NCBI RefSeq assembly: GCF_900167205.1
Contig: NZ_FUWW01000017.1
Span: 1 to 41,710 of the forward strand
Source of the DNA: Eubacterium coprostanoligenes
GTDB lineage: Bacteria > Bacillota > Clostridia > Oscillospirales > Acutalibacteraceae
Length of the DNA: 41,710 nucleotides
Direction: 5' to 3'
The notes beneath the pieces are model-generated. The model saw only the letters and a list, made by a program, of their open reading frames with translations. It did no database searches and had not been told where the DNA came from. Each line of letters begins with the position of its first letter. Position 1 is the first letter of the stretch. Shown here piece by piece: positions 1 to 41,710 of the stretch. Made by a program: the position numbers and the translations under genes.

Positions 1-298
1 GTGCATTTTTTGGTATTACAATTTGCCCCTTGCTTCCGATAGTAACTGTTCCCCAAAGATGTTTGCCGATAGGTGCAGGTGCTATCTTTGTTTTGCCTAT
101 TTTTTCATCAGAGTGAATCAGTGAGTCAATAGTAACGCCATAAAACTTTGCCAGCTTATCGCATTTATCAATATCGGGAAAAGTATCTCCTTGTTCCCAT
201 TTGGAATACGATTGACGAGAAATTCCGACTGCTTCGGCAACTTGTTCCTGCGATAAACCTTTAATGTTTCTTAAATATAATAAATTATCCGAAAACAT
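1..298 (-). CDS. XRE-family HTH regulator fused to an AbrB-type domain (partial; C-terminus outside window)
   Basis: The reverse strand encodes a protein beginning MFSDNLLYLRNIKGLSQ. Residues about 5-60 form a classic XRE helix-turn-helix (SQEQVAEAVGISRQSYSKWE). From about residue 82 the sequence GTVTIGSKGQIVIPKN matches the start of an AbrB/MazE swapped-hairpin DNA-binding domain, so this is a two-headed DNA-binding protein of a type common in Clostridia. The ATG at 298 is preceded by a GGGGGC ribosome binding site about 8 bases upstream. An extended -10 (TGCTATAAT) lies about 40 bases further upstream on the same strand. The reading frame runs off the window at base 1, so length and C-terminal content are unknown. 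It could be an autoregulated transition-state-type regulator; its target cannot be inferred. Confidence 0.85.
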   Translation of the reverse strand, partial: MFSDNLLYLRNIKGLSQEQVAEAVGISRQSYSKWEQGDTFPDIDKCDKLAKFYGVTIDSLIHSDEKIGKTKIAPAPIGKHLWGTVTIGSKGQIVIPKNA

Positions 299-456
299 AA
301 ATACGCCCCCTTAACTATAAATTATTATAGCATTGAGGGAGCGTACTTTCCACCATATAAACTTGTCAGATAAGTAATTCTTTTGTTAAGTTTGCCTGCG
401 TTGGTAAAGATTACTGTATTAAGATTTTTTACTTAGTGGTTATATTAAGTATTTTA

Positions 457-2658
457 TTACTTTCCGAGGTCGAAAAGTTGTTCTCTTGTGAGGGTTGCTT
501 TTCGTGAGGTTTCGTCATCCGGAATTACACGGATGGTTTTGCCGTCATAGGCGGAAACCTTAACCTTTGCGGTCTTGCCGTCAATTGTAACCTCTTTTTC
601 GCTGTATTCTTCTTTGAGCGGAACTTGCTTTGTAAGTGCTGATTTTTCTGTCAAAGCACCTGTTGGGCAAAGTTCAACGCAAAGTCCGCAGTTTGTGCAC
701 TTGGTTTGGTCAAGCGGAAGATTAAACGCAGGAGCAACCTCTGTTTTGAAGCCTCTGCCCATAAGACCGATTGCCGAAATATTCATAACTTCCTTACAGC
801 TTCTTACACACAATCCGCATAGAATACATTTTGCACTGTTGCGTTCAATGAATTCGTTTGAATTTGCTGTGTATTTCTGTGGCATTTCGCCCTTGAATCT
901 GGCAGGATTGATGTCGTATCTCTGTGCAACGCTTAAAAGTTTACACTTGAAGTATTCCTTGCATCCGCATTCAAGGCAACGGCTTGCTTCAGCCTTTGCT
1001 TCTTCCTCTGTAAAACCGAGGCTGACTTCGTCAAAGTTGTTTCGTCTGTATTCAGGGTCAAGAACCTTTGGATTGGTCCTTGCACATTTTTGCTTTGCAG
1101 AGTAGTCAATGAGTTCTTCATCTCTTCTGCTGATGTACGGCACTCTTGTGTCGATTGCTTCGCCGTTCAAAAATGCGTCAACAGCTTCTGCACATCTGTC
1201 TGCTTCGCCTATTGCTTCAATAGCTATTGATGCACCTCTGTTTGTTGCGTCACCGATAGCAAACACTCCGTCAAGATTTGTTTGGAATGTGTCTATATCA
1301 GCCTCAATGTTGCCTCTGTCTGTGAGTTTAAGTTCGCTCACATCCTCGCCGACAAGTTTTTGACCGATAGCCATAATAACACTGTCAACTTCGATTTTTT
1401 CAGTCTTTCCCTCAACAGGAACAGGCTTTCTTCTGCCCGATGCGTCAGGCTCGCCGAGTTCCATAATTTGAAGTGTAATGCTCTTTACCTTGCCATTTTC
1501 ACCATTGAACGAAATAGGGTTTGTAAGGAATTTGTACTGTACGCCCTCTTCCTCTGCTTCTCTGATTTCGAGGTCGTCGGCAGGCATTTCGTTTCTTGTT
1601 CTTCTGTAAACGACATAAACATTCTTTGCACCGAGTCTGACAGCAGTTCTGCAAGCGTCCATTGCTGTGTTACCGCCACCGCAGATAACAACATTGTCGC
1701 CGATTTCTTCAGGCTTGCCGAGAATTACGCTACGCAAGAAATCAATACCGCCGTAAACGCCGTCAAGTTCCTCGCCCGGAGTTCTCATTGAACTTGATTT
1801 CCAAGCGCCGACAGCAACGATAACAGCGTCATTTTGCTCTTTGAGGCTTGCGATAGTGAAGTCCTTGCCGAGCTTAACATTGTTAATCATCTTAACGCCG
1901 AGCTTTTCGATAATCTCAATTTCGCTGTCAAGCACTTCTTTTGGAAGTCTGTATTGCGGAATACCGTAGCGGAGCATACCGCCCATTTTTTCCATCATAT
2001 CATAGATTGTTACATCATGACCTTTTATTGCAAGCTGATATGCAGCTGTAAGACCTGCCGGACCGCCGCCGATGACAGCAATCTTTTTGCCTGTTGCTTC
2101 TGCTTTTTCAGGAATATATTTATCGCCGTTGAGGTCAAGGTCAGCGGCAAAAGCCTTTAATTGAGCAATGTTGATAGGTTCTTCAACATTCTTTCTTCTG
2201 CAAGCACTTTCGCATGGGTGCGGACAAACTCTGCCGATTGAAGCAGGGAGCGAAACTTTGTTTTTGACAAGTTTCAATGCGGATTCGTATTCGCCGTTTG
2301 CAATAAGACCTACATATCCTTGGCAGTCTGTTCTTGCAGGGCAGTTGAGTTGGCACGGAGCAACGCAGTCGCCGTCATGGGCAGACATAAGAAGCTCCAT
2401 AGCGATTTTTCTTGATTGAACAACTCTGTCGCTTTCGGTGTTGATTACCATTCCGTCTGTGCATTTTGCAGAGCAAGAACGCAAAAGTTTTGGGATACCC
2501 TCGGCTTCAACAATGCAAAGACCGCACGCACCGTAAACTTTTACGGCTTCGTCATAGCAAAGGGTAGGAATGTAAATGCCGTTGTCTTTTGCGGCTTGGA
2601 GGATTGTTGTACCCTCCTCAACCTGAATGTTTTTTCCGTTAATAGTTAAGTTAAGCAT
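457..2658 (-). CDS. stnC: StnC-like NAD(P)H oxidoreductase: [2Fe-2S] + GltD-like flavoprotein + 2x[4Fe-4S]
   Basis: This 733-residue protein is a fusion. Residues 1-75 are a plant-type [2Fe-2S] domain with Cys 34, 45, 48 and 62. A Cys-rich linker follows (CVAPCQLNC and CPHPCESAC), as in the N-terminus of glutamate synthase small subunits. Next is a GltD/NfnB-like core with an FAD dinucleotide motif (IGGGPAGLTAAYQLA, about residue 195) and an NADPH motif (ICGGGNTAMDACRTAVRLG, about residue 325). The C-terminus carries two [4Fe-4S] ferredoxin motifs (CILCGLCVRSC, CTNCGLCVELC). It is the last gene of a three-gene operon behind NuoE- and NuoF-like subunits. No hydrogenase H-cluster motif or glutamate synthase large subunit is present. 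This architecture matches the Sporomusa-type Nfn (Stn) electron-bifurcating transhydrogenase, which couples NADPH, NAD and ferredoxin pools. The role is inferred from domain order and context. A GltD-like oxidoreductase of other specificity is the alternative. Confidence 0.85.
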   Translation of the reverse strand: MLNLTINGKNIQVEEGTTILQAAKDNGIYIPTLCYDEAVKVYGACGLCIVEAEGIPKLLRSCSAKCTDGMVINTESDRVVQSRKIAMELLMSAHDGDCVAPCQLNCPARTDCQGYVGLIANGEYESALKLVKNKVSLPASIGRVCPHPCESACRRKNVEEPINIAQLKAFAADLDLNGDKYIPEKAEATGKKIAVIGGGPAGLTAAYQLAIKGHDVTIYDMMEKMGGMLRYGIPQYRLPKEVLDSEIEIIEKLGVKMINNVKLGKDFTIASLKEQNDAVIVAVGAWKSSSMRTPGEELDGVYGGIDFLRSVILGKPEEIGDNVVICGGGNTAMDACRTAVRLGAKNVYVVYRRTRNEMPADDLEIREAEEEGVQYKFLTNPISFNGENGKVKSITLQIMELGEPDASGRRKPVPVEGKTEKIEVDSVIMAIGQKLVGEDVSELKLTDRGNIEADIDTFQTNLDGVFAIGDATNRGASIAIEAIGEADRCAEAVDAFLNGEAIDTRVPYISRRDEELIDYSAKQKCARTNPKVLDPEYRRNNFDEVSLGFTEEEAKAEASRCLECGCKEYFKCKLLSVAQRYDINPARFKGEMPQKYTANSNEFIERNSAKCILCGLCVRSCKEVMNISAIGLMGRGFKTEVAPAFNLPLDQTKCTNCGLCVELCPTGALTEKSALTKQVPLKEEYSEKEVTIDGKTAKVKVSAYDGKTIRVIPDDETSRKATLTREQLFDLGK

Positions 2659-2673
2659 TGTGTTTCCTCCCTC

Positions 2674-4416
2674 CTACGCCTTGATAATTGCACCAAATTT
2701 GCATGATGAATAGCACTTACCACACTTGATGCACTTTTCGGTATCTATTTTGTGAGGCTGTTTAACTGTTCCGCTGATTGCATCAACAGGGCAGTTTCTT
2801 GCACAAAGGGTACAACCTTTGCACTTGTCCTCAATAATTTTGTATTCGATAAGGTCACTGCATTCACCGGCAGGACACTTCTTTTCGTTGATGTGAGCTT
2901 CGTATTCGTTTCTGAAATACTTGATTGTTGTAAGTACAGGGTTTGGCGCAGTTTGACCCAATCCGCAAAGAGCGCCGTCTTTGATTGAATGGCAAAGTTC
3001 TTCAAGAAGTTCAATGTCACCGTCTTTACCCTCTCCCTTTGTGATGCGCTCAAGCATTTCAAGCATTCTCTTTGTGCCGATACGGCAGTGGATACACTTG
3101 CCACAGCTTTCTTTTGCGGTGAAGTCAAGGAAAAATTTAGCCATACCTACCATACAGGTGCTTTCGTCCATAACAACCATACCGCCGGAGCCCATAATCG
3201 CACCTGTTGCACCGAGTGCCTTGTAGTCGATTACGGTGTCGATAAGTTCAGCAGGAATACAACCGCCCGAAGGACCGCCCATTTGAACAGCCTTGAATGC
3301 CTTGTCGCCTTTCATTCCGCCGCCGATGTCAAAAATAACATCACGGAGAGTTTTACCCATAGGAATTTCAACAAGACCCGATCTTTTAACCTTGCCTGTA
3401 ACGGCAAATACTTTTGTACCTTTTGAATTTTCAGTTCCCATAGCGGCAAAAGCCTCACCGCCGTTGTTGATAATCCAAGACACATTTGCAAAGGTTTCAA
3501 CATTGTTGATGTTTGACGGTTTGAGCCAATATCCTGCGGCAGCAGGGAACGGAGGTTTCAATCTCGGCATACCTCTGTGACCTTCAAGGGATTCAATGAG
3601 CGCTGTTTCCTCACCGCAAACAAATGCACCTGCACCTGCCTTTATTGTGAAATCACAGCTAAAGTCCGAGCCAAAGATATTTTCGCCGATTATGCCTTTC
3701 TCTTTTGCTTGCTCGATAGCACGGTTAAGTCGCTTGATTGCAAGCGGATATTCCGCTCTTACATAAACAACTGCGTGCTGTGCACCGATTGCATATGCAC
3801 CGATGAGCATACCCTCAATAAGTGTGTGCGGGTCGGATTCAATAACGGCTCTGTCCATAAACGCTCCCGGGTCACCTTCGTCAGCATTGCAGATGAGATA
3901 TTTTACATCGCCCTCACTCTGTCTTGCGGCATTCCACTTGAACCAAGTAGGGAAGCCTGCACCGCCACGGCCTGCAAGTCCCGATGTTTTGATGATGTCG
4001 ATAACTTCTTCCGGAGAAAGTTCTGTAAGGCACTTTTTGAGTGCTGTATAACCGTCTGCCTCCAAGAAAGCAGAAATCTCATCAGGATTGATGATACCGC
4101 ATCTTCTGAGCGCAATTCTTGTCTGCTTTGTCAAAAATTCGCTGTCCTCGTCCGACACGATGAGCTTTTCAATTTTGCTTGTATCACCTGTTTTTGCATA
4201 GTCCGCAATATTTTCTGCATCATCAGGGGATACCTTAACAAGACGGGTGAGCTTTTCGCCCTCGTAAATGTCAACGATAGGTTCAAGATAGCACATACCG
4301 ATACAACCGGTGATGCTGACCTCTGCACCGCCCAAATCATAATTAAGAAGGGCTTGACGCACCTTTTCTGCTCCTGCGGCAATTCCGCATGAGCCTTCAC
4401 CGATAACAATTCTCAT
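2674..4416 (-). CDS. stnB: NuoF/HydB-like flavoprotein subunit (StnB-like)
   Basis: The 580-residue protein has a thioredoxin-like ferredoxin domain (residues 1-60), an FMN- and NADH-binding NuoF core and two C-terminal [4Fe-4S] ferredoxin motifs. Visible signatures are GRGGAGFPTWFKW (149-161), NADEGDPGAFMDR, CGEETALIESLEGHRG, and the SLBB/N3-cluster region ESCGKCIHCRIGT with a downstream Cys. The C-terminal motifs are CKGCTLCARNC and CIKCGKCYSSC. In the N-terminal domain only Cys 10, 38 and 42 are visible in the ligand region, one fewer than the usual four of a [2Fe-2S] thioredoxin-like ferredoxin. Its start overlaps the end of the upstream NuoE-like gene by 4 bases, and the GltD-like gene starts 15 bases after its stop, so the three are translationally linked. 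It would be the NAD(H)-reactive, FMN-containing subunit of the soluble complex. HydB of a bifurcating hydrogenase is the closest alternative, but no HydA is present. Confidence 0.88.
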   Translation of the reverse strand: MRIVIGEGSCGIAAGAEKVRQALLNYDLGGAEVSITGCIGMCYLEPIVDIYEGEKLTRLVKVSPDDAENIADYAKTGDTSKIEKLIVSDEDSEFLTKQTRIALRRCGIINPDEISAFLEADGYTALKKCLTELSPEEVIDIIKTSGLAGRGGAGFPTWFKWNAARQSEGDVKYLICNADEGDPGAFMDRAVIESDPHTLIEGMLIGAYAIGAQHAVVYVRAEYPLAIKRLNRAIEQAKEKGIIGENIFGSDFSCDFTIKAGAGAFVCGEETALIESLEGHRGMPRLKPPFPAAAGYWLKPSNINNVETFANVSWIINNGGEAFAAMGTENSKGTKVFAVTGKVKRSGLVEIPMGKTLRDVIFDIGGGMKGDKAFKAVQMGGPSGGCIPAELIDTVIDYKALGATGAIMGSGGMVVMDESTCMVGMAKFFLDFTAKESCGKCIHCRIGTKRMLEMLERITKGEGKDGDIELLEELCHSIKDGALCGLGQTAPNPVLTTIKYFRNEYEAHINEKKCPAGECSDLIEYKIIEDKCKGCTLCARNCPVDAISGTVKQPHKIDTEKCIKCGKCYSSCKFGAIIKA

Positions 4417-4886
4417 TGTGCAGCCTCCCTCAATTCCTTCAAGATTTTCTTTGTCTTATCAGGTGTAAGACTGCCGTATGTATTGTCGTTTATCATCATA
4501 ACAGGTGAAAGCGAGCAACATCCGAGGCACGCAACACATTTGAGCGAGAACAAACCGTCCTCGGTGGTTTCGCCGTCATCAATGTGAAGCTCGTCCTTGA
4601 TTGTTTGGAGTATCAACTCCGATGAGTTAACATGGCATGCAGTGCCTTGGCAAAGCATAATGAGATACTTGCCGACAGGCTGAAATCTAAATTGAGTGTA
4701 GAATGTTCCGACGCCCATAATTTCGCTTGTTGCAATGCCTGTTGATTCAGATATTTTTTCAATGGCTTCCTTTGGAAGATAGCCGTAAATATCCTGTGTT
4801 TGCTGCAAAATTGTAATCAAACTGCCAGGCACGCTTGCATATTTTTCAAGCACGCCGTCAATTAATTCAAGATTAACAGAAGACAT
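4413..4886 (-). CDS. stnA: NuoE/HydC-like [2Fe-2S] subunit (StnA-like)
   Basis: A 157-residue protein of the 24-kDa NADH dehydrogenase subunit family. An N-terminal helical region contains LITILQQTQDIYGYLP. A thioredoxin-like [2Fe-2S] domain follows with ligands in CQGTACHV and CVACLGCC. The ATG at 4886 is chosen because GGGAGG lies 7 bases upstream; an in-frame TTG at 4901 sits inside or before that ribosome binding site and is rejected. It is the first gene of the operon and overlaps the NuoF-like gene by 4 bases. It probably passes electrons between the NuoF-like FMN and the rest of the complex. The upstream 290 bases are very AT-rich, with several TATAAT-like boxes on this strand but no convincing -35, so I do not assign a promoter. 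Confidence 0.9.
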   Translation of the reverse strand: MSSVNLELIDGVLEKYASVPGSLITILQQTQDIYGYLPKEAIEKISESTGIATSEIMGVGTFYTQFRFQPVGKYLIMLCQGTACHVNSSELILQTIKDELHIDDGETTEDGLFSLKCVACLGCCSLSPVMMINDNTYGSLTPDKTKKILKELREAAQ

Positions 4887-5114
4887 TTCTTTTCCTCCCA
4901 ATAATTTTAGTAATAAATATTATAATATATAATATACTATCATATAGAATAATACTACTTTGATTTTTTTTTAGCAAGCAATTATTCTATTTTCATTTAT
5001 TTTCCACAAAAATATTCCCCATTCTTTCTTGCTGTTTGCTGTTGTTTTGTTTTATTTTTACAAAAAACTATCATTTATTTTATATAAACAATGGGCAGTA
5101 TTTAACAAAAAGTA

Positions 5115-5143
5115 TTGACATAAGTTTAAAAATACTGTACAAT
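5115..5143 (+). promoter_or_regulatory. Sigma-A-type promoter for the EF-G-like gene
   Basis: TTGACA (5115-5120) and TACAAT (5138-5143) are separated by 17 bases, about 36 bases before the start codon at 5180. The rest of the AT-rich divergent intergenic region (4887-5179) shows no open frame or strong hairpin. Confidence 0.7.
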
Positions 5144-5179
5144 TTTAACAAATGATAAAATTTAAAAGGGGTGTGCTTT

Positions 5180-7222
5180 ATGAGCATAGTTAAGAATGTG
5201 GCTATTGTAGGCCACGCATCTAAAGGTAAAACTACTCTTGCAGAGGCAATGCTTAATGTGGCAGGCGTTACCGAAAGAATGGGCAAAATCGCAGACGGAA
5301 ACACAGTATCCGACAGTGATGCTGAAGAAAAGAAAAGAGGAGTTTCTATTTCTTCATCTGTTTTGCAGTTTACATATGATAACACAAAGATTAATGTTAT
5401 TGACACTCCGGGACTTTTTGATTTTGCATTAGGTCAGGCAGAGGGACTTCGTGCGGCAGATAGCGCAATTGTTGTTGTTTCCGCAAGATCAGGCATCGCA
5501 GCAGGCGCAGAAAAAGCGTTCAAGGATGCAGGCAAAAAGGGTATGGCTCGCATTATTGTCACATCAAAAATGGATGACGACAGAGCCGATTTCTACAAAT
5601 CATTCAACGGTTTGGTGGCAAAGTTCGGCACAGCAATGTGTCCTGTTGTTGTTCCGATTTTGAACGGTGGCAAGGTTGCCGGCTATTATAATATGATTGA
5701 TGACACTTCATATGTATATGACGGTGTTCACAAAAAGGCTTCTGATGTGACCCACGATGACCAGGCTCGTTTTGATGCCATCAAAGAAGTGTTTGCCGAG
5801 GCAGTTGCCGGTGCAGACGATGAACTTATGGAAAAATATTTTGAGGGCGAACCTCTCACAAAGGAAGATAAAATTAAGGGTCTTTCACAGGGTATCGCAG
5901 ACGGCACAGTTGTTCCTGTGTTTGCACTTTCGGGTCTTACCGGTGTAGGCGTTGATATGCTTCTTGATTTCATCAAGGATTGCTGTCCTGCACCAAAGGC
6001 AGAATATGCTATTGATTCAAACGGCGAACCTGTTGAAATCACTGTTGACGAAAATGCGCCTCTTGCAGCAGTTTGCTTCAAGACAGTTGCCGACCCATTC
6101 ATCGGCAAGCTCAACTATTTCAAGGTTGTTGCAGGCAAGATTGTTCAAGGTTTATCTGTTGTGAATTCACGCACAGGCAAGGAAGAAAGAGTGGGCAAGG
6201 TTGTCACTATCCTTGGCACAAAGCAAACAGATGCAAAGGAAATTCCTGCCGGCGAAATCGGTGCTGTTGTAAAACTTGACGGCTTTAAGACGGGCGATAC
6301 TATGTGTACATCCGCAAAGGTTGTTACTCTTGACGGCGTTGCCGTTCCTACTCCTTGCTATTCAATGGCTATCAATGCAACAAAGAAGGGCGAGGAAGAA
6401 AAAATTGCCAACGCTATTGCGAAGATTATTGAGGAAGACCCGTCAATCGCATATAAGGCAAATAACGAAACAAGACAAACTGTGCTTTCAGGTTTGGGCG
6501 AGCAACATCTGGATGTATGCTTGTCAAAATTGGGGGCAAAATATAATGTAACAGCAACACTTTCACAGCCAAAGGTTGCATACAGAGAAACTATTACTCG
6601 CAAGGTTTCTGCACAGGGCAGACATAAAAAGCAATCGGGCGGTCATGGTCAGTTCGGTGATGTATTTATTGAATTTGAACCGTACGATACCGAAAAACTT
6701 GAATTTGCGGAAAGAATTGTAGGCGGTTCTGTTCCTAAAAACTTCTTCCCGGCTGTTGAAAAAGGACTTCAGGAGTCTATGGAAAAGGGTGTGCTTGCAG
6801 GTTATCCTATGGTAGGCGTTAAGGCAACTCTTTATGACGGCTCATACCATCCTGTTGACTCATCAGAAATGGCATTTAAGATGGCAGCTTCACTTGCATT
6901 CAAGGCAGGTATTGCAGATGCTTCTCCTGTTCTCCTTGAACCGATTGTAACTCTCAATGCACTTTGCAATGACGAAGCTATGGGCGATATTATCGGCGAC
7001 ATCAACAAGCGTCGTGGCAGAGTTTTGGGTATGAATCCTACCGGTGACGGTATGCAGGAAATTCTTGCTGAAGTTCCAGAATCGGAAATGACAACTTTTG
7101 CAACCTCAATGCGCCAAATCACACAAGGCAGAGGCTCATTCACCACCGCCTTTGCAAGATATGAAAAGTGCCCTGAACATATTGCACAAAATGTAATTGC
7201 AGAGGCTGCTCAAGAAAACTAA
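5180..7222 (+). CDS. EF-G-like translational GTPase (FusA2-type paralogue)
   Basis: The 680-residue protein has EF-G domain order: GTPase domain (1-270), domain II, domain III (SGLGEQHLDVCLSKLG), domain IV (SGGHGQFGDVFIEFEP) and a C-terminal domain V. The start at 5180 is favoured by AAAGGGG about 9 bases upstream; an in-frame GTG at 5171 overlaps that site. GTPase motifs depart from true EF-G. The P-loop is GHASKGKTTL, the G3 motif reads DTPGLFDF where EF-G has DTPGHVDF, and G4 reads TSKMD instead of NKMD. The catalytic switch-II histidine is therefore Leu, and the G4 Asn is Ser. This fits the EF-G-like paralogues found beside a canonical fusA in many Clostridia, rather than the housekeeping factor, and the lack of rps/tuf neighbours agrees. 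Its cellular role is not established. A ribosome-protection or ribosome-recycling role is possible but unproven. Confidence 0.85.
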   Translation: MSIVKNVAIVGHASKGKTTLAEAMLNVAGVTERMGKIADGNTVSDSDAEEKKRGVSISSSVLQFTYDNTKINVIDTPGLFDFALGQAEGLRAADSAIVVVSARSGIAAGAEKAFKDAGKKGMARIIVTSKMDDDRADFYKSFNGLVAKFGTAMCPVVVPILNGGKVAGYYNMIDDTSYVYDGVHKKASDVTHDDQARFDAIKEVFAEAVAGADDELMEKYFEGEPLTKEDKIKGLSQGIADGTVVPVFALSGLTGVGVDMLLDFIKDCCPAPKAEYAIDSNGEPVEITVDENAPLAAVCFKTVADPFIGKLNYFKVVAGKIVQGLSVVNSRTGKEERVGKVVTILGTKQTDAKEIPAGEIGAVVKLDGFKTGDTMCTSAKVVTLDGVAVPTPCYSMAINATKKGEEEKIANAIAKIIEEDPSIAYKANNETRQTVLSGLGEQHLDVCLSKLGAKYNVTATLSQPKVAYRETITRKVSAQGRHKKQSGGHGQFGDVFIEFEPYDTEKLEFAERIVGGSVPKNFFPAVEKGLQESMEKGVLAGYPMVGVKATLYDGSYHPVDSSEMAFKMAASLAFKAGIADASPVLLEPIVTLNALCNDEAMGDIIGDINKRRGRVLGMNPTGDGMQEILAEVPESEMTTFATSMRQITQGRGSFTTAFARYEKCPEHIAQNVIAEAAQEN

Positions 7223-7232
7223 CGGTGATTTT

Positions 7233-7826
7233 ATGTTGGACTTTTTAAAAGGGCTAAAACGATTTTCAATAGCCACAATAATTGTTTCGGCGATTATGGG
7301 TGTACTGTTCATTGCGTTCCCAAGCAAATGTATTCAGTATATTTCGCTTGTCGTGGGCGTTTCGCTGATTGTAACGGGCATAATTTCGGTTGTGTCGTAT
7401 ATTATTGAAAGGGATACAAAACTCCCGCTTGTGCTTGGCACGATTTCGTTGATAAGCGGTATAATCGTTTGTGCAAAGTATCGGGCAATCATTTCGATAA
7501 TCGTTGTGATTTTGGGAATATTCATTCTCACTTCGGGCATTGTCGATATGGCAACCTCAATCCGTTCAATTATGCTTTTCAGAAAATCGGGATGGTTCAC
7601 AATGCTGTTGTCGGTGATTACGATTATTTTCGGAATTGTCGCAATAACAAAGTCGGCACAGCTGACAGACGGAATTGTTCGATTTATCGGTGCGGCACTC
7701 ATTGTGTATGCGGTGCTTGATTTGGCGACTTATATTCAAGTCAATTCAAAGGTCATGCAGGTCAAAGATGCAGTTGATTCAATCTCCGATATAGAGGTTG
7801 AAGCCACCGAACAACAGAATGACTAA
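7233..7826 (+). CDS. HdeD/DUF308 family multi-pass membrane protein
   Basis: A 197-residue very hydrophobic protein with about six membrane segments arranged as three hairpins, as in HdeD (acid-resistance membrane protein)/DUF308 proteins. The repeated style VSAIMGVLFIAFP, LGTISLISGIIVCAKY and VITIIFGIVAITKS is typical. The C-terminal 30 residues are hydrophilic. I place the start at the ATG at 7233, 10 bases after the stop of the EF-G-like gene. The longer frame beginning at 7197 would overlap that gene. It is preceded only by a weak GGTGATT ribosome binding site. It is probably co-transcribed with the EF-G-like gene and ends at the hairpin at 7841. Function in Firmicutes is unknown; the family assignment rests on topology and length. 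Confidence 0.75.
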   Translation: MLDFLKGLKRFSIATIIVSAIMGVLFIAFPSKCIQYISLVVGVSLIVTGIISVVSYIIERDTKLPLVLGTISLISGIIVCAKYRAIISIIVVILGIFILTSGIVDMATSIRSIMLFRKSGWFTMLLSVITIIFGIVAITKSAQLTDGIVRFIGAALIVYAVLDLATYIQVNSKVMQVKDAVDSISDIEVEATEQQND

Positions 7827-7840
7827 TAAACAAAAAAACA

Positions 7841-7868
7841 ACACGCTATGGATTTTTCCGTAGCGTGT
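7841..7868. terminator. Bidirectional terminator between convergent genes
   Basis: The 11-bp stem ACACGCTATGG / CCGTAGCGTGT (one wobble) encloses a 6-base loop. It is T-rich on both sides (CTTTTGTTATT on plus, TTGTTTTTTTG on minus), so it can serve both the HdeD-like gene and the mannosidase gene. Confidence 0.85.
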
Positions 7869-7882
7869 CTTTTGTTATTCTG

Positions 7883-10800
7883 TTACCATTCGCTCTTGGT
7901 GTAAGAACGGATGATGTTTGTTATGATGTTATCTCGCTTAAAGCCTTTGCCCTTGCCGCCTTTGACTTGGTCTTGAATTTTGCCGGCTCTGATTGTGATA
8001 AAGTCGGCTTTGTCAATGATTTTGTCAATCGGTGGAATTTCACCAAAGTTGTATTTTTCATCAACTTTGTCAATTAATTCTGTTGCAAGGTATGTGTTTG
8101 AGAATTTTTTGATTCCTGTCATCGCAAGGATAACAACCTTGTTGTTTTCAGGCATTGTAACGGTTTTGCAACCTCTCACATCAATTTCGTAAAGATAGAA
8201 ATATGCCTTGCCGTTGGCAATGTTACCCTCCGGATGGTGCGTGTGGGTGAATTCTATAGCAATTGGCTGATGTGTGATTTTTGCCGTCTGTCCAAGTCCT
8301 GCCATATCCCATCTGCCAATCGGTTCGCTCATCGGGTAAATCGTCATATGGCGCTCTTTGTTATCTGCCATAATAACAATATCCTGCTTGCCGAACACCG
8401 AACCTGCAATCATATACAACTTTGTAATGCCTTTAGGGAGTTCGATTTCCTGCTCTCTCGGAATATAAATATTCTTGTTCATATCCACATTCGGCATTTT
8501 GAATGTAATGCCGTGAACTGTGAGATTGCTCGGAATAAGCTCATTCGGAAGGCTCATACCACTGCCTTGCATAATGCAGTTGACCTTGTATTCGTCTGCC
8601 GTGATACCTGTTGAATTGTATTCAAGGTCAAGCTTTTTGTAATTTTCTTTCGCCTTGTTTCTTTCATTTGCAAGTTTCAACTTGAATGTCTTAACTTCAA
8701 ACGGCTTTAGGTCAAATACCAAAGCACCGTCTTTGATTTCGGCATCCTTGATGTATTCTTCGCTTGCATAGGTTTCACAGGCTTCTGTGATGTCGCAGTA
8801 GAATTTGATTCCTGCACCCTTGTGCTCTTTGCCGATTCCCTCGTTGATTCTTACAACAATGCTGTCATCATCAATTGCTTGCTTAACAGCTCTGACAATC
8901 ACGCTGTCCGAGGTTGTGCTCATAAGACTGAAGCTGTCGCCGAGTGCACCTTCTCGTCTTGATGATGTTGTAAATGCAACCAATTTTTGATTGAAGCATT
9001 GTGCTTCAATTTGAGTTGTGGCACCGATTTCACCCTTGTGGCTGAAAATGCCGAAAGAGAATTTGTTTCTGCCGATGTCCTGCAAATCCTGACGGGCGTC
9101 TTTTGTAAATGCACCTGCCGGGGTGTGAATACAGGTTAAACGGAGCGTGTAGTCGTTTGGCTTGTCCCATCCGTATTTGCAGTCGGAGAAAATGCTCACG
9201 CCGTATCTGCCAAAACGGTCGGTAATGTCTGCCCATTTCTGTGCAGGCACTTCGTATAAATTATCTTTATTGTTGCCTCGTTTGATGTAACCCAAGCCGA
9301 GGTCGTAGCTTGCTTCTTCGTTTGAACAGGTAACAGGGAACTGTGCCTTGAGAAGCGTTCTTCTGCTTTGCCAGTCAATGTTGTTGTCAACACGGATTGT
9401 GTCTGCATATGCGTCAATGCTGACAATCTGCTCAATTTTGCTGTATTCAGCCTCTCGTGTAACCTTGATTGCAATTCTTGCCGGCCCGTTTTCAATCAGC
9501 TCAAAGGTAGGCGTGTTGGCATAGCAATACGGCTCTGCGTCAATGTCCTCTTTCCTCATTTCCCACGATGGATAATTAAGTTCGCCCAAATCGTGCAAAA
9601 GTGCCAATTTGATAGGTGAGGTGAGAAGTTGAACCTTTAATTTTTTATCTACAATAGAACCTATGTCACCGTTCTTGTTGAACATAAGTTTGTACTTGTC
9701 GTTTTCAAGCGTGTGTTCGGTAGCCTTGAGGTCGGATGTGAGTTTGCACTTTTCGTCAGAACCCTGTGCGTCATAAACCTTGTAGCCCACACTGCCGACA
9801 TTTGCAAGGAAAACAATGTCAAATTCCTTGCCTGTTTTCTTTATAATTTGGCTCGGAATCTCCTTGCCGTTTTTGTCAAATACCTTAACATATTTTGCAT
9901 TTCTGTTCAGCTTGATATGTGCCTCAACAGCGCCTTTACGCTTGGTTGCAACCGGATTGTTGACTATTATCGCACATTCTTTGCACCAAGATGTGTCAAG
10001 CTCGTTTGCAATCGCACCGACAGCCCCCTCGTATTCTGTTTGAAATTGATTGAGTGAAACAAAGTAATCGTTCCAGCTGTCGTTGTATTGAAGCATTGTT
10101 GATGTTCCCGGCAAATCATCGTGGAATTGATGCTGAATAACACGCTTCCAAGCCTTGTCTATAATGCTCTTTGGATATTTGTATGATGTCAAAAGACTTG
10201 CTGCAACAGCCGATTTTTCGCAGTTGTCCGCAAGGTTTTCGTTTTGTGCATTGAGCCTTTTGCTCATGGCTCTTGATGTATAACCGCCTGCACCGTGACT
10301 GCGCATGACAAGTTCGTTGTTCCATACCGGCAAGCCGTCTTTTTGGCCTTGTGTCAGCTTGTCCATTTCAACAAAGATTTCGTCAGACGAAGCAGAATAA
10401 ACGCTTGTGCCGTTATTCTCATTGTTTGCTTCAACGCTGTTGTTGACTGCCTTTGCACTTTCGTTATCGGGTGCACCGCCCCAATCGCCTGTGCCATAGT
10501 AGTTCATTGTCCACGGCAAATCGTGGTTTATGCCGTTTTGCGCAAGTTTGTTGATGATTTGCAAATCACCTCGTACATCATCGCTGAACTTGTATCTGTA
10601 CGAAAGGGGATTGAGTGACGCAAAGATTTTGTCACCGTTGACACCCTGCCAAACGCCGATGTCAAACGGCAATTCGTATGCACCGCCCCATCCTAATTTT
10701 TGAGAAGAAACACCGAGCAAATTTGAGTGCCTTGCCACACTTGGAAGTGCATAGCCAAAGCCGAAGCAATCAGGCAAAAATACATCCTTTGATGTTTTGC

Positions 10801-11146
10801 CGAATTTTTCCTTAAAGTAGTGGTTACCATAGAGAAAATTGCGGAAAAGTGCCTCCGGTGACGGAATGTTAACATCTCCGTTTTCATACGCAGAACCGCT
10901 GACGCACCATCTGTCATCGGCAATGTATTCCTTGATTTTTTCAAATGCCTCGGGATAGTATTCTTCAATTAACTCATATCTAAAACTACCCTCAAAGTTA
11001 AAACGATAGTGAGGATATTTTTCTATAAGTTCAAAATTTTTCTCAAAGGTGTCGGGTATGTATTCTTCAATGGTCTTTGGCAACTCCCATCTCCACACGG
11101 TGTCAAGGTGAGCTGTCGCAACTGCAAAAATCTTGTTTTCAGCCAT
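7883..11146 (-). CDS. GH38 alpha-mannosidase
   Basis: The 1087-residue protein starts almost directly with the GH38 catalytic domain. The zinc-binding HLDTVWRW (His13, Asp15) is followed by FLPDCFGFGYALP, whose Asp126 is the expected catalytic nucleophile. A third conserved region, RSHGAGGYTSRAMSKRLN, lies near residues 285-300. The C-terminal half is a large beta-rich domain typical of long bacterial GH38 enzymes. No signal peptide is visible, so the enzyme is expected to be cytosolic, trimming alpha-mannosides from imported oligosaccharides. It starts 20 bases after the 73-residue ORF and shares its direction with the glycerate kinase, suggesting one operon. The ribosome binding site is weak (GAGAT), consistent with translational coupling. 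Linkage specificity cannot be told from sequence. Confidence 0.93.
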   Translation of the reverse strand: MAENKIFAVATAHLDTVWRWELPKTIEEYIPDTFEKNFELIEKYPHYRFNFEGSFRYELIEEYYPEAFEKIKEYIADDRWCVSGSAYENGDVNIPSPEALFRNFLYGNHYFKEKFGKTSKDVFLPDCFGFGYALPSVARHSNLLGVSSQKLGWGGAYELPFDIGVWQGVNGDKIFASLNPLSYRYKFSDDVRGDLQIINKLAQNGINHDLPWTMNYYGTGDWGGAPDNESAKAVNNSVEANNENNGTSVYSASSDEIFVEMDKLTQGQKDGLPVWNNELVMRSHGAGGYTSRAMSKRLNAQNENLADNCEKSAVAASLLTSYKYPKSIIDKAWKRVIQHQFHDDLPGTSTMLQYNDSWNDYFVSLNQFQTEYEGAVGAIANELDTSWCKECAIIVNNPVATKRKGAVEAHIKLNRNAKYVKVFDKNGKEIPSQIIKKTGKEFDIVFLANVGSVGYKVYDAQGSDEKCKLTSDLKATEHTLENDKYKLMFNKNGDIGSIVDKKLKVQLLTSPIKLALLHDLGELNYPSWEMRKEDIDAEPYCYANTPTFELIENGPARIAIKVTREAEYSKIEQIVSIDAYADTIRVDNNIDWQSRRTLLKAQFPVTCSNEEASYDLGLGYIKRGNNKDNLYEVPAQKWADITDRFGRYGVSIFSDCKYGWDKPNDYTLRLTCIHTPAGAFTKDARQDLQDIGRNKFSFGIFSHKGEIGATTQIEAQCFNQKLVAFTTSSRREGALGDSFSLMSTTSDSVIVRAVKQAIDDDSIVVRINEGIGKEHKGAGIKFYCDITEACETYASEEYIKDAEIKDGALVFDLKPFEVKTFKLKLANERNKAKENYKKLDLEYNSTGITADEYKVNCIMQGSGMSLPNELIPSNLTVHGITFKMPNVDMNKNIYIPREQEIELPKGITKLYMIAGSVFGKQDIVIMADNKERHMTIYPMSEPIGRWDMAGLGQTAKITHQPIAIEFTHTHHPEGNIANGKAYFYLYEIDVRGCKTVTMPENNKVVILAMTGIKKFSNTYLATELIDKVDEKYNFGEIPPIDKIIDKADFITIRAGKIQDQVKGGKGKGFKRDNIITNIIRSYTKSEW

Positions 11147-11166
11147 GATGTATCTCGATTCGTTAA

Positions 11167-11388
11167 TTACTGTACTTCGATGATTTCGTATTCAAAATCG
11201 TATTCTTCCTGCAAAGCCTTAACCTTTGCTTCGTTGTCCTCGATGAAAGACGGAGTGCGAACGCTCTTGCCGTCAACAGAGTAATCCTTTACGATTTGGT
11301 TGAGCTTTTCCCAAGCTTCAGCCTCAAGTGGATAATTGTCAGGGAATTTGATTTGGAATTCTCTGTGCTTTGGAATTATTACCTTCAT
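11167..11388 (-). CDS. Unknown 73-residue protein in the mannosidase operon
   Basis: A small acidic, soluble protein starting MKVIIPKHREFQIKFP and ending YEFEIIEVQ-like (YDFEYEIIEVQ). It has an excellent ribosome binding site (AAGGAG, 6 bases before ATG) and lies 20 bases upstream of the GH38 gene in the same direction. No Cys, membrane segment, signal peptide or known motif is visible. I do not recognise a family. The predicted pattern is short beta strands at both ends with a helical middle (AEAWEKLNQIVKDY). Its good translation signals and tight spacing argue that it is real. Confidence 0.7.
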   Translation of the reverse strand: MKVIIPKHREFQIKFPDNYPLEAEAWEKLNQIVKDYSVDGKSVRTPSFIEDNEAKVKALQEEYDFEYEIIEVQ

Positions 11389-11433
11389 AGTTATTCTCCT
11401 TAAATATCTTAATTTAGTTATAATATTATATAA

Positions 11434-12504
11434 TTATTTGAGTATGATTTCAAGATTATTTTCTACTTTTTTAGCAAGCACTTCGGCAGGGTGGGCGAGC
11501 GCTTCCTCAAGCGTGGTGTTTTCGTCAACAAGGGTGAGCAATAAGTCGCCGATTTTTACATCGTCTGCACTTCCGCTGATTACAACACATTTCTTGCCGT
11601 GCTTTTTGCATAATTCGCTGATTTTGTACGGCAATTTGCCCATCAGAGTTTGCTCGTCGGTTTTGCCCTCACCGCTTATCACAATGTCAGCGTTTGCAAT
11701 TTTTTCTTCAAGGTTGCTGTATTCGCTCAAAATGTCAAAGCCGGATTTAATTTTTCCGCCGAAAACAGAATATAAACCGCCACAGATTCCGCCCGCAGCG
11801 CCTGCACCCTTGACCTTGCTTACATCGGTTTTGAAAAATGCGTTGAGCCTTTGAAGTCCTGCGTCAAGTTCTTCCACATCGGTTTTTCGTGCACCTTTTT
11901 GCGGAGCAAAAACATATGCCGCACCTTTTTTGCCGTAAAATTCGTTTTCAACATCACACGCAAATGTAAAGTTAATGTCCTTTACTTTGTCTTTTGTGCT
12001 TATGCCGAAGATATAATTCATATCGTTGCTTTTCGGCATTTTCATAATGTTTTGATTTTCGTTATACAGCCTTACACCGAGGGCGGAAAGTGCACCGATA
12101 CCGCCATCGCAACAACCTGTTCCGCCAAGTCCGAGAATGATGTTGTTGTAGCCGTTTTCAATTGCAAAATGGATAAGTTCGCCTGTTCCGTAGCTTGTGC
12201 TTTGCATAACATTTTTGCGTTGTTGCAGTCCGCTTGCAACAGCACATTCAACCACAGCGGTTTTGTCAAAAACAGTTATGTATCCGTCAATTTCTTTGCC
12301 GTAAATATCGTGACATTTTGTGTAAAGTCTTTTGCCATTACAAATGTTCTCCATAGCGTCAGAAAAGCCTTCACCGCCGTCTGCAAATGGCAAGGTAATA
12401 ACTTTACAGTCTGATGATTTTTCAATCACGGATTTAATTGTTTCGGCAACTTCAACGGAGGTCAAAGTGCCTTTGTATGAGTCGGGAACAATCAAAATAT
12501 TCAT
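11434..12504 (-). CDS. glxK: Glycerate kinase (GlxK/GarK family)
   Basis: A 356-residue protein of the bacterial glycerate kinase family, which phosphorylates D-glycerate to a phosphoglycerate. Family hallmarks are the N-terminus MNILIVPDSYKGTLTS, LPFADGGEGFSDAM (about 45-58), VVECAVASGLQ, GLGGTGCCDGGIGAL, GAGAAGGICGG and the C-terminal DIVISGEGKTDEQTL. Length is slightly below the usual 370-380. The ATG at 12504 is preferred because GAGG lies 8 bases upstream; the ATG at 12510 is only 2-3 bases from it, and the frame extends further up to 12555 without a site. It is the promoter-proximal gene of a probable operon with the 73-residue protein and GH38. A metabolic link to mannoside breakdown is not obvious. 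Confidence 0.92.
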   Translation of the reverse strand: MNILIVPDSYKGTLTSVEVAETIKSVIEKSSDCKVITLPFADGGEGFSDAMENICNGKRLYTKCHDIYGKEIDGYITVFDKTAVVECAVASGLQQRKNVMQSTSYGTGELIHFAIENGYNNIILGLGGTGCCDGGIGALSALGVRLYNENQNIMKMPKSNDMNYIFGISTKDKVKDINFTFACDVENEFYGKKGAAYVFAPQKGARKTDVEELDAGLQRLNAFFKTDVSKVKGAGAAGGICGGLYSVFGGKIKSGFDILSEYSNLEEKIANADIVISGEGKTDEQTLMGKLPYKISELCKKHGKKCVVISGSADDVKIGDLLLTLVDENTTLEEALAHPAEVLAKKVENNLEIILK

Positions 12505-12535
12505 ATTCATTACCTCGGAAATATTGTATAATGTA

Positions 12536-12564
12536 ATTCTATCATACTTCATCAAATTTGTAAA
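12536..12564 (-). promoter_or_regulatory. Probable promoter of the glycerate kinase operon
   Basis: Read on the minus strand, TTTACA (12564-12559) and TAGAAT (12541-12536) are 17 bases apart, placing the transcript start about 25 bases before the start codon at 12504. Confidence 0.55.
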
Positions 12565-12668
12565 TTATACATAATTAGTCAATTTATGTTGCTTTTTGTG
12601 AGAAATTACATATTTTTGTTTTGTTTTTAGTCAAAATTACGGAATTGAAAATTTTTTTTTAAATTTTC

Positions 12669-12697
12669 TTGACAATAAAAAATCAATGTTGTACTAT
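12669..12697 (+). promoter_or_regulatory. Strong promoter of the unassigned structured RNA
   Basis: TTGACA (12669-12674) and TACTAT (12692-12697) with a 17-base spacer; the predicted start is near 12704, just before the first hairpin. Confidence 0.75.
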
Positions 12698-12703
12698 ATA
12701 TGT

Positions 12704-12845
12704 AACCACTATTGGTGGTGGGCGTGATGGTAATAGCGCCCGGTGTTGTGTCTTTCAGCAACTTCACAACACATGAGATTGTTTTATTAAACAGCGAAGA
12801 TGGGTAGTTTAAGAGGACACTTAGGCTACCCGTTCTTTGTTTTTT
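12704..12845 (+). ncRNA. Unassigned structured small RNA, about 140 nt
   Basis: Between a consensus promoter and a terminator lies a transcript that folds into four consecutive hairpins: ACCAC/GTGGT (12705-12709/12715-12719), GGGCG/CGCCC (12720-12724/12737-12741), an 8-bp GTGTTGTG/CACAACAC stem (12743-12750/12765-12772) and the terminator (12802-12831). No long protein-coding frame is present. I do not recognise a tmRNA, SRP RNA, RNase P, T-box or common riboswitch signature, and no gene follows directly to be controlled. A short frame starting ATG at 12727 (26 codons, MVIAPGVVSFS..., stop inside the terminator stem) is the alternative reading, and a GGTGGTG lies upstream of it. A 6S-like or other regulatory RNA is possible but not shown. 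Confidence 0.55.
12802..12831 (+). terminator. Intrinsic terminator of the small RNA
   Basis: GGGTAG (12802-12807) pairs with CTACCC (12826-12831), extended by TAAG/CTTA inside, and is followed by GTTCTTTGTTTTTT. Confidence 0.8.
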
Positions 12846-12847
12846 AT

Positions 12848-12876
12848 GCACTTTTTTATTCTTTTTCAAAAAGTGC
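12848..12876. terminator. Second hairpin after the small RNA
   Basis: GCACTTTTT (12848-12856) and AAAAAGTGC (12868-12876) form a 9-bp stem with an 11-base loop. It lies between the small-RNA terminator and the tRNA promoter and may be a back-up terminator. Confidence 0.45.
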
Positions 12877-12886
12877 AAAAAACCTC

Positions 12887-12914
12887 TTGACATTCGCAGA
12901 TTATCTGCTATAAT
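12887..12914 (+). promoter_or_regulatory. Promoter of the initiator tRNA gene
   Basis: TTGACA (12887-12892), a 16-base spacer and an extended -10 TGCTATAAT (TATAAT at 12909-12914), about 41 bases before the tRNA. Confidence 0.85.
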
Positions 12915-12954
12915 ATTAGTACGCATTGAGGCAATGCAGTGCACAACTAAATAT

Positions 12955-13030
<76 letters not shown>

Positions 13031-13036
13031 CAAAAT

Positions 13037-13066
13037 GAGGTCTTTCAAATAAATTTGAAAGACCTC
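13037..13066 (+). terminator. tRNA terminator hairpin
   Basis: A perfect inverted repeat, GAGGTCTTTCAAAT (13037-13050) and ATTTGAAAGACCTC (13053-13066), starts 6 bases after the tRNA. The following T-run is weak (TAAAACTTTT). Confidence 0.7.
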
Positions 13067-13214
13067 TAAAACTTTTAAAGTACTTTGATTTACGAAAAAT
13101 TAAGGCTGTTGAAAATTTTTAATTATTGCAAAATTTTTTTGATAGTTAAAAATTAGTTACATTGTATTAAATATGTGTTGTATTTATATGAAAATAAAAT
13201 CACCTAATAGTTTT

Positions 13215-13240
13215 AGGCAGTTAGAATTTCCTAACCGCCT
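13215..13240. other. Hairpin in a gene-free stretch upstream of the DUF4091 gene
   Basis: AGGCAGTTAG (13215-13224) faces CTAACCGCCT (13231-13240) with one mismatch and is followed by TTATTGCTTTAAT. It may be a terminator. The rest of 13067-13296 is AT-rich, with no supportable gene. Confidence 0.4.
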
Positions 13241-13296
13241 GTTATTGCTTTAATAATTCGGATTTTTAATTTTGTATATTTGTAATCGACTATGAC

Positions 13297-13325
13297 TTTA
13301 CATAAACCTGATTTTCTTATATAAT
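13297..13325 (+). promoter_or_regulatory. Promoter of the DUF4091 glycosidase gene
   Basis: TTTACA (13297-13302), a 17-base spacer, TATAAT (13320-13325); the start codon follows at 13360. Confidence 0.65.
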
Positions 13326-13359
13326 ATACAAAATGTACAATTTTAATTGGGGTGTTAAA

Positions 13360-15000
13360 ATGATTAGTGATGTCAAAGCGGTTTCATCTCTTGAAAAGGT
13401 GTTTGTTGATTCGTCAATAGATAACCTTGTGGAATTGAAGCAGTTTTCAATGCTGAAAAATGAAAAGAAGTCGTTTCAGATTGCGTTCAAAGCAACAAAA
13501 AATGAGCGTGTTGCAATAAGCGTTGAGTCGCCGATTGATGACTTTTTGAATGTTTCGGTTGTTAAAAATATTCAAAGCGATTTTCCGGTAATGAAAAACG
13601 CAGATGATTATTACATTAAAAAAGAAGCAGGCATGTATCCTGATTTGCTTTATCCCGTTGATGGCTGTTCCACTTTTGAAACAGACGGTGCTTATGCGTT
13701 TTGGATTGAGATTTCACCTGCAAAGGATGATGTTTTGCCTGTAGGTGAACATAAGATTTCAATCACATTGAAAACCGATGATGCAGAATGTAAGTCCGAA
13801 GTGTCGGTTGAAGTTATAGACGCGCTTTTGCCAAAGCAGAGCTTGATTTATACTAACTGGATTCACACAGACTGTTTGATGACTTATTACAATTTTGAAG
13901 CGTTCTCCGATGAATATTGGGAGACACTTCGCAATTATCTCACCAAAGCATCGGATTATGGAATGAACTGTGTTTTAACTCCTGTTTTCACCCCGCCTTT
14001 GGATACTGAAATCGGCAAGGAGCGACCGACCGTTCAGCTTGTTAAGGTGTTCAAGCAGGGCGAAAATAAGTATGCTTTCGACCTTTCTTTGCTTAAAAAG
14101 TGGATAGATATTTCAAAGGAATGCGGAATTGAATATTTTGAAATTTCGCATTTGTTCACACAGTGGGGAGCAAAGCACGCACCAAAAATTATGGCAGAGG
14201 AAAACGGCAAGGAAGTAAAGATTTTCGGCTGGGAAACAAGGGCTTCGTCAAATAAATACAAGCAGTTTTTGAGCCAATTTGCAACAGCACTCAAAGGCTT
14301 TTTGAAAGAGGAAAAACTTGAAAAAAATGTGTTTATCCACATTTCGGATGAGCCGCCGTTCGGCTACCTTTTGTCATACAAAAAGGCAAGTAAAATTACA
14401 TATGACCTTTTTGGCGATTATAAAATTATGGACGCTATGTCATCTTATCCTCTTGCCAAGATTTGCAATATTCGTTATCCGATTCCTGCAACCGATTTCA
14501 TCAATAATTTCATCGGTAAGTTTGATGACCTTTGGACTTATTATTGCAGTGCGCAGGCTCGCAAAAATGTTTCAAACAGATTTTTCTCAAACGCTTCCGT
14601 AAGAAACAGAATTATCGGTTATCAGCTTTATAAGTATGATATAAAGGGATTTCTCCATTGGGGATATAATTTCTACTACACCCGACTTTCAAAGAAAGCT
14701 ATTGACCCGTACAAAATCACAGATGCCGGCAAGGCTTTTGCTTCGGGCGATTCATTTGTTGTGTATCCGGGTGAAAATTTGAAACCTCTTAATTCACTTC
14801 GATTGAATGTCTTTTATGACGGCTTGCAGGATATGCGTGCTCTTCAGCTTTTGGAAGAAAAAATCGGCAAGGACGCTGTTGTAAAACTTATGGAAAACGG
14901 CACAGACGAACCTATCACTTTTTCCGAATATCCTCACAATGCTTCGTGGCTTCTTGAAAATCGAGAGATGATAAATCAAGAAATCAAAAAGTATGTCTGA
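13360..15000 (+). CDS. DUF4091 / GH123-like glycoside hydrolase
   Basis: A 546-residue cytosolic-looking protein. The N-terminal 150 residues are beta-rich. A TIM-barrel-like region follows, containing TNWIHTDCLMTYYNFEAFSD and the Asp-Glu pair in HISDEPP (Asp330, Glu331). The C-terminal part has GFLHWGYNFYY and RLNVFYDGLQDMRALQLLE, which are strongly characteristic of DUF4091 proteins. GH123 enzymes (beta-N-acetylgalactosaminidases) share this fold and an adjacent Asp-Glu catalytic pair, so an exo-hexosaminidase-type activity is plausible, but substrate is inference. The start at 13360 has GGGGTG 5 bases upstream; an in-frame ATG at 13333 lacks a site. No signal peptide is seen. The stop at 15000 is followed within 5 bases by an isolated end of the repeat family described below. 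Confidence 0.82.
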   Translation: MISDVKAVSSLEKVFVDSSIDNLVELKQFSMLKNEKKSFQIAFKATKNERVAISVESPIDDFLNVSVVKNIQSDFPVMKNADDYYIKKEAGMYPDLLYPVDGCSTFETDGAYAFWIEISPAKDDVLPVGEHKISITLKTDDAECKSEVSVEVIDALLPKQSLIYTNWIHTDCLMTYYNFEAFSDEYWETLRNYLTKASDYGMNCVLTPVFTPPLDTEIGKERPTVQLVKVFKQGENKYAFDLSLLKKWIDISKECGIEYFEISHLFTQWGAKHAPKIMAEENGKEVKIFGWETRASSNKYKQFLSQFATALKGFLKEEKLEKNVFIHISDEPPFGYLLSYKKASKITYDLFGDYKIMDAMSSYPLAKICNIRYPIPATDFINNFIGKFDDLWTYYCSAQARKNVSNRFFSNASVRNRIIGYQLYKYDIKGFLHWGYNFYYTRLSKKAIDPYKITDAGKAFASGDSFVVYPGENLKPLNSLRLNVFYDGLQDMRALQLLEEKIGKDAVVKLMENGTDEPITFSEYPHNASWLLENREMINQEIKKYV

Positions 15001-15005
15001 TTATA

Positions 15006-15040
15006 CAGACTGTCGATAAAATTCCTGAAACACGCCGAAT
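15006..15040 (-). repeat. Isolated end of the 0.3-kb MITE-like repeat
   Basis: CAGACTGTCGATAAA at 15006-15020 and AAACACGCC at 15028-15036 match, with the same spacing, the end of the copies at 29700-29715 (inverted) and 41331-41360. The other end and the internal hairpin are absent, so this is a remnant. It begins 5 bases after the stop codon of the DUF4091 gene. Confidence 0.75.
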
Positions 15041-15090
15041 TGTATAATTTGTATAAAAATTAAATAGAATAGTTTTCTGAATGTTCCCGA

Positions 15091-15122
15091 TTGTAAACCT
15101 GTTTTAAATTTTAAGTTGACAA
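15091..15122 (+). promoter_or_regulatory. Probable BirA (biotin repressor) operator
   Basis: TTGTAAAC (15091-15098), a 16-base spacer, and GTTGACAA (15115-15122) form an imperfect inverted repeat (7 of 8 positions) of the kind described for BirA boxes in biotin regulons. The right half-site covers the -35 hexamer of the bioY promoter, so binding would block transcription when biotin is plentiful. Confidence 0.75.
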
Positions 15123-15143
15123 TCGAGAATTGTGTGTTAAAAT
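15116..15143 (+). promoter_or_regulatory. bioY promoter
   Basis: TTGACA (15116-15121), a 16-base spacer and TAAAAT (15138-15143). The -35 is embedded in the BirA-like operator. Confidence 0.7.
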
Positions 15144-15192
15144 ATAAATCGATTTGGTGAAAGTCAAAAATAATATATCGAGGTATGTGACT

Positions 15193-15750
15193 ATGGCACA
15201 GACAGAAGTAAAAAAGAAAACTAATTCAAAAATAACCGATATGGTTTACATCGGTCTTTCTGCGGCAATTATTGCGGTTTGCTCGTGGATTTCAATTCCG
15301 CTCACAGTTCCGATTACATTGCAAACAATGGGCGTGGTGCTCATTTCAGGCTTGTTCGGTGCAAAAAGGGGAACACTCTCAACCCTCCTTTATATCCTCA
15401 TCGGTGCAATCGGTGTTCCTGTTTTTTCAGGATTTAAGAGCGGATTCGGCGTCCTTCTCGGTTCAACGGGCGGATACATAATCGGCTTTATTTTCACGGC
15501 ACTTATTGTTGGTACCGTTTCTGACAAAACAAACAAATTGTGGGCACTTATTTTGTCAATGGTTGTGGGTATTCTTGTTTGCTACGCCTTCGGTACAGCG
15601 TGGTTTGCCGTTGTTTACGCGAAGACAAATGAACCGGCTTCACTTGCAACAATTCTCGGCTGGTGCGTTATTCCGTTCTTAATTCCGGATGCGATAAAAA
15701 TTGCACTTGCCGCTGTTCTTACAAACAGACTGAAAAAATTTGTAAAATAA
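15193..15750 (+). CDS. bioY: Biotin transporter BioY (ECF S component)
   Basis: A 185-residue membrane protein with about six transmembrane helices and clear BioY signatures: LTVPITLQTMGVVL, LLYILIGAIGVPVFSGF and GSTGGYIIGFIF. BioY is the substrate-binding membrane subunit of the energy-coupling-factor biotin transporter and binds biotin in the membrane. No EcfA/EcfT genes are adjacent, so it would share a general ECF module encoded elsewhere or act alone. I chose the ATG at 15193 (GAGG 9 bases upstream); the frame could open earlier at a TTG at 15154 without a site. Regulation by BirA is indicated by the operator just upstream, which supports the biotin assignment independently. Confidence 0.95.
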   Translation: MAQTEVKKKTNSKITDMVYIGLSAAIIAVCSWISIPLTVPITLQTMGVVLISGLFGAKRGTLSTLLYILIGAIGVPVFSGFKSGFGVLLGSTGGYIIGFIFTALIVGTVSDKTNKLWALILSMVVGILVCYAFGTAWFAVVYAKTNEPASLATILGWCVIPFLIPDAIKIALAAVLTNRLKKFVK

Positions 15751-15763
15751 TATCTCTATACGG

Positions 15764-15792
15764 TTGTTTTTACTTCCGTGATTTGTTATAAT
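15764..15792 (+). promoter_or_regulatory. Promoter of the PurF-like gene
   Basis: TTGTTT (15764-15769), a 17-base spacer and TATAAT (15787-15792). The short leader contains a 5-bp hairpin CAGAG/CTCTG (15818-15832), just before the AAGG ribosome binding site. Confidence 0.6.
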
Positions 15793-15844
15793 ATTTGCGA
15801 CAAATTAGAGAGGAAAGCAGAGAACAACTCTGTAAGGTAAAACT

Positions 15845-17251
15845 ATGGGTGGATTTTTCGGTGCAGTTTCAAAAGACGATTGCGTGTTTGACCTCTTTTT
15901 CGGCGTAGACTATCATTCTCACCTCGGCACTCGCCGTGCGGGTATGGCTGTTTATGACAGAGAAACAGGCTTTGACAAGGCAATTCATAATATTGAAAAT
16001 GCTCCTTTCAGAACGAAGTTTACAAAAGAATCAAATTCTATGCACGGTCAGATGGGTATCGGCTGTATCAGTGATTTTGAGGCACAACCTATTCTCGTGC
16101 GTTCACATCACGGCACATTTGCGGTTGCTACCGTGGGTAAGATTAATAATATAGACAAACTTGTTGATGACATTATCAAAAACAACACTCACTTTTTTGA
16201 AATGCACAACGGCGAAATTAACCAAACCGAATTGGTTGCTGCTTTGATTAACCAAAAAGAGAACTTCATTGACGGCATCAGATATGCACAGGAATCCGTT
16301 GAAGGCTCAATTTCTATCCTTGCACTTACACCAAAGGGAATTTATGCCGCAAGAGATATGCTCGGCAGAACTCCTATTTCAATCGGTGAAAAAGAGGATG
16401 GTTATTGTGCTTCTTTCGAGAGCTTTGCTTATCTCAATTTGGGATATAAGAACTATAAGGAACTCGGTCCGGGTGAAGTTGTGTTTATAGATGAAAACGG
16501 TGTCAAAACTCTCATCCAACCCGGCAAAAAAATGCGTATATGCACATTCCTTTGGATTTATTACGGCTATCCTTCAGCTTGCTATGAGGGCATAAGCGTT
16601 GAAGAAATGCGTTATAAATGCGGTAAGGCACTTGCAAAAAGAGACAATGTTCATCCTGATGTTGTTGCGGGTGTTCCTGATAGCGGTATTGCTCATGCAA
16701 TCGGATATTCAAACGAAACAGGCATTCCGTACTCTCGTCCGTTCATCAAATACACACCGACCTGGCCTCGTTCGTTTATGCCACCAAACCAAACAAAGCG
16801 TAATCTCATCGCAAAGATGAAACTCATTCCGATTCCTGATTTGATTAAGGATAAGAGCTTGCTTCTTATTGACGACTCCATTGTTCGTGGCACACAGCTC
16901 CGTGAAACAACCGAGTACCTCTTTGAATCGGGCGCAAAGGAAGTACACATCAGACCTGCGTGTCCTCCTCTTTTCTATGGATGCAAGTATCTCAACTTCT
17001 CTCGTTCAACTTCCGATATGGACCTTATCACAAGGCGTGTTATCACCGAACTTGAGGGCAGAGAGCCTGATGATGAACTTATCAAGGAATATGTTGACCC
17101 TGACAGCGAAAAGTATCAAAATATGATTGATGTGATTTGCAAACAACTTCACTTTACATCACTTCGTTATCATCGACTTGATGATATGATTTCTGCTGTC
17201 GGAATTGACAAAGACAAACTCTGCACTTATTGTTGGGACGGTCAGGAATAA
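15845..17251 (+). CDS. Amidophosphoribosyltransferase (PurF) paralogue with a degenerate glutaminase site
   Basis: The 468-residue protein aligns over the whole PurF layout: an N-terminal Ntn glutaminase-like domain (1-230) and a C-terminal phosphoribosyltransferase domain with the PRPP loop LLLIDDSIVRGTQLRE (about 339-354). It ends with CTYCWDGQE, resembling the PurF CxxC terminus that helps bind a [4Fe-4S] cluster. The catalytic N-terminal Cys is missing: the protein starts MGGFFGA where PurF has MCG-x-FG, and no propeptide-plus-Cys alternative exists. Other glutaminase motifs are also lost: GIGCISDFEAQP replaces the GHxRYST region, and VGKINN replaces HNGNLTN. It therefore cannot use glutamine as PurF does. 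It could use free ammonia, pair with another glutaminase, or do something else with PRPP. No purine genes are adjacent. Confidence 0.85.
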   Translation: MGGFFGAVSKDDCVFDLFFGVDYHSHLGTRRAGMAVYDRETGFDKAIHNIENAPFRTKFTKESNSMHGQMGIGCISDFEAQPILVRSHHGTFAVATVGKINNIDKLVDDIIKNNTHFFEMHNGEINQTELVAALINQKENFIDGIRYAQESVEGSISILALTPKGIYAARDMLGRTPISIGEKEDGYCASFESFAYLNLGYKNYKELGPGEVVFIDENGVKTLIQPGKKMRICTFLWIYYGYPSACYEGISVEEMRYKCGKALAKRDNVHPDVVAGVPDSGIAHAIGYSNETGIPYSRPFIKYTPTWPRSFMPPNQTKRNLIAKMKLIPIPDLIKDKSLLLIDDSIVRGTQLRETTEYLFESGAKEVHIRPACPPLFYGCKYLNFSRSTSDMDLITRRVITELEGREPDDELIKEYVDPDSEKYQNMIDVICKQLHFTSLRYHRLDDMISAVGIDKDKLCTYCWDGQE

Positions 17252-17279
17252 ATTTAATTTAATAGACCATAATATTGAT

Positions 17280-17309
17280 GGGCTGTAAGTTTATTGAACC
17301 TTACAGCCC
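17280..17309 (+). terminator. Terminator of the PurF-like gene
   Basis: A perfect 10-bp stem, GGGCTGTAAG (17280-17289) and CTTACAGCCC (17300-17309), followed by TTTTGTGTT. Confidence 0.85.
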
Positions 17310-17316
17310 TTTTGTG

Positions 17317-17345
17317 TTGACATTTTTTAGTAAGACAAATATAAT
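17317..17345 (+). promoter_or_regulatory. Promoter of the glycosyltransferase pair
   Basis: TTGACA (17317-17322), a 17-base spacer and TATAAT (17340-17345), starting only 8 bases after the preceding terminator stem. Confidence 0.8.
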
Positions 17346-17369
17346 TAATAATTATAAGGTGGTGTTATT

Positions 17370-18317
17370 TTGTTATCTTTGGTTGTTCCTTGTTTCAACG
17401 AGGAAGATAATGTGGAAAAGTTTTATTCTCAAACTGTTATGGCTTTTGAGAATAATATTGATGAATATGAGTTTGTTTTTGTTGATGACGGAAGTTCGGA
17501 TAAAACACTTGAACGATTGCATAGCCTTTTTGATAAGGATGGGCAAAGGGTTCAGGTTTTGTCGTTCAGCCGAAATTTTGGCAAAGAGGCTGCCATTTAT
17601 GCCGGATTGAAAAATGCAAGAGGCGATTTTGCGTGCATAATTGATGCTGATTTGCAACAAAGACCCGAAGTTGTCGTTGAGATGATGAATGTCATCAAAG
17701 AGGATAATACTGTTGATTGCGTCACAGCTTATCAGGCGGAGCGTAAGGAAAACAAACTGATGTCGGCTTTCAAATCATCTTTTTATAAAATGATAAATCG
17801 TATGTCCGAGGTGGATTTTGTAAACGGTGCATCGGATTTTAGATTGATGAACAGAAAAATGATTGATGCCGTTATCAGTATGGGTGAATACCACCGTTTT
17901 TCCAAGGGAATATTTGGTTTTGTCGGTTTCAATACAAAGTTTATTCCATATAAAGTGCAGGAAAGGGAAAACGGCACTTCAAAATGGAACTTCTTTAAAC
18001 TTTTAAAATATGCTGTTGAGGGTATAATTTCGTTCTCGTCATTTCCGCTTAAATTGTCGGCATATGTCGGCTTTTTCTCGGCTTTTGTGTCGGTGATTTA
18101 TCTTGTTTTGGTAATCATCAAGCGACTTGCTTACGGAGTTGATGTTCCGGGCTATGCGTCTATTGTTGTGCTTGTTTTGTTCCTTGGCGGTTTGCAACTT
18201 ATGAGCCTTGGAATTTTGGGCGAGTATATGTCGAAGGTTTATGACCAAGTGAAAAATCGACCGATTTATATTTTGAAAGAGCATTTAAAGGACGAGGAGA
18301 ATGTTCAAGATGATTAA
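17370..18317 (+). CDS. GT2 family glycosyltransferase, GtrB / DPM1-like
   Basis: A 315-residue protein with an N-terminal GT-A domain and two C-terminal membrane helices. Motifs: LVVPCFNEEDNVEKF (nucleotide-sugar site), FVDDGSSDKT, IIDADLQQRPE (the DxD-type metal site) and KVQERENGTSKW. This layout is that of GtrB-type polyprenyl-phosphate sugar transferases, which load a sugar onto undecaprenyl phosphate at the inner face of the membrane. Translation starts at a TTG (17370) with AAGGTGG 7-8 bases upstream; no ATG lies closer to the conserved N-terminus. The next gene overlaps its end, so the two are coupled. Sugar identity is unknown. Confidence 0.9.
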   Translation: MLSLVVPCFNEEDNVEKFYSQTVMAFENNIDEYEFVFVDDGSSDKTLERLHSLFDKDGQRVQVLSFSRNFGKEAAIYAGLKNARGDFACIIDADLQQRPEVVVEMMNVIKEDNTVDCVTAYQAERKENKLMSAFKSSFYKMINRMSEVDFVNGASDFRLMNRKMIDAVISMGEYHRFSKGIFGFVGFNTKFIPYKVQERENGTSKWNFFKLLKYAVEGIISFSSFPLKLSAYVGFFSAFVSVIYLVLVIIKRLAYGVDVPGYASIVVLVLFLGGLQLMSLGILGEYMSKVYDQVKNRPIYILKEHLKDEENVQDD

Positions 18318-19851
18318 AAGTAAAAAACGACTTGTCGGGTTTTATGCCTTGTTTTTCGTCTTGTTTGCATTGGTGATGTATTTTTCTCCGCATACGGTAG
18401 ATGATGCTTATTATGATTATTTGAATATCACTAATTTGCACAAGATGATCCATTTTTCGGCAGGCTACGGCAACGGCAGAGTTCTTGGTAATTTGCTTGC
18501 AGTTGTTTTGTGCAAATCGCAACTGTTTTCTGCAATTTTTAGAAGTGCGTCTGTGTGCGCTATGGTATATTTTCTTGTCAGGTTGGTTGATGACAAAAAG
18601 GGGCACACCGAATTGTTGACTGCGTCTGCAACGGTTCTGACAGTCGGAGTTGACGGATTGTTTTTCGGCGAGGTTTATTCTTGGATTAGCGGATTTTCAA
18701 ATTATATTCCGCCGATTGTTTTAACTCTCATTTGCCTTTGTTTGATTAAGGAAAGAAGCAATAAAAATTCTGCTTTGCCTGTTAGGATTTTGACTGTTGT
18801 TGAGATTTTGGCTTTTGGCAGTTCGGCTCAACTTTTCACGGAGAGCAGTACGCTCAATGCAGTTCTTTTGTCGGTCATTGTTTTGGCTTATTGCATTTTT
18901 AAGAAAAAAGATAAACTTTTGTATGCGCTTACATATCTTTGCGCTTCGGGAATCGGAACTCTTGTTATGCTTTATGCACGAAAGTTTGTTCACGACAAAG
19001 ACGGAATATACGAAACCGTGAATTATAGCTCAAAGATAGATTCGTTGAGCACAATGCTTTTGAACATTAGGGATATATACAGCAAGTTTGTTTGCTGGCT
19101 TCCAAAATATTATTTGCTTTATATCGCACTTTCGGCAGTGCTTTTGGTGCTGATTTATAACGGCAACAATGTTTTGTCAAAGGGCACAAGGGCATTTGTC
19201 ACAGCTTCACTTTGTGCATATCCTGCGTATTCCGTTTTGGCAAGCGTTATGCACAACGGCGACTTTGCAAACAGCAAAATGAAGTATTTGTATATGATGT
19301 TCACAACCTTGCTTTTCGGTTTGTACATTGTTGCTTTGTTCGTTTGCGGTTCGTTGCTCAACAAAAAGAAACGATTGGCTTTTGATTTTCTTGTTGCTTT
19401 CGCTTTGTTCACATCGGCATATTTCGCAGTGCTCAACCCTGTAAATCCAAGATGTATTTTCTATTCTTATATAGTGTTTGTGGTTGCATTCTGCTTGGTG
19501 CTTGATGAGGCGTTGAGTTGCGTTAAGATAAACAAAAAGATTGTTTTCAAAGCGTTGAACGCAGTTGTTGTCGGAATATTTGCATTTTTGATTCTGCTTT
19601 ATGCCAACATAACCGTGATGAACAATCAGGTGAATGAATATATTGATTATCAAATCGAGCAAGGCAAAAAATCTGTTTATATCTGTGTTTTGACAAATAC
19701 GGATTATTTCCATCACAGCTATGCTGTTGACCGCCTTGGTTATGATCATTATCGAAAAGTTCCAAAAGATGTTGAATTTGTGATAATTGCTCAAAATTCT
19801 TGGCTTAATTATTATTACAAAGACGGAGCGTATAAAACTACAAATGAATGA
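18310..19851 (+). CDS. Polytopic membrane protein, DUF6056-like, likely GT-C-type partner of the GtrB-like enzyme
   Basis: A roughly 513-residue protein with about ten or more membrane helices. An early extracytoplasmic loop carries acidic residues (PHTVDDAYYDY), then GRVLGNLLAVVL and SWISGFSNYIPP, a pattern seen in DUF6056 and other GT-C-like membrane glycosyltransferases, where a loop Asp pair is catalytic. It overlaps the GtrB-like gene by 8 bases from the ATG at 18310, which has GAGGAG 10 bases upstream; the ATG at 18301 is also possible but too close to that site. The pair resembles GtrB-GtrC modules that glycosylate a cell-surface polymer. No GtrA-type flippase is encoded here. Family name and role are inferred from topology and context. 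Confidence 0.7.
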   Translation: MIKSKKRLVGFYALFFVLFALVMYFSPHTVDDAYYDYLNITNLHKMIHFSAGYGNGRVLGNLLAVVLCKSQLFSAIFRSASVCAMVYFLVRLVDDKKGHTELLTASATVLTVGVDGLFFGEVYSWISGFSNYIPPIVLTLICLCLIKERSNKNSALPVRILTVVEILAFGSSAQLFTESSTLNAVLLSVIVLAYCIFKKKDKLLYALTYLCASGIGTLVMLYARKFVHDKDGIYETVNYSSKIDSLSTMLLNIRDIYSKFVCWLPKYYLLYIALSAVLLVLIYNGNNVLSKGTRAFVTASLCAYPAYSVLASVMHNGDFANSKMKYLYMMFTTLLFGLYIVALFVCGSLLNKKKRLAFDFLVAFALFTSAYFAVLNPVNPRCIFYSYIVFVVAFCLVLDEALSCVKINKKIVFKALNAVVVGIFAFLILLYANITVMNNQVNEYIDYQIEQGKKSVYICVLTNTDYFHHSYAVDRLGYDHYRKVPKDVEFVIIAQNSWLNYYYKDGAYKTTNE

Positions 19852-19853
19852 TT

Positions 19854-19890
19854 AAAGACTGTAAGGTTAGCACTTATCCTTGCAGTCTTT
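19854..19890 (+). terminator. Terminator of the glycosyltransferase pair
   Basis: AAAGACTGTAAGG (19854-19866) pairs with CCTTGCAGTCTTT (19878-19890) with one mismatch, and is followed by TTTGTGTTT. Confidence 0.85.
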
Positions 19891-19945
19891 TTTGTGTTTG
19901 AAAGTAAAAATCACAATATTTTTACAATTTATTAATTTTGGTGCG

Positions 19946-19975
19946 TTGACATTGGCTTTTATACAATAGTATAAT
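19946..19975 (+). promoter_or_regulatory. Promoter of the DUF1643-GH31 unit
   Basis: TTGACA (19946-19951), an 18-base spacer and TATAAT (19970-19975). Confidence 0.7.
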
Positions 19976-20030
19976 AATATAATAAGTAAAAATACAGCGC
20001 TATGCTGTTTACCTGAAAAGAGTGAGAAAA

Positions 20031-20639
20031 ATGCATATTCCAACCGACGATTCTCATTTTATTGAGATAAAGACCTTTGATGAAGATTACAAGGAGTCGC
20101 TGACAGCAGACGGCTTTGATTCTAAAAAGTGGATATATGTTCCCGGTGAGTATCGTGATTATCGTTATTTGCTTGGAACAAGAGGCGAAAATCCGGTTAT
20201 ATGTATCGGCATAAATCCGTCAACTGCTGAGCCTGAAAACCTTGACAACACCCTAAAATCTGTTGAGCGTTTGGCATATTTCAACGGTTATGACAGTTTT
20301 GTTATGTTCAATGTTTACGCTCAAAGGGCAACAAGACCAAAGGATATGGATGCCGAGGTTAACACTTTTTTACATAACGAAAATATGAAAGCGTTTGAAT
20401 ATGTGCTTTCTCATTCAAAAAATGCAACTGTTTGGGCTGCTTGGGGAAGCATAGTAAATGAACGAGGCTATCTCAAATCTTGCGTCAGGGAAATGATTGA
20501 AATCGGCGAAAAATATAATGCAAAATGGGTGCACGCCGGCAAACTTCTCAAGAACGGGCATCCGCATCATCCTCTTTATCTTTGCAAAACAACAGAGTTT
20601 GAGGATTATGATATAAAGACCTATGTTGACAGCCTTTAA
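20031..20639 (+). CDS. DUF1643 domain protein
   Basis: A 202-residue soluble protein. The central region matches DUF1643: YRYLLGTRGENPVICIGINPSTA, then DNTLKSVERLA and MFNVYAQRATRPKDMD, ending with an AAWG motif and GHPHHPLYL. The family is widespread and often near mobile or accessory genes, but its biochemical role is unknown. The ATG at 20031 is preferred; an in-frame GTG at 20022 is part of the weak GAGTGAG upstream site. It lies 60 bases upstream of the GH31 gene in the same direction and probably shares its promoter, though no functional link is evident. Confidence 0.85.
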   Translation: MHIPTDDSHFIEIKTFDEDYKESLTADGFDSKKWIYVPGEYRDYRYLLGTRGENPVICIGINPSTAEPENLDNTLKSVERLAYFNGYDSFVMFNVYAQRATRPKDMDAEVNTFLHNENMKAFEYVLSHSKNATVWAAWGSIVNERGYLKSCVREMIEIGEKYNAKWVHAGKLLKNGHPHHPLYLCKTTEFEDYDIKTYVDSL

Positions 20640-20699
20640 CTGTTGACCGAAAACAAGATAATCAAAACACGAATACTTATTTACAACGGAGTAGATTTT

Positions 20700-22991
20700 A
20701 TGAAATTTAATCATAATTTTGATTTGGTGGAATACACAAATAATTACAGATTGTATGCTTGCGATGATGTAAATGCAAGACTTGACTTTGTTGAAGAAAA
20801 TATTGTCAGGGTTGCAATTTACCGTCACGGTGAGGATATTTTGCCTACTTTTTGCATAAATCCGTATGGTCAACCAAATTCTCCTGCACGAAACAGACTT
20901 GATACAGAGGGGTTCCATTTTGACACACCGGAGGTGGAGGAAACTGTTAACGGTGAAAAAATCACATTGGGTTCAGGTATAGAAATTGATGTTGATTTCC
21001 ACAATTTTCTCCTTTCGTTCATTGATGACGGCGAGGTGCTTTTTGAGGATAGACGCCCTCTTTCGTATAATCTTGAAAACGAATTTGGCAGAGGATACTA
21101 TCATTATATTTCAAGAGAAGAGGACGAAAAAATATTTGGACTTGGCGATAAAAGCGGATTTATGGACAAATCGGGCAGAAGTTTCAGGATTGAAGCCACC
21201 GACGCAATGGGATACGATGCCGAAGCTTCCGACCCTTTGTACAAACATATTCCGTTTTATATTTGCGAAAACAGCGTTGGCGATTACGGCGTGTTTTACG
21301 ACACAAGTGCCGCCTGCTATATGGATTTTGGCGTTGAAATCAATAATTATTATCAGCCGTATAAGTTCTTTAAAACAGAGGATAACTGCATAGTTTATTA
21401 TGTTATTTTCGGCTCAAAACTTGAGATTTTGCGTTCGTTTGCAAGATTGTGCGGGAAACAGGCATTCCCACCAAAATGGAGCTTCGATTTTTGCGCATCT
21501 GCAACAGAATATGCTTATGCCGAAAATACTGACGAAAAAATGCAAGGCTTTGTAGACAGCCTGAAAAAATATGACCTTTCGTGTTCAGGCTTGTATTCGT
21601 CAATCGGGGACAAGGGTTGCGTGTTTAATTGGAATACCGAAAAATTTCCCGATCCTGCAAAGTTTGTTAACAGCCTTGAGGAAAAAGATATTCATTTTAT
21701 TCCAAACATCAAGCCTGCGTTTCTTCTTACTCATCCTATGTATGATTCAATTGCAGACAGAGGGCTTTTTGTCAAAAATGATGACGGCACTCCGTTTGTG
21801 ACCCAGCTTTGGGATGGACTTGGTTCGTATCTTGATTTTACAAATAAAGATGCCTATGATTTTTGGTGCACTCAAGTAACCGAAAAATTGCTTGATAACG
21901 GCATTGTTGCCACTTGGAATGACAATAACGAATTTGATATTAAGGACTCCGGAGCCACCGTCAATGGATTTGGTTTCGGCAAAATCAAGGCAAGAGATGT
22001 CAGACCGGCTTTGACTTATCTTATGGTCAAGGCTTCTTATGAAGCACAGAAGAAAAAACACCCCGAACTTCGTCCGTTTCTTTCTACTCGAAGCGGAAAT
22101 ATTGCTGTCAGACGAATGGCTCAAACTTGGTCGGGCGATAATATGACCTCGTTCCATGATTTGTATTATTGCCACTATATCGGGCTTACTCTTTCGATGT
22201 CGGGTATGTTCTTCTTTGGCCACGATTTGGGCGGATTTGTCGGCGATATGCCGTCAAAGGAACTGTTCCTTCGTTGGCTTCAGCACGGACTTTTTGAACC
22301 GAGATTTACCGTTCGTTGCCACGATACTGACGTTATGGATGCTGTTATGCCGTGGAAATATGAGGATGTTGTTGGCTCGGTGAGGGATATTTTTGCACAG
22401 CGCAAGCAACTTGTTCCGTATCTTTACAGCTCGGCATATAACAGCGTGTCTTATGATGAACCTATGAACGCACCGCTGTTTCTTTATTATGACGACGAGG
22501 ATATAGAAGAGGATTGCGAATCGTTCTTGGTCGGCAGAGATGTGCTTGCAACCTGCGTTCTTGATGAGGGAATAGAAAATATTTCCGCTTATCTTCCGGA
22601 GGGCGATGATTGGTATCTTGGAAGCAAACTCTACAAGGGCGGTCAAAATGTCAGCCTCCACATTCCGCCAACCTCAAAAATGCCTTATTTTGTTCGTAGC
22701 GGTTGCGTGTTCCCAACCGATGAGGGCAAGTACGGATTTGAAAACGAACAAAAACTTGTGTTTACCGTTTATCCGCAGGAAACAGGCTTTTTCCAAAGTT
22801 CATTCTTTGATGATGACGGCAAGAGTTTTGAATACAAAAAGAACGATTGCACCCGACTGATTTTCTCGGTGGTTTGCGAAAAAGATAAGGTGTCTGTTTT
22901 CTACAAAAATATCGGCAAGGTTCGCCTCGCCCCCAACATCAAACTGGTTGACGGCGACGACCGCAAACTCATAATCGAATCAAGAGATTAA
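20700..22991 (+). CDS. GH31 family alpha-glucosidase / alpha-xylosidase-type glycosidase
   Basis: The 763-residue protein shows the full GH31 plan: an N-terminal beta-sandwich (1-230), a (beta/alpha)8 barrel and C-terminal beta domains. The nucleophile motif is WNDNNEFD (Asp408) and the acid/base motif is TWSGDNMTSF (Asp480). GLGDKSGFMDKSGR and GFVGDMPSKELFLRWLQHG are further GH31 landmarks. The start at 20700 has GGAG 8 bases upstream; the frame can be read from a TTG at 20643 without a site. No signal peptide is visible, so it is expected to be cytosolic, cleaving alpha-linked glucosides from imported oligosaccharides. Substrate cannot be fixed from sequence, and alpha-glucosidase is the most common activity of this subgroup. 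Confidence 0.92.
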   Translation: MKFNHNFDLVEYTNNYRLYACDDVNARLDFVEENIVRVAIYRHGEDILPTFCINPYGQPNSPARNRLDTEGFHFDTPEVEETVNGEKITLGSGIEIDVDFHNFLLSFIDDGEVLFEDRRPLSYNLENEFGRGYYHYISREEDEKIFGLGDKSGFMDKSGRSFRIEATDAMGYDAEASDPLYKHIPFYICENSVGDYGVFYDTSAACYMDFGVEINNYYQPYKFFKTEDNCIVYYVIFGSKLEILRSFARLCGKQAFPPKWSFDFCASATEYAYAENTDEKMQGFVDSLKKYDLSCSGLYSSIGDKGCVFNWNTEKFPDPAKFVNSLEEKDIHFIPNIKPAFLLTHPMYDSIADRGLFVKNDDGTPFVTQLWDGLGSYLDFTNKDAYDFWCTQVTEKLLDNGIVATWNDNNEFDIKDSGATVNGFGFGKIKARDVRPALTYLMVKASYEAQKKKHPELRPFLSTRSGNIAVRRMAQTWSGDNMTSFHDLYYCHYIGLTLSMSGMFFFGHDLGGFVGDMPSKELFLRWLQHGLFEPRFTVRCHDTDVMDAVMPWKYEDVVGSVRDIFAQRKQLVPYLYSSAYNSVSYDEPMNAPLFLYYDDEDIEEDCESFLVGRDVLATCVLDEGIENISAYLPEGDDWYLGSKLYKGGQNVSLHIPPTSKMPYFVRSGCVFPTDEGKYGFENEQKLVFTVYPQETGFFQSSFFDDDGKSFEYKKNDCTRLIFSVVCEKDKVSVFYKNIGKVRLAPNIKLVDGDDRKLIIESRD

Positions 22992-22996
22992 AAAAC

Positions 22997-23029
22997 AAGA
23001 CTGCTTAACAAATTAAGTTAAACAGTCTT
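22997..23029. terminator. Bidirectional terminator between GH31 and esterase genes
   Basis: AAGACTGCTTAAC (22997-23009) and GTTAAACAGTCTT (23017-23029) form a 13-bp stem with one mismatch. ATTTTTTGC follows on plus, and TTGTTTTTT follows on minus. Confidence 0.85.
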
Positions 23030-23039
23030 ATTTTTTGCG

Positions 23040-24167
23040 TTATTTTAACAGTGATTTTTGGTAATAATCGAGGGCGTTGTCGATTGCCTTTTGACCGTAT
23101 TCGTCAAACGGGTCGAGCACGCTGAAAACATGTGGCAATTTTTTGCCGTCTCTTAAATCGGTGAAATCCTCAATTTCGCACTCGTAGCCTTTTTCAACAA
23201 AATAATTATATGCGTTCACTGTTTGGTCGTGTGCAAGAGTGTCGCCCGAACTTGTGATGAAATATGTTGGTGGCATATCATTTGCAAGTTCCATAATTTC
23301 GTTTAAATCCATATAATTGTAGGTGCTCTTTGTTTTGTAATCCTTGCCCCACATCTTTTTTGTGTAAATGCTGAACCATCCGCCTGATTTTGCATATGTA
23401 ACAGGTGAGGTGAGCAACAAGCATTTGATGTTGAGCTTTGTGTCAACCGTGCCGAAAATCTCTCTTGCGTCAGGGTTGTTGTTGAGGATTGTGCTGTATA
23501 ATGCGAGTTGTCCGCCTGCGCTGTCGCCCGTGAGCATAACAGTTTTTTTGTTGGCAGGATAGTCTTTCATATTAGCTCTGATGAACGCAAGCGCCTCTGT
23601 GCAGTCCTTGATTTGCTCGTTTACCGTAACATCAGGCACAAGACGGTAGCTTATGCTGAACACACAATAGCCTTTTTTTGCAAGTTCCATACAGTAGTAT
23701 TCGTTGAGGTCCTTTGTGGCATACATCCAGCCTCCGCCGTGAATGTCAATGATAACAGGCAAGCCCTCTTTGGCAATTTTGCCCTCCGGATAAAATACAT
23801 CAAATTTGTGGTATGGGTTGCCGTCATCAATGTATGGTATGTCTTTAACCTTAACAACATTTTCAGGTGGTGTTTGTGTTGCCATTCTTTTTTTGTCCGA
23901 CTTGTCACAGAATTTCCACGAAACCTGCATAATCTTTACAATGAGGTCGTTTTCAAGTCCGTCTGCCGAAGCCTCTTTGTAGTCGATGTTTTGCGATGTC
24001 AGCATACCGCCGACATTAATTGCCTTGTCGCTTGTGTCGTCAACAGGCTTTGTAAGGTAATATATAACGCCAAAACCGATGCCGACTATCAATGCAATGA
24101 TCAGTATAATAACACCCAAAACTTTCAACCCCTTATGCTTTTTCTTCTCTTTCACTTTTTCAGCCAT
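23040..24167 (-). CDS. Membrane-anchored alpha/beta-hydrolase (HSL/carboxylesterase type)
   Basis: A 375-residue protein with a Lys-rich N-terminus and one transmembrane helix (about 14-38) without a cleavage site, so the hydrolase domain probably faces outside. The domain has the oxyanion-hole motif HGGGW (143-147) and the nucleophile elbow GDSAGG (Ser216), with a likely catalytic His in LPHVFSV near the C-terminus and an upstream Asp. This matches hormone-sensitive-lipase-like esterases that remove acyl groups from small esters or polysaccharides. The ribosome binding site is GGAGG about 9 bases upstream. It lies 62 bases after the AlkD-like gene on the same strand and ends at the shared terminator. 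An acetyl-esterase role on glycans is plausible but inferred. Confidence 0.85.
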   Translation of the reverse strand: MAEKVKEKKKHKGLKVLGVIILIIALIVGIGFGVIYYLTKPVDDTSDKAINVGGMLTSQNIDYKEASADGLENDLIVKIMQVSWKFCDKSDKKRMATQTPPENVVKVKDIPYIDDGNPYHKFDVFYPEGKIAKEGLPVIIDIHGGGWMYATKDLNEYYCMELAKKGYCVFSISYRLVPDVTVNEQIKDCTEALAFIRANMKDYPANKKTVMLTGDSAGGQLALYSTILNNNPDAREIFGTVDTKLNIKCLLLTSPVTYAKSGGWFSIYTKKMWGKDYKTKSTYNYMDLNEIMELANDMPPTYFITSSGDTLAHDQTVNAYNYFVEKGYECEIEDFTDLRDGKKLPHVFSVLDPFDEYGQKAIDNALDYYQKSLLK

Positions 24168-24229
24168 TTTGCACAGCCTCCGTATAATTTATATTTTTAT
24201 TTTATATTTTTAGCTTGTTGTTGTCAACA

Positions 24230-24904
24230 TCACTTTTTCAGCGATTTCAAATACTCTTTTTGTTCGGCTGTTATGCGATAACTTTCCCGTGCTTTTTGAA
24301 TTGCTTTGTTATGCACCCATTTGTCAAGCACGCCGTTTTCAATATACACTATTGTGCTGTCCCATTGCTTTGCAAGAGCTGTTGCATAGAACCATGCAAT
24401 CATCATATTTATATAGTATTCGTCACTTTTTATTTTCGCAGGGATTTTGAGATATTCATTTTTGAAATCGTTGTCCAAAAAATGAGCCATTAGGATTTTT
24501 AGTCCAAAACGGATGGTGTAGGTTTGGTCGCTGTCCACCCACCGCAAAATATCGTTCATCAATCTTTCGTGCTTGTTTTTAAAAGCCTTTGGCGACATTG
24601 TGTCGCAAACCGCCCAGTTGTCAACATACGGCAAAAACTCGTCAACATATTTTATGCACTCGTTATAGTCTTTTATTTCGCTGATTAAAATCGAGTGCAG
24701 AATGTTCTCATCATAGTATTTGTGTGGCAGGCTGTTCAAAAAATCTTTGTGTTCGTTTTCTTTTATGATTTCTTTTGCAAGTTTTCTTGAAGCGGGGATT
24801 CGCACACCTAAAAATTTTTCTCTGTCGATACCGGGTGTCAGTTTCGCTGAAAAATCGGCATTCTTTTCGTCACTTAGTTCAAACAATCTTTTTTGAATGT
24901 TCAT
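24230..24904 (-). CDS. DNA alkylation repair protein, AlkD-like
   Basis: A 224-residue all-helical protein of the AlkD (HEAT-like repeat DNA glycosylase) superfamily. Recognisable segments are LGVRIPASRKLAKEI, YVDNWAVCDTMSPK and MMIAWFYATALAKQW. The AWFYATALAKQW stretch is a hallmark of this family. AlkD enzymes excise cationic alkylated bases without base flipping. It starts about 25 bases after the T-run of the terminator behind the 95-residue gene, so transcription would come from read-through or from an unseen promoter. The ribosome binding site is a modest AAAGGGA about 9 bases upstream. Substrate range is not predictable. Confidence 0.85.
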   Translation of the reverse strand: MNIQKRLFELSDEKNADFSAKLTPGIDREKFLGVRIPASRKLAKEIIKENEHKDFLNSLPHKYYDENILHSILISEIKDYNECIKYVDEFLPYVDNWAVCDTMSPKAFKNKHERLMNDILRWVDSDQTYTIRFGLKILMAHFLDNDFKNEYLKIPAKIKSDEYYINMMIAWFYATALAKQWDSTIVYIENGVLDKWVHNKAIQKARESYRITAEQKEYLKSLKK

Positions 24905-24929
24905 AGCATTAGTCCCTTTTTAAAGTAAA

Positions 24930-24957
24930 AAAGAACCGAAGTTATTATCGGTTCTTT
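24930..24957 (-). terminator. Terminator of the ireB unit
   Basis: On the minus strand AAAGAACCGA and TCGGTTCTTT (24957-24948 and 24939-24930) form a perfect 10-bp stem followed by TTTTAC. It lies 8 bases after the stop of the 95-residue gene. Confidence 0.8.
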
Positions 24958-24964
24958 GTGCGCA

Positions 24965-25252
24965 TTAAGCATCTTTTTTGAGTTGACGCTCAAGCCAAGT
25001 AGCTCCGAGGTCAAGGGCTGTGAAAAGGCCCTTCTTTTCGCTCTTTTTAACGATTCTTTCCTTTGGTGACAATGACTCATCTGTGGCAAGCAACTGAATT
25101 GTGATGTCACCTGCAAGAGTAATGTCCTTGTATTCTTCGGCATTTTTAATTGTAAGACATACAACATATGCATCGTTCATATCTCCGTAGTAAATTGTAT
25201 TGCCGCTTCTAACCAAAGGTCTTCCTTTGTATTCAAAAAACTTTTCTGCCAA
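24965..25252 (-). CDS. Small conserved-looking protein of unknown function downstream of ireB
   Basis: A 95-residue protein that starts at a TTG (25252) with a perfect AAGGAGG 7 bases upstream, so the unusual start is well supported. It begins MAEKFFEYKGRPLVRSGNTIYYG, has a beta-rich middle (DITLAGDITIQLLATDE) and ends in a basic amphipathic helix (GLFTALDLGATWLERQLKK). No catalytic motif, Cys cluster or membrane helix is visible. It follows ireB by 22 bases and ends at a terminator, so the two form a two-gene operon. Its position behind ireB suggests a link to IreK-type Ser/Thr kinase signalling or cell-wall stress, but that is context only. Confidence 0.75.
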   Translation of the reverse strand: MAEKFFEYKGRPLVRSGNTIYYGDMNDAYVVCLTIKNAEEYKDITLAGDITIQLLATDESLSPKERIVKKSEKKGLFTALDLGATWLERQLKKDA

Positions 25253-25274
25253 AGGTAACCCTCCTTATATTGTA

Positions 25275-25517
25275 TTAGCTGAGGTAATACTTTACCATTT
25301 CTGCCAAAAGCTCATCTCTGTCTATCTTACGGATCAAGCTCCTTGCGTTGTTATGAGTGGTGATGTATGTCGGATCTTCGGATAAAATATAACCGACTAT
25401 TTGGTTAATCGGGTTGTAGCCCTTTTCCTTTAATGCGTCATAAACAGCAGTAAGGGTGTCTTTCATAACATCCTCGTTGTCATTTGCAATTCTAAAGGTC
25501 ATAGTCTTATCTTTCAC
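25275..25517 (-). CDS. ireB: IreB family regulatory phosphoprotein (UPF0297)
   Basis: An 80-residue protein that matches IreB along its whole length: [50 protein letters not shown]. In Enterococcus faecalis IreB is a small dimeric protein phosphorylated on N-terminal Thr residues by the PASTA kinase IreK, and it modulates intrinsic cephalosporin resistance. Here Thr5 and Thr7 lie in the equivalent N-terminal region. The GTG start at 25517 is supported by GGAGG about 10 bases upstream. In many Firmicutes ireB precedes ruvX (yqgF) and a DUF1292 gene; here the next gene is instead the 95-residue unknown. Confidence 0.92.
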
Positions 25518-25541
25518 TTTTGATCCACCTCCGCTTAAAGT

Positions 25542-25571
25542 ATTATATACCGCAGTTTTAGTATATGTTAA
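25542..25571 (-). promoter_or_regulatory. Candidate ireB promoter
   Basis: On the minus strand TTAACA (25571-25566) and TATAAT (25547-25542) are 18 bases apart. A second candidate further upstream is TTGAAA (25610-25605) with TATAAT (25587-25582) and a 17-base spacer. Confidence 0.5.
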
Positions 25572-25648
25572 TTTAAATTATATTATATACTTTATTAAAT
25601 AAGATTTCAACTCTTTTTTTAGTATTTTGAACAAAATCTTGAAATAAC

Positions 25649-25677
25649 TTGACTTAATTGTCTTTAAGGTTTATAAT
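25649..25677 (+). promoter_or_regulatory. Promoter of the pheS T-box leader
   Basis: TTGACT (25649-25654), a 17-base spacer and TATAAT (25672-25677). Confidence 0.8.
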
Positions 25678-25683
25678 TTATGC

Positions 25684-25925
25684 AACAATTGAAGAATTAA
25701 TGCGATGAACAGGTGTAAGTAGAGTGTCCGTTTGATGAAAGAGAGTGCACGGTCGGTGTGAGTGCATATCGGCGGGGATTTGAATTTCAGCCTGCGAGCA
25801 CCCTGCGAGCAATTAAGTAGGGCGTACACCTGCGATAAAGGTAAGAGTGGCATATTTTATGTATGCAATTTGAGTGGTACCACGGAAATTTTCGTCTCAT
25901 ATTTATGAGGCGCTTTTATTTTTTT
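25684..25925 (+). ncRNA. T-box leader (tRNA-Phe sensing) of pheST
   Basis: The leader contains the T-box core GAGTGGTACCACGG (25872-25885), followed by an intrinsic terminator and then pheS. A candidate specifier codon TTC (Phe) lies in GAATTTCAG (25786-25788) in Stem I, agreeing with the downstream gene. Uncharged tRNA-Phe would bind the specifier and the T-box bulge and stabilise the antiterminator. An 11-base direct repeat, CCTGCGAGCAC, occurs just 3' of the specifier (25791-25801, with the second unit from 25802). It may alter the 3' side of Stem I. Confidence 0.92.
25893..25912 (+). terminator. Regulated terminator of the T-box
   Basis: CGTCTCAT (25893-25900) and ATGAGGCG (25905-25912) form an 8-bp stem with one wobble and a 4-base loop. 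CTTTTATTTTTTT follows. It overlaps the 3' side of the antiterminator region. Confidence 0.88.
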
Positions 25926-25939
25926 ATGGAGGAAAATCA

Positions 25940-26992
25940 ATGGAACAAAAGATTAAAGACTTAAGATCCAAGTTTGAAAAAGAACTTGAAAATATTAAGG
26001 ATTTGTCTGAACTTGAGGATGTTCGTGTTGCATATCTCGGCAAAAAGGGAAGTGTAACCGATTTGCTCAAGGCAATGAAGGAACTTTCAGTCGAAGACAA
26101 AAAGGCTTTCGGACAAAAAGTAAACGAACTTAAGGGCGTTGTTGCTCAAAGAATTGCCGAAAAAACAGCAGAAATGAAAGAAAAGGAAGTTCAAAAGGAA
26201 ATCGAGCTTATGCCTGAATTTGACCTTTCTCTTCCTGCAAATTTGGCAAGAGGTTCATATCACCCTGTAACAATCGTTCAGCGTCAGTGTGAGCAGATAT
26301 TCAAGTCGATGGGCTTTACAGTTGAGGATTATCCCGAGGTTGTAACCGACTATGAATGCTTTGAATCTGTTAATGTGCCAAAGGATCACCCGGCTCGTGA
26401 TATGCAGGACACCTATTATCTCACAAACGGTCAACTTTTGAAGTCGCAGACTTCAGCTGCACAAAATGCTATTTTGAAAAAATATAAGGATGACCTTATC
26501 AATAACGGCACACCTATCAAGGCTATTTTCCCGGGCAGATGCTTCCGTAACGAAGCAACAGACGCTTGCCACGAAAACACTTTCTTCCAAATGGAAGGTA
26601 TGATGGTCGGCAAAGATATTTCTATTTCAAACCTTATCTACTTTATGAAAACTATGCTTTCGGAAGTGTTCCAAAAGGACATTAAGGTTAGACTTCGTCC
26701 GGGCTTCTTCCCATTCGTTGAACCCGGCTTTGAACTTGACATCAGCTGTCTTATCTGTGGCGGTGAGGGTTGCCCAAGCTGTAAGCACAGCGGTTGGCTC
26801 GAACTTTGCCCTTGCGGAATGATTCATCCGGAGGTTCTCCGTATGGGTGGCATTGACCCTGATGAATACACAGGCTTTGCGTTTGGCTTGGGTCTTACAA
26901 GACTTGTTATGATGAAATACGGCATTAAAGATATTCGTGATTTGAACGGCGGCAGCCTCAAGGCTATGAGCCAGTTCACCGATGATGAATAA
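25940..26992 (+). CDS. pheS: Phenylalanyl-tRNA synthetase alpha subunit
   Basis: A 350-residue class II synthetase subunit. An N-terminal coiled coil (about 1-90, many Lys/Glu) contacts tRNA, and the catalytic domain follows. Landmarks: GSYHPVTIVQRQCEQIF, motif 2 region GRCFRNEATDACHENTFFQMEG, RLRPGFFPFVEPGFELD and motif 3 GFAFGLGLTRLVMMKYGI. The ATG at 25940 follows GGAGG by 7 bases; the longer frame from 25874 would run through the terminator. It forms the alpha2beta2 enzyme with PheT, whose gene starts 17 bases downstream, and is controlled by the T-box leader. Confidence 0.97.
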   Translation: MEQKIKDLRSKFEKELENIKDLSELEDVRVAYLGKKGSVTDLLKAMKELSVEDKKAFGQKVNELKGVVAQRIAEKTAEMKEKEVQKEIELMPEFDLSLPANLARGSYHPVTIVQRQCEQIFKSMGFTVEDYPEVVTDYECFESVNVPKDHPARDMQDTYYLTNGQLLKSQTSAAQNAILKKYKDDLINNGTPIKAIFPGRCFRNEATDACHENTFFQMEGMMVGKDISISNLIYFMKTMLSEVFQKDIKVRLRPGFFPFVEPGFELDISCLICGGEGCPSCKHSGWLELCPCGMIHPEVLRMGGIDPDEYTGFAFGLGLTRLVMMKYGIKDIRDLNGGSLKAMSQFTDDE

Positions 26993-27009
26993 GAAAGGGG
27001 AGTGACATT

Positions 27010-29376
27010 ATGTTTTTATCTATGAATTGGATTTCGGACTTTGTTGATTTGTCCGGACTTGATAAGATTAAACTTATCAATCAGTTTTCACTCTCTACCG
27101 CAGAAGTAGAAAACGATATTTTCTTCAAAGGCTCTGATTTGTCAGGAGTTGTTGTTGCAGAGATTAAGTCTGTAGAAAATCACCCTGATTCAAAAAAACT
27201 TCATTTGCTCAAGGTTGACGCAGGCGAGGCAGAACTTACCGATGTTGTTTGCGGTGCACCTAATGTCAGAGTTGGCATGAAAACCGCATTTGCAAAGGTT
27301 GGCGCAAAAATTGGTGAGATTGAGATTGCTCCTCGTCCTCTTGCCGGCTATATGTCATACGGTATGTGCTGTTCAGAAAAGGAAATCGGCATTTCTGATG
27401 ATAACAGCGGTATTATGGAAATCACAGATGATATTCCAAACGGCACAGACTTAAAAGAAGTTTATGCTATTGATGATATTATCTTTGAAGTAGACAATAA
27501 GTCGCTTACAAACCGTCCTGACCTTTGGGGACACTACGGTATCGCAAGAGAATTTGCCGCACTTTCAGGCAGAGAACTCAAACCGCTTGAAACAGTTGAC
27601 CTTTCAAAGTACGACAATCTTTCAAAGGTTGATATGAAGATTGAAGACCCGCTTTGCCAAAGATATTCTTGCTTGCAGGTTGAAAACATCAAGCGTTCGG
27701 TTTCTCCTGTTGATATGCGTATCCGTCTTTATTATTGCGGAATGAGAGCCATCAACTTCCTTGCAGACCTTACAAATTATCTTATGCTTGAAATGGGTCA
27801 GCCTATGCACGCATTCGATAGCCGTAAGGTTGAAAAAATCAGAATTAAGCGTTTTGATAAGCCGTTTACTTTCCAAACTCTTGACGGAGTGGAAAGAAAT
27901 ATTGACGAAAATACACTTATGATTTGCAACGATAACACTCCTGTTGCAATTGCAGGTATTATGGGCGGTCTTGACAGCGAAATTGTTGACGACACAACAA
28001 CACTCACTCTTGAATCCGCAACATTTGACGCTGCTTCAATCCGTAAGTCAACTGTTCGTCTTTCACACAGAACAGACGCTTCTATGAGATATGAGAAGTG
28101 TCTCGACCCTGAAATGACAGTAACAGCTATCGCAAGATTTGTAAATCTTCTTCAAAAGTATGATGCAGATTCAACAGTTGTTTCTGCTCTTACCGATGAT
28201 TACGCTTATCATTACGAAAAGGTGGAACTCAACTTTAACAAGTCTTTTGTTGACAAATATACCGGTATTGAAATTTCAAACGATACTATCATCAAAACTT
28301 TGACTTCTCTCGGCTTCACAGCAAGCGTTGACAATGACGAATTCACTGTTGATGTTCCGTCTTGGAGAGCAACAAAGGATGTCACAATGAAGGCTGATAT
28401 TATCGAGGAAATTACCCGTATTTACGGCTATGATAACTTTGATGTTCACACCTGCCTTGCTCCGCTTTATCCTGTTCGCCCTGATGTTGAAAAAACCGTT
28501 GAGGATAAAATCAAGGATTTGCTTGTAAAGAGATTTTCTCTCCATGAGCTTCACTCATATGTATGGGCTTATTATGACGAACTCAAGTCTCTCGGCATTG
28601 ATGTAGAGGGTGAAATCAAACTTGAGGGTGCATCAAACCCTAATATCGAAACTATTCGTAAATCAATTATTCCGACTCAACTTTGTCAGGTTAAGCAAAA
28701 CACTTCATTTGCACTTCGCTTTGGTATTTTTGAAATCGGCAGAGTTGTTACAGGCCTTGACGAAAACAATCTTTGTGTAGAAAAGAAGAAGCTTGCTATT
28801 ACACTTTTCAGCAAAGTTTCTCCTGTGTCTGTGCTTTTCTATAAACTCCGTGATATTTTGGAAGTTATGTCCGATGATATTAAGCACAAGTCGCTTTCAT
28901 TTGAACCGATTGAAGCAACTTCAAATTATCAACATCCAAGAAATCTTAACAGAATTATCTGTGACGGCGTTGAAATCGGTCAAATCGGTATTGTTCACCC
29001 AACTGTTCAAAAGAAAATTGACAAGAAGGCTGCTATCGTGTTTGCCGAGGTTGATGTTGAGGCATTTGCAAATATTGAAAACGCTTCAATCCAATATGTT
29101 GAACCGTCAAAGTTCCCTGAAATTGAAGTTGACCTTTCATTTGTTTCACAAAAATTTGCACCTATCGCAAAGGCTATTGCAGAAACAAGAAGTCCACTCA
29201 TCAAAAATGTTTATGTAACAGATATTTATGAGGACGAAAATGACGGCACAAAGTCAATCACAACTCGTATTGTATTTTCTCACTCTGACAAAACTCTTAC
29301 AAGAGAGGAAGTTCAAGAGGTAACAGACAGCATTATCGAGTCACTCAAGAATGACGGAATCGAGCTTAAAGGCTAA
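27010..29376 (+). CDS. pheT: Phenylalanyl-tRNA synthetase beta subunit
   Basis: A 788-residue beta subunit with the usual domain order. An N-terminal EMAP-like tRNA-binding domain (about 38-150: ENHPDSKKLHLLKVDAG, VVCGAPNVR) is followed by B3/B4 editing domains (ADLTNYLMLEMGQPMHAFD), the B5 domain, a catalytic-like core and a C-terminal ferredoxin-fold anticodon-binding domain (SKFPEIEVDLSFV ... SHSDKTLTREEVQ). The start has AAAGGGGAG 7 bases upstream. It is co-transcribed with pheS. Its stop codon is followed after 8 bases by repeat copy 1, and a separate terminator lies on the far side of that repeat. Confidence 0.97.
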   Translation: MFLSMNWISDFVDLSGLDKIKLINQFSLSTAEVENDIFFKGSDLSGVVVAEIKSVENHPDSKKLHLLKVDAGEAELTDVVCGAPNVRVGMKTAFAKVGAKIGEIEIAPRPLAGYMSYGMCCSEKEIGISDDNSGIMEITDDIPNGTDLKEVYAIDDIIFEVDNKSLTNRPDLWGHYGIAREFAALSGRELKPLETVDLSKYDNLSKVDMKIEDPLCQRYSCLQVENIKRSVSPVDMRIRLYYCGMRAINFLADLTNYLMLEMGQPMHAFDSRKVEKIRIKRFDKPFTFQTLDGVERNIDENTLMICNDNTPVAIAGIMGGLDSEIVDDTTTLTLESATFDAASIRKSTVRLSHRTDASMRYEKCLDPEMTVTAIARFVNLLQKYDADSTVVSALTDDYAYHYEKVELNFNKSFVDKYTGIEISNDTIIKTLTSLGFTASVDNDEFTVDVPSWRATKDVTMKADIIEEITRIYGYDNFDVHTCLAPLYPVRPDVEKTVEDKIKDLLVKRFSLHELHSYVWAYYDELKSLGIDVEGEIKLEGASNPNIETIRKSIIPTQLCQVKQNTSFALRFGIFEIGRVVTGLDENNLCVEKKKLAITLFSKVSPVSVLFYKLRDILEVMSDDIKHKSLSFEPIEATSNYQHPRNLNRIICDGVEIGQIGIVHPTVQKKIDKKAAIVFAEVDVEAFANIENASIQYVEPSKFPEIEVDLSFVSQKFAPIAKAIAETRSPLIKNVYVTDIYEDENDGTKSITTRIVFSHSDKTLTREEVQEVTDSIIESLKNDGIELKG

Positions 29377-29384
29377 GACAGCTG

Positions 29385-29715
29385 TAGGCTGTTGAGAAAG
29401 GTTCTGAATTTCGTTTTCTTGCGAACTTTGCTGTACCTCGTCAAAACATATTCCGTATAGAACAAAACAGAGTTTTGTAAGTATACTACATATGTTTTTC
29501 CTCTTTCCAAAAAATCTACTGATTTTTTGGAAGCCTTATATTTGCTTGTTCGCAAAAAACGAAAAACGCCAAAAGTGCCGCAAACTCGATGCTTGCGGCA
29601 CTTTTCTTAAATAGTAATATTAAATTAATAGTATTCCGGGATAGGCAAGCCTATCCCCTACTTAATGTGTGTTAATATAATTTTGGCGTGGTTCAGGGGC
29701 TTTATCGACAGTCTG
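29385..29715 (+). repeat. MITE-like repeat, copy 1 (331 bp)
   Basis: The left end TAGGCTGTTGAGAAAG (29385-29400) and the right end CTTTATCGACAGTCTG (29700-29715) are imperfect inverted repeats of each other (12 of 16). Shared internal blocks are TTCTGAATTTCGTTTTCTTG after the left end, AACGAAAAACGCC before the central hairpin and TTTGGCGTG before the right end. Relative to the other two copies it has about 106 extra bases (29441-29552), including a perfect 12-bp hairpin TTCCAAAAAATC/GATTTTTTGGAA. It also has a GGGATAGGC/GCCTATCCC hairpin (29638-29657). No transposase is encoded. It fills the gap between pheT and its terminator. Confidence 0.85.
29571..29605. terminator. Central hairpin of repeat copy 1
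   Basis: AAAAGTGCCGCAA (29571-29583) pairs with TTGCGGCACTTTT (29593-29605), flanked by A- and T-runs, so it is a plausible terminator on either strand. Confidence 0.7.
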
Positions 29716-29716
29716 A

Positions 29717-29746
29717 AAGGTGTTCATTTTGAAGAATGAGCACCTT
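29717..29746 (+). terminator. Terminator downstream of pheT and repeat copy 1
   Basis: AAGGTGTTCATT (29717-29728) pairs with AATGAGCACCTT (29735-29746), 12 bp with one wobble, followed by TTTT. It is separated from pheT by the inserted repeat. Confidence 0.85.
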
Positions 29747-29759
29747 TTTTGTATAGACT

Positions 29760-30068
29760 TTAATCTAATGCGTCTTTTACCGCATCGCCGGCTTTGTCAA
29801 CGCTTCCGCCAACACCGTTTGCGATTTTGTCAGCGCCCTCACCGATGTCATCGCTCACCTTGTCGGCACGGCGAGAAACATCGTTTCCGGCTTTGGATAA
29901 ATCTTCCTCAACCTTGGTTGTGGTGGTTTCTATTTTTGTTGTGGTTTCCTTGGTGGTTGCGATTGTTGGCTTTTGTGTGGTTGGAGTGTTGTCTTTTTTG
30001 CTTGAACATCCAACAAAAATTATAGCCGACATAATAACTGCAAGTGCAATAATGATTATTTTTTTCAT
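29760..30068 (-). CDS. Small Thr-rich lipoprotein
   Basis: A 102-residue protein with a lipoprotein signal peptide: MKKIIIIALAVIMSAIIFVGCSS, with the lipobox Cys at about residue 21. After the Cys comes a Thr/Lys-rich linker (PTTQKPTIATTKETTTK). A predicted amphipathic helix carries repeated Asp/Ala/Gly (ADKVSDDIGEGADKIANGVG), resembling YtxH/CsbD-like helical repeats. I prefer the ATG at 30068, with AAAGGATGAT upstream; an ATG at 30080 overlaps that site. It follows the YpeB-like gene by 56 bases on the same strand, suggesting a joint role at the membrane or spore, but no specific function is known. Confidence 0.75.
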   Translation of the reverse strand: MKKIIIIALAVIMSAIIFVGCSSKKDNTPTTQKPTIATTKETTTKIETTTTKVEEDLSKAGNDVSRRADKVSDDIGEGADKIANGVGGSVDKAGDAVKDALD

Positions 30069-30124
30069 AGTTTGTATCATCCTTTCAGTGGTAGTATTTG
30101 CATATCATTTTGTGTTATTCAAAT

Positions 30125-31453
30125 TTATTTTACCAAAGTGCCGTTTGCGGATTTCAGAAGAATCATAATGTCCTCCTCGTCACCTGTGTCGCAGTTGATA
30201 TAAACAAGAGTGTCCTCGCCTGTGTCGTTGCTTTTGCAGGTGAACTCGTAGCACTGAACTTCTTTTCCGCTCTCCTTTGGAATAACGCACATTTTTGAAC
30301 TTTTCACTTCAAGGTATCGAGAAAGTTTTTTCTTCGCTTGATTTGTTGATAACTTTGCGATTTTCGGTTCTCTTTTGATGTGATTTGTCAAATATGTTTT
30401 TGCATCAATGCCAATCAAATTGCCGTCATTCATAGAAATTGCAACTTTGATTAAATCCGAATAGTAGCAGGTGTTGTCTTTTTGGTATGCACAGTTGACC
30501 GTGCAAATGTTGTTTTCAACATTGTAGTAGCAAACCGTCATATTGTCGTAGCCTAATTTTTCAAGAGCTTTGATAGCAAGATTGCACGCATTTTCTGCCG
30601 TGATGTTTGAACTTTGAATTCTGCCGGAATATAAAATTTCTTTTATATATCCGCCTTGCTTGGTGACAAGTCCTGTGTATCGTCCGCATTTGAAGGTGTA
30701 GCACGGAATTCTTGATTTGTCGTCTGTTTCGTATGATACATTCTTGATGTCGATGCCGAGAGCGTCTGCAAAGATTTGTCTGCATTCTTCTTGTGTTTTC
30801 ACTTCTCCCGATTTCACAAGCCTTGACGCTTTTCTCAACACTTGGTCAGAAAAAGGTCCGTCATACAGCAGGGTGGGGAAATCTTCAAATATTTCTGCCC
30901 CTGTGCTGAAGCCGTTTGCAAGCGGAGTGACATTGATTTTGCTTGTGCTTTTCACCTCGTTGTCGGTGATCATTGCGCCCGAATTGACTGTTGCAACCAT
31001 ATTTTTGGTCTGCTCGTTGAATTTTTCGGCATAGCGTAGCAGTGCTTTCAAGTTGTCGTGTTCTTCATGCGTGATTTGCTCGCCGTTGTCGATTTTTGTG
31101 CCGATATATTGTGCGTAGTCACTGCATTGGCTCAAAAATTTGTATGCGTTGGTCAGCTCCATTTGGTTTATCGGCAGTCGGCTCATTGCGTTTTTTGCAG
31201 TTGAACACTGTGCATATAAATCTCTGCTTAAATCATAGATTTCACCGTTTGAATTTGACATCAAACTTTTGGTAATATCCGTGTTCACTTTGTCAAGACA
31301 TTCGCTCAATTCCGCAAGACTTTGTTGGTACGAAACTTCAAGCTCTGTTTTGTATGCTTTCATATTTGATGCACTCAAAACACTTGATGCAACGATGATT
31401 ATCAGCATAAATCCGATGTAGGAAACAATCCTGATGTAGCTTCTTTTTGTCAT
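30125..31453 (-). CDS. ypeB: YpeB-like germination protein
   Basis: A 442-residue protein with an N-terminal membrane anchor (about 8-28), a helical region (30-185) and a C-terminal part with PepSY/YpeB-type repeats. The segment FPTLLYDGPFSDQVL is highly typical of YpeB. In Bacillus and Clostridia YpeB partners the spore cortex-lytic enzyme SleB and is needed for its localisation and stability, so its presence indicates a spore-forming lineage. No sleB is next to it here. The start has AAAGGAG about 8 bases upstream. The downstream lipoprotein gene is on the same strand. Confidence 0.85.
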   Translation of the reverse strand: MTKRSYIRIVSYIGFMLIIIVASSVLSASNMKAYKTELEVSYQQSLAELSECLDKVNTDITKSLMSNSNGEIYDLSRDLYAQCSTAKNAMSRLPINQMELTNAYKFLSQCSDYAQYIGTKIDNGEQITHEEHDNLKALLRYAEKFNEQTKNMVATVNSGAMITDNEVKSTSKINVTPLANGFSTGAEIFEDFPTLLYDGPFSDQVLRKASRLVKSGEVKTQEECRQIFADALGIDIKNVSYETDDKSRIPCYTFKCGRYTGLVTKQGGYIKEILYSGRIQSSNITAENACNLAIKALEKLGYDNMTVCYYNVENNICTVNCAYQKDNTCYYSDLIKVAISMNDGNLIGIDAKTYLTNHIKREPKIAKLSTNQAKKKLSRYLEVKSSKMCVIPKESGKEVQCYEFTCKSNDTGEDTLVYINCDTGDEEDIMILLKSANGTLVK

Positions 31454-31521
31454 ATATATACTCCTTTATCATTTTTCACCTCTATTGTTTACACAATTTA
31501 GCCAAAAATACATCTTTTTAA

Positions 31522-31550
31522 TTGCAACGCTAATATTACTGTGCTATAAT
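31522..31550 (+). promoter_or_regulatory. Promoter of the proBA operon
   Basis: TTGCAA (31522-31527), a 17-base spacer, extended -10 TGCTATAAT (TATAAT at 31545-31550). Confidence 0.75.
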
Positions 31551-31584
31551 ATTAAACTGAATTATAATATTGGAGCAAAAATTT

Positions 31585-32355
31585 ATGCAAAAGAAGAGAA
31601 TTGTAGTAAAGGTCGGCACTTCCACCCTTACTCATAAGACAGGAAAAACAAATATCCAAAAAATCGGGGAGCTTGTATCCGTGCTTGCAGACTTGCATAA
31701 TATGGGACACGAGGTTATTCTTGTGTCATCGGGTGCTATCGGAATCGGCACGGCTCGTCTTGGTTTGCATAAAAAGCCCCAGAGCATAAAGGGCAGACAG
31801 GCGGCAGCTGCTGTCGGTCAGGGTGAACTTATGTTCCTTTATGACAAGTTTTTCGGCGAATATGATGTTATTGTTTCACAGCTTCTTTTCACATATGATG
31901 CACTTGAAAACAAGGAAAACAAGATGCACCTCACAAACACATTTAATCAGCTTATCGAATACGGCGTTATTCCGGTTGTAAACGAAAACGACTCCGTGTC
32001 AATCGAGGAACTTTTGAACGGCGACAACGATTGTCTTTCTGCAACGGTGGCAGAACTTATTGATGCGGATTTGCTTGTTATGCTCACCGATACAGACGGC
32101 TTGTACGACAGTAATCCGTCAGAAAATCCCGATGCAAAACTCATCCCTGTTGTAAAAGAAATCACTCCGGAGATTGAAGCGGTTGCAGGCGGAGCAGGCG
32201 AAAAGGGAACAGGCGGTTTTGCAACAAAGGTTAAGGCTGCAAAGATTGCCAACGGCGCAGGTATCCCGGTTGTTGTTATGAACGGTATCACACCAAAGAA
32301 AATTTACAATGTGCTTGACGGAGAAAGTGTCGGCACAAGATTTTTACCTAATTGA
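31585..32355 (+). CDS. proB: Glutamate 5-kinase
   Basis: A 256-residue amino-acid kinase that phosphorylates glutamate in the first step of proline synthesis. Signatures are RIVVKVGTSTLTHKTGK, VILVSSGAIGIGTARLGL, PVVNENDSVS, LLVMLTDTDGLYDSNP and GTGGFATKVKAAKIANGAG. The C-terminal PUA domain found in longer ProB proteins is absent, as in many Clostridia. The ATG at 31585 follows GGAG by 9 bases; the frame can open at a TTG at 31570, which overlaps that site. proA starts 33 bases downstream. Confidence 0.96.
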   Translation: MQKKRIVVKVGTSTLTHKTGKTNIQKIGELVSVLADLHNMGHEVILVSSGAIGIGTARLGLHKKPQSIKGRQAAAAVGQGELMFLYDKFFGEYDVIVSQLLFTYDALENKENKMHLTNTFNQLIEYGVIPVVNENDSVSIEELLNGDNDCLSATVAELIDADLLVMLTDTDGLYDSNPSENPDAKLIPVVKEITPEIEAVAGGAGEKGTGGFATKVKAAKIANGAGIPVVVMNGITPKKIYNVLDGESVGTRFLPN

Positions 32356-32388
32356 TTTATTTTTCCGAATGAACGGAGGAGTTTTGAT

Positions 32389-33630
32389 ATGACAGTTTTT
32401 GAACAGGGCAAAAATGCAAAGCAAACGCTTACCTTTATGTCGCAGGTCACAACCGAGCAAAAAAACAACGCTCTCGGTATTATTGCCGATATGCTTGAGG
32501 AAAATATAGAAAAGATTGTTTCTGCCAATGCAGTTGATATTGAAAACGGCAGAAAAAACGGACTTGGTGACGGACTTATTGACCGCCTTATGCTCAATGC
32601 CGACAGAATTAAGGCTATGGCAGACGGCGCCCGTCAGGTGGCTTCTTTGCCCGACCCATGTGGCAGATTGCTTTCCGAATACAAGAAGGATAACGGACTT
32701 GATATTAAAAAAATTACCGTGCCGTTGGGTGTTATCGGAATAATCTTTGAAGCTCGTCCGAATGTCACAGTTGATGCGGCGGCTCTGTGTCTTAAAAGCG
32801 GAAATGCCGTAATTCTTCGAGGTGGCAAGGAGGCGATTAATTCAAACACAGCTCTTGCCGATATTATGCGAGAGGCACTTGCAAAGGCAGGCTTTCCGCA
32901 GGATGTTATTCAGCTTGTCGGCGACACTTCAAGGCAGTCGGCAACTGATATGATGAATATGAACGAATACCTTGATTGCCTTATTCCGAGAGGCGGTAAA
33001 GGTCTTATCAAGGCTGTTGTTGAAAACTCAACAGTGCCTGTAATCGAAACCGGTTCGGGCAATTGCCATATTTATGTTGACGAAAGTGCAGATATTAATA
33101 TGGCTGCAAATATTATATTTAATGCAAAAACACAGAGAATATCTGTGTGCAATGCTTGCGAAAGTCTTGTTATCAACAGCAAGATTATTAACAAGGCTTT
33201 GCCTATTATTGCAAAAAAGCTCAAGGAAAAGGATGTTGAAATCCGTGGTGACGAGCGTGCTCAAAAGGCTTGCGAACTTGTTGCACCTGCAACCGATGAG
33301 GATTTTGCAACCGAATACCTTGATTATATAATCAGCGTAAAAACTGTTGATACTATTGATGAGGCAATTGCTCACATCAATGCAAATTCAACGGGTCACA
33401 GCGAAGCTATTATTACCGAAAACAAGGAAAATGCCGAAAAGTTTTTGAAGTGCATTGATTCTTCTTCCGTTTATGTAAATGCTTCAACAAGATTTACTGA
33501 CGGCGGAGAATTTGGCCTTGGTGCGGAAATCGGCATTTCAACTCAAAAGCTTCATGCAAGAGGTCCTATGGGACTTGAACAACTTACATCAACAAAATAT
33601 TTGATTTACGGAGACGGACAAGTCAGATAA
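32389..33630 (+). CDS. proA: Gamma-glutamyl phosphate reductase
   Basis: A 413-residue aldehyde-dehydrogenase-fold enzyme that reduces glutamyl 5-phosphate to glutamate semialdehyde with NADPH. Landmarks: LGVIGIIFEARPNVTVDAA, LKSGNAVILRGGKEA, the catalytic-Cys region QRISVCNACESLV and the C-terminal FGLGAEIGISTQKLHARGPMGLEQLTS. The ribosome binding site GGAGGAG lies about 9 bases upstream of the start. It is the second gene of the operon, and its stop overlaps the next start by one base. Confidence 0.97.
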   Translation: MTVFEQGKNAKQTLTFMSQVTTEQKNNALGIIADMLEENIEKIVSANAVDIENGRKNGLGDGLIDRLMLNADRIKAMADGARQVASLPDPCGRLLSEYKKDNGLDIKKITVPLGVIGIIFEARPNVTVDAAALCLKSGNAVILRGGKEAINSNTALADIMREALAKAGFPQDVIQLVGDTSRQSATDMMNMNEYLDCLIPRGGKGLIKAVVENSTVPVIETGSGNCHIYVDESADINMAANIIFNAKTQRISVCNACESLVINSKIINKALPIIAKKLKEKDVEIRGDERAQKACELVAPATDEDFATEYLDYIISVKTVDTIDEAIAHINANSTGHSEAIITENKENAEKFLKCIDSSSVYVNASTRFTDGGEFGLGAEIGISTQKLHARGPMGLEQLTSTKYLIYGDGQVR

Positions 33631-34901
33631 TGAAAAGAAAAGATAACGAATATTCATACATTCAACCACAGGTTGATAACAAAAGAAAAAAGAAAAAGAG
33701 GAAAAAGAAAAAAGGCGGTTTCGGCAAGGTATTGCTTGTGATTATTGCTTTGCTTGTGATTTTGATTGCAGGCGGACTTGTTTCCGTTAAGTATATTTTC
33801 ACCGATTTTTATTTCAGTGAGGTTTTGCCAAACAAGGAAGTTGCGGATTTTGTTGATGAAAACATCATCGGAAGAACAACTACAACCATAACCCAACCTC
33901 GTGAAACAACCACCGAGCCGACCACTTTGTCGCAGGTGTCCTATCTTGACCACTCTGATTTTGAATTTGAGGCAAGCAAAAAGGGCGGAATGATCGGCAA
34001 TCTTTTGAACGGTGGCAAGGTCGAAAAAGACAACGGAATTGTCTATCACATTGTTGACGGCAGAGGTATTTACAAGTTCTTGCCCGATAGTGAAAGTTAC
34101 GCCTGTGTTTATAAATCAAGTGACACACTTTCATCGTTTAACATCAGAGGCGACTACTTCTATTTTGTTAATGAAAGCGATAATTCGCTTTACAAAATAA
34201 CTATGACCGGCAAAAATCTTGCCAAGGTTGCCGAAAATGTAAAACTTGCGTATATCTACGACACAACAGCTTACTGCCTTTCGACAAACAACGAGGTTGT
34301 GGCTGTCAACACACAGGATTTCACATACAAAGTGCTTTATTCAGGCTATGGCGATAAGGTTAATTTGATTGGCATTTCGCTTGACAGAGTGTTCTTTACA
34401 AGCGAGGATATGTCGGGAAATGTGGCTTATTTCTGCGTGCTTTCAACAGGCGGGGAAGAAGAACGCTTCAGACCTGACAGCAAAAACGGCGAGATTGCTT
34501 CTATGATTATGGAAAGCGGTTTTATGTATTATTATGAAAAACAGCCGGACGGCAAGTACAACATCATTCGTCAAAAGTACGGCTCACAAAAAAAGGTCAC
34601 TTTGGTTGAGGGCGTCAGCCTTTGTAAGCCTGTTGTTGTTGACCAAAACAGAATGTTTTATGCCGACCTTGACGGCGACAAGTTCAAGATGTTTGAGCTT
34701 AATATGAACAGCGAAGCAACAAAAATGATGCTTTATTCAGGCAATGTCACAGCAGGTGATGATGTGTTTATTCAGCACGGCGGTGAATATGATTTTATTA
34801 TAGGTGAGCGTTCAAACGGCGACAAGATTTATCGTGCGTCATCGAATCTCACGGGTTCGTCAAATGTTATGACCTTTGGCAACGGCAAATGGAGTTACTA
34901 A
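33630..34901 (+). CDS. Membrane-anchored protein with DUF5050-like beta-propeller-type repeats
   Basis: A 423-residue protein. The N-terminus is extremely basic (RKKKKRKKKKGG, residues 19-30), followed by one membrane helix (about 33-54), a Thr-rich linker (TTTTITQPRETTTEPTT) and an extracytoplasmic domain of about 320 residues. That domain repeats a short pattern of the type YFYFVNESDNSLYKITMTG and RVFFTSEDMSGNVAYF, as in DUF5050 proteins, which have propeller-like folds. Its start overlaps the proA stop by one base (TAATG), so translation is coupled. The flippase follows by 18 bases. An envelope role is likely and has no obvious relation to proline synthesis. Confidence 0.75.
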   Translation: MKRKDNEYSYIQPQVDNKRKKKKRKKKKGGFGKVLLVIIALLVILIAGGLVSVKYIFTDFYFSEVLPNKEVADFVDENIIGRTTTTITQPRETTTEPTTLSQVSYLDHSDFEFEASKKGGMIGNLLNGGKVEKDNGIVYHIVDGRGIYKFLPDSESYACVYKSSDTLSSFNIRGDYFYFVNESDNSLYKITMTGKNLAKVAENVKLAYIYDTTAYCLSTNNEVVAVNTQDFTYKVLYSGYGDKVNLIGISLDRVFFTSEDMSGNVAYFCVLSTGGEEERFRPDSKNGEIASMIMESGFMYYYEKQPDGKYNIIRQKYGSQKKVTLVEGVSLCKPVVVDQNRMFYADLDGDKFKMFELNMNSEATKMMLYSGNVTAGDDVFIQHGGEYDFIIGERSNGDKIYRASSNLTGSSNVMTFGNGKWSY

Positions 34902-34919
34902 TTTAAGAGGTAAAGATTT

Positions 34920-36344
34920 TTGGATAAATATAAAAAATTAGCCACAAATACAATAATATTTGCAATCGGTACATTTTCTTCAAAGATTTTGTCCTTTTTG
35001 CTTATGCCTTATGTCACAGGCAAACTTATGCCGGAGGATTATTCGACTGCCGATTTGATTCAGCAAACCGCAAATGTCCTCATTCCGATAGTGTTTTTGC
35101 AAATAAACAGTGCGGCACTTCGCTTTGCTCTTGACAAGAACGAAAACAAAAGCGATGTTTTCACCATCGGTGTGCGAACAACGCTTAAAGGCTTTTTGGC
35201 ATTTTTGATTTTTTACTATCCTGTGACCTTGATAAAAATCAACGATATGGCACTCGGCGATTATGCTCCCTTACTGTATCTTTTCGTGTTGGTTTCGGGT
35301 ATGCGCCAGCTTTGCCAGCAGTTTGTACGAGGCTGCGGACAGGTTAGGATTTTTGCAATTGACGGTATTATTGCAACCGCAACAACCCTGCTCTTTAATC
35401 TTTTGTTCCTCGGTCCGCTTAATATGGGTGTTACCGGCTATGTACTTGCTATCATTGCATCCGATTTTATGTCGGTTGTGTTCCTCTTTGTTGCAACAAA
35501 ATTGTGGAACGACCTTCATTTCCATAAGGTGAATAAGAAAACAAAGATTGATATGCTCAAGTATTCTGTTCCGCTTATGCCAACAATTATTTTGTGGTGG
35601 ATAATCAATGTGTCGGACAGATATATGGTAACAGGCTTTATCGGTTCTGCCGAAAACGGACTTTATACAGCTGCTTCAAAGATTCCGAACTTTGTTGTTA
35701 TGTTCTCGTCAATTTTCATTGATGCGTGGCAGTTGTCTGCTGTTGATGAATACGACAGTGAGGATAAGGCAGACTTCTTCACAAAGGTGTTTCGTGTTTA
35801 TTCTGGCGGTATCTTTGCCGTTTCGTCAGCACTCATCTTGGGATGTCAGCTTATAACAAAAATTTTGGTTAAACCTAATTATTATGATTCTTGGCAGTTT
35901 GTTCCTATTCTGATTATTGCAACAACACTTTCGTGCCTTGTAAACTTCCTTGCATCCGTTTATATGGCAGAGAAAAAGTCGGTTATGGCTATGGTTACCG
36001 CTATGTCGGGAGCATTGACAAATATTGTGCTCAATTTGATTTTGATTCCGAATGTTGGTGCAATCGGTGCTGCAATAGCAACTGTTGTTGCATTTGCCGT
36101 TGTGTTCATTTTCAGAGGGGCAAATACAAAAAAATATATCGCAATCAATTTCAACACACCGCTTCTTATTGCCGAGGTTGCAATCCTTGCAGTTCAGTGC
36201 ATTGTTATGATAAAGCTAAAGTCGGGGGCAATGATGTACGGCATCGAATCGGCTCTTGTTTTGGCTATGCTTTTGGTAAATATCAAGCCTATAAAAGAAC
36301 TTGCAAACAAGATTTTTGGCAGATTTTTAAAGAAAAGTAAGTGA
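34920..36344 (+). CDS. Oligosaccharide flippase family protein (Wzx/MATE-like)
   Basis: A 474-residue integral membrane protein with about 14 helices. It begins MDKYKKLATNTIIFAIGTFSSKILSFLLMPYVTG, the classic start of polysaccharide biosynthesis (RfbX/Wzx) flippases. Other MOP-superfamily features are AENGLYTAASKIPNFV and the polar residues in early helices. It would move lipid-linked sugars across the membrane. It starts at a TTG (34920) with AAGAGG 9 bases upstream. It is the last gene of the proB-proA-DUF5050 operon and ends at the hairpin at 36353. No polysaccharide glycosyltransferase genes lie next to it. Confidence 0.88.
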   Translation: MDKYKKLATNTIIFAIGTFSSKILSFLLMPYVTGKLMPEDYSTADLIQQTANVLIPIVFLQINSAALRFALDKNENKSDVFTIGVRTTLKGFLAFLIFYYPVTLIKINDMALGDYAPLLYLFVLVSGMRQLCQQFVRGCGQVRIFAIDGIIATATTLLFNLLFLGPLNMGVTGYVLAIIASDFMSVVFLFVATKLWNDLHFHKVNKKTKIDMLKYSVPLMPTIILWWIINVSDRYMVTGFIGSAENGLYTAASKIPNFVVMFSSIFIDAWQLSAVDEYDSEDKADFFTKVFRVYSGGIFAVSSALILGCQLITKILVKPNYYDSWQFVPILIIATTLSCLVNFLASVYMAEKKSVMAMVTAMSGALTNIVLNLILIPNVGAIGAAIATVVAFAVVFIFRGANTKKYIAINFNTPLLIAEVAILAVQCIVMIKLKSGAMMYGIESALVLAMLLVNIKPIKELANKIFGRFLKKSK

Positions 36345-36352
36345 TTTTTGCA

Positions 36353-36384
36353 AAAAGACTTCTTATTTATACAAGAGGTCTTTT
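36353..36384 (+). terminator. Terminator of the proBA-flippase operon
   Basis: AAAAGACTTCTT (36353-36364) pairs with AAGAGGTCTTTT (36373-36384), 12 bp with one wobble, followed by GTGTTTTTG. Confidence 0.8.
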
Positions 36385-36422
36385 GTGTTTTTGTGTAAAA
36401 TGTATATATTTGGCTGTGACTA

Positions 36423-36451
36423 TTGAAAAACTTGCATTTTTAGTGTACAAT
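36423..36451 (+). promoter_or_regulatory. Promoter of glgP
   Basis: TTGAAA (36423-36428), a 17-base spacer and TACAAT (36446-36451), 56 bases before the start codon. Confidence 0.65.
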
Positions 36452-36506
36452 ATACAAAAAATAAGAAATAACATATCATTTTTAAATAAATTTTTGGAGG
36501 AATTGT

Positions 36507-39116
36507 ATGAAAACGACTATTTCTACAACACAAGCAAAGAAGCTTATAACCGATAAGCTTTCTCATTTCTTCGGTGTAGCACCTGATGTTGCTACTGACG
36601 AGCAGTTTTATAAGGCTGTTGCTATGATAGTCCGTGATGAACTTTCAAAGAAAAACAGTGATTTCAGACATACAGCAAAAGGACAGGACTCAAAAGAAAT
36701 CTATTATCTTTGTATGGAATTCTTGATGGGTCGTTCACTCAAGAACAATCTTTATAATCTCGGACTTACCGAAACATTTGACAAGGCCCTTTCATCAATG
36801 GGCGTAAAGCTCGATAATCTCTATGAACAAGAGCCTGATGCAGGACTTGGCAACGGCGGTTTGGGTCGTCTTGCTGCCTGCTATCTTGACGGGCTTGCAA
36901 CAACAGGCTTTCAGTCAATGGGTTATTCACTCCGCTATGAAGCAGGTATTTTCAAGCAGAAGTTGATTGACGGCTGGCAGACAGAACTCCCTGATTTCTG
37001 GCTTCCGGGCGGTGAAGTTTGGCTTGTTCCTCGTGAGGAGCGTTCATGCAAAGTTGCATTTGAGGGCTATATCGAGGATAGCTGGGACGGTGATTTCCAC
37101 CATGTAAATCATAAAGACGCCAATGTTGTTGAGGCTATTCCGTACGATATGTATGTTTCGGGCAAAGGCGAGGGTGTTTCTCGACTTCGTTTGTGGGCAG
37201 CCAAGAAGCCTGAACTTGATATGACTCTTTTCAACGAGGGTTCATATATGAAGGCTATGGAGCAATCTGCTATGGCAGAGGCTATCACAAAGGTTCTTTA
37301 TCCTGCCGATAATTCACCTGAAGGCAAGTCACTCCGTCTTCGTCAGCAGTACTTCCTTGTTTCTGCTTCGATTCAGGATATTATTCAGCGTCACCTCACA
37401 AAGTACGGCACTCTTGATAATCTTCCTGACAAGGTTGCAATTCATATTAATGATACTCACCCGACAATGGCTATTCCTGAACTTATGAGAATTATGCTTG
37501 ACGAATGCGGATATAGCTGGGATGATGCGTGGTCAATCGTAACTCGCACAGTTGCATACACAAACCACACTGTTATGAAAGAAGCACTTGAATGTTGGAG
37601 CGAAGAACTCTATTCTCGTCTTCTTCCTCGTATTTATCAAATTACCAAGGAAATTGACAACCGCTTCCGTGCATATGTTTGGTCGGCAACCTATGATGCA
37701 GACAGAGTTGAGCGTATGGCAGTTGTTTCAAACGGCGTTGTTCGTATGGCTAACCTTTGCGTTATCGGTTCACATAGCGTAAACGGTGTTTCCGCACTTC
37801 ATTCGGAAATTCTTAAGGAAACCGTATTCAACGATTTTTATAATCTTACTCCGGCAAAATTCTGTAATGTAACAAACGGTATTGCATTCCGCCGTTGGAT
37901 TTGCCAGGCAAACCCTGCTTTGACCGATTATATCACTTCTCTTATCGGTGACGGATTTATCACAAAGAGTGATGAACTCGAAAAGCTCCGTCAGTTCAAG
38001 GACGACAAAAAAGTTCTTGCAAAACTTGATGAAATCAAGCACGAAAACAAGGTTCGCTTTGCAAAGATTATCAAAAAGCGTAACGGTGTTGATATTAACC
38101 CTGATTCCATTTTTGATGTTCAGGTTAAGCGACTTCACGAATATAAAAGACAGCAACTCAATATTCTCAACATTATTTCTGAATATCAGATGCTCAAGGA
38201 AAATCCAAATGCGGATTATTATCCAAAGACATATATCTTTGCTTCAAAGGCCGCTCCGGGCTACTTTATGGCAAAGAAACTTATTCAGCTTATTGACGCA
38301 CTTTCAAATGTTATCAACAATGACCCTGATGTAAACGACAAACTCAAGGTTGTGTTCCTTGAAGATTACAATGTTTCTCTTGCAGAGGTGCTTATGCCGG
38401 CTGCCGACATCAGTGAGCAGATTTCTCTTGCAGGCACAGAGGCATCGGGCACAGGTAATATGAAACTTATGCTCAACGGTGCTATAACTCTCGGCACTCT
38501 TGACGGCGCAAATGTAGAAATTCACGATGCTGTCGGTGAGGATAATATTTACATCTTCGGTATGAAAACTCCGGAGGTTGAACAGCTCAAAAAGGCTGGA
38601 TACTTCCCACAGAGCTATATTCAAAACAACGAAGCACTTGCAAAGGCTATGGCATTTTTGCAAAACGGTGTAAACGGCAAGAAGTTTGATGAGGTTTACT
38701 ATTCACTTGTAAATACCGACCCATATATGGCACTTGCAGATTTCACCGATTATCAGCGTGCTCAAAGAGAAATTTCAAAGGCTTATGCCGACAGAGAAAA
38801 GTTTGTCAAAATGTCTTTGATGAACATTTCGGGTGCAGGCATATTCTCTGCCGACCGTTCCATTATGGATTATGCAAACAACATTTGGCACACAAAGCCT
38901 GTTCAGTTTGCAAAGGAAACTCCAAAGGCAGCCAAAAAGTCAAAGCCTATGGCTCCAAAGAGCGAAATCAAGGCAGAGCCTGAAAAGGAAGAAAAAAAAG
39001 AAGCAAAGGTAGAACCGAAAAAGGTGGAAAAGAAAGCAGAGAAAAAGGTTGCTCCAAAGAAAGAAGCACCAAAAGCCCCTGCAAAGAAGCCGGCTTCAAA
39101 ATCAAAGAAAAAATAA
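36507..39116 (+). CDS. glgP: Glycogen/maltodextrin phosphorylase with a Lys/Ala/Pro/Glu-rich C-terminal tail
   Basis: An 869-residue GT35 enzyme that releases glucose 1-phosphate from alpha-1,4-glucans. Motifs: EPDAGLGNGGLGRLAACYLD near residue 110, HINDTHPTMAIPELMR, the phosphate-site KRLHEYKRQQLN, and EASGTGNMKLMLNGA with the PLP-binding Lys653. The catalytic part ends near residue 800, the usual length. It is followed by about 67 residues (803-869) of low-complexity sequence rich in Lys, Ala, Pro and Glu (KKAEKKVAPKKEAPKAPAKK and the like). Such tails are not part of the standard family. The start has GGAGG 6 bases upstream. The gene stands alone after its own promoter; the repeat copy 2 starts 7 bases after its stop. 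It probably works with the GH13 enzyme downstream. Confidence 0.95.
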   Translation: MKTTISTTQAKKLITDKLSHFFGVAPDVATDEQFYKAVAMIVRDELSKKNSDFRHTAKGQDSKEIYYLCMEFLMGRSLKNNLYNLGLTETFDKALSSMGVKLDNLYEQEPDAGLGNGGLGRLAACYLDGLATTGFQSMGYSLRYEAGIFKQKLIDGWQTELPDFWLPGGEVWLVPREERSCKVAFEGYIEDSWDGDFHHVNHKDANVVEAIPYDMYVSGKGEGVSRLRLWAAKKPELDMTLFNEGSYMKAMEQSAMAEAITKVLYPADNSPEGKSLRLRQQYFLVSASIQDIIQRHLTKYGTLDNLPDKVAIHINDTHPTMAIPELMRIMLDECGYSWDDAWSIVTRTVAYTNHTVMKEALECWSEELYSRLLPRIYQITKEIDNRFRAYVWSATYDADRVERMAVVSNGVVRMANLCVIGSHSVNGVSALHSEILKETVFNDFYNLTPAKFCNVTNGIAFRRWICQANPALTDYITSLIGDGFITKSDELEKLRQFKDDKKVLAKLDEIKHENKVRFAKIIKKRNGVDINPDSIFDVQVKRLHEYKRQQLNILNIISEYQMLKENPNADYYPKTYIFASKAAPGYFMAKKLIQLIDALSNVINNDPDVNDKLKVVFLEDYNVSLAEVLMPAADISEQISLAGTEASGTGNMKLMLNGAITLGTLDGANVEIHDAVGEDNIYIFGMKTPEVEQLKKAGYFPQSYIQNNEALAKAMAFLQNGVNGKKFDEVYYSLVNTDPYMALADFTDYQRAQREISKAYADREKFVKMSLMNISGAGIFSADRSIMDYANNIWHTKPVQFAKETPKAAKKSKPMAPKSEIKAEPEKEEKKEAKVEPKKVEKKAEKKVAPKKEAPKAPAKKPASKSKKK

Positions 39117-39123
39117 TTTTGAA

Positions 39124-39444
39124 AACTCCCCTTATACGTAGGCTGTTGAGAAAGTTTCTGAATTTCGTTTTCTTGCGAAGGAAGATGTACGATGGTACCT
39201 CGACTGAGCAAAAAATGAAAAACGCCAAAAGTGCCGCAAATTCGATGTTTGCGGTACTTTTACAATCCCTCCGTCAACACTTTGCGTTACCACCGTCTCA
39301 CCTGCCGGTTCGGTCGGTGCTTCTGCATTAAAATGCAGAGGTCTCCACAGGAGACCCGCACCCTTTACACAAAGAAGGCGTTAGATGGTTAGATTATTGC
39401 TTTGGCGTGTTTCAGATACTTTATCGGCAGCCTAAAGGGGAGTT
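39124..39444 (+). repeat. MITE-like repeat, copy 2 (321 bp including outer arms)
   Basis: The core runs from TAGGCTGTTGAGAAAG (39139-39154) to CTTTATCGGCAGCCTA (39419-39434), again imperfect inverted ends. It is flanked by a further exact inverted pair, AACTCCCCTT (39124-39133) and AAGGGGAGTT (39435-39444), which is not shared with other copies. The interior has the central hairpin (39227-39261), CTGCAT/ATGCAG and GGTCTCC/GGAGACC hairpins (about 39322-39355) and a CGTCAACACT block shared with copy 3. No real coding sequence is seen; frames through it are repeat-derived. It fills the space between glgP and the GH13 gene (39117-39469). Confidence 0.85.
39227..39261. terminator. Central hairpin of repeat copy 2
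   Basis: AAAAGTGCCGCAAA (39227-39240) pairs with TTTGCGGTACTTTT (39248-39261), 14 bp with one G-U wobble. It is probably the effective terminator for glgP. Confidence 0.7.
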
Positions 39445-39469
39445 GTCGTGTGAATAGATAATATATAAT

Positions 39470-41344
39470 ATGGTATTTAATTCTCGCAGTAAAGAATATA
39501 AAGATAAAATCCGTGCCATCGCAACCGATGAGCCTGTAAAGCTTCGTATAATTGTGCCTCGCTCAATGAAATGCAGCGGGGCTACTCTTTGTGTTCACAA
39601 GGAAAACGAAAACAATGTCTACAACTCTATGTTCTGGGCAGGTATGTGCGGTGATGACAAGGAGTATTGGGAACTTCATTTTGTTGCCGACACCCCCGGT
39701 CTTTATTGGTATCATTTTGAACTTGACACCCCATGGGGCAAAAGTTTCGTGCGAAATGTCGGTCACGGTCACGGGGAGTTCTCGCCTGATGGGGCAGACT
39801 TTCAGCAGACGGTCTATGACAAGGATTTTGCCACTCCCGACTGGCTCAAGGGTGGCATAATTTATCAGATTTTTCCTGACCGTTTTTATAATTCCGGCAA
39901 GAAAAAAACAGGATACAGAAAAAGTCGTGTTCTTCGCAAATGGGGCGAAGAGCCTTTTTGGCGAGAAGAACAGATGAACGGCATTTGGAACAATGATTAT
40001 TTCGGCGGTGACCTTTTGGGTGTTGAGGAAAAACTTCCTTACTTAAAGGATTTGGGCGTAACTTGTATTTATCTCAATCCGATTTTTGAGGCAAATTCCA
40101 ACCATAGATACGACACAGCCGATTATGAAAAAATCGACCCGCTTTTGGGCACCGAAAAGGACTTGAAAAATCTCTGCAAGGTTGCAAAAAATGAGTACGG
40201 CATTTCGATTATTCTTGACGGTGTGTTCAGTCACACAGGTTGTGACAGCAAGTACTTTAATTTGTACAATAATTACAACAGCATCGGTGCGTACAACAGC
40301 CAAAACAGTCCGTATTATTCGTGGTATAAATTTATCAATTATCCCGATGAATACGATTCGTGGTGGGGCATTAAACTTCTGCCTGAAGTCAGAGAAGAGG
40401 ACGAAAGCTATCGTGAATATATCTGTGGCAAAGACGGAATTTTGCGTAAATGGCTCAAATGCGGCATAGCCGGTTGGCGTCTTGATGTTGCGGATGAACT
40501 TCCAGATGTGTTCCTTGATGATTTGCGCAAGGCGGTCAAGGAGGAAAACAGCGACGCCGTTATTATCGGTGAGGTTTGGGAAGACGCAACCACAAAGTTT
40601 GCCTATGGTCAGCGTCGCCGTTATCTCCTCGGAGAACAGCTCGACAGCGTTATGAACTATCCGTTTGCAAATGCGGTTTTGGATTTTGTGAAATACCCAA
40701 ATGCCCATGAATTTTTTGACCGTGTGATGACGGTTGTTGAAAACTATCCGCCGCAGGTTACAAATGTTTTGATGAATCATATCGGCACTCACGATACGGA
40801 GCGTGCAATCAGTCGACTTGCGGGTGACAGTTGTGAGGGCTATGGCAGACATTGGCAGTATGAACACAACAAACTTTCCGAATATGAATATTTGCGTGGA
40901 CTTTCGCTGATGAAAATCGCATCGCTTATTCAGTATACATTGCCGGGTGTGCCGTCACTTTATTATGGTGATGAAATCGGTATGGAAGGTCGCAAAGACC
41001 CGTTCAACCGTGCTTGTATGAATTGGGAAGAACCGAACAACGAACTTCTCCGTTGGTATAAGCGACTCGGAGAAATCCGAATTGGTTGCAAGGTGCTTGC
41101 AAAAGGCGAGTTTGTGCCGTTATATAGCGAACACAAAACTATTGCATATCTCCGCACGGACGAAAACAGCGAACTTTTGGTGGCTGTCAATCTCGATGAC
41201 ACCGATGTTGATATTTTCGTCGGTGAGCAGTGGGATAATTCGTATTGCTTTTTTGACGAGTCGGCAACAGACGGATATATCCACCTCGAACCTATGCGAT
41301 ATACTTTGTTAACCAGAGTAATAGAATTTTCAGACTGTCGATAA
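39470..41344 (+). CDS. GH13 alpha-glucan hydrolase (neopullulanase/cyclomaltodextrinase-like)
   Basis: A 624-residue alpha-amylase-family enzyme with an N-terminal beta domain (about 1-120, CBM34-like), a GH13 barrel and a C-terminal beta domain. The barrel starts GGIIYQIFPDRF. Catalytic residues are Asp339 in GWRLDVADE, Glu368 in IIGEVWED and Asp442 in GTHDTER. No signal peptide is seen, so it acts in the cytosol on maltodextrins or cyclic glucans, complementing the phosphorylase upstream. No good ribosome binding site precedes the ATG at 39470; AGGGGAG lies about 25 bases upstream, inside the end of repeat copy 2. The final codons (SDCR and stop) lie in the end of repeat copy 3, so the natural C-terminus has probably been replaced or slightly altered by its insertion. 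Confidence 0.93.
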   Translation: MVFNSRSKEYKDKIRAIATDEPVKLRIIVPRSMKCSGATLCVHKENENNVYNSMFWAGMCGDDKEYWELHFVADTPGLYWYHFELDTPWGKSFVRNVGHGHGEFSPDGADFQQTVYDKDFATPDWLKGGIIYQIFPDRFYNSGKKKTGYRKSRVLRKWGEEPFWREEQMNGIWNNDYFGGDLLGVEEKLPYLKDLGVTCIYLNPIFEANSNHRYDTADYEKIDPLLGTEKDLKNLCKVAKNEYGISIILDGVFSHTGCDSKYFNLYNNYNSIGAYNSQNSPYYSWYKFINYPDEYDSWWGIKLLPEVREEDESYREYICGKDGILRKWLKCGIAGWRLDVADELPDVFLDDLRKAVKEENSDAVIIGEVWEDATTKFAYGQRRRYLLGEQLDSVMNYPFANAVLDFVKYPNAHEFFDRVMTVVENYPPQVTNVLMNHIGTHDTERAISRLAGDSCEGYGRHWQYEHNKLSEYEYLRGLSLMKIASLIQYTLPGVPSLYYGDEIGMEGRKDPFNRACMNWEEPNNELLRWYKRLGEIRIGCKVLAKGEFVPLYSEHKTIAYLRTDENSELLVAVNLDDTDVDIFVGEQWDNSYCFFDESATDGYIHLEPMRYTLLTRVIEFSDCR

Positions 41345-41624
41345 AGTCTCTTAAACACGCCAAAATATAATCAACCGAATTATGCCTCCTTTTTTTTAAA
41401 AGGTGATTCCCCCGTTAATCGGGGGAAATGTCTGCAACGCAGACAAAAGGGGGCGTCTACGCAGTAAAGGTGGCAACACGAAGTGTTGACGGTGGGGTTT
41501 AAAAAATGCTGTAAGTATCGAACTTACAGCATTTTTGGCGTTTTTCGTTTTTTGCTCAGTCGAGGTATTTATATACATCTTCCTTCGCAAGAAAACGAAA
41601 TTCAGAACCTTTCTCAACAGCCTA
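41331..41624 (-). repeat. MITE-like repeat, copy 3 (294 bp, inverted)
   Basis: Present in the opposite orientation: CAGACTGTCGATAAAG (41331-41346) is the right end and CTTTCTCAACAGCCTA (41609-41624) the left end. Inside are AAACACGCCAAAAT, hairpins CCCCCG/CGGGGG and GTCTGC/GCAGAC (about 41410-41445), CAACAC/GTGTTG (about 41474-41487), the central hairpin (41502-41536), and the GGCGTTTTTCG and GCAAGAAAACGAAATTCAGA blocks shared with copies 1 and 2. The right end supplies the last codons of the GH13 gene. A short outer inverted pair, ATTTTCA/TGAAAAT (41326-41332, 41633-41639), also flanks it. Confidence 0.85.
41502..41536. terminator. Central hairpin of repeat copy 3
   Basis: AAAAATGCTGTAAGT (41502-41516) and ACTTACAGCATTTTT (41522-41536) form a perfect 15-bp stem. 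Its sequence differs from copies 1 and 2 at several positions on both arms, yet pairing is kept. Confidence 0.75.
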
Positions 41625-41657
41625 CAGCGTGTTGAAAATAATTATTTAAATACACTC

Positions 41658-41681
41658 AAAGGGACTGATTTTAGTCCCTTT
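41658..41681 (+). terminator. Terminator beyond repeat copy 3, probably the original GH13-gene terminator
   Basis: AAAGGGACT (41658-41666) and AGTCCCTTT (41673-41681) form a 9-bp stem followed by TTCTTTTTG. The repeat lies between it and the GH13 gene. Nothing else is supportable in 41625-41710. Confidence 0.8.
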
Positions 41682-41710
41682 TTCTTTTTGCTATTTGCCA
41701 AATAATGTTT

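Follow-up and report, generated by a model that had tools for sequence, protein, structure and literature searches.

The most plausible reading of the short repeats found behind several genes of the window (the whole stretch of 41,710 nucleotides analysed here) is that they are MITEs mobilised by an IS1182-family transposase. Their target is a terminator hairpin, not the stop codon per se, and the whole hairpin is duplicated. The evidence comprises the element ends, the hairpin duplications, a covarying internal hairpin, empty orthologous sites, and IS1182 elements with similar ends, target, and duplication. We consider it highly likely that the repeats are non-autonomous MITEs that use an IS1182-family transposase in trans, insert at terminator hairpins with duplication of the entire hairpin, and later lose either the hairpin copy beside the head (T1) or the right end.

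Repeat copies in the window and across the genus

The three full copies and one solitary end that an earlier note on this DNA had described were confirmed (Table 1). A repeat search paired copies with each other as inverted arms, one of 45 nt (100%) and one of 157 nt (84%), far above chance. Copy 2 had been drawn too wide, at 39124-39444, the surplus being two 10-base hairpin arms. All four had been placed within about 10 bases past a stop codon or across it, which holds for pheT (8 nt from the stop codon to copy 1), for the GH13 gene, whose stop codon lies within the end of copy 3, and for the gene before the solitary end, but not for glycogen phosphorylase, at 22 nt. The gene preceding the solitary end, called DUF4091 in the note, matches Pfam GH123_cat. 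No ORF of at least 100 aa in the window's ORF list lies fully within any copy, in line with the claim that the copies encode no transposase.

Table 1. Repeat copies, solitary end, and associated hairpins in the window.
Feature	Position	Strand	Remarks
MITE copy 1	29385-29715	+	331 bp; head (CAGACTGTCGATAAAGCC...) is the reverse complement of 29700-29715; L end 29385-29400
Copy 1 internal terminator-like hairpin	29571-29605	-	AAAAGTGCCGCAAGCATCGAGTTTGCGGCACTTTT
T1 terminator hairpin, adjoins copy 1 head	29716-29747	-	towards the convergent gene 29760-30068
MITE copy 2	39139-39434	+	296 bp; 22 nt past the glycogen phosphorylase stop codon
Copy 2 internal terminator-like hairpin	39227-39261	+	
Hairpin arm AACTCCCCTT, left of copy 2	39124-39133	+	read directly; complementary to 39435-39444
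Hairpin arm AAGGGGAGTT, right of copy 2	39435-39444	+	read directly; complementary to 39124-39133
MITE copy 3	41331-41624	-	294 bp; head 41331-41346 provides the GH13 stop codon (41342-41344)
Copy 3 internal terminator-like hairpin	41502-41536	+	
Putative decayed right-end segment (M) of copy 3	41625-41657	+	from comparison with intact M segments
Terminator hairpin past copy 3, read as T2	41658-41683	+	
Solitary MITE head (R end)	15006-15039	-	5 nt past the GH123 gene stop codon

When the ends and internal blocks were searched more widely, as the earlier note had proposed, the own genome yielded 53 copies or ends, of which at least 49 are distinct after removal of 4 duplicates at overlapping contig ends; this count is a lower bound because the two BLAST searches scored 40 candidates each, out of 71 and 83. 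The repeat was also matched in 51 of 80 congeneric genomes (few candidates were scored per genome, 9 in that search). The repeats are thus short, multi-copy, and dispersed, and the window copies carry no transposase gene, as befits MITEs. The genus sample comprised 90 loci, namely 29 search loci, the pheT locus L143, and 60 picked from the list of matches, which tilts it to high-scoring copies; 20 fell below thresholds, and the rest were 51 complete copies (264-295 bp in 49 of them) and 19 without a right end. Genes in the own genome and the genus loci were called with a dicodon script.

Complete copies in relatives have CAGACTGTCGATAAAG at one end and, as reverse complement, CAGCGTGT[AC]GAAAAAG at the other, terminal inverted repeats that are alike at about 12 of 16 positions (one of 70 copies, longer than 350 bp, was left out). 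The inverted ends proposed earlier are therefore present, but the true right end lies outside the L end that had been named. A TA duplication of IS630/Tc1 type was rejected, since some copies read TA...TA, yet CA, AA, and GA occur too, and the right end is further out. An RNA joined by its paired ends was likewise discarded: the L and R ends can pair, with G-U, yet DNA transposition better explains the empty sites and the hairpin duplications.

The internal hairpin of the MITE is covarying and terminator-like, and carries A- and T-tracts. Across 61 distinct sequences, 95.1% of its 15 pairs are Watson-Crick (shuffled mean 59.1%, maximum 63.3%), a percentage that is conditional on the choice of copies, 9 of 102 being without a 35-nt hairpin of at least 11/15 pairs, and a covariation statistic that ignores kinship among copies.

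In the closest relative (G061) the element is missing at 17 of 17 orthologous sites compared. Thirteen of these empty-site alignments reach to within 9 nt of the junction and the other 4 end 41-65 nt short; in 2 of the 17 fetched stretches another copy follows, at a distance of 183 nt or about 230-400 nt. The set derives from 20 queried gene ends, two without a G061 match (C32:15006 and C14:132576) and one, L190 (C21:40885), not junction-compared. For pheT, 29 other loci were fetched, several of which (e.g., L136, L139, L154, L159) stop within about 130 nt past the stop codon.

Terminator hairpins at the insertion sites

Of the 42 own heads whose flank is 45 bases or longer, 21 have a hairpin ending 0-3 nt away, compared with 99 of 2064 control positions taken 5-60 nt past stop codons. 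In the genus, the flanks before the head and after the right end are alike (direct score of at least 14) in 39 of the 51 complete copies, a target site duplication as expected of MITEs, against 4 of 4830 cross-pair controls and 0 of 19 copies without a right end. Clean duplications (n = 36) span 19-42 bp with a median of 25, the other 3 of the 39 alike pairs having no clean duplication, and hairpins stand on both sides of the element in 44 of 51 complete copies. The own genome shows the duplication in 3 of 7 copies with a right end (control 0 of 930), and one further own copy is apparently split between contigs 25 and 6. The target is palindromic, as in the IS1182 family; the strict foot-to-foot palindrome score of the duplications averages 0.56, a low value because the measure is sensitive to a one-base shift. 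A recognisable duplication is absent in 12 of 51 complete copies, and a hairpin is absent at half of the own heads.

The heads without a hairpin are found elsewhere: 16 of the 21 own heads lacking one lie at -14 to +9 of a stop codon, as do 7 of 9 such genus heads that face a gene end. These stop-codon junctions form a second class, which probably arose through loss of the gene-side hairpin. Tabulated stop-codon distances bear out the 3'-end bias proposed earlier, with no sign of an even spread within and between genes: full own copies overlap called genes by at most about 36 nt, each time at the gene 3' end (solitary ends were checked for overlap at a single coordinate). A fixed orientation to genes was considered and dropped, as own tandem sites are 13 head-first versus 3 and genus sites 17 versus 11, so that head-first is no firm rule.

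The MITEs would be moved, presumably in trans, by a group of IS1182-family transposases with ends of about CAGNCTGTCGAAAAAG, which may recognise the extruded hairpin. Insertion at an intrinsic terminator hairpin would duplicate it whole, giving hairpin T1, element, and hairpin T2, and each hairpin copy would lose the A- or T-tract that faces the element; T-tract loss beside the head follows from any insertion there and is therefore no independent evidence. The flanking and internal hairpins presumably terminate transcription, and since the element has its own terminator-like hairpin with A- and T-tracts, transcription of both neighbours could still end; insertion would then be neutral. The duplicated hairpins would be redundant, permitting later loss of T1, or of the right end together with T2, and a T1 deletion bounded by coding sequence would leave the head at the stop codon. 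A hairpin target combined with an own stop-signal hairpin would explain why the repeats sit just behind genes, and the MITE hairpin may now be the main terminator of pheT.

Another layout was also seen. Window copy 2 sits between hairpin arms, unlike the T1-element-T2 arrangement, and two loci of the order, L335 and L340, appear by eye to be inserted between hairpin arms with 7-9 bp loop repeats. Insertion between arms was rejected as the chief mode, since in the window copy 2 alone resembles it.

IS1182 partner elements and competing explanations

Autonomous IS1182 elements with ends near-identical to those of the MITE occur in the genus, so the earlier suggestion to look for a transposase with matching inverted repeats was fruitful. 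One element, L168, has the end CAGACTGTCGAAAAAG and is flanked by identical 26-bp hairpins; another, L166, has the end CAGCTTGTCGAAAAAG and identical 24-bp hairpins. Their proteins pass the IS1182 model NF033551 with 410.8 and 420.7 bits (cut-off 270), and the MITE end agrees with that of L168 at 15 of 16 positions. The earlier note knew of no named family with these ends. IS and MITE have little in common past about 17 terminal bases. Across the order, 9 of 30 IS1182 loci have CAG-type ends together with a duplicated hairpin (score 27-39), where ends were picked by a score that itself counts duplication and 15 of 30 had no believable ends. The flanking hairpins differ from each other in 4 of the 30, and the IS1182-type loci L165 and L172 have no hairpin at the end. 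An IS1182 relic persists in the own genome, preceded by a tRNA-Thr gene and then a hairpin; 14 of 16 positions of its end agree with the MITE head. The transposase search, which covered the IS1182 family, found no intact IS1182 transposase in this genome. PF13751 is present in only 9 of 80 genus genomes versus 51 of 80 for the repeat, which, like the missing intact transposase, weighs against the main reading.

The shortness of the shared ends and the lack of an intact IS1182 gene in the own genome would suit MITEs moved by a transposase of another family whose ends are similar by chance. We judge this improbable, as the IS1182 elements of the genus and order match the MITEs in their end sequence, in having a hairpin as target, and in duplicating it whole. 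It is still less probable that insertion is random as to hairpins and that the restriction to 3' intergenic regions is due to selection alone: full copies inside genes are indeed absent from the own genome, and convergent intergenic regions hold a disproportionate share of copies (19 of 37 in the own genome, whereas of the window's neighbouring gene pairs 3 of 28 are convergent), but selection alone would neither set the head 0-3 nt from a hairpin nor duplicate the hairpin, and IS1182 elements show similar hairpin placement and duplication. Of the two options offered earlier, insertion into 3' untranslated regions or tolerance there, the hairpin favours targeted insertion, whereas tolerance alone gives no account of the head-hairpin distance or the duplication. 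Least credible is a structured, regulatory 3'-UTR RNA family copied by recombination. The strong covariation of the internal hairpin, several other internal blocks able to fold, and the location behind genes are compatible with it, yet target duplications and transposase-type ends strongly disfavour it. Rfam at gathering score returned only a T-box and tRNA in the window, with no match to the repeat, and at relaxed thresholds 7 loci yielded three matches, all of them far under the gathering score. Neither a known family nor orthologous presence thus marks the repeat as the conserved RNA gene that had been raised against mobility, all 17 sites in the closest relative being without the element.

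For the stop-codon class, a possible though doubtful alternative is replacement, in which the transposase removes the target hairpin, as in IS1272, and the head arrives at the stop codon immediately. Heads join native stop codons exactly (in three cases, C23:15456, C23:104648, and C29:1321, the head has lost 8-10 bases), relatives often have a hairpin starting a few bases from the same stop codon (e.g., L184, L182), and IS1272 and TnSha1 are described in PMC5678879 and PMC4923244 as deleting hairpins. The shortened heads, however, would require a second deletion anyway, and four of the 51 complete copies (L124, L219, L216, L243) have no scoring T1 yet keep a hairpin past the right end, which loss of T1 fits better. 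Stem-loop replacement of the IS1272 type, with the hairpin deleted and nothing duplicated, also differs from the duplication seen in 39 of 51 complete copies.

Relation to known hairpin-associated elements

The repeats provide many natural insertions of a DDE-type family in which the target is apparently a hairpin shape and the duplicated target comprises the entire hairpin; the published IS1272 model has this outcome only as a possible branch. They account for the odd bias of elements at stop codons, make hairpin-dependent transposition directly testable, and point to mobile elements as a source of new and substitute transcription terminators throughout a bacterial genus. A broader proposal, to which we assign an even chance, is that this IS1182 branch reads the shape of the extruded hairpin, joins at its feet, and copies the terminator, while the MITEs keep their own terminator by selection and become near-neutral, portable terminators throughout the genus and later main terminators of the host. 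Long or variable direct repeats are recorded in ISfinder for members of the IS1182 family, so such duplications may be familiar to specialists; the available text of the open-access literature, outside which lie ISfinder and most subscription papers, yielded no account of IS1182 elements or MITEs duplicating a whole terminator. Group IIC introns insert beside terminator hairpins, as here, but are ribozyme retroelements that are not known to have terminal inverted repeats or to duplicate their target.

The closest counterparts are L168, L166, and the nine loci of the order, which share CAGNCTGTCGAAAAAG-type ends, a terminator hairpin target, and whole-hairpin duplication with the MITE, but are about 1.5-1.6 kb long with a transposase gene and resemble it little past the ends. 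SPRITE, BOX, and RUP of Streptococcus pneumoniae are likewise small intergenic repeats, SPRITE being rho-independent-terminator-like, but have no known sequence in common with these MITEs, and the accessible part of PMC10969869 does not describe whole-terminator target duplication. MITEPye1 of Paracoccus yeei has IS1182-type ends, is mostly intergenic, and is foldable, yet has 4-bp direct repeats and 1-3 copies per genome, with no terminator target reported in the text seen of PMC11578231. The ISMac2-related MITEs of Methanosarcina acetivorans, 160-169 bp long with an IS1182-family partner, differ in being archaeal, with short or no direct repeats and, in the relevant portion of PMC3852290, no terminator target. 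IS1272 and TnSha1 of Staphylococcus are, like the presumed partner of the MITEs here, of the IS1182 family, with 16-bp ends and a target that is an inverted repeat or hairpin without fixed sequence, several being transcription terminators; they are reported (PMC5678879, PMC4923244) to delete the hairpin wholly or partly without target duplication, and PMC5678879 draws duplication of the whole stem-loop merely as a possible pathway (b). By contrast, the element here is a 0.27-kb MITE whose insertion duplicates the entire hairpin.

Repeat copies in the window and its genome

The three copies and one solitary end of a roughly 0.3-kb MITE-like repeat claimed in the earlier note are all present in the window. 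The gap from the stop codon to the element is 5 nt for the GH123 gene, 8 nt for pheT and 22 nt for the glycogen phosphorylase gene, and the GH13 stop codon lies inside copy 3.

Coordinates of the repeat in the window
Feature	Position	Strand	Context
MITE copy 1	29385-29715	+	behind pheT
MITE copy 2	39139-39434	+	behind glycogen phosphorylase gene
MITE copy 3	41624-41331	-	at GH13 gene
Solitary MITE end	15039-15006	-	behind GH123 gene

We searched the genome holding the window (1.82 Mb in 35 contigs, the window being contig 32) by BLAST (two queries) and a single pattern search, followed by a fuzzy scan of the fetched stretches, and detected at least 53 copies or ends; dropping overlapping contig-end duplicates leaves at least 49, a lower bound because only part of the candidates was scored. 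The alignment took in 33 full copies, and lengths group near 230, 294, 330 and 390 bp because internal blocks are optional. These blocks (~64 and ~100 bp; 39265-39370 and 41409-41480 in the window) vary between copies as a mosaic, and some are able to fold into hairpins. Tandem or nested elements, one's end directly adjoining the next one's start, occur at C17:80393-80680 and C33:3841-4167. Many contig breaks fall in or near a copy (window end 41710; ends of C3, C6, C8, C14, C17, C18, C21, C25, C27, C28 and C29), so the family limits the assembly, and copies or an autonomous IS may go unseen. A T-box leader (RF00230, 123.3 bits; 25696-25902) lies upstream of the gene at 25940-26992, which precedes pheT.

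Full copies overlap called genes by at most ~36 nt, and then at the gene's 3' end. Where genes were called on both sides (n=37), 19 pairs are convergent, 16 tandem and 2 divergent, compared with 3 convergent among the window's 28 neighbouring gene pairs. A 35-nt hairpin bearing A- and T-tracts occurs at a constant position in nearly all copies and is missing from the 105-bp deletion copy. The hairpin's 61 distinct sequences are 95.1% Watson-Crick over 15 pairs against a mean of 59.1% when shuffled, with 9 of 102 copies set aside for having fewer than 11 pairs, and it scores terminator-like in the two window copies scanned (1 and 3).

Terminator hairpins at the element ends

Often, a terminator hairpin has its foot at the base just preceding the head (CAGACTGTCGATAAAG). 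Hairpins scoring >=16 end 0-3 nt from the head in 21 of 42 copies in this genome, versus 99 of 2064 controls, which were positions 5-60 nt downstream of a stop codon. The other 21 heads have no hairpin of that score, and 16 of them lie at -14 to +9 of the adjacent gene's stop codon.

In relatives, the element does not stop at its L end: it is closed by a further, palindromic segment, M (CAGCGTGT[AC]GAAA...CTTTTTC[TG]ACACGCTG). Our genus sample comprised 90 loci, 70 of them scorable, 51 with M and 19 without. The flank ahead of the head resembles the one beyond M (direct score >=14) in 39 of the 51 M-bearing copies, against none of the 19 lacking M and 4 of 4830 cross-pairs, and a scoring hairpin stands on both sides in 44 of the 51. 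Clean duplications (n=36) span 19-42 bp with a median of 25; their strict foot-to-foot palindrome measure averages only 0.56 because a one-base shift lowers it. Copies in the window's own genome are more decayed; there, 3 of 7 M-bearing copies show the duplication (control 0/930), and one further copy, apparently divided between contigs 25 and 6, has the pattern. At three genus loci (L115, L254, L232) the inverted score exceeds the direct one, the second flanking hairpin resembling the inverted first as if flipped; at L337, an order locus, the second hairpin's loop is reversed, likewise as if flipped.

Mobility and proposed IS1182-family partners

In G061, the closest relative by pheT search, the element is absent at 17/17 orthologous sites examined; 13 alignments come within 9 nt of the junction and 4 end 41-65 nt short, and a core-motif scan of the 17 stretches found no element at any junction. 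Another copy lies 183 nt downstream in the L181 stretch, behind a different hairpin, and one ~230-400 nt downstream in the L185 stretch. On the 3' side of pheT, the element occurs in 1 of 29 other loci, some of which end too close to the stop codon to judge; this one (L143, genome G063) sits directly behind the pheT terminator. An exact pattern of 22 positions picked out 69 stretches in the genome contigs of GTDB r220; among the titles of their records are Eubacterium sp., Oscillospiraceae, Ruminococcaceae, uncultured Clostridia, Clostridium sp. CAG:678 and one Erysipelotrichia record.

IS1182-family elements are the proposed autonomous partners. The transposase model PF13751 matched in 9 of 80 genus genomes, and the 10 loci inspected include two complete elements, L168 (383-1981, ends CAGACTGTCGAAAAAG and CAGACTGTAGAAAAAC) and L166, flanked by two identical copies of AAGGATGCGGTTTTCACCGCATCCTT and AAGAGAGTACATACGTACTCTCTT, respectively; both proteins pass the IS1182 model. 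Judged by eye, the left end lies behind a hairpin in L167, L170, L171 and L173; this is not so in L165 and L172, and no end was found for L169 and L174. A search of 394 genomes of the order with NF033551 gave matches in 119, 29 above cut-off. Among 30 order loci, 9 have a hairpin duplication (score 27-39) and CAG-type ends, 4 carry differing hairpins on the two sides, 2 resemble insertion between hairpin arms, and believable ends were not found in 15. L335 and L340 are IS1182-type elements whose ends are of another type (GCTGTTGACAAA); by eye they apparently lie between the arms of a hairpin, with a loop repeat of 7-9 bp, and may represent another way of inserting. No intact IS1182 transposase was found in the window's genome; a relic persists at C21:28714-29192, directly behind the terminator hairpin downstream of a tRNA-Thr (CGT) gene. 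Its end agrees with the MITE head in 14 of 16 positions and leads into a transposase fragment.

Insertion model and known systems

Most likely, the transposase recognises a hairpin and joins the element at the hairpin feet, and repair then copies the hairpin, so that two terminators would flank the element, T1 abutting the head and T2 behind the right end. Two terminator copies plus the internal hairpin would make insertion tolerable. Loss of M would remove T2 as well, as supported by the 19 duplication-free copies without M, and loss of T1 would bring the element junction to the stop codon. If the target hairpin were instead replaced during insertion, as happens with IS1272, identical stop-codon junctions could result. 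Copy 3 has its head joined to GH13 and M decayed, with a terminator persisting at 41658-41683; copy 1 keeps T1, its pheT side being without M and T2; copy 2, the exception in the window, lies between two complementary arms.

In the open-access papers searched, we found no report of whole-terminator duplication by IS1182 elements or MITEs, nor of an IS1182-type MITE bearing a conserved terminator-like hairpin. IS1182-type MITEs (PMC11578231, PMC3852290) and terminator targeting by IS1272/TnSha1 (PMC4923244, PMC5678879) are already known. PMC5678879 draws a hairpin-duplicating route as possible pathway (b), and the IS1272 data there have the hairpin replaced with no duplication, whereas the elements described here duplicate the whole hairpin.
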